NCBI GenBank assembly: GCA_016703765.1 | Contig: JADJBL010000036.1 | Location: forward strand, 1-42,893 | Direction: 5' to 3' | Length of the DNA: 42,893 bases | Origin: Saprospirales bacterium | GTDB taxonomy: Bacteria; Bacteroidota; Bacteroidia; Chitinophagales; Saprospiraceae | In this document: in pieces, positions 1 through 42,893 of the stretch | Layout of the letters: each line of letters begins with the position of its first letter | Position numbering within the stretch: the first letter of the stretch is position 1 | Position numbers and translations under genes: made by a program | Notes under the pieces: model-generated | Told to the model about the DNA's origin: nothing | Seen by the model: the letters and a program-made list of their open reading frames with translations, nothing else | The model's database searches: none

Positions 1-1
1 G

Positions 2-778
2 AATGTCAACCTCAACAACGGGCTCAACCAGATGAACGCCGGCCTCTCGCCCGACGAGGTGCTGGCCTGGCTACTGGCCAACGACGCCTGCGGCTCCGGA
101 AACGCCAACTCCCGTCAGTACGGCATCGCCGATTTCGATCCAGACGGCAATCCCCGCGCGGCAGGCTACACGGGCAGCAATTGCCTCGACTACGCCAACC
201 ACAATACCGGCGAGTATTACTCCATCCAGGGCAATATCCTGCTCGGGCAAGGCATCCTCGACTCCATGGAGCAGCGCTTCCTCAATACAGAGGGCAGCCT
301 GGCCAAACGCCTCATGTCGGCCCTCCAAGGCGCCAATGTGCCCGGCGCCGATACCCGCTGTCTGGCGGCAGGCATTTCCTCCAAATCAGCCTTTATCCGC
401 GTGGCAAAGCCAGATGACACGGGAGGCAATTTCTACCTCGAGCTCAATGTGCCCAGCGTATTGACGGGCGTTGACCCCATCGACTCCCTTCAAACGCTGT
501 TCGACGTGTGGTGCGAGAGTATTTCGGGCGCTTCCGAAGCCAGTCCGGAAGTCGGTTTTCGCATCTATCCCAATCCGGCAAGCAATTTTCTGTACTTCGA
601 AACGGAAGCCGATATAATCCTGATCCAATGGCTGGACCTCTCCGGCCGGCTCCTGCATCAGGAAAGACCTCTCAGCAACAGGTATTTGTGGGTTCCTCCC
701 CTTCCAAATGGGGTTTATCTGCTAAAGGCTTTTACTGATAAGTCTTCTTTTGGGGAAGTGGTGGAGGTAAAGAGATGA
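2..778 (+). CDS. DUF1028 family secreted protein with T9SS sorting domain (5' partial)
   Basis: The frame is open from base 2, so the N-terminus lies outside the window. About residues 1-165 match the C-terminal half of DUF1028 proteins, an Ntn-hydrolase-like family of unknown substrate. Family landmarks are LNNGLNQMNAGLSPDEVLAWL, the YSIQGNILLGQ segment, the SLAKRLMSAL helix, the GADTRC turn, and a final region resembling the family's xLxxLFDVW ending. The last ~75 residues form a type A T9SS sorting domain (FRIYPNPASNFLYF, then an LPNGVYLLKAF-like end), so the protein is probably exported through the outer membrane and processed. The stop overlaps the next start as ATGA at 775-778, suggesting translational coupling with the downstream nuclease-fold gene. 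The family assignment is firm; the biochemical role is unknown. Confidence 0.85.
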   Translation, partial: NVNLNNGLNQMNAGLSPDEVLAWLLANDACGSGNANSRQYGIADFDPDGNPRAAGYTGSNCLDYANHNTGEYYSIQGNILLGQGILDSMEQRFLNTEGSLAKRLMSALQGANVPGADTRCLAAGISSKSAFIRVAKPDDTGGNFYLELNVPSVLTGVDPIDSLQTLFDVWCESISGASEASPEVGFRIYPNPASNFLYFETEADIILIQWLDLSGRLLHQERPLSNRYLWVPPLPNGVYLLKAFTDKSSFGEVVEVKR

Positions 779-1237
779 AACACTCCCTCGATCTACCCCC
801 TGCTCGACATGCAGGAGTCCCTGCAAATCCGCACCCTCAACGGGCAGCGGCAGGTGTGGGACTCCATTCGGCGAAAATGGCTGGTCCTGGGGCCGGAGGA
901 GCTCGTCCGCCAACTGCTGCTCCTCTACCTCGTAAGCGAAAAAGGCTACAGCCCCAACCGAATCGGCATAGAGAAAATGCTGGTAGTCAATACCCTCACC
1001 CGCCGCTGCGATATCCTGGTCTATGCAGGCGATATGTCGCCCTGGATGCTCGTCGAATGCAAGGCGCCCGCTGTGCCCATTTCTCAAGCTACGTTCGACC
1101 AGGTCGCCAGGTACAATCTCCCCCTCAGGGTTCCCTTTCTCTGCACCAGCAACGGGCGCGACACCTACTGCTGCGCCATGGATTACGAAGGTTCTTCTTA
1201 TGCGTTTCTCGACGCTTTGCCGGAATTCCCGAAATAA
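775..1237 (+). CDS. Type I restriction enzyme HsdR-N-like domain protein (frameshifted near the start)
   Basis: This small stand-alone protein resembles the HSDR_N_2 family that is common as a single domain in Bacteroidota. It has a PD-(D/E)xK-like core: RCDILVY followed by WMLVECKAP, where D and E-x-K would be the metal-binding residues. The uninterrupted frame starts at ATG 809. Starting at ATG 775 and removing one C from the run at 796-800 gives an N-terminus (MKHSLDLPLLDMQESLQIR) that matches the usual LxLP...I.R opening of this family and overlaps the upstream stop by ATGA. I therefore join 775-1237 (463 nt, one base too many for a clean frame). The role is unknown; family members are usually not part of a restriction operon, and no HsdM or HsdS gene is nearby. 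Confidence 0.72.
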
Positions 1238-1281
1238 TATCCGGGACCTTTAGTAATTTTCAGCCGCCAACCCAACCTGCT

Positions 1282-2238
1282 ATGACCACAGACACTATCC
1301 TCGTGATTGGAGCGAACGGACAGATCGGCTCCGTTCTGACCGAAGCCCTTCGCAACCATTTTGGAGAGGACCGGGTAATCCCCAGCGACATTCGCCAGCC
1401 TGAGCACCACATCGGGCATTTTGAACTGCTGGACGTCCTGGATCCGGATCGGCTCGGCGCCCTGGTCGACAAATACCGCATCACCCAAATCTACCACCTG
1501 GCGGCTGTCCTTTCGGCCAAAGGCGAGCAGGCGCCCCTGCCTACCTGGGATATCAATATGAAAGGCTTGCTCAACGTCCTGGAAGTGTCGAGGGAAAAAA
1601 AGATAGCCAAAGTATTCTACCCCAGCTCCATCGCCGTATTCGGCCCCAGCACCCCGAGGGTCAATACGCCCCAGTCAACCGTCATGCAACCCTCTACCGT
1701 GTACGGCATCAGCAAGGTGGCCGGCGAACTGTGGAGCCAGTATTATAACCTTCGCTACGGCCTCGATATCCGCTCGGTCCGCTATCCGGGTATCATCGGC
1801 TACCAATCCATGCCGGGCGGCGGCACCACCGATTACGCAGTCGATATTTACCACAAAGCCGTCCTGGGGCAGGCATTCGAATGCTTCCTCCGGGAAGATA
1901 CCCGCCTGCCCATGCTCTATATGGACGACGCCATCCGCGGCACCCTCGCCCTCATAGACGCCCCTTCGGAAAAGATCACTATCCGCACGAGCTACAACCT
2001 CTCCGGGATGAGCTTCACCCCCGCCGAAATCAGCCTGGAGATCAAAAAACACGTGCCCGGCTTCCAGGTCAGCTATAAACCCGATTTCCGGCAGGCCATC
2101 GCCGATTCCTGGACCCAAAGCATCGACGACACCGTTGCACGCCGCGATTGGGGCTGGAACCCGCGCTTTGATCTGGCTCTAATGACGGAGGATATGCTGA
2201 GGCATTTGGGGGAGCAATATCAGGTGGCGGGGTTTTAA
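1282..2238 (+). CDS. tdh: L-threonine 3-dehydrogenase, SDR (epimerase-like) type
   Basis: This enzyme oxidises L-threonine to 2-amino-3-ketobutyrate with NAD+ in the cytoplasm. The 318-residue protein has the extended-SDR layout: GANGQIG at residues 10-16 binds NAD, YPSSIAVFG supplies the active-site serine region near 113-121, and YGISK supplies Tyr141 and Lys145. The RYPGIIG and DYAVDIY segments are typical of the epimerase-like threonine dehydrogenases rather than UDP-sugar epimerases. The open frame extends upstream to 775, but that extension overlaps the HsdR-N-like gene in another frame and has no family similarity, so ATG 1282 is the better start. The next gene is the 2-amino-3-ketobutyrate CoA ligase, which completes threonine to glycine plus acetyl-CoA and supports the call. 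Confidence 0.9.
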   Translation: MTTDTILVIGANGQIGSVLTEALRNHFGEDRVIPSDIRQPEHHIGHFELLDVLDPDRLGALVDKYRITQIYHLAAVLSAKGEQAPLPTWDINMKGLLNVLEVSREKKIAKVFYPSSIAVFGPSTPRVNTPQSTVMQPSTVYGISKVAGELWSQYYNLRYGLDIRSVRYPGIIGYQSMPGGGTTDYAVDIYHKAVLGQAFECFLREDTRLPMLYMDDAIRGTLALIDAPSEKITIRTSYNLSGMSFTPAEISLEIKKHVPGFQVSYKPDFRQAIADSWTQSIDDTVARRDWGWNPRFDLALMTEDMLRHLGEQYQVAGF

Positions 2239-2321
2239 GTTGAAAAGTTGAAACTGAGTTGAAAAAAAAAAGAATCAGAAACTAAAAACTAAAAATTCAC
2301 AACTAAAAACTCACAACTACC
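2239..2321 (+). repeat. Low-complexity spacer of AGTTGAAA / AACTAAAA units
   Basis: The spacer between the threonine dehydrogenase and the CoA ligase holds three AGTTGAAA-like units, a poly-A run of ten, then several AACTAAAA and CACAACTA units. The AGTTG and CAACT parts are partly complementary, so a weak hairpin is possible, but no perfect stem is present. It resembles the other unit-based spacers of this window (3393-3480, 16561-16610, 19147-19224, 20801-20841). Confidence 0.5.
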
Positions 2322-3390
2322 ATGTTCACCAACATCGGACCTTCACTCCAAAAAGAGCTTGCCGACATCAAAGAAGCGGGCCTATATAAGACCGAACGCA
2401 TCATCACCACCCCGCAGGGCGCGGAGATCAAGACGCAGCAAAGCGGCGAGGTGCTCAATTTTTGCGCCAACAACTACCTGGGCCTGTCCTCTCACCCTGC
2501 GGTGATCGAAGCGGCTATCGAGACCATCCGGACGCATGGGTACGGGATGTCTTCGGTGCGCTTTATCTGCGGCACGCAGGACATCCACAAGACCCTCGAG
2601 CGAAAGATCGCCGAGTTCCTCGGCACGGAGGATTCTATCCTCTACGCCGCGGCGTTTGACGCCAACGGAGGGCTGTTCGAGCCCCTGTTGGGCGAAGAAG
2701 ACGCCATCATCTCCGACGAGCTCAACCACGCGTCTATCATCGACGGCGTCCGGCTGTGCAAGGCGCAGCGGTATCGCTACACCCACAACGATATGAATAG
2801 CCTGGAAGAGCAATTGAAATCCGCCCAGGGCGCCCGCCGCCGGATGATCGCCACCGACGGGGCCTTTTCGATGGACGGGACCATTGCCCAGCTCGATAGA
2901 TATCATCACCGGCACTTTGGGGAAGGCGATGGGCGGGGCATCCGGAGGCTTCACCGCCGCCCGGCAGGAGATCGTCGACCTGCTCCGCCAACGCAGCCGA
3001 CCCTACCTGTTTTCCAACACGGTAGCGCCTTCCATCGTGGGGGCCTCTATCAAGGTCATCGACCTCCTCTCCGGCTCCACTGCCCTGCGTGACAAACTGG
3101 AGCGCAATACCAAATATTTCCGCAAAGCCATGACGGATGCCGGCTTCGACATCCTCCCCGGCGAGCACCCGATTACGCCCATCATGCTCTACGATGCCAA
3201 GCTCGCGCAAGAATTCGCCAGCCGCCTATTGAATGAAGGGATCTACGTCATCGGGTTTTTCTTCCCCGTCGTGCCCAAAGGCAAGGCCCGCATCCGCGTC
3301 CAAATCTCCGCCGGTCATGAGCAGGAACATTTGGAAAAGGCGGTGGAGGCGTTTACGAAGGTTGGGAGGGAGCTTGGGGTAATTCGATAG
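2322..3390 (+). pseudogene. kbl: 2-amino-3-ketobutyrate CoA ligase with internal deletion and frameshift
   Basis: This PLP enzyme normally cleaves 2-amino-3-ketobutyrate with CoA to glycine and acetyl-CoA, the step after threonine dehydrogenase. The first frame (2322 to about 2897) runs from the N-terminus through [22 protein letters not shown] and [14 protein letters not shown]. The second frame (from about 2897 to 3390) resumes at [18 protein letters not shown], which contains the Schiff-base lysine, and continues to the normal C-terminus. Roughly 40 residues expected between the two are missing, including the family's VDDSHATG segment whose aspartate contacts the PLP pyridine nitrogen. The junction lies in GATAGATATC. 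A protein made from this sequence would not be active. Either the gene is broken or the deletion is an assembly error; intact tdh upstream makes an error plausible. Confidence 0.85.
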
Positions 3391-3392
3391 TG

Positions 3393-3480
3393 AGTTTAGA
3401 AGGTTTAGTAGGTTTAGAGGGTTTAGAGAGTTTAGAAAAACTAAACTTCCTAAACCTTCTAAACTCTCTAAACTTCTAAA
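3393..3480. terminator. Bidirectional hairpin made of repeated TTTAGA units
   Basis: Between the convergent kbl and DUF1501 genes, five GTTTAGA-like units (3393-3436) are followed by AAAA and then about five inverted CTAAAC units (3441-3480). Together they can fold into a stem of roughly 35-40 bp. The right arm ends six bases before the DUF1501 stop. Its position between two converging stops suggests a shared transcription terminator or RNA 3'-end stabiliser (inference). Confidence 0.6.
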
Positions 3481-3485
3481 AAATC

Positions 3486-5048
3486 CTAAATCTTAACCAG
3501 CGTTCTGCTCTTTTGCCGGCCGTTCTCCAACTGCACCCTCACATAATACGTACCGGGCGCCAGGCGGCTTCCGTTGAAGGGCACTTCGTGCTGGCCCGCG
3601 GGAAGCACCTTGTCGAACAACACTTCTCTTTCGCAGCTCAGGGAGTCGAATACGCTGAGGCGCACCCGCTCGTGGCTGCTCGTGAAGCGGATGCTGACCT
3701 GCGATTGGAAAGGATTCGGGTAGACGAACAGGTCCACCTCCTCGGGCTGGGCGACCAGATCGCTCGAGCCGGAGGGACTGCAGGGCTGGATGACGGGGAT
3801 GTATTGAAATTCGGGATGCAGCAGATCGAGAATGGAATCCTGGGGCACGCCGAACCAATCCATCAGCACGGAGCCGTAGATATCGCGGAAGTCGTACTGC
3901 AATGCCACTCCGTCCTGGTCGCCGATCGGATCGGGGATGTCGGGGTTGTCGCCCAGGAGGCCTGGGTTGATGCAGGAGCCGAAGATCAGCAGCGGCGCCG
4001 CCGAGCCGTGGTCCGTGCCGAAGCTGTCGTTCGACTGGATGCGGCGGCCGAATTCGCTAAAAGTCATCGTTAATACTCGCTCCTCCAGACCCAACAATTG
4101 CAGGTCCTCCTGGAAAGCGGCCACGGCGTCCGACAGAGTCTTGAGCAGGTCGGCGTGTTCGCCGATGGTGGTATCTCCGTCGTTTTCGACCTGATTGGCA
4201 TGGGTGTCGAAACCGCCCAGGCTGGCCACGTAGATGCGGGTCTTCAATCCCCCCTTGATGAGCAGGGCGACGTTTTTCAATTGCTGAGCCAGCCCGTTGT
4301 CGGCCGGATAATTGGCCAGATTGCTTCCCAGGTTGGCGGCGTCGGTGATCACATCCGAATATTCATTCGTCTGCAAAATGCTCTGCCGCATGAAGGTGAG
4401 CTCGTCGCCGTAGGGCGTGTTGGGGGCAGTGTCCTCTCCTCCGGAGGCCAGGGGATAGAGGTTGAAAGGATCGGTGATCGCCAGGCTGTAGTTGGCGCCG
4501 ACGCCCTGGCAGGTGGACGACACCAGCGAGCCGATGGTGATGGCGAAGGGGTCGGGATAGTCGGGGTTGGGGTAATTGTCGGGGAAGCCTACGTGGTCGA
4601 CGTCGAGGTAACGGCCCAGCCAGCCGGTGTTCCAGGTTTGTTCGGCCGGGGAGCCGGAGGTCCAGATATCCGTCGATCGGAAGTGGGAGCGGTTCTGGTT
4701 GGGATACCCTGCCCCTTGAACCACCGTCATGCGGGCGTTGTCGTACACGCTTTTCAGGCCGGTCATGACGGGATGCAAGCCGGTTTCGGGGCTCAGTAGG
4801 AGGGCGCTGTTTTCCGGGATCAGGATATTGGGCCGGGCGTTGGCCAGCTTGCTGTACTGATCGAGCGGAAGAATCATATTGAGGCCGTCGTTGCCGCCGT
4901 TGAGTTGGATGAGGACCAGCACCTTGTCCGTATCGCCGTTGAAGGCGTTGAAGAGGGAATTGCGGCCCAGGGCTCTCACGCCAAACCCGTTGAGAAGGAG
5001 CGGTAAGCTGACAGCCGTAGAGGTCTTTATAAAATCTCTGCGTTTCAT
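3486..5048 (-). CDS. DUF1501 domain exported protein with T9SS sorting domain
   Basis: The 520-residue protein begins MKRRDFIKTS, a twin-arginine-like export leader followed by a hydrophobic stretch (SLPLLLNGFGV). Residues ~40-425 are the DUF1501 domain, an alkaline-phosphatase/sulfatase-fold family; landmarks are VLIQLNGGNDGLNM, ASLGGFDTHANQ, TMTFSEFGRR and GTDHGSAAPLLIFG. The last ~80 residues are a T9SS type A sorting domain (LFVYPNPFQSQVSI to GTYYVRVQLENG). The DUF1800 gene starts upstream, ends 27 bp before this ATG, and is its usual genomic partner, so the two form an operon. The DUF1501/DUF1800 pair is widespread but its substrate is not established. Family and localisation are secure; enzymatic activity is not. 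Confidence 0.9.
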   Translation of the reverse strand: MKRRDFIKTSTAVSLPLLLNGFGVRALGRNSLFNAFNGDTDKVLVLIQLNGGNDGLNMILPLDQYSKLANARPNILIPENSALLLSPETGLHPVMTGLKSVYDNARMTVVQGAGYPNQNRSHFRSTDIWTSGSPAEQTWNTGWLGRYLDVDHVGFPDNYPNPDYPDPFAITIGSLVSSTCQGVGANYSLAITDPFNLYPLASGGEDTAPNTPYGDELTFMRQSILQTNEYSDVITDAANLGSNLANYPADNGLAQQLKNVALLIKGGLKTRIYVASLGGFDTHANQVENDGDTTIGEHADLLKTLSDAVAAFQEDLQLLGLEERVLTMTFSEFGRRIQSNDSFGTDHGSAAPLLIFGSCINPGLLGDNPDIPDPIGDQDGVALQYDFRDIYGSVLMDWFGVPQDSILDLLHPEFQYIPVIQPCSPSGSSDLVAQPEEVDLFVYPNPFQSQVSIRFTSSHERVRLSVFDSLSCEREVLFDKVLPAGQHEVPFNGSRLAPGTYYVRVQLENGRQKSRTLVKI

Positions 5049-5075
5049 TGTTCGATCTTTTTTGGGTTTAGCAAA

Positions 5076-6755
5076 TTAGCTTAGATAAAATTCCGGCAGG
5101 TTCATCATGGCCTTTAGCAACAGGCGCAGCTGAAGCTCTATCGGGCCGTAATAAACCGGGTTGGTCGGATCGGCGAGATAGTCGGCGTATTCGATCGTCC
5201 ATTCGTAGTCGGGCAGGCCCGGAAGCAGGATGTTTTTCAGAAAGGTCTTCTGATTCTCCGTAATGGGCTGCGGGAGCAGGATCTTGCTCAAGTCGTCGAT
5301 GAGTTGATTGGGATCGGCCGGGTCGTCGAGGGTCGCCGCCAGGGCGAGCACGTCGATCTTCAGGGTGACGCCTCCGCCGGCGCTGATGCCCGTCGTCGTT
5401 ACCCCATCGGTGATCTGCATGCGGTAAGGCAGGGTCACCGAATTGATCCAGGTGCGGTAGAACAGGGGCTCCTGGTAGTACGCCTTCCAGCCCGCCACGT
5501 CGGGGGGGTTGAAGATTTGCATTTGAAGCAGGGAGAGGGGTTCGGCCATCTTCAGCCAAGCTCTGTACTGGCCGTTCAGGTTGGCGGGTATCGGCATATC
5601 CACCGTTTTAGAGGCGGTCAGCACAAAATCGACCGGGTTTTTGATCATGGGGCCTATACTCAGTGCGTCGAAAAAGTGCTCGCTCTTGAGCAGGGTCTCC
5701 AGAGCCGGAACGATATCGTAATCGTTGTCGATGAGCACCTGGGCCAGGGGCTCGATGACGTCTGTTTCCACTGTGGCGTCGATGACGTAATAGACAAACC
5801 AGCGGTATAGTTTGCGGCAAATAAAGCGGGCTACTTCGTCCTGGAGGAATATGATATCGACGAGGTTTTTGTATTCATCCGCTCCGGCGTTGGGTATTTG
5901 CACATCGTCGAAGCGGTAGGACAGTTGTTTGGTGGTATTATCGTGGCGGTTGGGAACAAAATTCGAACCTACGGGGGTGGCCGGATTGGTGGTTCGATAT
6001 CCGGTATCCCTCCACCCGGTGAGCACCTTGGCGATTTCGGATACGTCCTGTTCGGTATAATTGGTGTAATCGCCGGGCCCCACCTGCTGTCCTTTTCCGA
6101 TGGTGAATAACTCGAGCAATTCTCGGGCATAGTTCTCGTTGGGCGCGGTCTTGGTGTTCTGGCTCCCGTTTAGGTAGCGCAGCATGGCGGGGTCGATGGT
6201 GACGTCTTTCACCAGTTGACGGAAATTGCCCAGGGCGCTGCTTCGAAGGGTGGTAATGTACCGGTAGATAAACTTGGCGTCGCTCACCGAAGCCAGTGAA
6301 GTGACGAAATGATTGTGCCAAAAAAGAGTCATTTTTTCCCGAACGGACATTCCCTCTGCGACCATGACCCCCATATTCCAGGCGTAAAGGGATTGGGTGC
6401 GGTAGCCAAACAGGTTGACGGTATCCGAGTAAGGCGCATCGATCCAGGTTTCCCCGATCGGTACGTTGGGGTCGTTGTTGTTATTGGAATTGAGTGGCGG
6501 GTCCGGCATCGGGGTATCGGCCAGGAGGGCGGCGATGGTGGCGTCGAGACCAAGGTTTTGCGCCTCTTTGATAAGGGAGTAATTGGGTCCCATGGTACTG
6601 CGCCGCATCAGGTGAGCGGCTTGTTCGAAGCCCCAGGGGCCGGTGTAAGGAGTCAGGCCGGTCACCACGGCGGTCGACATCGCCCTGGTTTTTGCCCCCT
6701 TTTTGGAGGAGGTTTTTCGGCCCAACAATGCTGCGAGAGTAGCTCTTCTGTCCAT
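5076..6755 (-). CDS. DUF1800 domain protein
   Basis: The 559-residue protein has the DUF1800 landmarks: AAHLMRRSTMG near residue 50, the MTLFWHNHF helix near 142-150, NENYARELLELFTIG, VSEIAKVLTGWR and a late NPPDVAGWKAYY segment. The FVTS and RYLNG segments are also typical. The N-terminus is rich in K and R without an obvious cleavable signal, as is common when the family is annotated from the first ATG; a Tat-like export route is possible. It lies first in a two-gene minus-strand operon with the DUF1501 gene, the conserved partner. The biochemical role of the family is not established. Confidence 0.9.
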   Translation of the reverse strand: MDRRATLAALLGRKTSSKKGAKTRAMSTAVVTGLTPYTGPWGFEQAAHLMRRSTMGPNYSLIKEAQNLGLDATIAALLADTPMPDPPLNSNNNNDPNVPIGETWIDAPYSDTVNLFGYRTQSLYAWNMGVMVAEGMSVREKMTLFWHNHFVTSLASVSDAKFIYRYITTLRSSALGNFRQLVKDVTIDPAMLRYLNGSQNTKTAPNENYARELLELFTIGKGQQVGPGDYTNYTEQDVSEIAKVLTGWRDTGYRTTNPATPVGSNFVPNRHDNTTKQLSYRFDDVQIPNAGADEYKNLVDIIFLQDEVARFICRKLYRWFVYYVIDATVETDVIEPLAQVLIDNDYDIVPALETLLKSEHFFDALSIGPMIKNPVDFVLTASKTVDMPIPANLNGQYRAWLKMAEPLSLLQMQIFNPPDVAGWKAYYQEPLFYRTWINSVTLPYRMQITDGVTTTGISAGGGVTLKIDVLALAATLDDPADPNQLIDDLSKILLPQPITENQKTFLKNILLPGLPDYEWTIEYADYLADPTNPVYYGPIELQLRLLLKAMMNLPEFYLS

Positions 6756-6839
6756 ACCGGAAATTTTGGTTCCGGGCTTGGACGTTTTGGGGAGCTAGAG
6801 GTTTAATGAATTCTTAAATTTTGAGGGATTCAATCCCTT

Positions 6840-8135
6840 TCAATCCCCTTTCCAATCCAGCACCTGCACATTCTTCACCACCATCTGCACGGTGTCTTTG
6901 GTGCGTTCTTCCATGAGAAGGATCTTGCCTTTCCGCAGGTTTTCCAGCACGGTCGGCAGCGAGTGGCGCACGGTGATGAGCTCGAGGTTGCGGTCGATGA
7001 GGACTTTGAAATCCTTTTGCATGCTTTGCGCAAAGCGCTCCACCTTGTCGTCGATATCGTTGACACAGACCACGAAGCTGATGGCGGTATTCTGCATCAT
7101 ATTGACCTGAAGGCGCAGGTCGGCGATGTGGGAAAACAACACGCTCATGTGGTGCTCGGCCACGAAGGAGAAATCGCGGGTGGAGATGGACACCAGAGCT
7201 TGGTGGCGCTCGACGGCCACCATGGGCGGATAGTTGTCCTCCACGTCGCCGGAAATGAGGGTCCCCTCCCCTTTCGGGTCGATGAAGGAGCGGACGCGAA
7301 GGGGGATACTCTTGTTCTGAAGGGGTTTGATCGTTTTCGGGTGGATCACCTTGGCCCCGTAATAGGTCATTTCGATGGCTTCCCGGTAGGACAGGCGGTC
7401 GAGCTTTTCGACGTTTTCAAACAGGCGGGGATCGGCGGTGAGCACTCCGGGCACGTCTTTCCAGATCGTCATCTCCTCGGCGTCGAGGCAAAAGGAGAAG
7501 ATGGCGGCGGTGTAGTCGGAGCCTTCGCGGCCGAGGGTGGTCGTAGCATTTTCGCGGGTGCTGCCGATGAAACCCTGGGTGACGACGAGATTGCCCTTTT
7601 CAAGCAGGGGAAGGGCTTTGGCTTTGGCGCGCTCCACCGTTTCATCCCATTGAACCCAGCCTTCGCGGTAGATATCGTCGGTGAGGATGACGTCGCGGGC
7701 ATCGAGCCAGGCGGTCTTTAAGCCGATGCGGTTGAGGTAGGCGGCCAGGATGACGGAGGATACCAGTTCTCCCGCGCAGATGATCTGGTCGTACATATAA
7801 TCGTAGTTGGGATGGGGCTCTTCCTCCAGCACCCATTCCACGCTCACAAAATGGTCGTTAACGGCGGCGTACACCTCATCGCCCGGCTCGAAGAGGCCGG
7901 ACATGATCTGGTAATGCTGCTCCTTAATGGCGTTCAGGATTTCCAAAGCCTTGCCGTTTTTTGCCGCATGGGCGCCGACGACCTCCTCCAGTGCGTTGGT
8001 CGTTTTTCCCATTGCAGAAACGACGATCAGCAGGGGCTGATTCTGGAAGGAAACGATGATCGAAGCCGAGTTTTTTACATTGTCGGCGTCCCGCACGGAA
8101 GAGCCGCCGAATTTGAAGACCTTGAGGTTTTTCAT
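6840..8135 (-). CDS. lysC: Aspartate kinase (monofunctional)
   Basis: The enzyme phosphorylates L-aspartate with ATP, the first step toward lysine, threonine, methionine and diaminopimelate. The 431-residue protein opens with KFGGSSV at residues 8-14 and has VVSAMGKTTNALEE, TQGFIGST followed by TTTLGREGSDYTAA, and DVPGVLTADPR, all kinase-domain signatures. A C-terminal regulatory region (about 300-431) contains ACT-like segments around SISTRDFSFVAEHHMS and TAISFVVCVND. The length fits a monofunctional enzyme without a homoserine dehydrogenase domain. It is divergent from the antiporter gene at 8208, and the two share a 72-bp intergenic stretch with a symmetric promoter-like dyad. Confidence 0.95.
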   Translation of the reverse strand: MKNLKVFKFGGSSVRDADNVKNSASIIVSFQNQPLLIVVSAMGKTTNALEEVVGAHAAKNGKALEILNAIKEQHYQIMSGLFEPGDEVYAAVNDHFVSVEWVLEEEPHPNYDYMYDQIICAGELVSSVILAAYLNRIGLKTAWLDARDVILTDDIYREGWVQWDETVERAKAKALPLLEKGNLVVTQGFIGSTRENATTTLGREGSDYTAAIFSFCLDAEEMTIWKDVPGVLTADPRLFENVEKLDRLSYREAIEMTYYGAKVIHPKTIKPLQNKSIPLRVRSFIDPKGEGTLISGDVEDNYPPMVAVERHQALVSISTRDFSFVAEHHMSVLFSHIADLRLQVNMMQNTAISFVVCVNDIDDKVERFAQSMQKDFKVLIDRNLELITVRHSLPTVLENLRKGKILLMEERTKDTVQMVVKNVQVLDWKGD

Positions 8136-8158
8136 GTTTTCTTTGACCGGTTAAAACG

Positions 8159-8192
8159 CGCCAAAGATAGCACTCTTTGATTATCTTTGGCG
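8159..8192. promoter_or_regulatory. 11-bp perfect dyad with back-to-back TATCTTTG elements
   Basis: CGCCAAAGATA (8159-8169) and its exact reverse complement TATCTTTGGCG (8182-8192) are separated by 12 bp. Each arm contains TATCTTTG, a match to the Bacteroidota -7 consensus TAnnTTTG, pointing one way toward lysC (start 8135) and the other way toward the antiporter (start 8208). This would give short leaders on both sides. I see no well-spaced TTG at -33 for either direction, so it could instead be an operator. Confidence 0.45.
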
Positions 8193-8207
8193 GAAAACCA
8201 ACTCAAT

Positions 8208-9168
8208 ATGCTCTTCATCCTGTTTCTCATTGCAGGCTTTGTATCCCTGATCTTTGGGGCAAATATTTTGGTGGAAAGCGCTTCCGCCCTGGCCAAAAGG
8301 TTTAACATTCCGAATATCGTCATCGGATTGACCATCGTGGCCTTCGGCACTTCTTCCCCGGAATTGCTTATCAACGTGTTTGCCGCCGTCGAGGGGAATA
8401 GCCAAATCGCGATGGGGAACGTGATCGGAAGCAACATCTTCAATGTTTTCGGCATTTTAGGCATCTCTGCGCTCATTTATCCCTTGGCTGTAAAGAGCAA
8501 TACCACCTGGATCGAGATACCCCTGAGCTTCCTGGCAGCGCTAATCGTTCTGGTATTGGCCAACGACCTGATCATCGACAAACTGGGCATTTCCTCCATT
8601 ACCCGCATCGATGGGATCATCCTGCTGTTTTTCTTCGTCATTTTTTTGGTCTACACCATATTGCTTGCAAAAAAGGGAGAGGATACCGGAGAAACCATGC
8701 AGATCAAAAAAATGCCGCTGTGGAAGTCTATTTTGCTGATTATCGCGGGACTGGCGCTGCTGGTCATCGGCGGCCGTTCGATCGTCTATTCGGCAGTGGA
8801 GATTGCAAGGCATTTTCAGATTTCGGAAAGGATCATTGCGTTGACCATTATTTCAATCGGCACCTCTGCCGGAGCTGGCCACATCCGCTGTGGCAGCCTA
8901 TAAAAAGAACTCCGACATCGCCATCGGGAACATCGTGGGGTCCAATATTTTCAACGTTTTTTTGATTCTCGGGATCTCCTCGGTGATCAACCCCGTGCCT
9001 CTGATGCCCGAAGCCAATTTTGACCTGCTGGTACATATCGCATCGGCGTTCCTCCTCTTCATAATCATTTTCACCGGAAAAAAACACCAAATGGATCGCT
9101 GGGAAGGCGGCGTATTTTTGTCCCTATACATCGCCTACGTCGTTGCGCTCATCGTCGGAGTTTTTTAA
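8208..9168 (+). CDS. Calcium/sodium antiporter, CaCA family (frameshifted)
   Basis: This inner-membrane exchanger has the duplicated alpha-repeat layout of the YrbG type. The first alpha repeat is GLTIVAFGTSSPELL near residues 43-57, followed by GNVIGSNIFNVFGILG. The second begins LTIISIGTS and continues, in another frame, with PELATSAVAAYKK and GNIVGSNIFNVFLILG. The frame breaks at about 8865-8868, where GTS should be followed by one residue and PEL; two bases appear to be missing from a CTCT-like stretch. The whole span is 961 nt, consistent with a -2 error. Ten hydrophobic segments are visible when the parts are joined. I chose ATG 8208 over the upstream TTG 8187 because the latter falls inside the -7-like element. 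The 3' end overlaps the convergent SRPBCC gene by 45 bp. Confidence 0.88.
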
Positions 9169-9618
9169 GGGCCCGAACAGCTCGATGAGTTTGTTGTGCC
9201 GGAAGGCAAAAATGTCTTGCAGTCTGGATTTCACGAGGATGGGATGCGCCAGTTTTCCCAAAAAACCGAGGGGAAGCTGGTAATCGACGATGTCGGTCAT
9301 TTCCACCCCGCTGGGAATTTCCTTGAAGAAGTGCCGGTGATGCCAAATCCGGTAAGGGCCCACGCGCTGTTCGTCCACAAAGTACTCCCCTTCCCGAATA
9401 TGCGTGATCTCGGTGACCCAGGTCAGCGGTATGCCCAGCAATGGGCGGACGGTATAGGTGATAAAAAGCCCGGGGTACATTTTTTCCGGAAGTTCGGACC
9501 TTAATTCAAAGCCCATTTCCGGCGGCGTAATGACGGAGAGGTTGCGGGGGGAGGAGAAAAAGTCCCAAGCGGTTTGGAGATCGATGGGGAGGCGTTGGGT
9601 TCGTTTGAGTTGGTGCAT
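9124..9618 (-). CDS. SRPBCC family (polyketide cyclase/START-like) protein
   Basis: The 164-residue protein fits the SRPBCC helix-grip fold that binds hydrophobic ligands. Visible features are the opening LKRTQRLPIDLQTAWDFFSSP, ITPPEMGFEL, the EYFVDEQRVGPYRIWHHRHFF strand pair, and a C-terminal helix ending SRLQDIFAFRHNKLIELF. The longer frame to 9735 adds a low-complexity N-terminus with no family similarity, so I chose ATG 9618. The 3' end overlaps the antiporter gene on the other strand by 45 bp. The ligand is not predictable from sequence. Confidence 0.82.
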   Translation of the reverse strand: MHQLKRTQRLPIDLQTAWDFFSSPRNLSVITPPEMGFELRSELPEKMYPGLFITYTVRPLLGIPLTWVTEITHIREGEYFVDEQRVGPYRIWHHRHFFKEIPSGVEMTDIVDYQLPLGFLGKLAHPILVKSRLQDIFAFRHNKLIELFGPLKNSDDERNDVGDV

Positions 9619-9703
9619 GGCGATGGGGATTGGAGTTTTTTGGTTTGGGTGTTCTAACAAAAAATGGCCGCGAAGGTTTGTTTCTAAATGCTCAATAGAC
9701 TGA

Positions 9704-9900
9704 GTGACCGGGTGACTGAGTCCGGCAAAGAACATAAGCTTATAAATAAGACAATCAGCTCAAAATCCTTGGTGACGGGTGACTGAGTCACCCGGTCACC
9801 CATTTAAATTATAAAAAGTGTCATACGATATAAAAATACTGACATTACCAGCTAAAAACCGTTCAACAGTGCTCACCGGGTGACTGAGTCACCCGGTCAC
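9704..9900. repeat. Three copies of a GTGACCGGGTGACTGAGTC palindromic element
   Basis: The stretch 9619-9914 holds no gene. Within it are a half copy at 9704-9722, a nearly complete palindrome at 9771-9800, and a complete one at 9874-9900. The core of the last is a perfect 23-bp odd palindrome at 9875-9897: ACCGGGTGACT, a central G, and AGTCACCCGGT. The intervening sequence is AT-rich. The element could act as a hairpin in RNA or a protein-binding dyad ahead of the flavoprotein gene; no transposase or integrase is nearby. Confidence 0.7.
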
Positions 9901-9914
9901 TAACCAAAACCTAA

Positions 9915-11144
9915 ATGCTAAAAGACCAACACCATACCATCCTGATCCTCGGAGGCGGCGCCGCCGGCTTCTTCGCCGCCATCGCCTGCGCGGAGCAAAA
10001 CCCCGCCGCCCGCGTCCGCATCCTGGAGAAAGGGAAAGAGGTGCTCGGCAAGGTAAAAGTCTCTGGCGGAGGGCGCTGCAATGTCACAAACGGTTGCTTC
10101 GAGCCTGCGGAGTTGGTGAAGAGCTACCCGCGCGGCGGCAAGGCGCTGCTGGGGCCTTTCCACCGCTTTTGCACCGGCGATACCATGCACTGGTTTGAAA
10201 GCCGCGGCGTGGCCCTCAAGATCGAAGACGACGGACGGGTTTTTCCGGTCAGCAATAATTCTCAAACCATCATCGATTGCCTGCTCGGGGCGGCGCACAA
10301 GGCCGGTGTGGAGGTGATCCGCCAAACCCGGGTGGACCAAATCTACCCCCCGGAACAGGGAAACCAGCGCTGGAAGATCATGACCGGCGAGGGCGAAGCG
10401 CTTTATGCCGACAAGGTGCTGATCGCCAGCGGCAGCAGTACCCCGGTTTGGGAAATGATCCGGCATCTGGGGCATCATATCGTGGATCCCGTCCCCTCCT
10501 TATTTACGTTCAACGTGAAAAACCCGCGGATCGAGGGTTTGCAAGGATTATCCGTGCCGCTTGCACAGGTGAAAATAGAGGGAACGAATTTCAAGGCAGA
10601 AGGTCCTCTGCTCGTCACCCATTGGGGCTTCAGCGGACCGGGCATCCTCCGCCTTTCGGCATGGGCGGCGAGAGAACTGCGCGACATGGACTACAAATTC
10701 CAAATCCGGATCAACTGGGCTTATCCTATGAATCCCAACGATTTGCAGGAAAAATTATACGCATTCAAGGAGGAGAATAGCCGCAAACTGGTTTCCAAAA
10801 TAAACCCGCTGGGCATGCCCCAACGCCTTTGGAAGCAATTGGGCGACCTGCCCGAACAGGAATGGGGCGCCATGGGCAAAAAAGCCCTGAACCAACTGGC
10901 GCAGGAACTCGCCGCAGGGCAGTTTGCCGTCACAGGCAAAAGCACCTTCAAGGACGAGTTTGTCACCGCCGGGGGCGTTGATCTCAAAGAAGTCGATTTC
11001 AAAACCTTCGAAAGCCGCATCCACAAAGGGCTTTATTTTGCCGGGGAGGTCCTCGATATCGACGCCATCACGGGCGGGTTCAACTTTCAGGCGGCCTGGA
11101 CGGGGGGATGGATCGCAGGGCAGGCGATGGCGGAGATTGGGTAG
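9915..11144 (+). CDS. NAD(P)/FAD-dependent oxidoreductase, HI0933 family
   Basis: The 409-residue flavoprotein has an N-terminal dinucleotide-binding motif LILGGGAAGFFAA (residues ~10-22), the family hallmark EVLGKVKVSGGGRCNVTN near 42-59, and the C-terminal FAD contact GLYFAGEVLDIDAITGGFN followed by QAAWTGGWIAG. These are the defining features of the HI0933/YhiN-type group (related to BaiN). The physiological substrate is generally unknown. The gene stands alone behind the palindromic repeats and ends 9 bp from the convergent beta-helix gene. Confidence 0.92.
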   Translation: MLKDQHHTILILGGGAAGFFAAIACAEQNPAARVRILEKGKEVLGKVKVSGGGRCNVTNGCFEPAELVKSYPRGGKALLGPFHRFCTGDTMHWFESRGVALKIEDDGRVFPVSNNSQTIIDCLLGAAHKAGVEVIRQTRVDQIYPPEQGNQRWKIMTGEGEALYADKVLIASGSSTPVWEMIRHLGHHIVDPVPSLFTFNVKNPRIEGLQGLSVPLAQVKIEGTNFKAEGPLLVTHWGFSGPGILRLSAWAARELRDMDYKFQIRINWAYPMNPNDLQEKLYAFKEENSRKLVSKINPLGMPQRLWKQLGDLPEQEWGAMGKKALNQLAQELAAGQFAVTGKSTFKDEFVTAGGVDLKEVDFKTFESRIHKGLYFAGEVLDIDAITGGFNFQAAWTGGWIAGQAMAEIG

Positions 11145-11153
11145 CCTTCGGCC

Positions 11154-12605
11154 CTACTCGATCACCACCATTTGCACCCTACCCCCTGCCTGCAAAAAAT
11201 ACACCGCTTTCGGCAAATGCCCCACCGGTATGACCCGACCCTGGTAAACCCCAAGCACCTCTCCTGCGCTGTTGATCAGCTCAAACTCGAGGTCTCCCGG
11301 CGCTCCCTGGATATACAGGAAATCTTTCGCAGGGTTAGGAAACACCCGAAACCCCACCTCACTGCTTCTTCCGTCAACCGCAGAGGGCCCCTCCCCTCCT
11401 TCAATCGCCCCAATGGAGGGAGGATTCAAAAAGGACTGGCCGTTGAAATCCGTGTCCGGCTCGGCAAAGACCTTTCCGGCGCCGATCGCGGGACTCGTCG
11501 GCAGTAGCGCAAAATCCATCCATGGATCTACAAACTGGGGATCGGCGATGATCTGCCCAACGTCGGCGACCGGAAGCCCGGGACTCCAGGCGCCGCTGCT
11601 TTCGTTAAACCAAAGGTTATTGGAAAAAGTAAAAGAAGCAGCATCCGTATCGGGACCAATATTGACCTCGGTGAGGTCGGCGCCCAGGTACACGATATTA
11701 TTGCTGAATTCGTTGTCGCTGCAAGGGAGAAATCCGGGCTCGGTCGTCTCCTGGAGTATGCGCAGAACCCAGTTTTCGGGCATGTAAAGCGTGTTATGCC
11801 GTACCCTTGCCCGCACACAGCCCACATAGGCGATGGGCGACCAGGAGCCGGTAAACACATTGCAAAACACGTCGATATCGGCGGCCTCGAAGGCCTCTGT
11901 GATCGGATCGGGCAGTGGAGGCCGGAAAAACTCTAAGTCCGTGGAGCCGCCGATGTTGATGGCGCGCTGGTCGATGTCGCGAAACACATTGCCCCGTATG
12001 AGCACAAACTGGCTTCCGCCCTTTGCCTGAATGCCCGAAGACCCCGCATCCTCAAAATAACAGCCCTCGATCAGGCCATTATGGCAGCCCACCATATCGA
12101 CGCCGCTACCGTCGGCGCCGTTGATAAAAGAGCAGTTTTGAACGAGGAAAAAATCCAGTCCCGAAAGCTTCAGGAAGTCGTTGTTTCCGCCGGCGTCTAT
12201 ATCCTCAAACAGGCAATTGCGCACTTCGATGTGGTGGGCCGGTGTGGTGTAGTCGCCCCCGTCGTCGATATTGATGCCGTTGCCGGTTTGCTCCCGGATC
12301 CGAAAGCCGTCGAGTATCAGGTGCGAGCAATCGATGAGGTGAATGGCCTCCGACCCTCCTTCGAACACCGCGCCATGCAGGGTTTCCGACTTAATCACGA
12401 TGGGCGCGACGGCCGTTCCGTGGAGCTCTTCCAGAAATTGGGTTCCGTCGCTGTATGTCCCATCAAAGACCAATACCGTGTCTCCGGCCGATATGCTCGA
12501 CGCTGCGGCTTCCAGGGTGGGGAAATCGCCGCCCGGGCCTACGGTGATAGGTTGGGAGAAGGAAAGGATCGGAGCCAATGCCAAAATCAGGCTCAGCAAT
12601 CTCAT
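11154..12605 (-). CDS. Secreted right-handed parallel beta-helix protein with T9SS sorting domain
   Basis: The 483-residue protein starts with a signal peptide (MRLLSLILALAPILSFSQP). It continues with a Pel/NosD-like N-cap (GPGGDFPTLEAAASSISAGDTVLV) and beta-helix coils containing HLILDGFRI, HIEVRNCLFEDI, GLIEGCYFEDAGSSGI and ARVRHNTLYMP. A choice-of-anchor-like close (SPAIGAG, then DFNGQ and SIGAIEGG) precedes a T9SS type A sorting domain (FRVFPNPAKDFLYIQG to KAVYFLQAGG). Such proteins usually bind or cleave polysaccharides at the cell surface; no catalytic residues can be assigned here. It follows, on the same strand, a small exported protein and the BlaR1-like gene. Confidence 0.88.
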   Translation of the reverse strand: MRLLSLILALAPILSFSQPITVGPGGDFPTLEAAASSISAGDTVLVFDGTYSDGTQFLEELHGTAVAPIVIKSETLHGAVFEGGSEAIHLIDCSHLILDGFRIREQTGNGINIDDGGDYTTPAHHIEVRNCLFEDIDAGGNNDFLKLSGLDFFLVQNCSFINGADGSGVDMVGCHNGLIEGCYFEDAGSSGIQAKGGSQFVLIRGNVFRDIDQRAINIGGSTDLEFFRPPLPDPITEAFEAADIDVFCNVFTGSWSPIAYVGCVRARVRHNTLYMPENWVLRILQETTEPGFLPCSDNEFSNNIVYLGADLTEVNIGPDTDAASFTFSNNLWFNESSGAWSPGLPVADVGQIIADPQFVDPWMDFALLPTSPAIGAGKVFAEPDTDFNGQSFLNPPSIGAIEGGEGPSAVDGRSSEVGFRVFPNPAKDFLYIQGAPGDLEFELINSAGEVLGVYQGRVIPVGHLPKAVYFLQAGGRVQMVVIE

Positions 12606-12620
12606 AAGCTTATGTTTTTT

Positions 12621-12983
12621 TCATTCCAAATTTCCTACTCCGAATGGAGAAACGACTCCCTTGGAGTAATCGCGGTAAAACCCAAACTTGCTTTGGTTTG
12701 TCAGGGAAGCACTCTCTGCACTCCCCGAAAACCCGTCTTTACAGTCTACTGTAAAATAAAGGCTATTCAAGTCTCCATATTTGTCAAATTCGATTTTCCG
12801 GTAATCGAGCACAATCCCTTTTTTTGCAAGGTCAAGTTTAATCTTGGCCAGATCATTCAATTCCGTTTTTCGGTTGAAAATTACTTCGATACGTCCTTTG
12901 GTCAATGTTGTGGGTTCGGGTGCAAAACTGGTTAGTAATGCAAAAAGAAGGAAGAATGGAAAAGTTCTGGTAAGGGTTCTCAT
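12621..12983 (-). CDS. Small exported protein resembling the M56-associated C-terminal domain
   Basis: The 120-residue product has a signal peptide (MRTLTRTFPFFLLFALLTSF) and a mature part of about 95 residues. The middle (ELNDLAKIKLDLAKKGIVLDY, then FDKYGDLNSLYFTVDC and KDGFSGSA) resembles a short alpha/beta domain that, in many Bacteroidota, follows BlaR1/M56 membrane domains. Here it is a separate gene placed 47 bp downstream of a BlaR1-like gene on the same strand, which fits a shared operon. A similar domain in its own right is the best description; the function is unknown. Confidence 0.6.
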   Translation of the reverse strand: MRTLTRTFPFFLLFALLTSFAPEPTTLTKGRIEVIFNRKTELNDLAKIKLDLAKKGIVLDYRKIEFDKYGDLNSLYFTVDCKDGFSGSAESASLTNQSKFGFYRDYSKGVVSPFGVGNLE

Positions 12984-13030
12984 GATAATTCAGTTTAATA
13001 ATATAGGTAATTAATTAATAAACAAGGTTT

Positions 13031-15802
13031 TCACTTCCTAAACCTCACCACCACCCCCTCCCACAGCATATCCATCCGCTGAAAGACGATGCCGTATTCG
13101 GACTCCATCTGAAATTGTACGGAATTGAGGGAGGAACAATCCATCGAAAAGCTGAAACGATCGGCCATAAAGGCGTTGGGGAACCACTCCACGATCTCGT
13201 CGAAACGATGCTCCAGGTGCAGGGCCAGCTCATCGAGGGTGACGCCGGTCAGCACGTGGGTGCCCTCCCATTTGAAAACGCGGATCTTTTCCTCCGGCGC
13301 CGCTTTGCCTTTAAAATTCGCGAGGTTCAACAGGTCGGGGTCCTTCAGGTGCAGCCGCCAGTTGGGACGTGGAAGGCGTTCATGCGAAAAATCGAAGCGA
13401 AACTGCTTTTGCAACTCGTTCAGCATAAACTCCCGGGCCCGCTCGGGAAGCGGTCCATTGGCCGATAAACGCACGTTCACAATGGGTTCGGGGCCAAGCC
13501 CGCGAAAATCCATCCTGCTTTTGGGCTGTCGCGATAGCTCCGCGATCAGGTCGGTGAGCGGGTAATTCCGGTAGGCCAGAGATTGGTCCTCCTCTACCCT
13601 TTCCGGCTCGCTTTCCTCGCCTGCCTCTACCTGCTCCACCGTCACTTTCCAGCGAATATCGGCCTCCGATTTGCCGATGTGAAAGGCAAAGACCAGGGGC
13701 GCGGAAAATAAGTCCCCTTCCCCATCGGCCACCACCAACTGGTCGATAAAAAGGGAGGTCCTGGGTCTGACCCAATTCGACAGGCTGTCTCCAGGTGAGA
13801 AAGGCATGTTCTGAGAGTTGAACCATCCAGCTCGCAGGGGCCTGTTTTCCTGATACAGGTACATCGCAAAGGAATGGATCTTCAGGGACTGCCCACCACC
13901 ATTTATGCGAATGGGTTGCCCCTGCTGCGATCGAAACTCCTCCAGGGAATAGACCTTGCTGTCTGGAGCCGCAAAAAGGGAGCCCCATTCGAGGTAAAGG
14001 GTATCGAGCAGGTGATAGGGCAACTCCGGAAGCAGGTCGCCCAGGAATACGGAATCCAGCGGCAGTTCCTCTTCCCGGAGCAAGGCCATCGTACTTTCGG
14101 GGGTTTGCACCAGCCGGTCATAAGTCTGGAATCCGGGAATATGGACGATCCGGTAGGCGTCGTTGCCCCGGTACATGTCCAGAATCTTCCGGTTTCGGGC
14201 CAGGCTCGTGTCGATCCGCAACAAAGACGGAGGCTCATCGCGGGTGACCAGTTGGAAGGAGTACATCGTGTCGATCCTCGGCAGGCCCTGCGCCCGGAGC
14301 GGAGGGTCGTATGCCGTGTCGGAGTCGCGGATCTCCAGGTTGACCGCGTTCACTTCGATATTGCCCGGCAAGGTGGCCACGATGGTCCAGGTGCTTGCGG
14401 GGCGATAGTCCTCCGGCGCTATGGAGACATGGGCGCTACCGCTATCCAGCTCCACCTGCCGCATACCGGAGATATAATAATTGGGCCTCGAATAATCGTC
14501 CATTAGGGTTACCCTGACCGATTCGGCCAGGAGCAACGAGTCGCCCATGTAAAACTGAACCGGGCCCTTCGCAAGTTTTTTGAACTCTTCCAGGTCGTAA
14601 ATGGCATAGGCGCCGTACACATTCGGGTTTGCCCGAAAATCGAGCGGAAGCCTGATCCCGCCCCAAACCAGGGCGTATGGGCTGTGCGGGGTCAGGACCG
14701 CAAGATTGCGGCCGGTCGCGCTCTTTTTCCATTCAAAAATGGGCATTTCTACCCCCCAGGTCTGCAACACGTCCCAGTAGCCATAGACCCTCTCTTTTTC
14801 GCTTACCCCGACCACTGCCAGCCAGGAGCGGTTCTGCTTATCCTCGATTTTCAGGAATATCGTCATCTCCGTCGCATAGCGCTGCTCGTTAAAAAAGGCC
14901 TGAATCTCGGTTAGCGAGCCCAGCTCCGTGGGTTTGGATTGATAGGGGAAAAGCGCCAGGGCTTCGACGGATATCGGTTCGAACAGCCAGCCGTCCCTTT
15001 TCCAGGTCCAGGTTTGGTTATATATGGAAAAAAACTCGAAAGGGCTGAGCATCCGCATGGGGAAGCGGGTCAGGGTGTCGGGGGCAAGGGGGGTCAAAAT
15101 GGTCTTATACCCTCCCCATGCCCACCAGGCCTGCTCCTGCCGGGGCGTGCCGAGTTGGAAAAGGGGTGTTTCCAGCTGCGACTTCCATTCGTTGGTCCTG
15201 CTTTCCAGGTCGTTCCACATCGGCGCGCGGCAGACCTGGTTGGCCGAAAACAGCCAGGATAAAAGCAGGCAGCTTCCAACGGAGGCGAAGATCAGATAAG
15301 GCGCATTTGTGGAAATAGCTCGGGCCGGAAGGGCATCGGCATTATTCATCCCGCTTTCCACCCTTCGAAGCTCGTTTCTAAAGAGGAGCAGAATGGGCTG
15401 AAACCAAAAAAGGGCAATTCCGCCCTCGACAAACATCAGTTCCAAGGTTTCTGTAGGCTTTCTACCCGCGGCCGCCAGCCGGTCGCTCAGCCGGAACAGG
15501 AGCACCGCCGTAACCAAAAAGTACCCCAGGCTCAGCAGCTCCATCCCGGAGATCTGAATCGCTCCGCCGGGAAACCACTCCACCCATCGGGCCCATTTTG
15601 CCGGAAGCTGGGAAAGCGAGGTTTCAGAATGCGGCCATTGAAAATCGAGGAGGGGAATGGCGAGCGCAAAAGCCGGCGCCGCAAGCAAATACCATTTTCG
15701 GAAAAACAGGGAAAGACGCCTGCGGAAGGCCAGGTACAACCCCCAGGCAAACAACAGGCAGATGGCCGATTCGATCCAGTAGAGAAACAGGGAGCTCGCC
15801 AT
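13031..15802 (-). CDS. BlaR1/M56-like membrane protein without HExxH, with DUF3738-like C-terminus
   Basis: The 923-residue protein begins with four to five membrane helices (FLYWIESAICLLFAWGLYLAF, LLAAPAFALAIPLL, ELLSLGYFLVTAVLLF, IALFWFQPILLLF and LIFASVGSCLLLSWLF). The ALFWFQPILLLFRNELR segment corresponds to the ALFWFHPL region of BlaR1/M56 proteases, but the preceding HExxH zinc motif is absent: ETLELMFVEGG occupies its place. A long periplasmic part of ~550 residues follows. The last ~190 residues (from YPLTDLIAEL through FMLNELQKQFRFDF, LTGVTLDELALHLE and VEWFP) resemble the DUF3738 domain often found after BlaR1 modules. No BlaI-type repressor gene is adjacent. I infer a non-proteolytic sensor or structural derivative. 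Confidence 0.65.
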   Translation of the reverse strand: MASSLFLYWIESAICLLFAWGLYLAFRRRLSLFFRKWYLLAAPAFALAIPLLDFQWPHSETSLSQLPAKWARWVEWFPGGAIQISGMELLSLGYFLVTAVLLFRLSDRLAAAGRKPTETLELMFVEGGIALFWFQPILLLFRNELRRVESGMNNADALPARAISTNAPYLIFASVGSCLLLSWLFSANQVCRAPMWNDLESRTNEWKSQLETPLFQLGTPRQEQAWWAWGGYKTILTPLAPDTLTRFPMRMLSPFEFFSIYNQTWTWKRDGWLFEPISVEALALFPYQSKPTELGSLTEIQAFFNEQRYATEMTIFLKIEDKQNRSWLAVVGVSEKERVYGYWDVLQTWGVEMPIFEWKKSATGRNLAVLTPHSPYALVWGGIRLPLDFRANPNVYGAYAIYDLEEFKKLAKGPVQFYMGDSLLLAESVRVTLMDDYSRPNYYISGMRQVELDSGSAHVSIAPEDYRPASTWTIVATLPGNIEVNAVNLEIRDSDTAYDPPLRAQGLPRIDTMYSFQLVTRDEPPSLLRIDTSLARNRKILDMYRGNDAYRIVHIPGFQTYDRLVQTPESTMALLREEELPLDSVFLGDLLPELPYHLLDTLYLEWGSLFAAPDSKVYSLEEFRSQQGQPIRINGGGQSLKIHSFAMYLYQENRPLRAGWFNSQNMPFSPGDSLSNWVRPRTSLFIDQLVVADGEGDLFSAPLVFAFHIGKSEADIRWKVTVEQVEAGEESEPERVEEDQSLAYRNYPLTDLIAELSRQPKSRMDFRGLGPEPIVNVRLSANGPLPERAREFMLNELQKQFRFDFSHERLPRPNWRLHLKDPDLLNLANFKGKAAPEEKIRVFKWEGTHVLTGVTLDELALHLEHRFDEIVEWFPNAFMADRFSFSMDCSSLNSVQFQMESEYGIVFQRMDMLWEGVVVRFRK

Positions 15803-15914
15803 GTTGGAGGCTTATTTCATTTCCTATAATGCAAGTTGCAATAATTTTTTATCCTCGCAAAACTTACAAAATCCCCGTAATGTTATTTGAAATAACCGTT
15901 TTAACCCATTGTCC

Positions 15915-16553
15915 ATGACAGCTCAGGCCATTTCCCTCAACGAACGGGAAGCAATCCAGAAATATTTCGGCAAAGCCCTGGAAGAATTGACCATTCAGGA
16001 GTTTCAGCGCATCCGCAAGGAGCTCAGGTCCAAATTCCATCCCGACAACTTCGAGAAGTTCGAAGACGACACCGTCCGGGAAATGGCGACCGAGCGCTTC
16101 CAGCATATCGAGGGCCTGACGGAAAAAATGGAGGCCTATTTTCAGGGAGAACTACCCGCACAAGGCGAAGGGGCGCCGGTTGCAACCCCCGCGAGCTACG
16201 CCTTCGAGGGCATGAAGATCGAGATCCTCACCACCGACAAAGACCTCAAATACGACCTGTTCGGCTCTTTTTACAAATGGCTCCGGCTGGGCGAACAGTT
16301 CAAGATCCCCCATACCGCCAACGCCTATATCATCATGGACGAAGACCACCGCGGCGTCCGGATCGGATACAGCGAAACGATCCGAATGTACCTCACTTTC
16401 GGAGTAGACGACGCTATCGAAGATATCGTGGAGTGGTTTTTCCAGCGCATCCACGGCCGGGCCATGGGCCTGCTCATCCACGGCCAGAAAATCGAAGTGG
16501 ATTATAACGCGATATTGGGGGCGGTGAGGAAGCCTTCCTTGCTATTAGCATAG
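15915..16553 (+). CDS. J-domain-like protein of unknown function
   Basis: The 212-residue cytoplasmic protein contains, near residues 18-75, two amphipathic helices joined by a loop with HPD at positions 42-44 (KFHPDNFEKFEDD). This arrangement, with a basic helix before HPD and a helix with RFQHIEGLTEKMEAY after it, resembles the J domain that stimulates DnaK ATPase. A linker with PAQGEGAPVATPAS leads to an ~115-residue alpha/beta domain (MKIEILTTDKDLKYDLFGSF to VDYNAILGAV) that I do not recognise. There is no G/F region or zinc finger. ATG 15915 is preferred over TTG 15909. The gene converges on the ABC operon, sharing a hairpin at 16561-16610. Confidence 0.6.
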   Translation: MTAQAISLNEREAIQKYFGKALEELTIQEFQRIRKELRSKFHPDNFEKFEDDTVREMATERFQHIEGLTEKMEAYFQGELPAQGEGAPVATPASYAFEGMKIEILTTDKDLKYDLFGSFYKWLRLGEQFKIPHTANAYIIMDEDHRGVRIGYSETIRMYLTFGVDDAIEDIVEWFFQRIHGRAMGLLIHGQKIEVDYNAILGAVRKPSLLLA

Positions 16554-16560
16554 TTAATAA

Positions 16561-16610
16561 GTTAATAAGGGTATAAGTTTTTGGCAATAATAACTTATTC
16601 CCTTATTAAC
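16561..16610. terminator. Bidirectional hairpin of GTTAATAAG units
   Basis: Arms 16561-16579 (GTTAATAAGGGTATAAGTT) and 16592-16610 (AACTTATTCCCTTATTAAC) pair with 18 of 19 matches and a 12-base loop. The hairpin fills the gap between the J-domain-like gene (stop 16551-16553) and the ABC ATPase gene (stop at 16611-16613), which face each other. Placement suggests a shared terminator. Confidence 0.65.
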
Positions 16611-17405
16611 TCAAAAACTAACAACCTTTAGCATCCTATCCTCCACATCCCTCACCAGTTCCATAAAATGGGTCTGGCGTTTGATCTCCCGATCCCGTTT
16701 GAAGGGGAGGTCGACGGCTACGTGCTCGATAAAACGGGAGGGCGCCCTTTTCATCATGTAAATATCGTCGCCGAGGTAAACGGCTTCGGAGATGTCGTGG
16801 GTGACAAAGACCACGGTGGGATGAAATTTGTACCAAAGTTCGAGCAGCAACTCCTGCATTTGCAGGCGGGTATTGATGTCCAGCGCGCCGAAGGGCTCGT
16901 CCATGAGGAGGATATCCGGGTTGGCGATCATGCTTCTGGCGATGGCCACCCGTTGCAATTGTCCGCCCGAAAGGGTCGGATACTGGGCAAATTTTTTCTC
17001 ATGGCCCGCGAGCCCCACCAACTCGATGAACTCCATCGCTTTGCTGTTGCGCTCTTTTTCCTCTACTCCCTTGTATCGAAGGCCCAGCGCCACGTTGTCC
17101 AGCACCGTCATCCAGGGCAGGGAAGAGTATTGTTGAAACACCATACTCACCCGGTTATCGGTCGTGATGGGCTTGTCGTGAATGAGCACTTCGCCCGTGG
17201 TGGGTTTCTGCAAGCCGGCGATATACCGCAAAATGGTCGATTTTCCGCAGCCCGAAGCGCCGAGGATCACGATGAACTGGCCCTGGTCCGCCTTGTCCTC
17301 GATCAACATGTCCAGGTGCTGAATGATGAAGGTCTTCCCTCCATCGTAGCTCTGGCTGATGTCCTTCAGTTGCACAATATTGGGCTGCTCAGTATCTTTA
17401 AACAT
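16611..17405 (-). CDS. ABC transporter ATP-binding protein, NitT/TauT type
   Basis: The 264-residue protein has all ABC ATPase motifs: Walker A GASGCGKST (49-57), Q-loop VFQQYSSLPW, signature LSGGQLQR (145-152), Walker B ILLMDEPFGALD, and the switch histidine in VFVTHDISEA. The DEPFGALD form and the length are typical of the nitrate/sulfonate/taurine importer branch. I chose ATG 17405; an upstream extension to 17519 would run into the permease gene and has no similarity. It ends the minus-strand operon, 17 bp downstream of the permease, and would drive transport at the cytoplasmic face of the inner membrane. Confidence 0.93.
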   Translation of the reverse strand: MFKDTEQPNIVQLKDISQSYDGGKTFIIQHLDMLIEDKADQGQFIVILGASGCGKSTILRYIAGLQKPTTGEVLIHDKPITTDNRVSMVFQQYSSLPWMTVLDNVALGLRYKGVEEKERNSKAMEFIELVGLAGHEKKFAQYPTLSGGQLQRVAIARSMIANPDILLMDEPFGALDINTRLQMQELLLELWYKFHPTVVFVTHDISEAVYLGDDIYMMKRAPSRFIEHVAVDLPFKRDREIKRQTHFMELVRDVEDRMLKVVSF

Positions 17406-17422
17406 GGTGGTCTTTTTTCGAA

Positions 17423-19138
17423 TCAGGCCTGAACGCCTGCGCGCCAGATCTTGATCTCTCCGTAAACAATGATAAGCAGGGCGGAAACAACCGTGACAAC
17501 GGCCAGCAAATTCATCCATTCTGCAAACGAGGGCAACAGCCAGCGCTGCAGGAGCACCAGCACCAGCATCCCCAGGATGACCAGGAATCCGGCTTCGGTT
17601 TCGCGAAGCCCCGGCGACATGGTCTTGAAATATTTATGCGGGAAAAGCCGGCGATCCATCCAGACAAAAATGCGGTCCTGCAGGAAGCCGATCAGGATGA
17701 TGACGATGAGCATGGCGAACACCTTGGGTATCTCGCCCTGCCGCGCTTTGATATAGATCAGGGCTCCAATACCGCCGATATCGCCCTGGCGGTTCACCAG
17801 TTCGGCGATGATGATATAGGTCCAGGAAATGGCGGTGAGCACCCGGATATCGTCGATCAGCTTGGACATTACCGCGGGAAAGTACACCGTGCGGATGGTT
17901 TGCCAGTTGCTGGCGCCCAGGGTAAACACCGTGGTGGTATATACTTCCTCCACCTCGAAAATGCGCTGCACGACCACCGGTAGCAGATAGACGATGATAC
18001 CGAAGGCCAGGAAAGCGACCTTCATCTCGTTTTCGATCCCGAACCAGATGATGAACAGACCCGTCAGGGCCGTGAGGGGAAGATAGCGCAGCGCATCGAC
18101 CTGTTTGCTGAACAGCCCCTTGGCCAGAGGCATCAGGCCAATGATAAAGCCGATTGGGATGGAGATCAGCACCGCCCACAAATACCCCTGCACGTTGATC
18201 CAAAGGGATTGCAGCGTGTTGGGGATCAGTTTATCTTCATTGACCAGTTCCGGGAATGAATTCACCACCATGCCCGGGGTGGGCAAAATGGGGTATACCC
18301 TGCCGCCGGATCCACCGGCATCCTGCGATGGCGCCGCGGCCTGGCTATGTTCGACGAGCGAAATCTCAAAGGTATCCGCCGAGGCGCTGCCGTCTTCGCT
18401 GATGGCTTCCACGCCCAGGAAAACTTTGCTTCCGCGGATGGCCTTCAGCGCCACCGTATCGGCCACAGTGACCTGGCCCGAGCGGGGGTTCACGGCGAAG
18501 GGGGAGCCATCTACTGCGGTGAGGCGGTAGGAAACCGCATCGCCCGCATCGCCGTCTTTGGCATAAACGGTCAGACCGGTCCCTGCGCCGGGATAGGATT
18601 TTCGACCCGCTTCATTGGGGGCGGGATCGATATCTTCAATTTTTCCGATGGGAAATTCGTCGACGTCGCCGATCTGGATAAAGAAACTGGCGCTCGCCTT
18701 TCCACCCTTAGGGTTCGTCCCATTGGCTACGATCGAAAGAGAGGTAGATCGTTCGTAATCCAATCCTGCTGCGCGGGCTACCGAAATCCTGCCCGAAAGC
18801 GGATCGACGGCAAAAATGCCGGAGGCATCGTCGGACAGGCTAAAGGTGGCGCCGGCGCCTGAAGTGGCGGAATCCGGGAAAGCCAGGGTCAGCCCGGTAT
18901 AGGCGCCGTCGCCCGATTTTTCCATCACCCGGTTTTCCGTCGGATCGGCATCGTGGAGACGAATCCCGCTCACGACCTCCACCGCATCCGGGTCTTCCGG
19001 CAAGTCCCGGTTTGCCTTGCTCCGGTCGACCGAAAAGGCCTCAGCGAGCAGCCACCAGAGGGCGAGAAATATAAATATCCCGGCAATGCCCAGCAGGAGG
19101 GCTTGGCGGCTGGTTAGGGGTCCTCGTAGTTGGAACAT
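17423..19138 (-). CDS. ABC permease, NitT/TauT type, with two cadherin-like repeats in the periplasmic loop
   Basis: The 571-residue permease starts with a membrane helix (residues ~14-34, LLLGIAGIFIFLALWWLLAEAF). Residues ~50-265 form two cadherin-like repeats. The first ends FAVDPLSGRISVARAAGLDYER with a DVDEFP closing motif; the second has FAVNPRSGQVTVAD. A core permease domain follows (~300-500) with an EAA-type loop around TLGASNWQTIRTVYFPAVM and several membrane helices. Two further hydrophobic segments lie near the C-terminus (FLVILGMLVLVLLQRWL and LLAVVTVVSALLIIVYGEI). With an N-in start, the cadherin-like part faces the periplasm. Ordinary family members are about 250-280 residues and lack this insert. 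It lies between the OmpA-fused binding protein and the ATPase, so it belongs to the same importer. Confidence 0.88.
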   Translation of the reverse strand: MFQLRGPLTSRQALLLGIAGIFIFLALWWLLAEAFSVDRSKANRDLPEDPDAVEVVSGIRLHDADPTENRVMEKSGDGAYTGLTLAFPDSATSGAGATFSLSDDASGIFAVDPLSGRISVARAAGLDYERSTSLSIVANGTNPKGGKASASFFIQIGDVDEFPIGKIEDIDPAPNEAGRKSYPGAGTGLTVYAKDGDAGDAVSYRLTAVDGSPFAVNPRSGQVTVADTVALKAIRGSKVFLGVEAISEDGSASADTFEISLVEHSQAAAPSQDAGGSGGRVYPILPTPGMVVNSFPELVNEDKLIPNTLQSLWINVQGYLWAVLISIPIGFIIGLMPLAKGLFSKQVDALRYLPLTALTGLFIIWFGIENEMKVAFLAFGIIVYLLPVVVQRIFEVEEVYTTTVFTLGASNWQTIRTVYFPAVMSKLIDDIRVLTAISWTYIIIAELVNRQGDIGGIGALIYIKARQGEIPKVFAMLIVIILIGFLQDRIFVWMDRRLFPHKYFKTMSPGLRETEAGFLVILGMLVLVLLQRWLLPSFAEWMNLLAVVTVVSALLIIVYGEIKIWRAGVQA

Positions 19139-19146
19139 CGTTGTTG

Positions 19147-19224
19147 GTGACTAGTGATTAGTGACTGGTGACTGGTGGCTAGTGACTTGCATAGACCAGT
19201 CACTAGTCACCGGTCACTGGTCAC
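19147..19224 (-). repeat. Intercistronic hairpin of GTGACTGG units within the ABC operon
   Basis: The left arm 19147-19175 and right arm 19196-19224 pair with 24 of 29 matches, several of the rest being G-U compatible, around a 20-base loop. Both arms are built from GTGACTGG/GTGACTAG units. On the transcript it starts at the stop codon of the binding-protein gene (19221-19223) and ends just before the permease start (19138). It could slow 3' decay of the upstream mRNA or reduce permease expression (inference). Confidence 0.6.
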
Positions 19225-20774
19225 TCTCTGACTATTTCAAAATCCGTCCTTCTATTCCTTGCCTTACCCTCATCGGTGCCATTATCCGCCACCGGTTTAT
19301 CGGGGCCGTTGCCTACGACGATGAAGCGGCTGGCGGGCATTTTATGGACGCTGACCAGGTAGTTCTTCACAGACTCTGCGCGCTTTTTGGAAAGCGACAC
19401 GTTGGAGCTGCGGCCGCCGACGTTGTCGGTATTTCCCTCGATGCGGATGCGGGCGTTGGAGAATGCCTTGGCGATCTCGACAAATTCCTTGTCGATGATG
19501 TATTTGGCATTTTCGTCGAGCTGGAATTCACCGGAACGGAAGGTGATGCTGACCTGTTTAACGGCCACCGCTTCCCTGGATTTTCCTTCGCTTTCGGGGA
19601 GCTGTTCAAACTCCTTGGCGGCTTCGGCCATGTGCTCGGCCCCGGTCAGGCTCGTACCCTTCACCAGGTCGGGATAGGCGATCAGTCGCCAGTTGGGCAC
19701 GTCGCCGGTAATAAAATCCAGGTCGCTGTACACATTGGCCATGCGGGTATAGAGGCTGCTGCCGGTCACGCCCTGGTAGCTGGAGTTGAGGCCGAAAAAG
19801 TTCTGGTTGTCGCCATGGGTGCAGAGGCGCACGTTGTTGATGGCGTTGTAGGTATTCTCTTCGGTAAAGCCGGGGAAGTTCTCGGAGAGGATCTTTGCGG
19901 CTTTGCGCTTATTGGCGTCAGAGGCGTTGATCTCGGCTGCGCCTTTCATCCAGCCTTCGTAGAGTTGTTGCAGGCGTTCTTTATTCGCCTCCACAAAAGA
20001 GCGCTTGGCGATGAACACGTCGGCGATGATATTGGAAGCCGAACGCGTGCTTTCCAACACCCGGGAACCGGGCACGGAGCGGAGGCAATCTTCGTCGTCC
20101 GGGCTCCACACCACCGCGGCATCTACCCGCTGGGCCTTGAACACCCCGGCTGCGTCGATGGCGCTGGATTGTGCGATGATCTCCACATCGGCGATCGACA
20201 ATCCGCCGGCTTCCAACAGCCAGAGCAGGAAGGAATGCGAGGGAGTCAATTCAGCCACCGCGATCTTCTTACCCTTAAGGTCGGCCACGGAGTTGATACC
20301 CCTGCGGGCCACGATGGCGTCGCCGCCTCGCGACCAGTCGGCCTGGAAGACGACCACGGGGTCGAAGTCCTTCAATCCGTTGACTTCCGTGGGAAATGCG
20401 TCGATGGTGGACCAGAGCAACTGGACTTCATCGCTTTTCCAGGCGGCGCGGGAGGCGTCGAAATCGTCGAGGATCTTGAAATCCACTTTAAAACCATAGT
20501 CCTTGTAGAAGCGGGAGTTGGTATTGGCAGCAAACCCTTCGTTGAAGTATTGCCCGCCGGCGTACCCGCCCCAGGTTACAACCCCGACGCTGATCCCGTC
20601 ATCCTTGCCCATGGGCTTGGAGTCGGAGCCGGTGTCGGAATTTTCTCCGCCTTGTTTTTTGAGATTCATGCCAAATTCAGTGTTGTCGAGCACATATTTG
20701 CCGCCAAGCACGATCGCCCCCACGATGCCGATGGTGATGAGGAATTTGGAGAAAGTGGTGAGTCGTTTTGCCAT
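19221..20774 (-). CDS. ABC substrate-binding protein (NitT/TauT-like) fused to OmpA C-terminal domain
   Basis: The 517-residue protein has an uncleaved-looking N-terminal membrane helix (FLITIGIVGAIVLGGKYVL, ~10-28). A type II periplasmic binding domain (~60-375) opens with SVGVVTWGGYAGGQYFNEGF and includes LKGKKIAVAELTPSHSFLLW and RVDAAVVWSPDDEDCL. The last ~115 residues are an OmpA-like peptidoglycan-binding domain: VSITFRSGEFQLDENAKYI, IEGNTDNVGG, LSKKRAESVKNYLV and a final RNRRTDFEIV. Normal binding proteins are free or lipid-anchored, so this one would be tethered both to the inner membrane and to the cell wall. Permease and ATPase genes follow in order. The fusion resembles proteins annotated elsewhere as phosphate ABC transporter substrate-binding/OmpA family (recalled, not searched). 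The ligand is unknown. Confidence 0.88.
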   Translation of the reverse strand: MAKRLTTFSKFLITIGIVGAIVLGGKYVLDNTEFGMNLKKQGGENSDTGSDSKPMGKDDGISVGVVTWGGYAGGQYFNEGFAANTNSRFYKDYGFKVDFKILDDFDASRAAWKSDEVQLLWSTIDAFPTEVNGLKDFDPVVVFQADWSRGGDAIVARRGINSVADLKGKKIAVAELTPSHSFLLWLLEAGGLSIADVEIIAQSSAIDAAGVFKAQRVDAAVVWSPDDEDCLRSVPGSRVLESTRSASNIIADVFIAKRSFVEANKERLQQLYEGWMKGAAEINASDANKRKAAKILSENFPGFTEENTYNAINNVRLCTHGDNQNFFGLNSSYQGVTGSSLYTRMANVYSDLDFITGDVPNWRLIAYPDLVKGTSLTGAEHMAEAAKEFEQLPESEGKSREAVAVKQVSITFRSGEFQLDENAKYIIDKEFVEIAKAFSNARIRIEGNTDNVGGRSSNVSLSKKRAESVKNYLVSVHKMPASRFIVVGNGPDKPVADNGTDEGKARNRRTDFEIVRE

Positions 20775-20800
20775 TTTTATTGGTATTGGTATTGAGGTAA

Positions 20801-20841
20801 TAAGTTAATAAGTTATTGACTTTAAATAACTTATTAACTTA
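20801..20841 (-). repeat. Perfect 17-bp inverted repeat between two operon genes
   Basis: TAAGTTAATAAGTTATT (20801-20817) and AATAACTTATTAACTTA (20825-20841) are exact reverse complements separated by seven bases. The repeat sits between the stop of the coiled-coil membrane protein gene (20854) and the start of the binding-protein gene (20774). It uses the same TTAATAAG unit as the terminator at 16561-16610, so it could cause partial termination or mRNA processing inside the operon. Confidence 0.65.
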
Positions 20842-20853
20842 AAAACTAATTAG

Positions 20854-21838
20854 CTACTCAAAGAAGCTATCATACTGATTCACATGCGTAGCCGTATCCC
20901 TAACCGGCCGTTTGATGGGCGCATTGAGGTCGAGCACGTCGGATTCGTCGTTGGCCTGGGAGAGCAGGGATTCTTTTTCGCTGCCGAGGATCTTGGAAAT
21001 GCCTTCTTTTTCCCATTGCTCGAGCATACGGAGTCCTTCTTCCTCGAACACGCCGTTCTGGAGGTCGACCGAGTCCATGAAGTTGGCGGACAGATCCATG
21101 AAGCGCTCCATTTCGCCCACTTTCTCGCTCACATCGTCGGCGATGGCTTCCAGGGCCATGTCGAACATGGCGCGGGCGTCTTTATCGCCGGCGATCACAT
21201 TCATGGCCGAGCGCATGGCGGAGTTGGAGGCGTGGATGGCGATGCGCTCCTGCTCCTTGACCATCACCTGGTCCTTGATATCTTCTTTCAGGATCTCTGA
21301 ATTCTCGTGCATTTTGGTGAGCACCCGGTAGAGAACCTCCATTTTGCGGTAGAGGTCTTCCAGGCGCATATTCGACTCCTTGAGGCGGCCCGCTTTGCGG
21401 GACTTGAGGATCATGACGTCCTGCTTATTGATTTCTTTGGCCTTGTTGGCAAGTGCGGAGCTTATGCATCTGTCCGCGCAGCTTGTTGACCTGCAAGCCC
21501 ATTTTTTTGAGGTTGTCTTCCAGGCTGTCTACGTACGATTTCAGGATGCCGATGGGGTCGATCTGGACGAAGAGGCCGGTCACGGCGCGCATCACGCTTT
21601 TGTACACATACCAGATCAGGTTCCGCATTTTGGGATCGACGACCATGTAGACGATTGCGGCCAGGGCCACAAGCATGATCGCGAGGTACAGGGTATTGGC
21701 CATCAGGGGGATCAGTATGGGCAGCAGGGTGACGGCGAGGAAGCCGCCTCCGAGGACAATTCCTGCGAGGAAAATGGCGCCGGTGACGCCTTCGGGGCGT
21801 TTCCAGAACGATTTGCCTTTGATTTCGGGGTTCTCCAT
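20854..21838 (-). CDS. Membrane-anchored coiled-coil protein, PspA-like helical region (frameshifted)
   Basis: Two adjacent frames are read here as one ~327-residue protein. The first part (21838 to ~21455) has two membrane helices (GAIFLAGIVLGGGFLAVTLL and TLYLAIMLVALAAIVYMVV) and begins a helical region with IDPIGILKSYVDSLEDNLKKM. Near 21448-21462 the frame changes, and the other frame continues directly as LANKAKEINKQDVMILKSRK, then 150 residues of predicted helix with a late ALEAIADDVSEKVGEMERFMD segment. The span is 985 nt, consistent with one extra base. The helical part recalls PspA/ESCRT-III-like proteins, with several long amphipathic helices and a coiled coil, but sequence identity is not established. 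The layout also resembles XpaC-type proteins. It lies between a coiled-coil gene and the OmpA-fused binding protein. Confidence 0.7.
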
Positions 21839-21904
21839 GTAGTTTAAGATTTTAACGCAATTATTCGGCTTGAAGGTAACGCCCCTGCGCTGGTAAAAGG
21901 TCCG

Positions 21905-22555
21905 CTAATGCAGAAATTTTTTCATATTATCGATATCCAGTTGGATTTGGCTGACCAGGGCGTTGTAGGAGGCGATAAAGTCGTTTTTGGTGCTCTCCAC
22001 TTTTTGGGAGGCCTTTTCGACCTCGTCCTGGAGTTGCGCCGCCTGGGTGCGGTGGGCTTCGATCTCTGCCATTAGCTTTTTGATGGTCGCTTCCTTTTCC
22101 TGGATGGTATTCTTCAGGGTCTGCTGGTGCTGGATTTTTTGACCGATCTTTTCCTCCTGTTGCTTGCCCAGGGCAGTCTCGAATTTATTGCTTTCCTGCT
22201 TGAGCACGTTGACGTAGTGGGCGGCAGACTGGAGCAACCGGGCCGGGTCAGCGCCCAAGGTCCTGGCCATGGCAAGGGCGGATTGGTAACGGGTGGCCTC
22301 GTCCATCGGCATCTTTTCGAGGGATTTGAGCGACTGCTTGAACTCAAGGTAGTCGAAGCCCTCCTGGTTATCGCGCTCCATGGCGGAAAACAATACCTCC
22401 GTAAATTTATCGCTCACTTTTCCGGGTTCCCCGGCGCTGCTTTCCTTTGCCAGCGGGACGCTGGAGGGTACCGCGACAGGCTGCGGGGTTTCTCCTTTCT
22501 TTTTGGAGCTTTCCTCGTCTTCGACGATAAAGAGCGATTTGAGGTTTTTTAACAT
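21905..22555 (-). CDS. Cytoplasmic coiled-coil protein, first gene of the ABC operon
   Basis: The 216-residue protein has no signal peptide or membrane helix. Residues ~1-45 are low-complexity and charged (VEDEESSKKKGE, then a P/S/A-rich stretch). Residues ~48-120 are a helical domain (SDKFTEVLFSAMERDNQEGFDYLEF, MPMDEATRYQSALAMARTLG). Residues ~120-216 are a long coiled coil rich in Q, E and K (KQQEEKIGQKIQHQQTLK to VEKASQKVESTKNDF). I do not recognise a named family. It precedes the membrane coiled-coil gene by 66 bp, in the same direction, and is presumably its cytoplasmic partner. Gene order suggests a TelA-like position in comparable operons, but no TelA similarity is claimed. Confidence 0.72.
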   Translation of the reverse strand: MLKNLKSLFIVEDEESSKKKGETPQPVAVPSSVPLAKESSAGEPGKVSDKFTEVLFSAMERDNQEGFDYLEFKQSLKSLEKMPMDEATRYQSALAMARTLGADPARLLQSAAHYVNVLKQESNKFETALGKQQEEKIGQKIQHQQTLKNTIQEKEATIKKLMAEIEAHRTQAAQLQDEVEKASQKVESTKNDFIASYNALVSQIQLDIDNMKKFLH

Positions 22556-22590
22556 CGTTATGGATTATTTTTACGGCGAAAATCGCCCAA

Positions 22591-22621
22591 CAAAGTAAGA
22601 GAAAAAGCCGTAATTCTCCAA
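22591..22621 (-). promoter_or_regulatory. Candidate promoter of the coiled-coil/ABC operon
   Basis: On the minus strand, TTG (22621-22619) is followed after 21 bases by TACTTTG (22597-22591), close to the Bacteroidota pattern TTG-N19-21-TAnnTTTG but one base short in the -7 element. It lies 36 bp upstream of the first operon gene, in the 82-bp gap shared with the divergent glycosyltransferase gene. Confidence 0.35.
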
Positions 22622-22637
22622 CCAACCGCATAAGTCC

Positions 22638-23366
22638 ATGCCGATGACCTTCGATGTGACCATACCCGTGCTGAATGAAGAAGCGACCCTGGAAAGACAG
22701 GTGGGCATCCTCCATGAATTCCTTCGCACCCACTTCCCCGACCCGGGGCAGTGGCGGATCGTGATCGCCGACAACGGCTCCACCGACCAAACCCTGCCAA
22801 TAGCCAAAGGTTTGCAGGCCAGATACCCGGAGGTAGCGGTCGTAAATGTGCCCGAGAAAGGCGTGGGACTGGCATTGAAGACCTCCTGGGGTCAATCCGT
22901 CGCCGATATAGTAGGCTACATGGACCTCGATCTGGCCACAGACTTGCCCCACTTCCTGGAAACATACCGGGCCCTGGCCGAAGAGGGGTACGACCTGGTC
23001 TACGCCACCCGCCTCCACCCGAAAAGCCGGGTGATCGGCCGCAGCCTGAAGCGGGAGATCGCCTCCCGGGGCTTCAACCTGATCCTGAAAGGATACCTCG
23101 GCGTGGGCTTTTCGGACGGGATGTGCGGGTTCAAATTTCTGAAGCGCTCCGTTTATCCGCGGCTATACGAGCGCGGCGCCCGCAACAACGGCTGGTTCTT
23201 CTCCACCGAGCTGCTCGTCACCGCCGAATGGGAGGGCCTGCGCCTATACGAACTGCCCGTCAAATGGACCGACGACACCAGCTCCAGCCGGGTGGAGTTG
23301 TGGCCCCTCGTGAAAAGGTATTTGAAGGGGATGAGGGCGTTGAGGAAGAGGAGAGGCGTTTTCTAA
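22638..23366 (+). CDS. Glycosyltransferase family 2 (dolichyl-phosphate-mannose-synthase-like)
   Basis: The 242-residue cytoplasmic or membrane-peripheral enzyme has a GT-A fold: PVLNEEATLERQV near residues 10-22, IADNGSTDQT near 43-52, and YMDLDLATD with the metal-binding DxD at 96-98. MCGFKFLKRSVYPRL and WFFSTELLVTAE are typical of the DPM1/GtrB-like branch that transfers a sugar from a nucleotide donor to a polyprenyl phosphate or glycan. It lacks the C-terminal membrane helices of GtrB. ATG 22638 is used; ATG 22644 is an alternative. It is divergent from the ABC operon and its 3' end overlaps the convergent L-domain gene by 4 bp. Confidence 0.88.
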   Translation: MPMTFDVTIPVLNEEATLERQVGILHEFLRTHFPDPGQWRIVIADNGSTDQTLPIAKGLQARYPEVAVVNVPEKGVGLALKTSWGQSVADIVGYMDLDLATDLPHFLETYRALAEEGYDLVYATRLHPKSRVIGRSLKREIASRGFNLILKGYLGVGFSDGMCGFKFLKRSVYPRLYERGARNNGWFFSTELLVTAEWEGLRLYELPVKWTDDTSSSRVELWPLVKRYLKGMRALRKRRGVF

Positions 23367-25507
23367 TTCTTATATACCCTTTCCACCCTTAACCGGTCTT
23401 TTATCAGGAATTCCAAAAAGTAAAATCCTTCGGGCAATCCGGTAAGGTCGATCTGCCCATTCTTTACGATATTATTACTTGGGAAATTGATCCCAAGTAA
23501 ATTACTGATCCTGACTGTAAAATGGTTTTCCGGTATTCCCTCCATGTAAAGAAAACCATCTGTGGGATTGGGAAAGGCTCGGATGTCTTCTTCCTGACCA
23601 AGGGAATCTTCCACTCCAACCGCCTGGCAGGCAGCTTCTATCTGAGATACATTTTGGCAGCCGGGACCATTGCCAGATACTTTGGCTTCTTCACCCAGTG
23701 CAAGGAATTCGCAAACTGGCTTGATTTCACAAAAGGAAAGATTTGGGCAGTTTTTGATCGTAAGGTGAAGGATATTATTGGAATGTATATTCTCCAACCC
23801 TTCCAGGCTAGTCAAAGCAGAGTTATTTTGAATAGAAAGTGTTCCTGGCCCTGCTATTATTTCCAGGTTTTCCAGGCCGGAAAAATTTATCAGGAAATCA
23901 CTGTCGAACACTCCCAGTCCATTCCCGACATAATACAGATTCTCCAGGCCGGAAAAACTTTCAAATGCAGGGTTGCCTGAGACCAAAAGTTCGTCGCCTA
24001 TGGAGTATAGATTGTCCATGCCTTCAAAATTCAGAAATTCTGGACTGCCATAAACCCCCAGCGGTCCTCCGATAGAGCTTAGATTCTCCAGGCCGTTGAA
24101 ATTCAAAAAATTTGGATTGTCATTAACCCCTAGCTGTCCTCCTACAGAAGTTAGATTATTAATATTGCCGAAACCCGCAAATGCATTGTTTCCTGAAATC
24201 CACCAGCCCCCTCCAATGGATTGGAGATTTTCTAAGCCCTCAAAACTTTCAAAACTCCAATTTGTCTGAAGGCGAAGATCCCCTGATATAGAACTGAGAC
24301 TGTTAAGGCCATTAGCATTTGCCAAAGACCCATTTGCATGAATAAACAGGTCCCCCTCTATTGAATGAAGATTACCCAGGCCTGTAAAATCCTGTAGTTT
24401 TTCGTTGAAGCCGATATAGAATTCCCCACCAATTGAGTAAAGATTACCCAAGCCTGTAAAATTCTTTAACTTATCATTGTCCCCGATATAAAACCCACCG
24501 CCAACCGAGTAAAGATTCCCCAGACCTGTGAAATCTTCCAAACTCCAATTCTCCTCGATTTGAAGTTCACCGCCAATTATGTGAAGGCTGCCCAGGTCGC
24601 TAAAATTGGCAAGAAGGGGATTTCTTAATATCTGAAGATTTCCGGCAATGGTGGCTAGTTTGTTAAGATCGCCAAAATTTAGAAGACTTGAATTGTCATG
24701 TATCCAAAATTCCCCACCAATCGAGGTTAAGTTATTCAACCCGTTAAAGTCGGTGAGCAAGTCGTTTTCAAGCGCCCGAAAATCACCTCCAATGGAGGTC
24801 AATTTGCCTAAACCACTAAAGTCTGTTAGCTGATTTGGGCCGTATACCAGAAAATCTTGTCCTATTGTAGTGAGGTTATCCAATCCTGCAAAAGTAACCA
24901 AGGCCGGATTTTGAACCTCTACGCTCCCTCCTATGGAACTCAGGTTGTTCAGGCCAAAGCAACTTTCCAGATTAGCATTACTTTTGATATACAAATGTTC
25001 CCCAACAGATTGTAGACCATCAAGGCCGCTGAAATTTGTTAACATGTTGTTGTATTCGACCCAAACAACCCCGCCAACAGAGTTCAGGTTATTCAAACCC
25101 TCTAAACTGGCCAAATTATTATTTACCAGTATCCGGAGATCTCCTTCTATTGAATAAAGGCTCTCCAAAGCATCCATACCCATTAAAGAATGATTGCCGG
25201 AAATCTGGAGAAATCCTCCGGTAGACTCAAGATTTCCCAGACCGTCCAATGATGTTAACAGGGGATTATTAAAGATTTTTAGTGCCTCCACATGAACAAG
25301 CCCGTTTAAGGCATTCAAATTGGTAATATCATCTCCTGAAATTAAAAGAATCCCACCTATTTCCGTGCAACCCGGATAATTGATTGCAAAACTATCCATG
25401 TCAGCCTGGGTAGAGAAGGTTATTCCATTCGGAAAACAGGATTGTGCCGTTATGAGCCCTGAATTGAAGAGTGCGAGGATGGTAAGGAGTAGTATTTGTT
25501 TTTTCAT
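23363..25507 (-). CDS. Large secreted receptor-L-domain-like repeat protein with T9SS sorting domain
   Basis: The 714-residue protein begins with a signal peptide (MKKQILLLTILALFNSGLITAQ). It contains about twenty repeats of ~23-25 residues following GLxNLxSIGGxLxIxxNxxL, the leucine-rich solenoid form seen in receptor L domains. Near residue 600 is a Cys-containing cap (CPNLSFCEIKPVCEFLALG and CQNVSQIEAACQ), then a T9SS sorting domain (IRAFPNPTDGFLYMEG to LPEGFYFLEFL). The coding sequence is visibly AT-richer than its neighbours, suggesting later acquisition or a different codon regime. Surface display and protein or glycan binding are likely (inference). Confidence 0.88.
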   Translation of the reverse strand: MKKQILLLTILALFNSGLITAQSCFPNGITFSTQADMDSFAINYPGCTEIGGILLISGDDITNLNALNGLVHVEALKIFNNPLLTSLDGLGNLESTGGFLQISGNHSLMGMDALESLYSIEGDLRILVNNNLASLEGLNNLNSVGGVVWVEYNNMLTNFSGLDGLQSVGEHLYIKSNANLESCFGLNNLSSIGGSVEVQNPALVTFAGLDNLTTIGQDFLVYGPNQLTDFSGLGKLTSIGGDFRALENDLLTDFNGLNNLTSIGGEFWIHDNSSLLNFGDLNKLATIAGNLQILRNPLLANFSDLGSLHIIGGELQIEENWSLEDFTGLGNLYSVGGGFYIGDNDKLKNFTGLGNLYSIGGEFYIGFNEKLQDFTGLGNLHSIEGDLFIHANGSLANANGLNSLSSISGDLRLQTNWSFESFEGLENLQSIGGGWWISGNNAFAGFGNINNLTSVGGQLGVNDNPNFLNFNGLENLSSIGGPLGVYGSPEFLNFEGMDNLYSIGDELLVSGNPAFESFSGLENLYYVGNGLGVFDSDFLINFSGLENLEIIAGPGTLSIQNNSALTSLEGLENIHSNNILHLTIKNCPNLSFCEIKPVCEFLALGEEAKVSGNGPGCQNVSQIEAACQAVGVEDSLGQEEDIRAFPNPTDGFLYMEGIPENHFTVRISNLLGINFPSNNIVKNGQIDLTGLPEGFYFLEFLIKDRLRVERVYKN

Positions 25508-25630
25508 AGCTTATATTTTATCAACCCCTACATTGACCTGGGTCCATTGTAGAAACACAATACATCGCTTCTGATCGAAGCGATGCATTGGTTCTTCCTT
25601 TTATATGGTCAGATCATAGGTTACAGCCAT

Positions 25631-25882
25631 TCACCCGCGCCCCCTAAAAATCAGATTGGCCAGAAACAACACCACAATAGCGCCGGCCGCTCCAGTCAGA
25701 ATGGCGCCGAGCCATCCATCGCCGAGGCTTACTCCCAGTTTTGCGAAAAGCCAGAACCCAACGAAGCTTCCGATGATTCCGACCACGATGTTCCCGATAA
25801 GGCCCAGACCGGATCCTTTGTAAATCGAACTGCCCAGCCAGCCTGCAATAGCGCCGATAATGAGTGTGCCGATGATTTCCAT
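25631..25882 (-). CDS. GlsB/YeaQ/YmgE family small membrane protein
   Basis: The 83-residue protein has three hydrophobic segments with conserved glycines: IIGTLIIGAIAGWLGSSIY, GLIGNIVVGIIGSFVGFWLF and LGAILTGAAGAIVVLFLANLI. The pattern is that of the transglycosylase-associated/GlsB stress-response membrane proteins. The longer frame to 25960 adds a lysine-rich N-terminus not typical of the family, so ATG 25882 is chosen. It lies 61 bp downstream of the ppGpp hydrolase-like gene in the same direction. Function in this group is poorly defined; association with stress response is known only from other bacteria. Confidence 0.9.
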   Translation of the reverse strand: MEIIGTLIIGAIAGWLGSSIYKGSGLGLIGNIVVGIIGSFVGFWLFAKLGVSLGDGWLGAILTGAAGAIVVLFLANLIFRGRG

Positions 25883-25943
25883 AGTATTTGGTTTTTTAAG
25901 TAAAAATGGAATATGAGGTTTTTTTTGCAAAAAATCAACGTTT

Positions 25944-26498
25944 TCAATCATGCGTCCCAAAAGTATGTTTTTCGTACTCTCTTATTTTCAAAGCAAGCCG
26001 ATCGCTCAGGTATCCGTGCTTATTTTTTAATGCCTCGGCAATGAAGGCGGCTTCCTCCAGGTAGGCTCTGACCTTTTCCATTTTCCAGGTATCCGGCGGC
26101 TCCTGCAGGTTGGTGATCCGGTCTGCCAGTTTCACGATACCGACCTCCTTTTCCCTCTCATTGATCCTGCGCAAACTGTCCATCATCCGTTCCTTTTTGG
26201 AAGGGATAGCCGGGTCCTTCGTCAGGGCGAGCACTGCCTCTGCGATTTTGGGACCAAATGTATCGGCAATTTCATCAAAACTCGTTTCCGTGTCCTCCAG
26301 GGTGTCGTGAAGGATAGCCGTCTGCATGGCGAAATCCAGGTCGAAATCAGGAGTATGGCGATGGGCCAGCAAAATCTCCATGGAGACATTGGCGATATGG
26401 AGCAGGTAATTGGCGTTCGAGCCGGGAACGAGCTGCTCGCTGTGTTTTTCTCCGGCAAACTTCATGGCCTGCTGGTATAAATCTTGCGTCGTCATCAT
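25944..26498 (-). CDS. HD-domain protein, MESH1-like guanosine-bis-diphosphate hydrolase
   Basis: The 184-residue protein has the HD metal-binding set of small alarmone hydrolases: His34 in YLLHIANV, His64-Asp65 in LHDTLEDT, and Asp126 in VKLADRITN. The E-D pair after HD and the KLADR motif are as in SpoT/MESH1 hydrolases. There is no synthetase, TGS or ACT domain, so only hydrolysis of (p)ppGpp, or of a related nucleotide, is expected. It starts three bases from the stop of the DinB-like gene, so the two are co-transcribed. Substrate is inferred from family. Confidence 0.88.
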   Translation of the reverse strand: MMTTQDLYQQAMKFAGEKHSEQLVPGSNANYLLHIANVSMEILLAHRHTPDFDLDFAMQTAILHDTLEDTETSFDEIADTFGPKIAEAVLALTKDPAIPSKKERMMDSLRRINEREKEVGIVKLADRITNLQEPPDTWKMEKVRAYLEEAAFIAEALKNKHGYLSDRLALKIREYEKHTFGTHD

Positions 26499-27116
26499 TT
26501 ACCTCTCCCCGAACCTCCCCGTAAACACGCTCGCCCGGCTGTCGAAAGGATTGCCGGAGGAACGCCGGAAGGACACCACCTGCCCGGTATGCCACAGCGC
26601 ATCGGCGATCGGGCCGTTGAGCATGTTCCAAAAGGGGAACTCGTTGCGCTGGTCTCCGTTCTGGAACACAAGCGGGTAATCCGCAAGCGTTCCGGGGCCT
26701 GTTTTCAGCAGGTCGCTGGCGGTTTTCAAGCTTTCGAGGGTTTGTTTTCTTTTGGCCTCAAAACTCAAAGCAGAAACCTCCTCCCCGCTCAGCGTGTTCG
26801 GCGCTTGCTGCACCGTGGTCATAATGAAATTGCATAACTCCAGGATATGACCGATCGTCTCTTCGGTGGAACGGGCCTCCGGACTGGGGCGAAATGCAAG
26901 GTCTTCGGGCCGGAGCCCTTCGGTAGCCCAATAAAAGCGAAAGCCCAGCCCGTCGATCATTCTGGCCACCACCAGCTCAGCGGAAAAGGAATCCGGGTAG
27001 GCGGGAATCTCGTAGTAAGGCAGGGTATCTTTTTCCATATCACCCGCGGAAGCTGTTTCAGCCTTGGAAATAAAAGAAATCGAAAGGAGAATAATGCCGA
27101 ATAATAGCTTCATCAT
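26499..27116 (-). CDS. DinB-like protein with signal peptide
   Basis: The 205-residue protein begins with a signal peptide (MKLLFGIILLSISFISKAE). The remainder is a four-helix DinB-like domain: VVARMIDGLGFRFYWATEGL, ETIGHILELCNFIMTTV and IADALWHTGQVVSFRR. The two His-containing helices, IGHI and WHTGQ, are the usual metal-ligand positions; a third ligand is not clear. A periplasmic location would be unusual for DinB proteins but is seen in some Bacteroidota. It is between the MFS transporter and the ppGpp-hydrolase-like gene in an apparent operon. Confidence 0.8.
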   Translation of the reverse strand: MMKLLFGIILLSISFISKAETASAGDMEKDTLPYYEIPAYPDSFSAELVVARMIDGLGFRFYWATEGLRPEDLAFRPSPEARSTEETIGHILELCNFIMTTVQQAPNTLSGEEVSALSFEAKRKQTLESLKTASDLLKTGPGTLADYPLVFQNGDQRNEFPFWNMLNGPIADALWHTGQVVSFRRSSGNPFDSRASVFTGRFGER

Positions 27117-27145
27117 AAAGAAAGTTTTACCCTTCGTCCTTCACT

Positions 27146-28504
27146 TTAAAACCCTTCACCATCCAGCCTCCTGGCCATGATAAGGGCAACGGGGCTGATC
27201 ATGGCGATGAAGGCGTAGATCAGCCACATTTCCTCCGTATTCAAGCCCGAAATCGGCGTATCGTCCGGACAATAATTCATCAGGAACCAGCCTGCGTAAA
27301 GGCTCGTGACCACCTTGGTCAAAAACCAGGGGAACTGTCCCAGGCCCATGTAGATGCCGGTCATGCCCTTCGGCGCGATTTCGGCCACCCACTGCAAAAA
27401 CCTGGGCTGCCACATCGCCTCGCCAATCGTCATGACGATGAGGAAAGCAAACAGGGTACCTATATGCGGCCCCGAAACCAGAATAAACGGCGAGGCCGCC
27501 ATGATCAGGGTGCCGTAGATCATCATTTTGTAAGTATCGTTTTTGGCCGTGTAGGCGGCCACGAGAGGCGTCAAAACGAATATGAGCAGCGGGTTGAAAT
27601 TGACGAAGAACTCGAAATTCTCCTGAACGACGCCCGAAAAAGCGCGCTCGCAATACTGCGGCAAGGTGAGCCAGTTGTGCGCAAACAGGGTCTGAACGGG
27701 GATCAGGGCAAAGATGAAAAACATGAAGCGGGCATCCCGGATCGGAAAGTTCTTTAGGTAAAATAGGACCTGCTCCTTAAAGGGTTTTTTCTCCTCGGTC
27801 TCGCTCACCTCTTCGAAATTGCCGTTCTCTTTTTCGGCCTGGGCGATCGCTTTTTTCGTAAGCAATATCGCTACCGCCGCCATGCCCACCACGGTTAGCG
27901 CGGTGTACACCCAAAACACCCCGGTAATTCCAAAGCTTTTGCGGATCGGCGGGGAGATCAGCCCGGGCAGGAAGGCGCCCAGGTTCATCAGGGCGTAGAG
28001 CATGGCGTAACCCATGGCGGAGGTGTCCTTATTGGTAAAGCGCTTCACGGCTGCGTAGCTGGCCGGCTGGTAAATGCCATAGCCAAGAACGATCCAGAAG
28101 ATACCGAACATCGCCACCAGGTGGGTATTCGACCACATGCCCTCGTTGCCGGTAAATGCGGGGCCCCCGCTTAAAAAGATCCTGCCGACGAGCATGAGGA
28201 CCAGGGAGACGAGCAGCGATTTTCGAACGCCGACCAGATCGACCGCGGCGCCCAGGATCAGCATCGAGAGCGTGATGCCTGCCGTGAGAATCCCGACCAT
28301 TTTGTCCGCCTGGATGTCGTTGAGGCCGACGTACTCGTTGAAGTACATAGCCAGCAAGCCCAGCATACCGAAATAGATCAGGCCTTCCAGGAAATAGGAT
28401 ATGTTGATCCCCAAAAGCGCCCGCGAGGTCTTGAACAGGCTCAGGAACGGGGCGGTAATTTCCTTGAAAACGGCTTTGAATTTGTTGGGATTCTCTTGGC
28501 TCAT
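27146..28504 (-). CDS. MFS transporter
   Basis: The 452-residue protein has about twelve hydrophobic segments arranged in two halves, split by a charged loop (KAIAQAEKENGNFEEVSETEEKK near 225). Signatures are SYFLEGLIYFGMLGLLAMYF in helix 1, the LVGVRKSLLVSLVLMLVGRI segment after helix 2, and GYGIYQPASYAAVKRFTNKDTSAMGYA in the middle of the first half. The pattern suggests a peptide/oligopeptide-type member or a related branch, but the substrate cannot be named. It is the first gene of a likely operon with the DinB-like and ppGpp-hydrolase genes. Confidence 0.85.
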   Translation of the reverse strand: MSQENPNKFKAVFKEITAPFLSLFKTSRALLGINISYFLEGLIYFGMLGLLAMYFNEYVGLNDIQADKMVGILTAGITLSMLILGAAVDLVGVRKSLLVSLVLMLVGRIFLSGGPAFTGNEGMWSNTHLVAMFGIFWIVLGYGIYQPASYAAVKRFTNKDTSAMGYAMLYALMNLGAFLPGLISPPIRKSFGITGVFWVYTALTVVGMAAVAILLTKKAIAQAEKENGNFEEVSETEEKKPFKEQVLFYLKNFPIRDARFMFFIFALIPVQTLFAHNWLTLPQYCERAFSGVVQENFEFFVNFNPLLIFVLTPLVAAYTAKNDTYKMMIYGTLIMAASPFILVSGPHIGTLFAFLIVMTIGEAMWQPRFLQWVAEIAPKGMTGIYMGLGQFPWFLTKVVTSLYAGWFLMNYCPDDTPISGLNTEEMWLIYAFIAMISPVALIMARRLDGEGF

Positions 28505-28540
28505 AGCAACAGGTATTGAGAAGCAATAGTACTAAAAAGT

Positions 28541-29029
28541 TTACGTATTCCTTATCCTCAACAAAAACCTTTCAATCTGCCTTCTGTGCCTCAGGATGTG
28601 GACGATGGCGTGCTCGAATATCTGCTCCGCGTCGTAGCGCTGCCCCCAGCTGACGAGGATCTTTTTTTGATCCTCCGTTTCCTCCAACTGCAAATTTGGA
28701 TAATCTTCAAACAGCCTTTCGTTGTAGTGGAACATATCGTCCAGGGCCTCCTGGTATTCCCGGGCGGTGTTCAACTTTACCCGCTCCTTATAGTCCAGTG
28801 GCTCGCCCAAAGATTTTCTGACCGAGATCGCGTACCCGTATCCTGACCGGACGACGTGGGTTAGAATGGTTTGGATAGAGACGCAGTCGGGGTCCTGGGT
28901 TTCGCGATCCACGATTTGGGCCAGTTCCCGATCTGTTACCTCTTCAATAAGCTCCTTGAGTTCGCCTAACGCTTTTTCGTACTCGTCGAGCAGGGCGCCC
29001 ACGGCGCCATTGGTTCGGTATTGTTTCAT
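28541..29029 (-). CDS. DinB family protein
   Basis: The 162-residue cytoplasmic protein fits the DinB/YfiT four-helix bundle. Likely metal ligands are His58 in ILTHVVRSGYGYA and two histidines in EHAIVHILRHRRQIERF near residues 137-145. DinB-type proteins include thiol transferases and damage-induced proteins; no substrate can be given. There is no signal peptide, unlike the other DinB-like protein at 26499. The gene lies 36 bp upstream of the MFS gene on the same strand. Confidence 0.88.
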   Translation of the reverse strand: MKQYRTNGAVGALLDEYEKALGELKELIEEVTDRELAQIVDRETQDPDCVSIQTILTHVVRSGYGYAISVRKSLGEPLDYKERVKLNTAREYQEALDDMFHYNERLFEDYPNLQLEETEDQKKILVSWGQRYDAEQIFEHAIVHILRHRRQIERFLLRIRNT

Positions 29030-29129
29030 TCGATTTACTTTATATAAATTTAATCAAGTACCTGGCTCGCTAAGTACGGCATAAAAATCGGATCATAAAA
29101 ACAAGGGACGGCCCTCCAAAACGCTGCAA

Positions 29130-32100
29130 TCAGTATTTCACCGCCAACATCTTCCGCATCACACTCCCCCGTTCGGTCACCAACTCGGCAAACAACACAC
29201 CGCCTATACCATTCAGCCGCAGCGTTTCTATTTGTTGGCCGGCTGTATAGTATTTTTTTTGGGAAAACAACAGGCGCCCCGCTGCATCGCTGATCCGCAA
29301 TTCAGCTTCGCCCGCTTCCGGCAACACAAAATAAAGCGAAGTCACCTCCGTAAACGGATTCGGTTGGTTTGTCAGTAACACCGGCTGGTAGTTAGCGTGT
29401 ACAACATCAGTCCATTCCAAATACCGCAATTCCACCTCCAACTCCGTATAAGCGCTGTTATATGCATACCCCGGCAAAGCCTCTTCATCTAATTGCAACA
29501 CCTCGCTCAGCCGCGCCCCGCTTTCTATGGCTTTGAATCGCAAGCGGAATACGGGCGCCGCTTCGTTCAGCATCAACGCCGCCGCCTGCGACCACACCAC
29601 CCGGATTTCGCCTTCGGCTAAATTATACGTCCCGAAATTGTCCATCGATACCGGTAATCCGTCGCTGGCGGGCACTATTTCCAGCAATTGCAACTGCGCC
29701 GGATCGAAATGCAGGGCGAACTGGAAGGAATTAAGATCGTTCAACTGGTCGGCCATGAACTCGGCTGTCAATTCCGAACCGGCTTCCAGCAACTGGTCTT
29801 GTACCAGGAATACCAATGATTCGCCTGCGCCCAGGTTGGCCGGGTTGGCCCAGGTAGTCACCACGTCTCCCAATTTGATTCCTTTAAAATCCTGACCGGT
29901 GACGTTGCCGTTCACCCCGCTCAGGTTGATTTGCTCGGGGAAGCCCCAGGGCACGTTCGGGTTGGGGAAGGTATAGGACGCCGGCACGAAACGCCACGAA
30001 GTGATCTGGTTCAGCGCAGATGGGTTGCCCAACAGCGCCTGGTTGATGAGCGTGGCGTCGGTGGTATTGATGGAATTGCTCTTGTTCACGTCGGCAGCGA
30101 TACGTTTGAACGGGGCGGGCAGCAGGGTGTTGTTTGCCACGTGTTGTTGGATGGCGGTGACGTCGGCGGAGCTCAGGCCGTTGAGTTTGTTGGTATTTTT
30201 GACGGGTTTCAGGATGAAATTCCCCGTCGTGTTCGGAATGATGATCAGATAGTTGCCCGCCACATCCGTCATATCGCTCCCGGCGCCCGCACCGGTCAGG
30301 TTGACCACGGTGTTGTTCACCCCGCTCGTGTTGTTGTGCTCCCAAATAACGGCGCCGCTGAATTCAATCGAGCAGGGGGCGACGGTAATGGTGATATCAG
30401 CGCTCGTGCTGCATCCCTCCAGGTTGGTCATGGTCAGTTCGTACTCCGTGGTCTGTTCAGGGGATACGGTGATACAGTCCGAATTGCCCAGGTCGCCCAA
30501 TGGATCAGACCAGCTGAAGGTAGAGCCGGGCAGGTAAAAGATATCCTTCATGCTGCTCGTAAAGGCGGACGCGGTCACATCCTGATAGGCGCCGTTGGAG
30601 AGGTTCAGCTCCCGGATGCCGTATTCAAATATCGATCCGCAATACAATTTATTATCGCCAACGTATTCCATCGCCATGGCGGTAACCGGGGTCGAAAAGA
30701 GAAAGGTACTGGCGCCTGAAACGGGGTTTATCGCATACAGTTGCGAACCACTGCCCGTCGCATAGATCAGCCTGTCGTTGTCGAAATCATAGGTCAGGCC
30801 TACATACCCATTGCTCGGCAAGCCCGGGGAAACGGGGAAGGCCATGGCCGTAACGCCGGATCCGGAGTAAATCAACTTGTTGATCACGCCGCCGTTAAAA
30901 GAGGCGAACAGGTTCCCCTGCGCCAAGTTGGATCATCTGGCTGGTGGCCAGATCAAAGCTGAAGAGCGTGCGCAAGCCTCCGGGACCATTTGCAATGAGC
31001 ATTATTTCGTTCGTGACGGGGTTTCTGCCCATCCCGTAATTGTTGGTATTTGTGGCGCCGTTGTACGAGTTGTCGAGATCCAGCTCCTGATTTTCAAAAT
31101 CGGGCGTATACTTCATCAAGACGTAGTAGGCATCAAGGGTGTACAAAGTGCCGTCCAGAGGCGGCACAGAGGCGCAAAGCTCCACCGATGCCCCTTCGCA
31201 AATGTCGGTCGGGCCGTCGGGCAGGATGGAAAGCGGAGGAAGCGGCGGGTAATTACCGATGGTAAAGCAGGCCGGCGCAAGCGGTCCGCAGTCGCCCGAG
31301 ATCACCACGCAATACTGCCCCGCGCCGAGGTTGGAGATCGAAGGCGAAGTGGCGCCGTTGCTCCACACATACGTCGCTCCTTCGATCACCGGGGCTGAAA
31401 TGGTTCCGTTGTTAGCTCCTGTACAAATTTTGTTCGTACCTGTCAGCGCAATCCCCGTTTGAAAGGAGATGGCGCCGTTGGAACCGCCACTGCCCTCGGT
31501 CACCCGAAATTCCACCTGGCTATCTTCATTGAGGTAACCCGACCAGGCGCCGGCATGGCTGTCGCAACAGCCGATATGTTCCCAAACCATCGACCCGTCC
31601 ACCCAAAGCTGGGCCGCATCGTCGTGCGCGTCGATATTGATGCTGTAATAGTTGCAGGGGAAACCCTTCCCTTTTTGCACTGTACGAATGGTTGTCGATG
31701 TTCACGGAGCAACCCTGGTATCCGGGCGCTGAAGAGGGCGAATTATTGGCGTTCCACTGGTTTTGGGTATTGAAGTTCAGACCGGAAGCGGTATAATAAC
31801 CCGAATAAGCCGTATTCCAGGAATTGCCACTGTTTTGCGCGCCGCCGGCATTCCAGGCGTACACGTTCCATACCTGATTGCCGAATACCGCGGGGTCGCC
31901 GGCCGGGCCGTTCACGAAGCCCGAGGCCTGTATAGAGCAGCCGTTGCCGTTGTCGATCGTTACTCCGTATGTGCCCGCGTTCGAAACCGCGATCGTCGGC
32001 GTGGCGGCGCCGGTGGACCACAAGTAGTTGCCCTGGACATTCCCCTGAACGGACAAGGTGGTGGAGGCGTTTCCGCACAACCCGCTCAGTCCTGCGATCT

Positions 32101-35100
32101 GGGGTGAAACGGTCTGGAAGGAAATGGCGCCATTGGACCCTCCGGTTCCTTCCGTCACCCTGAATTCCACTTCGCTGTCCTCATCGAGGAAGCCCGTCCA
32201 GGCGCCGGTATGGCTATCGCAGCAACCCGTATGCTCCCATACCATGGCGCCGTCGACCCAAAGCTGGGCCGCATCGTCGTGCGCGTCGATATTTATGCTG
32301 TAGTAGCCGCAGGTAAAACCCCTGCGTTTGGCGCTGTAGGAGTGGTTGTCCAGGCCGACCGCGCAGCCCTGGTAGCCGGGGGCGGAAGAGGGGGATGCGG
32401 CGGCGTTCCATTGGTTCTGGGTATTGAAATTCGTGCCCGTAGCCGTGTAGAAGCCCGAATAATCGACATTCCAGGAATTGCCCGTGGGAACCGAGCCACC
32501 GGCATTCCAGGCATACACATTCCATACGTTGTCGCCGAAAACCGTGGGATCGCCCGGAGGAGCGCCGATGGCAACTTCGATGGTATTGCTGTTCACAATG
32601 AGGGGGTAGGCGCAGGGTTGTGAGCTGGTCATCGTGCAGCTCACCACATCGCCGGCCTGCAAGGTGTAGGAAGTAAAGCTGGGGCTGTTGGAACCGGCGG
32701 GGACCCCGTCCACTTTCCACTGGTACACAGGCGTGGGGCCTCCGTTAACCGGGGTAGCCGTAAAAGTAGCGCCGGCTTCCGGACAGACGATCAACTCCGG
32801 ACCGGCTATAGCGACGGAAGGCGTCGTGGTTTGCATGGTAAATTGATATTCCCAGGCGCCCATGTCGGTTTGGGCTTCAGGCAAACCGATGGAATTGAAA
32901 GGCCGCGGATTCCCGTCGAAATCTTCAGTCGGCGCGCCGGTATTGGTCCCCATATCTATGGCCGGGGAGCATTCCTGGAGGCGCAGGTCGCCTGTGGCGC
33001 CCAGGCCGATAGGCGGTTGTTGGACGAAGAGCGGGTTGAGGTTCAGGTTGCCGGCGCCGGGATAGACACCGCTGGCCTGCTGTACGATGGAATAGGTCAC
33101 GGAAGGATTGCCTCCGTTGCCGCTTCCAAATTCCGTATTGTTTCCCCAAAAGATGCAGTTGACGTAAATCAAACCGGAAGACCCATTGTCGTTGCGAACG
33201 GCGCCCCCCGAGGTACTGGCCGTATTGCCCGAGAAGGAGCAATTAATCACAGAGGAAGGAGCGTAGGTGAAGGCGTTGTACAAGCCCCCGCCGAGGGTGG
33301 CGGAATTGCCGGAAAAGCTGCAGTTTTGGATGGTCGGGGTGGCGGAAATATTTATAATTCCACCGCCGCTGATTGCCGAATTTCCTTTGAAACTGCAGCT
33401 GCTGATATTGGGGACGGAACCAGTTTCGTTGATCATTCCGCCGCCGTTTGAATTTGCCGTATTCCCGGTAAAGCTGCAGTCGATCAGGGTAGGTGAGGAA
33501 CTGTAGTTGTTCATCCCGCCGCCATTCTGGCCTGCGGTATTTTCAAAAAACACGCAGTCGCTAAGGTTTAGCGAGGAGTATTGGTTGTACATCCCACCGC
33601 CTCTGCTTGTGGCCGTGTTTTCGGTAAAATCGCAGGTGGTCAGGCTCAGGTTGGTCGATTGTTGATTGTACATCCCGCCCCCTTCATTTGCTGCATTGTT
33701 GGAGAAGTCGCAGCTTATCAGGGCCGGAGACCCGTTTGATATATACATCCCGCCGCCCTTGGAGCTTGCCGTATTGCCGGAGAACAGGCAATTATTCAAG
33801 GTAGGATTACTGGAAGAACCGCAGTACATCCCGCCGCCGTCTCCTGCTGAATTATTGGAAAAAGTACACCCGGTCGTCGACGGAGAGGAGTAATAATAAT
33901 TATATACCCCGCCCCCGGAATAGTTTGCCGCATTGCCGTCGAAGTCGCAGGTATTGAGATTTGGAGAAGAATTATAATTGTAAATGCCCCCGCCGCTGTT
34001 GGCATAGTTGCCGGAGAAGCTGCAATTTGTAAAACCGGGCGAGGCGTTTTCGTTGGAAACTCCACCTCCTCCCCCGCTTGTCGAATTGGCGGTAAACATG
34101 CAATTGCTCAGCGCGGGTGAGGAGTTTTTGCAGTACATCCCGCCGCCGTTGCCTGCCGGCAGATAATAGAGGCCATTCGCATTCCCGCCGGTGATGGTAA
34201 ACCCGTCGAGGATGGCGGTGTTGTTCAGGCCATTGCTATTGTTCATGAGAATATTGTAGGAATTGTCGCTGCGCGACGCATGGCCGGTTAGCTGGTTCGG
34301 CGGGATATTGGAGGCGTCATTTCCCAACAGGTCCCCGCTGAGGATGGTGACGTTGCTGGTCCAGTTGCGTTGGGCAAGGCTGGTTTCCGTGCCGTTGAAG
34401 CCGCCGTAAACCGCTATTCCGTTTTTCAGCACAAATGCAGCGTTGCGATCGGAGCCGCTTGTGGGCTTGTACACCCCTGAGGCCACCCAGATCTGGCTGA
34501 AGGTGGGACAGGTGTTCGTCAGGGCGCTTTGCAGGTCAGTGAAGGCGTCGGCCCAGGAGGAGCCGTCGTTGTCGCCGTTTGCGCCGGCATGGACGTAGAG
34601 AATCCCCACCGGGCAGCAGACGTAGTTTTCGTCGATCCCTCCGTCGCAGTCGTTGTCGATGCCGTCGCATAGCTCCGGAGCGCCGGGGTTGATATCGGGG
34701 TTACCGTCCTGGCAATCGCCGAGGCCGTCGAGTTCGGAGAGCATAAAGCCGTTTGTCGGGCGATCGCATTGCTGGACCAGCGTATTGCCGTAATCGTCGC
34801 CGTCGGCGTCGATATACCACACTGAATTGGCGCCGGGCGGCACGGGCGTCTGGCGCTCATAGGCGCCCATATCTGTATCGTTGTTGTATGGACGCGGGTT
34901 TCCGTCGAGATCGGTGTTTGGTGCGCCGCTGTTCGTGCCCTCGTCAATGGCCGGGGAGCATTCCTGGAGGCGCAGGTCGCCCGCTGTGCCCAGGCCCACG
35001 GGGGGCTGGTCGACGAAGATGGGGTCCAGGTTCAGGTTGTCCGTTCCGGCATGACCGCCCTGCACGATGGAATAGCTGACCTGTGGGTTGCAGTTGGGCC

Positions 35101-36745
35101 CGTTTGCTATAGCCGAGCTGTTTCCCCAAATAATGGAATTTAGGATTACCGGGCTGAAGTTGAAATAGTTTTCGATGGTACCTCCGGTAGTAGCCGTATT
35201 TCCGGAAAAGCTGCAGTTGGTGATGGTCATGGAGCCGGTATGGCTGCGAATGGCGCCTCCGCTAGTCGCCGCCGAATTGCCCAAAAAGATACAGTTGGTC
35301 AGAGAGGCGGAGGAGCCGCTTACGTCGAGGGCGCCGCCGTAGTTTGCCGAGTTGCCCGAAAAGGTGCAGGCGATCAGGGTAGGAAAAGAGGAGAAAATGT
35401 TCTCCATGGCGCCGCCCCATTCCGATGTATTACTGGTGAAGGTACAATTGGTCAGGGTTGGGTTGGAAGATTCTTCGTTGTGCATCCCGCCGCCCCAGTT
35501 GCTGGACGAGTTGCCGGTGAATGTGCAGTCGGTGACGGTGGGACTGGAGGAGTTGCTGTTTGCCATACCGCTGCCCGCGTAGGCCCCTGTATTTTGGGAG
35601 AATTCGCAACCGCTCACCATGGGAGAGGCATTGTTGTTATACATCCCGGCCCCGCGGACGTTCGCTATGTTTTCAGAAAAGATACAGTCCACCAGGTTAG
35701 GGGCGGAGCCGCTGTTATTGCCCATTCCGCCCCCGTAATAGGAGGAGAAGTTCTCCGTGAAAGTGCATCCGTCGAGGGTCGGCGAGGAGGAGGAATTGTT
35801 CATCCCTCCTCCGTTGCCGGCCACGGTGTTTCCCGAAAAAGAACAGTCGGTCAGGGTCGGGTTGGAACCGTAGTTGTTGTCCATACCTCCGCCGATATGG
35901 GCAGAATTGCCGGTAAAAGAGCAGTTGGTCAGGATCGGGCTGGAAGAATATTCATTGTACATCCCGCCGCCGCTGCCGGACGCCGAATTTCCCGAAAAGC
36001 CGCAATCGGTCAGGGTCGGGGAAGAGTTGTTGGTGTTGAACATTCCGGCGCCCACGGGGGCCGAATGGGAGGAAAAGGTGCAGCCGGTAAGGGTCGGCGA
36101 GGAACCGTTGTTGTGCATTCCCGCGCCGGTGTATGCGCCATTGGAGGTAAAGCTGCAGTTGGTCAGCGCCGGGTTGGAGGCGTTCTGGTTGAACATCCCC
36201 CCGCCGGACGCGGAGGCCGAATTGGAGGAAAAAATGCAATTGGCGAGGGTCGGCGAGGAGTTGTCGTTGTACATCCCGCCGCCGGTATCGTTCCAGTAGT
36301 ATTCATTGGCATTGCCAAACGCGATGGTAAAGCCGTCGAGCGAAGCGGTGCTGTTCAGGCCCGCGTTCTTGACCACGTGGTAGGAGTTGTCGCTGTTGTT
36401 GCCCTGTGCGTCTAAGTCGCCGCTCAGGGTAGTGAGGTTGGTTTCCCAATCTCGCTGTTCGAGCAGGGTTTCCGTGCCCGTGAAGCCGCCGTAAACCGCC
36501 ACGCCGTTTTTCAGCGCAAAGGAAATCCCCCGGTTGAAAGCAGAAGGTTTGTACGTGCCTGCGGCAACCCATACCTGGTCGTTTGCCGCGGAGGCGTTGA
36601 TTATGGTTTGCAGGTTGGAAGAGGCATTCGCCCAGGAGCTGCCATTCCCGGAGCCGCTGGGTATTGGTTTTACATAGCGGATGGTTTGCGCATTGGCTGC
36701 AAATGCCGAAAAGGCGAAAAGGACAAGGAGAAAGAAAGTTTTCAT
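29130..36745 (-). CDS. Giant T9SS-secreted surface protein with duplicated beta-helix and PA14-like modules (two frameshifts)
   Basis: Three frames are read as one protein of about 2,537 residues. It has a signal peptide (MKTFFLLVLFAFSAFAANAQ). Two tandem halves each contain an N-cap, a beta-helix of repeats like TLTDCSFSGNxAxxxGGGMYN, and a choice-of-anchor close (CSPAIDxGTN). Between them is a MopE-like metal-binding motif (CDGIDNDCDGGIDENY). An Ig-like domain follows, then two near-identical PA14/GLEYA-like domains (WNVYAWNAGG to WVDGxMVWEH), WSNGA-type repeats, a propeller-like part, a dockerin-like region (LSSADVTAIQQHV, DVNKSNSINTTDATLINQ), a cohesin-like domain (FQFALHFDPAQLQLLEIVPA) and a T9SS sorting domain. 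Frameshifts, each one extra base, lie at 31669-31671 and 30923-30924. The repeated second PA14-like copy shows the correct frame. Likely adhesion or glycan binding (inference). Confidence 0.85.
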
Positions 36746-36874
36746 GACGCAGATAATTTGGTGTATTTGATGGCAGCAAAAATGCCCTCAGAAGGGCTGG
36801 ATGGACATCCAATAGCTGGTCAAAAATCACCGATTATGTTGCGTTGGAAAAATATCCGGGGTAGCGGCGTCGCG

Positions 36875-37739
36875 CTATCTGCTCATCACCACCTTGAAAT
36901 TCAGCGTGACATTGTCGCCGGTTTTCATCGCCCCCAGCATAAAAGAGGGCGGCTTTACACCGTGGTCCGTCATTTTGATGACTTTGGTTCCGGTAAAAGT
37001 GAGCGATTTGTTATCGCCTACGCGGCAGGCGGCATCCAAACTAATTTCCCTGGTTACGCCCGAAATGGTCAGACTTCCTGTGGCTTTTACCTGATAGGCA
37101 TTGCCTTGCTGGGGGGTGATCGTGGCTTTGCTCAGCTTGAATACGATGTTTTTATGCTGATCGGCCTTTAGCGTCTCCCAGGCATTCTCATTCAGTTTGT
37201 TATCCTTGTGTTTCAGGTTCTTTACCGGCAGGGTAAGGGTTAAGGATTCAATCGAGCTCAATTCATTTGATGCGTTGAGCAGGACCATGGCTTCGGCGCT
37301 GAAGCTGCTTGCGACCATTTCCCAGGCGTGCAGGGTGGAGGTGCCGTCTATCTTCATCTCGCCGCTGCTGAATTTGAAGGATTCCGCGGAAATCTTTACT
37401 TCCACTTTCTCTTTTACCACTTCGGGTTCCTTAACTACCGGAGTCGCCGTTTTAGGGGCTTCTTCTTTTTTTACTTCCTCTTTGACAGGGTCCGTTTTGG
37501 GCTTATCCGGGGTTTTGTCAGCCGGTTTGGTCGCTTTTTCGGGCTTTATGGCAGGCTTGTCAACCGGTGCTTCGGTCGGTTGCTCAGTCGGTTGTTCGGC
37601 AGTTGTGACCTCCTCCACAGGGGACGGCGTAATCATCTCTTCCTTTGGTTGTTCAGGAGTGGATGTGGTAGAAGATTCTGGGCTCAGCGCAGGCGGAGAA
37701 TAACAGCGCGAAGAGAAATAGGGCTAATAGCGGTTTCAT
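36875..37739 (-). CDS. YceI family lipoprotein with P/K/E-rich linker (frameshifted)
   Basis: The frame from 37636 gives a Pro/Lys/Glu-rich linker (KPAIKPEKATKPADKTPDK and similar) and a C-terminal YceI beta-barrel domain (~170 residues) that binds isoprenoid-like lipids in known members. Domain landmarks are FKFSSGEMKIDGTSTLHAWE, LPVKNLKHKDNKLNENAWE and KATGSLTISGVTREISL. Upstream, from ATG 37739 in another frame, lies MKPLLALFLFALLFSACAEP, a lipoprotein signal with lipobox FSAC. Removing one base from the CCC run at 37680-37682 joins the two frames as ACAEPESSTTSTPEQPK, so the product is a lipoprotein. The span is 865 nt, one base over a multiple of three. Confidence 0.85.
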
Positions 37740-37778
37740 AGGGCGGGATATTATGGTAAAAGTGAATTTAAGGTCTTT

Positions 37779-38000
37779 TTATTGCTTTCTGGTCAGGGTG
37801 TATATTCCGCCCCCAAACAACAGCACGGCTAGGCCCAGGTAAATATATCCCTGCTGCTTTCCAGATTTGTTCGATACGTCGATTTCCAGGTCCAGTATTT
37901 CTACCGAAGCGTCATTCTTGCTGACTTTCTGAATGCCCATGTATCCCAGGGCGAGGCCTCCGATGATCAGGAGGATTCCAACGAGCTTAAGCATGTTCAT
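37779..38000 (-). CDS. Small two-helix membrane protein, DUF3185-like
   Basis: The 73-residue product has a first membrane helix with a GxxLGxxG pattern (LKLVGILLIIGGLALGYMGI), a polar periplasmic loop (QKVSKNDASVEILDLEIDVSNK) and a second helix (GYIYLGLAVLLFGGGIYTL). This is the layout of DUF3185-type proteins. ATG 38000 (or 37994) is preferred over the track start at 38045 because the first 15 residues of the longer frame are polar and precede a normal membrane start. Function unknown. Confidence 0.75.
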   Translation of the reverse strand: MNMLKLVGILLIIGGLALGYMGIQKVSKNDASVEILDLEIDVSNKSGKQQGYIYLGLAVLLFGGGIYTLTRKQ

Positions 38001-38058
38001 AATTTCCAGGTTTTGATAGGTTGACAATTCTGGTAAGGTAGCCAAAATTATCCATAGA

Positions 38059-38887
38059 TCAAACCCCGATCTTTACCGAGGTCATCGTCAGTGAGCCCCC
38101 TACCGCCTTATCGTTGAAAAGCGTCACCTCTTCATTTTCCTCCTTCAGGGCCAGCGCGTAGAGCAGGGGCAGGTAGTGCTCGGGGGTCGGAATGGCCAGG
38201 TCGAAGGCCGTGCCCTGCGAGCGGAAGCCGATGAGCGGGGCGTGGTCGCCGGAGCGGATGAATGCTTTCATTTTCTCGCTGGCTTCAATTGCCCAATCGT
38301 AGCCGTATTCGCTGTCGTTCAAGCGGTTCCAGGCAACCTTGGAGAGGTTGTGGACCATGTTTCCGCTTCCGATGATCAGCACGCCCTTTTTTCGGAGGAG
38401 CGAGCTCCCTGCCCAATTCGTAGTGAAACTGCGGTGTCTGGTAGTAGTCCAGGCTCATTTGAATGACCGGCACGTCGGCGTCGGGGTAGAGGTGCTTGAC
38501 GACAGACCATGCGCCGTGGTCCAGGCCCCAGTGTTCATCCAGGCCCACCTCGGTATTTTTGACGATGCGCTGCGTCTCCCTGGCCAGCTCCGGACTCCCG
38601 GGCGCGGGATATTGCACGTCGAACAAGGCTTTGGGGAAACCCCCGAAATCGTGGATGGTCGGCGGTTTTTCCATGGCGGTCACCAGGGTTCCGCGCGTCT
38701 CCCAGTGCGCTGAAACGACCAGAATGGCGTTTGGCCGCGGGATCTCTTGCCCGGCCTTTCTAAACCCGTCTACAAATTCGTTTTCCTCGATGGCGTTCAT
38801 CGGGTTGCCGTGACCGAGGAACAGCACGGGCATCCGTTCCGTGTTGCCGAAGGATTCGGCCATGCGGGGCAATGATCCGGGGTTCAT
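38059..38887 (-). CDS. 4,5-DOPA dioxygenase extradiol family protein, LigB type (frameshifted)
   Basis: The first part (from 38887) has FLGHGNPMNAIEEN with the first metal-ligand histidine, VVSAHWETRGTLVTAME with the second, and THDFGGFP-like IHDFGGFPKALFD. The second frame (to 38059) continues with GVLIIGSGNMVHNLSKVAW and ends PTPEHYLPLLYALAL with a further conserved His. These segments match the E. coli YgiD family. The frame changes at about 38393-38405, where ELAP should be followed by LRKKG; two bases (a CT) appear missing. The joined length is 829 nt. Whether the substrate is a catechol is not shown; the family name is from plant and bacterial homologues. Confidence 0.85.
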
Positions 38888-38915
38888 ACGATGTTTGGTT
38901 ATTTTGATACAATTT

Positions 38916-40261
38916 CTAAAGTCCCATCATCCATCCTGCATAACCTTCCAGCCATTCTCCCAGGAAGTAAGGCAAATTCAATAAATGGAATTTTTTTCCT
39001 GCCGGCGTAACGGCTTCCTGTAAAAAAGCCTCGCCTGCATATAGGCGGATTGCAAACGGATGGTCGCATTGATCCATATACTGGTGCAGGAGCGCAGCCT
39101 TCCCGAAGCGCCTGATTTTACTTCCACCGGGATCAGCAGCCCTGCCATGGGAAAGATAAAATCTACTTCGGCATCCCCCTGACCTTTATCCCGTACCCAA
39201 AACCGGAGGTTATCGGTCGGAAAAGTCATGGCAGAAAGCATTTGCTGTCCCACGAAATGCTGGATGACACGGCCGCGGTATGCCTCATTCAAGTCCTTTA
39301 TGCCAATAAGCTTTTCCTGGAACCCGCTGAAAAAATTCATGAGCCCCGTATCCAAAGACTGTAGATAGGGTGATTTCCTGTAGTTTGGCAAGCCTGGCAC
39401 ACGGGTTTCCGTGCCGGGATAAACCAGGTGAAGCAGCATGGCCTTTTCCAATGTACGCAAGGCTTCTCCGATCTCCCTCGACCCGTAACTCGAAAACCCA
39501 AAACCCTGAAATTTGATGCGGCTACCTGCCTCCAGAAAAGCATGTTGGATGCAATGCCGCAGGACCTGCACGCGCAACTCCCCTGCCGCATACTTCTGAA
39601 CATCGTCCTGATAGGAAGGCATTAAGGTCACGTAAATAGGTTTCAGGCTCACCAGATCTTGGTCCAGGGCATATTGTTGCACGATCTCGGGCATGCCTCC
39701 TATGAGCGCATACTGGTGAAAAAGGTCTAACAAGCGTGAATGGGCATAGGAAGGTAGGGGAATTTCAGATAAAAGACCGAGGGCCGCCTCCTCCCCTATT
39801 GCTTTCAAAAATTCGGAGAAAGAAACCGGGCGAAGCGCAAGATATTCAACCCTGCCTACCGGAAAAGCGTTTTTCGATTCCAATATTGTTTCCAGCAGCG
39901 AACCGGCTGCGATGACGTACAGTTCGGGAAACTGCTCGTAAAAATACCTCAACTGCGCGACCGCTTTGGGTTCTGCCTGAATTTCATCGATAAAAATCAG
40001 TACCCGCTTTGTTCCTTTGGGGATGTTGAATCTGAAGAACAGGGCGGCTACGGCGTCTTCCAATCTATCAAAACGGGTAAAATAATCCCGGTCGGCGGCC
40101 AACTCCAGGTTGAGGGAGATGAAGTGATCGAAATGCTTACTGAAGAGCCGAACGGCAGTCGTCTTGCCCACCTGCCGGGCCCCTCTCAGGATGAGCGGCT
40201 TGCGCTTCTCGCGTTCAGCCCAGCGTTGCAACGAGGCTAATATACTCCTTTCAAAATCCAT
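38916..40261 (-). CDS. AAA family ATPase with DUF4143 domain (frameshifted near the 3' end)
   Basis: The protein has an AAA_14 ATPase with Walker A GARQVGKT (27-34), Walker B LIFIDEIQ (D92, E93), and a GSLLETIL sensor-like segment. A DUF4143 domain follows (GGMPEIVQQYA, FVGQQMLSAM), with the PD-(D/E)xK-like end GDAEVDFIF...VEVKSG. The uninterrupted frame stops at 38978 with an unlikely tail. Inserting one base at about 39088-39092 gives LHQYMDQCDHPFAIRLYAG and NLPYFLGEWLEG, typical for the family, to a TAG at 38916-38918. These ATPases are common in bacteria and of unclear role. A promoter-like site and three ATTCTGTG repeats precede it. Confidence 0.85.
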
Positions 40262-40279
40262 CTGATGAGGCTATTCTTG

Positions 40280-40353
40280 CACAGAATAAGGGCAAAGTTA
40301 GGCATTTTTCTGCACAGAATCAACCCATTTTTTGCCAAAACTTGTCACAGAAT
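40280..40353 (-). promoter_or_regulatory. Promoter with three ATTCTGTG repeats at 33-bp spacing
   Basis: On the minus strand, TTG (40323-40321), 20 bases, then TAACTTTG (40300-40293) is a full match to the Bacteroidota -33/-7 pattern, 31 bp ahead of the AAA/DUF4143 start. ATTCTGTG occurs at 40353-40346, 40320-40313 and 40287-40280, exactly 33 bp apart. The middle copy directly follows the -33 TTG and the last lies just downstream of the -7 element. Such phasing suggests operator sites for a protein binding one face of the helix. Confidence 0.6.
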
Positions 40354-40379
40354 GGGGGCAATTGGTGTTTTGGGGGGTA

Positions 40380-41558
40380 TCACGGCTGCGCCATCCCAAA
40401 ACTCATAGGGGTCATTTTGCCGAGGATCTGCACGTATTCGAAGATCTCGAAATCGGGCTGATCGGTAAACAGGCCGTCGAGCACGCTGCTGTCCTGGCTG
40501 AGGTTGTACAAATGCCTCCCGCCTTCCGACAGCTCGGGTTCGTACATTTTGATCTCGCCGGAGGAGGCGTCCTTGTAGATGAGCATCTGGTGGCCGCTCA
40601 TCGTATCCCGGTTGCGGTCGATATCCCCATGCGGAGGCTTGACGCCCTCCCGGAAGCGGTATCTGCGCACCGTGTGGCGTGTCACGCGGCCGGTATCTTC
40701 GTCTTCGCGGTTGTAGGTCACGCGGTTGGCGTCCTCGTATCCTTCCAGCGAATCGAAAATCGTATTGAAAGACACGCGCCAGGTATTGAGCAGGAATTGC
40801 TCGCCGTTCGCCAGGCCGGCGGCCTGGGTCATGATCTCGGTGGACGACCCGCACCAGACGTTCATGCGGGTCATGTTGGACGAAAAATCTATGATCGGGG
40901 TAACCTGGTCGTGGATCTCTCCCAGTGGGGTGCCCCGGTCGTCGCGGTAAAACATGGCGTGGATGGCCTCGATAACCCAGTACAGGTCCCCGAAGGTGGC
41001 ATGCTGGCTTTCGATCTGGCTCTTCGTATAGTCGATCACATTCAGGGAGGTGCGTTTGCGGTCGGTCATTTCCCCGGCGAGCAGGCCTTGCAGTTTGATG
41101 CTGCTCAGGTAGGAATTGGTCGCCGGAATGCCGTTGAGGATATGGCTGACGAGGGCGACGGTCTGTACGCAGCGCATCGCGTCGCTGTCGGTGCCGGGAA
41201 TGCGGTCGTATTGCCCCAGTTGGCGGGCGATGGCTTCCCCGTCCCAGCCTCCTCCCGAAAACGGCAGCGGCGTGGTCGCTTCCACGCTCGATTGCCGCAC
41301 GCGTTCCTCGTCGGGCGACACCGACATACCGCTGGTATCCCGGTTGAAGCCGCTCAGGCGGTCCAGATTGCCCGGGCGGCCGCCGTGGATCGTAAGAGGC
41401 TCCATATTCACCACGCCGTCTTCCATTTGTATGGGGGCCTGTACCTTCAATTGCAAAGGCGGGGGCTGAAGTTGTGCGGCCCCATGCTCGGAGTCCGCCG
41501 CCGGCTGGGTTTGCGGGGCGGGTGATTGAGCGGACCTCCTTGGTTTTCTTTGGAGCAT
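40380..41558 (-). CDS. Unassigned protein with papain-like features and CIS-effector-like N-terminus
   Basis: The 392-residue protein has an N-terminal ~45-residue Q/P/A-rich leader (MLQRKPRRSAQSPAPQTQ, then LQPPPLQLKVQAPIQM) like those on effectors of extracellular contractile injection systems and DUF4157-type toxins (recalled from other proteins). No signal peptide is present. The body is mostly helical with Cys130 at the start of a hydrophobic helix (RCVQTVALVSHILNG), Cys236 in NVWCGSSTEIM, and late GHQMLIYKD (His323) followed by EIKMYEPE. The Cys-helix and His-strand with a downstream acidic residue recall papain-like toxin folds, but no family is assigned. A TATTTTTG -7-like element lies at 41604-41597. 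No contractile-system genes are visible in this window. Its function is unknown. Confidence 0.6.
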   Translation of the reverse strand: MLQRKPRRSAQSPAPQTQPAADSEHGAAQLQPPPLQLKVQAPIQMEDGVVNMEPLTIHGGRPGNLDRLSGFNRDTSGMSVSPDEERVRQSSVEATTPLPFSGGGWDGEAIARQLGQYDRIPGTDSDAMRCVQTVALVSHILNGIPATNSYLSSIKLQGLLAGEMTDRKRTSLNVIDYTKSQIESQHATFGDLYWVIEAIHAMFYRDDRGTPLGEIHDQVTPIIDFSSNMTRMNVWCGSSTEIMTQAAGLANGEQFLLNTWRVSFNTIFDSLEGYEDANRVTYNREDEDTGRVTRHTVRRYRFREGVKPPHGDIDRNRDTMSGHQMLIYKDASSGEIKMYEPELSEGGRHLYNLSQDSSVLDGLFTDQPDFEIFEYVQILGKMTPMSFGMAQP

Positions 41559-41690
41559 TGGGGTGGCGTTGGTCGGAAAATGGGGTTGCTGGTAAGCAAA
41601 AATAATGTTTTTTGTGGAAGTCTGAAAGCGGCAAAAGTCGAGGGGGCGACAGGAGGGTGGTTTTATGTCCGGTGAGGAAAAACAAAGAGC

Positions 41691-42341
41691 TTAGGCAATT
41701 ACCTCTGGCGGTGGAAATTGGGCTTTCAAAATGTCCAGGGGTTTTTTAATCAATGGGATCAATTCTTCTGCCAGTCTCCAAAGCTGGGTACTGCCTGGCT
41801 CTGGGAAATAGCCGTTTTCAGAATAAGCAGCTTTGGAATTTTCGCTTGCTGTTTCGATTACAATTGGGTGAAAATCCGGATTAAAGCCCCCTTTGATCAC
41901 ATTTGGCAGATGGGGTTTCCAGTTATTGCACCTGTCCAAATGCTCAAGCGCAGGTAGAGCGCTTTTAGCGTGGAAATAGAGCCAAACCTCAAAACAGGGG
42001 TTACTTTGCGCAACCTCCCAGTGAGGGCGTTGACTACACTCTTGTCTGATATCGTGAATCTGGTTTCGCCAACGGTCCGTGTCGATTACAAACCACAAAC
42101 GGTCTTTGTCTGCACGAGCATCCAGCTCTTCTTCTTTTTCTATTGCATTGGCAACCAGCCTGGATGGCGAACTATTTCCCTCCACGCTTTCGACTGGAAC
42201 CACTTTTACCCTGGACGACATACCATCGAAAAAGCGGAAGTAATCCGGCTCTCTGTTTTGTCCTTCACATAAAATGATGAAGAAGAACGCATCCCGAAAG
42301 GATTCCCTCTTTTCATAGGTAAACTTAATGGGCTTCGGCAT
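41691..42341 (-). CDS. rloB: RloB family protein
   Basis: The 216-residue protein has the RloB/Toprim-like arrangement: LCEGQNREPDYFRFF with Glu26, then WFVIDTDRW with Asp87 and Asp89, and a later SNPCFEVWLYFH with Cys/Glu. The E...DxD spacing is that of Toprim nucleases such as OLD. RloB genes usually lie next to an AAA ATPase, and here the ATPase gene ends 17 bp inside this start codon, overlapping. Such pairs are candidate phage-defence modules that cleave DNA or tRNA; the target in this case is unknown. The name is by family. Confidence 0.85.
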   Translation of the reverse strand: MPKPIKFTYEKRESFRDAFFFIILCEGQNREPDYFRFFDGMSSRVKVVPVESVEGNSSPSRLVANAIEKEEELDARADKDRLWFVIDTDRWRNQIHDIRQECSQRPHWEVAQSNPCFEVWLYFHAKSALPALEHLDRCNNWKPHLPNVIKGGFNPDFHPIVIETASENSKAAYSENGYFPEPGSTQLWRLAEELIPLIKKPLDILKAQFPPPEVIA

Positions 42342-42892
42342 ACTCCTCCCATTTTAGGTCTTTTAAATTACCCAGAAAAGGTATCGCCCCATATCGTCCA
42401 TTCAGATAACCCTTGCGAATATCGATGGTGTGATGTTCTTTAAATTCACTTAAAGCATGGATTTCCGTAGCTCCATCTTTTTTCTTTTCCGCAAACCAAA
42501 TTTCATCCGGCCGGAAAATATCCTGATCGAGCAGAATTGATTCGTGGGTTGTGAAAATCAGTTGCCCGCTGGTTGACTCATTATGGGAAAATTTTCGGGC
42601 CAGTTCTTTGATCAACAAAGGGTGAATACTGCGTTCAATCTCATCGATTAAATAAACTTTGGGAGAATGGATAACGGAATACAAGGCAGGTAAATAATCC
42701 AGCAACCTCCTAGGTGCCATCCGATTCTTCTGCCAAGGAAAAGCGGTTGATCCCCCCGTCCTCCTGGTGGAAAAAGAACATTCGCTTTGCGTAGGCCTTC
42801 TCATCTTTCCATACAAAAAGTATTTCTTCGTATGGGTTTCGAATGGCGCGAACTCTTTCCGGATCGGCCTTTAACTCCGCAGTAATCCTGGC
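42325..42892 (-). CDS. AAA/OLD-like ATPase partner of RloB (5' partial, frameshifted)
   Basis: The reading frame enters from beyond the window end. In one frame, residues read RITAELKADPERVRAIRNP, EEILFVWKDEKAYAKRMFF and HQEDGGINRFSLAEESDGT; this would end at a stop near 42711. Removing one base there joins the frame at RRLLDYLPALYSVIH, giving the typical SDGTRRLLDYLPAL of AAA_15/AAA_21 ATPases. Downstream are Walker B VYLIDEIERSIHP and LIFTTHES with the switch histidine. The stop overlaps the RloB start. The Walker A is in the missing part. Overlap and order fit an ATPase/RloB operon. Confidence 0.8.
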
Positions 42893-42893
42893 G

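Follow-up and report, generated by a model that had tools for sequence, protein, structure and literature searches.

A five-gene operon on the minus strand of a 42,893-nucleotide stretch of DNA from a Saprospirales-type bacterium (Bacteroidota; hereafter, the stretch is called the window) may encode an envelope-anchored ABC importer of the nitrate/taurine type that is held at the peptidoglycan and has a PspA/ESCRT-III-shaped scaffold on its cytoplasmic side, a reading to which we give about an even chance. ABC importers normally use binding proteins that are free or lipid-anchored; if the reading is true, one that is fixed to the wall and linked to proteins shaped like membrane-remodelling machinery would couple nutrient uptake to the integrity of the envelope. 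Related bacteria commonly share most of the operon layout; what is unusual is the cadherin-like part of the permease, a domain type that animal cells use for sticking together. This insert is what appears to be new here, operons of the general type being already described in PMC11237479.

Results

Operon layout and recurrence

The operon runs from 22555 to 16611 with short gaps, in the order coiled-coil protein (CC1), membrane coiled-coil protein, binding protein fused to an OmpA domain (SBP-OmpA), cadherin-bearing permease, and ABC ATPase. Reading frames, strand, and spacing agree with an earlier note on this DNA, which had read five closely spaced genes on one strand. The features are as follows.

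21905..22555, minus strand: CC1, a 216-aa soluble coiled-coil protein, operon gene 1 (ORF; family alignment of 35)
21425..21838, minus strand: membrane coiled-coil gene, front part, 137 aa, hydrophobic helices (ORF)
20854..21414, minus strand: membrane coiled-coil gene, rear part, 186 aa, long helices (ORF)
20777..20865, no strand: intergenic inverted repeat with arms of 41 nt (73% complementary), sharing 12 nt with the end of the upstream gene
19221..20774, minus strand: SBP-OmpA, 517 aa, an NMT1/SsuA/TauA-type binding protein fused to an OmpA domain (Pfam, hydropathy)
19147..19225, no strand: intergenic inverted repeat of GTGACTAGT-type units
17423..19138, minus strand: permease, 571 aa, with TM1, two cadherin-like domains, a BPD_transp_1 core, and extra C-terminal helices
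16611..17405, minus strand: ABC ATPase, 264 aa, Tau/Ssu/Ntr class (ORF, Pfam, motifs)
16551..16620, no strand: inverted repeat past the operon end, 32-nt arms, 84% complementary

The count of five holds for the operon, and in the window as assembled the second gene is broken into two ORFs. Relative to an intact near-copy (P0258), the window gene lacks 44 nt, out of frame; its two halves are 97.7% and 100% identical to P0258, the rear half corresponding to residues 157-342. Among 68 relatives carrying the second half, 65 have both halves in a single ORF; of the remaining three, one is split and two begin at a contig edge. With P0258 also intact, we rejected a six-gene reading in which ORFs two and three would be separate genes.

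Across 80 loci, these families rank as the five commonest gene clusters and lie on a single strand throughout, and we consider the arrangement to be beyond chance. The membrane coiled-coil gene adjoins the SBP-OmpA gene in 58 of 62 loci, CC1 is in its upstream place in 51 of 62, and the permease gene adjoins the SBP-OmpA gene in 32 of 58; where the SBP-OmpA locus has no permease nearby, one is found elsewhere in 21 of 23 genomes. Lewinella cohaerens DSM 23179, a cultured relative, has the system with a permease that lacks the cadherin insert and lies on a different contig. Of six split permease loci, one had an antisense frame chosen as its ORF, and tblastn showed the permease and ATPase to be there. 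The earlier note had named two observations that would count against it, homologues that rarely occur together and a cadherin-like region missing from all close homologues; in the locus survey the five genes recur jointly, and close homologues do carry the region.

In a sample of the phylum, the SBP-OmpA profile found a match in 13 of 296 genomes, with at most five candidates scored per genome and a profile built from close relatives, so that distant forms could be missed. The match is full-length in the centre genome only, the other 12 genomes matching from position 378 on (i.e., the OmpA end), and the system therefore looks largely confined to one order.

The hairpins that had been described as shared are indeed present as three inverted repeats, with sharing limited to two of them: the repeats at 20777-20865 and 16551-16620 have AGTTAATAAG-type units in common, without a match elsewhere in the window, and the repeat at 19147-19225 is built of a different unit.

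An importer core with a putatively wall-bound binding protein

The permease, the ATPase, and the binding domain all score over the curated family cut-offs for a NitT/TauT/nitrate-type ABC importer; by sequence, permease and ATPase belong to the nitrate/taurine/sulfonate class of importers. The ATPase (ABC_tran 107.1, cut-off 25) has an intact Walker A (GASGCGKST), signature (LSGGQ), and Walker B (LLMDEP) in its translation; its longest ORF begins at 17519, and its start was taken at 17405 because the relatives have a median length of 267 aa. With respect to ligand subfamily (taurine, sulfonate, nitrate, or urea), no NCBIfam model reached its cut-off among those listed (the best 25 of 197 for the ATPase, all 5 for the permease, and the best 25 of 45 for the binding protein).

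SBP-OmpA combines OmpA (79.1 bits, cut-off 27.2) and NMT1 (36.1 bits, cut-off 20.5) in one 517-aa chain, with a hydrophobic segment at the N terminus and the OmpA domain at the C terminus. In the OmpA domain (PF00691), which also aligns to 3td3, D450 and R465 are invariant in 20 sequences; we take these to be the conserved Asp and Arg of the peptidoglycan-binding site. Matches of the OmpA part among PDB sequences include MotB, MotS, and PomB. Like SBP-OmpA, MotB and PomB carry a membrane helix and an OmpA-type domain in a single chain; SBP-OmpA has a solute-binding domain where they have the stator linker. The domain content supports SBP-OmpA being anchored to both inner membrane and wall, as the earlier note had proposed.

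A cadherin-like insert in the permease

The permease matches Cadherin (PF00028; 32.1 bits, cut-off 28.8) and BPD_transp_1 (43.3 bits, cut-off 26.4) in one chain. Its predicted model (mean pLDDT 74, pTM 0.46) shows an importer fold with two cadherin-like sandwiches at about residues 60-264, a region that Foldseek matched to cadherin-23 (E = 1.6e-11).

The insert was found in 2 of 40 permease ORFs of the loci and, in the order sample, in 1 of 30 genomes that have a permease. Of the 248 genomes of the family sample, 152 have the permease, and among the matches listed for them, strongest first, at least three cover the insert. Cadherin as a general feature of the system was rejected on these counts, and across these samples the insert is a rare, lineage-specific elaboration rather than a defining part. 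In a midpoint-rooted permease tree, all 15 cadherin rows fall inside one supported clade of 26 rows, 9 of which are without the insert; two unlabelled rows of the clade (P0006 and P0064) begin within it. Before the tree was built, 39 of 160 permease rows, each with a short core or without a start motif that could be located, were dropped, including the insert-bearing P0020 and P0026. The tree needs six label changes, at least four of them forced by its starred branches. A separate origin of each cadherin permease was rejected as the default, and one gain with several losses would be the simplest history, because the cadherin rows share one clade and P0006 and P0064 begin inside the insert. With relatives that have and lack the insert in a single clade, the lineage amounts to a natural experiment, and the role of the insert is therefore directly testable.

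The coiled-coil proteins

CC1 has only weak coiled-coil matches in Pfam, no hydrophobic segment over threshold, and mostly generic coiled coils as its matches among PDB sequences. For the membrane coiled-coil protein, the earlier label "PspA-like" describes a likeness in predicted shape. The predicted model of a relative (L001) has a long helical hairpin followed by shorter helices, as in PspA, Vipp1, and ESCRT-III. The family differs from these proteins in having hydrophobic N-terminal helices and a sequence under the PspA_IM30 (PF04012) cut-off (best 23.6 of 33.9 bits in 10 members scanned), and the structural score of the model against them is not above that against BAR domains; PF04012 matches at E <= 1 were found in 16 of 40 members, the best at 3.8e-5. 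The likeness to PspA and ESCRT-III is one of predicted shape, and any kinship to PspA is conjectural. Four members compared with NCBIfam came close to no cut-off, and no profile match was found between CC1 and the membrane coiled-coil protein.

Comparison with known systems

PMC11237479 (mSystems 2024) describes operons in which PspA and TM-bearing Snf7 homologues are accompanied by an AAA+ ATPase, an ABC ATPase, a permease, and a PBPB-OmpA protein, and reports a third coiled-coil gene in related neighbourhoods of Bacteroidetes. The suggestion that the system as a whole may be undescribed must accordingly be dropped. As described there, those operons and the window share an ABC ATPase, a permease, and PBPB-OmpA beside a TM-bearing helical protein, the latter being likened to the published Snf7 by layout. 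The AAA+ ATPase of the published operons was not found among the five operon genes and the two genes flanking them in the window, in a search that took in few of the recurrent neighbours in the 80 loci. The word "Cadherin" was not found in the main text of that paper, and we found no description of a cadherin-bearing ABC permease in searches of an open-access library, which yielded this paper as the one on such operons.

The earlier statement that binding-protein/OmpA fusions occur near TelA was borne out by two Vibrio plasmids (NZ_AP025146.1 and NZ_AP019851.1), which carry SBP-OmpA, an ABC ATPase, a BPD_transp_1 permease, and TelA. The Vibrio and window SBP-OmpA proteins are alignable over most of their length (hhalign probability 99.1, E = 9.2e-19), and the Vibrio loci, like the window, have a helical partner with apparent membrane segments, as judged by eye. 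They differ in that the Vibrio SBP-OmpA falls under the Pfam cut-offs (OmpA 21.8 of 27.2, NMT1 18.8 of 20.5), its permease has no Cadherin match, and it is accompanied by TelA, a von Willebrand A-domain protein, and additional binding proteins. The Pfam families listed for the window proteins do not include TelA. Neither CC1 (against TelA and a 196-aa Vibrio protein) nor the membrane coiled-coil protein (against TelA and a 257-aa Vibrio protein) gave a profile match, with Vibrio profiles of two sequences each, which distant kinship could escape. Compared with NrtBCD and CmpBCD (nitrate/bicarbonate) and TauABC and SsuABC (taurine, sulfonate), the window binding protein is extended by a hydrophobic helix at the N terminus and by an OmpA domain, and the permease by ~200 residues inserted after TM1 and by additional helices at the C terminus.

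Discussion

In the anchored-importer reading, the binding domain would be held between inner membrane and wall and would supply the permease with a small solute that is probably anionic; unlike a normal periplasmic binding protein, SBP-OmpA would not diffuse freely. The membrane coiled-coil protein, with N-terminal hydrophobic helices and a hairpin taken as cytoplasmic, may form with CC1 a scaffold or stress-responsive brace, placed at importer sites on the cytoplasmic face. In a single lineage, the first periplasmic loop of the permease would have gained a pair of cadherin-like domains whose calcium-site residues are conserved; these could serve as a calcium-stiffened stalk toward the binding protein or wall, fixing the geometry of the complex. 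A trans-envelope machine coupling import to envelope spacing, with a TM-anchored ESCRT-III-like scaffold on the cytoplasmic side, a wall-bound binding protein in the periplasm, and in one lineage a calcium-stiffened cadherin strut or ruler on the permease, that transports only at the right membrane-wall distance, strikes us as improbable.

Importers do not usually have a binding protein that is permanently tethered, which lends some weight to a sensor, in which the wall-bound protein and the permease would inform the PspA-shaped pair of envelope spacing or of a ligand derived from the wall, net transport being small. The company that the related Vibrio protein keeps points the same way, but the intact ATPase motifs and the importer fold of the permease are what real transport would need, and we regard the sensor as improbable. 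An ordinary nitrate/taurine/sulfonate-type importer whose operon also happens to carry an independent pair for membrane maintenance, with an OmpA domain that simply keeps the binding protein periplasmic and without a physical scaffold, seems to us unlikely, if less so. It would account for the membrane coiled-coil protein occurring without SBP-OmpA in 25 of the 55 genomes that hold it and in two copies in 35 of the 55, several copies having their own CC1 paralogue, and for the permease and ATPase being located elsewhere in many genomes. Against it, both coiled-coil families are present in all 30 SBP-OmpA genomes of the order sample, the membrane coiled-coil gene lies directly before the SBP-OmpA gene in nearly all loci, and a comparable PspA/Snf7 partnership is in print (PMC11237479).

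Whichever of these two readings holds, the cadherin part may be a lineage-specific decoration with no shared role, a neutral or decaying insert in an otherwise standard system; this is compatible with the ordinary importer and the sensor alike, and we see it as possible, though somewhat unlikely. The few covered inserts among the listed family-sample matches and the insert-free rows of the cadherin clade speak for it. The insert is nevertheless retained in rows only 47-55% identical to the window permease. Eight positions of the cadherin calcium-site motif between the two repeats were checked in 17 rows: seven of them (73, 127, 129, 158, 161, 195, and 197) are conserved in all rows or all but one, and the eighth, position 160, is N in 15 and D in 2.

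At one locus (L094), an SPFH (Band 7) gene adjoins a paralogous copy of the membrane coiled-coil gene. A link of SPFH to membrane-stress operons was set aside as anecdotal, Band_7_1 being matched in 43 of 198 genomes and adjacent in one (G451). SbcC/SbcD-type genes adjoin the same L094 copy and are taken as chance neighbours.

Organization of the operon

ORF and domain analysis of the window places a five-gene operon at 22555-16611 on the minus strand, flanked by two plus-strand genes that are not counted as part of it.

Genes of the operon and its flanks
22555-21905, minus: CC1, a soluble coiled-coil protein, 216 aa
21838-20854, minus: membrane coiled-coil gene
20774-19221, minus: SBP-OmpA, a binding protein with a C-terminal OmpA domain, 517 aa
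19138-17423, minus: cadherin permease, 571 aa
17405-16611, minus: ATPase, 264 aa
22638, plus: glycosyltransferase gene, upstream, divergent from the operon
15909-16553, plus: gene for a 214-aa protein, downstream, convergent on the operon end

The importer class (nitrate/taurine/sulfonate) is clear, and none of the ligand-specific models among those listed reaches its cut-off for the operon proteins. No significant match to the 214-aa protein was found in Pfam or NCBIfam. Two intergenic inverted repeats, one preceding the binding-protein gene (20777-20865) and one following the operon (16551-16620), have AGTTAATAAG-type units in common; there are 8 matches to these units versus 0 expected, none of them elsewhere in the window.

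Conservation of the gene set

From 368 confirmed SBP-OmpA profile matches we retained 80 loci, in which clustering of the picked genes ranks the operon's five families as the most frequent (80, 65, 57, 42, and 38 loci), on one strand throughout; the divergent glycosyltransferase comes next (18/80). Where 2.6 kb or more of sequence precedes the binding-protein gene (62 loci), the membrane coiled-coil gene lies directly before it (within ∼540 nt) in 58, further off in 1, and is absent nearby in 3, whose genomes have one elsewhere; CC1 is in place in 51, further off in 4, and not there in 7. Where 2.5 kb or more is available downstream of it (58 loci), the permease follows within 600 nt in 32 and further on in 3; in 23 it is not found within the fetched stretch, and 21 of these genomes (12/13 plus 9/10) encode it elsewhere. 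In the six such split permease loci inspected, the ATPase comes after the permease, and no binding-protein relative was found. A divergent ORF of 278-280 aa precedes the split permease-ATPase pair in three loci (L105, L106, and L107).

In the order sample (198 genomes from the order of Lewinella cohaerens), SBP-OmpA and the permease are each found in 30 genomes (E 1e-60), 29 of them common to both, the membrane coiled-coil protein in 55 (E 1e-20), and CC1 in 66 (E 1e-6); all 30 SBP-OmpA genomes contain both coiled-coil families. Among 296 phylum genomes, only the centre genome gives a full-length SBP-OmpA match.

The membrane coiled-coil gene consists of two ORFs in the window. The rear half is present in 68/80 loci and is joined to the front in a single ORF, mostly of 335-350 aa, in 65 of these; of the exceptions, L053 and L071 begin at a contig edge and L063 is split. 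The closest of 360 fetched proteins, P0258 (342 aa), shares 97.7% identity with the front part and 100% with the rear part, and the window copy is missing 44 nt, out of frame, a gap that may be either a strain lesion or an assembly error.

Of the 55 order genomes that encode the membrane coiled-coil protein, 35 have it twice. Several of these second copies are accompanied by a separate CC1 paralogue, with no transporter in the vicinity, which makes the coiled-coil pair a module in its own right. The second pairs without a transporter in L093, L094, L099, and L100 have a shorter CC1 (179-200 aa), and an SPFH/Band 7 gene adjoins the one in L094; L101 has the membrane protein and lacks CC1. In L096, L097, and L098, the pair includes a full-size CC1 (213-224 aa) with SBP-OmpA not adjacent, and the search of the order sample gave no SBP-OmpA match for these three genomes.

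The cadherin insert

In the permease, the insert follows TM1 and precedes the core, and we infer from the charge pattern and alignment to NrtB/CmpB that this site is a periplasmic loop. Foldseek matches it to cadherin-23 (E 1.6e-11), and the residues of the calcium site are conserved across the 17 rows examined, two pairs of near-copies among them. The insert is rare: it is seen in 2/40 permease ORFs of the loci, in 1/30 in the order sample, and, for the family sample (248 genomes, 152 permease-bearing), in 3 of the matches listed, which are the strongest ones. A tree was built from 121 permease cores, after 39/160 rows had been dropped; all 15 cadherin rows fall inside one 26-row clade (support 98/93), together with 9 rows without the insert and 2 that begin within it. 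At least four changes in insert presence are required by the starred branches; one gain and several losses are the simplest account.

Comparison with known systems and proposed mechanism

PMC11237479 reports operons in which PspA and TM-bearing Snf7 homologues are encoded together with an AAA+ ATPase, an ABC ATPase, a permease, and a PBPB-OmpA protein whose OmpA domain is proposed to contact peptidoglycan. The window operon resembles this type as described there but has no AAA+ gene within or flanking it. It is real, conserved, and largely of a described kind, to which the cadherin insert is a rare, testable addition; no ABC permease bearing cadherin was found in the literature searched.

Judging from this anatomy, the binding protein, whose OmpA domain keeps its binding-site residues, is probably held in place by its N-terminal helix and OmpA domain, with the coiled-coil pair probably bracing or remodeling the adjacent inner membrane; in operons that have it, the cadherin stalk probably sets the spacing of permease and partner.

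Two Vibrio plasmids carry another version of the locus, with TelA, in which SBP-OmpA can be aligned to that of the window, and no similarity was detected between the helical partners and the window's coiled-coil proteins. Annotated genes in these loci (L103 and L104) encode SBP-OmpA-type proteins, another binding protein, an ABC ATPase, a permease, a von Willebrand A-domain protein, and TelA. The open-access literature searched yielded no description of this locus.

Elsewhere in the window, a DUF1501 gene with a Por secretion tail adjoins a DUF1800 gene (3486-6755), and a 1739-aa protein (31526-36745) combines right-handed beta-helix repeats with a MopE-type metal-binding motif.
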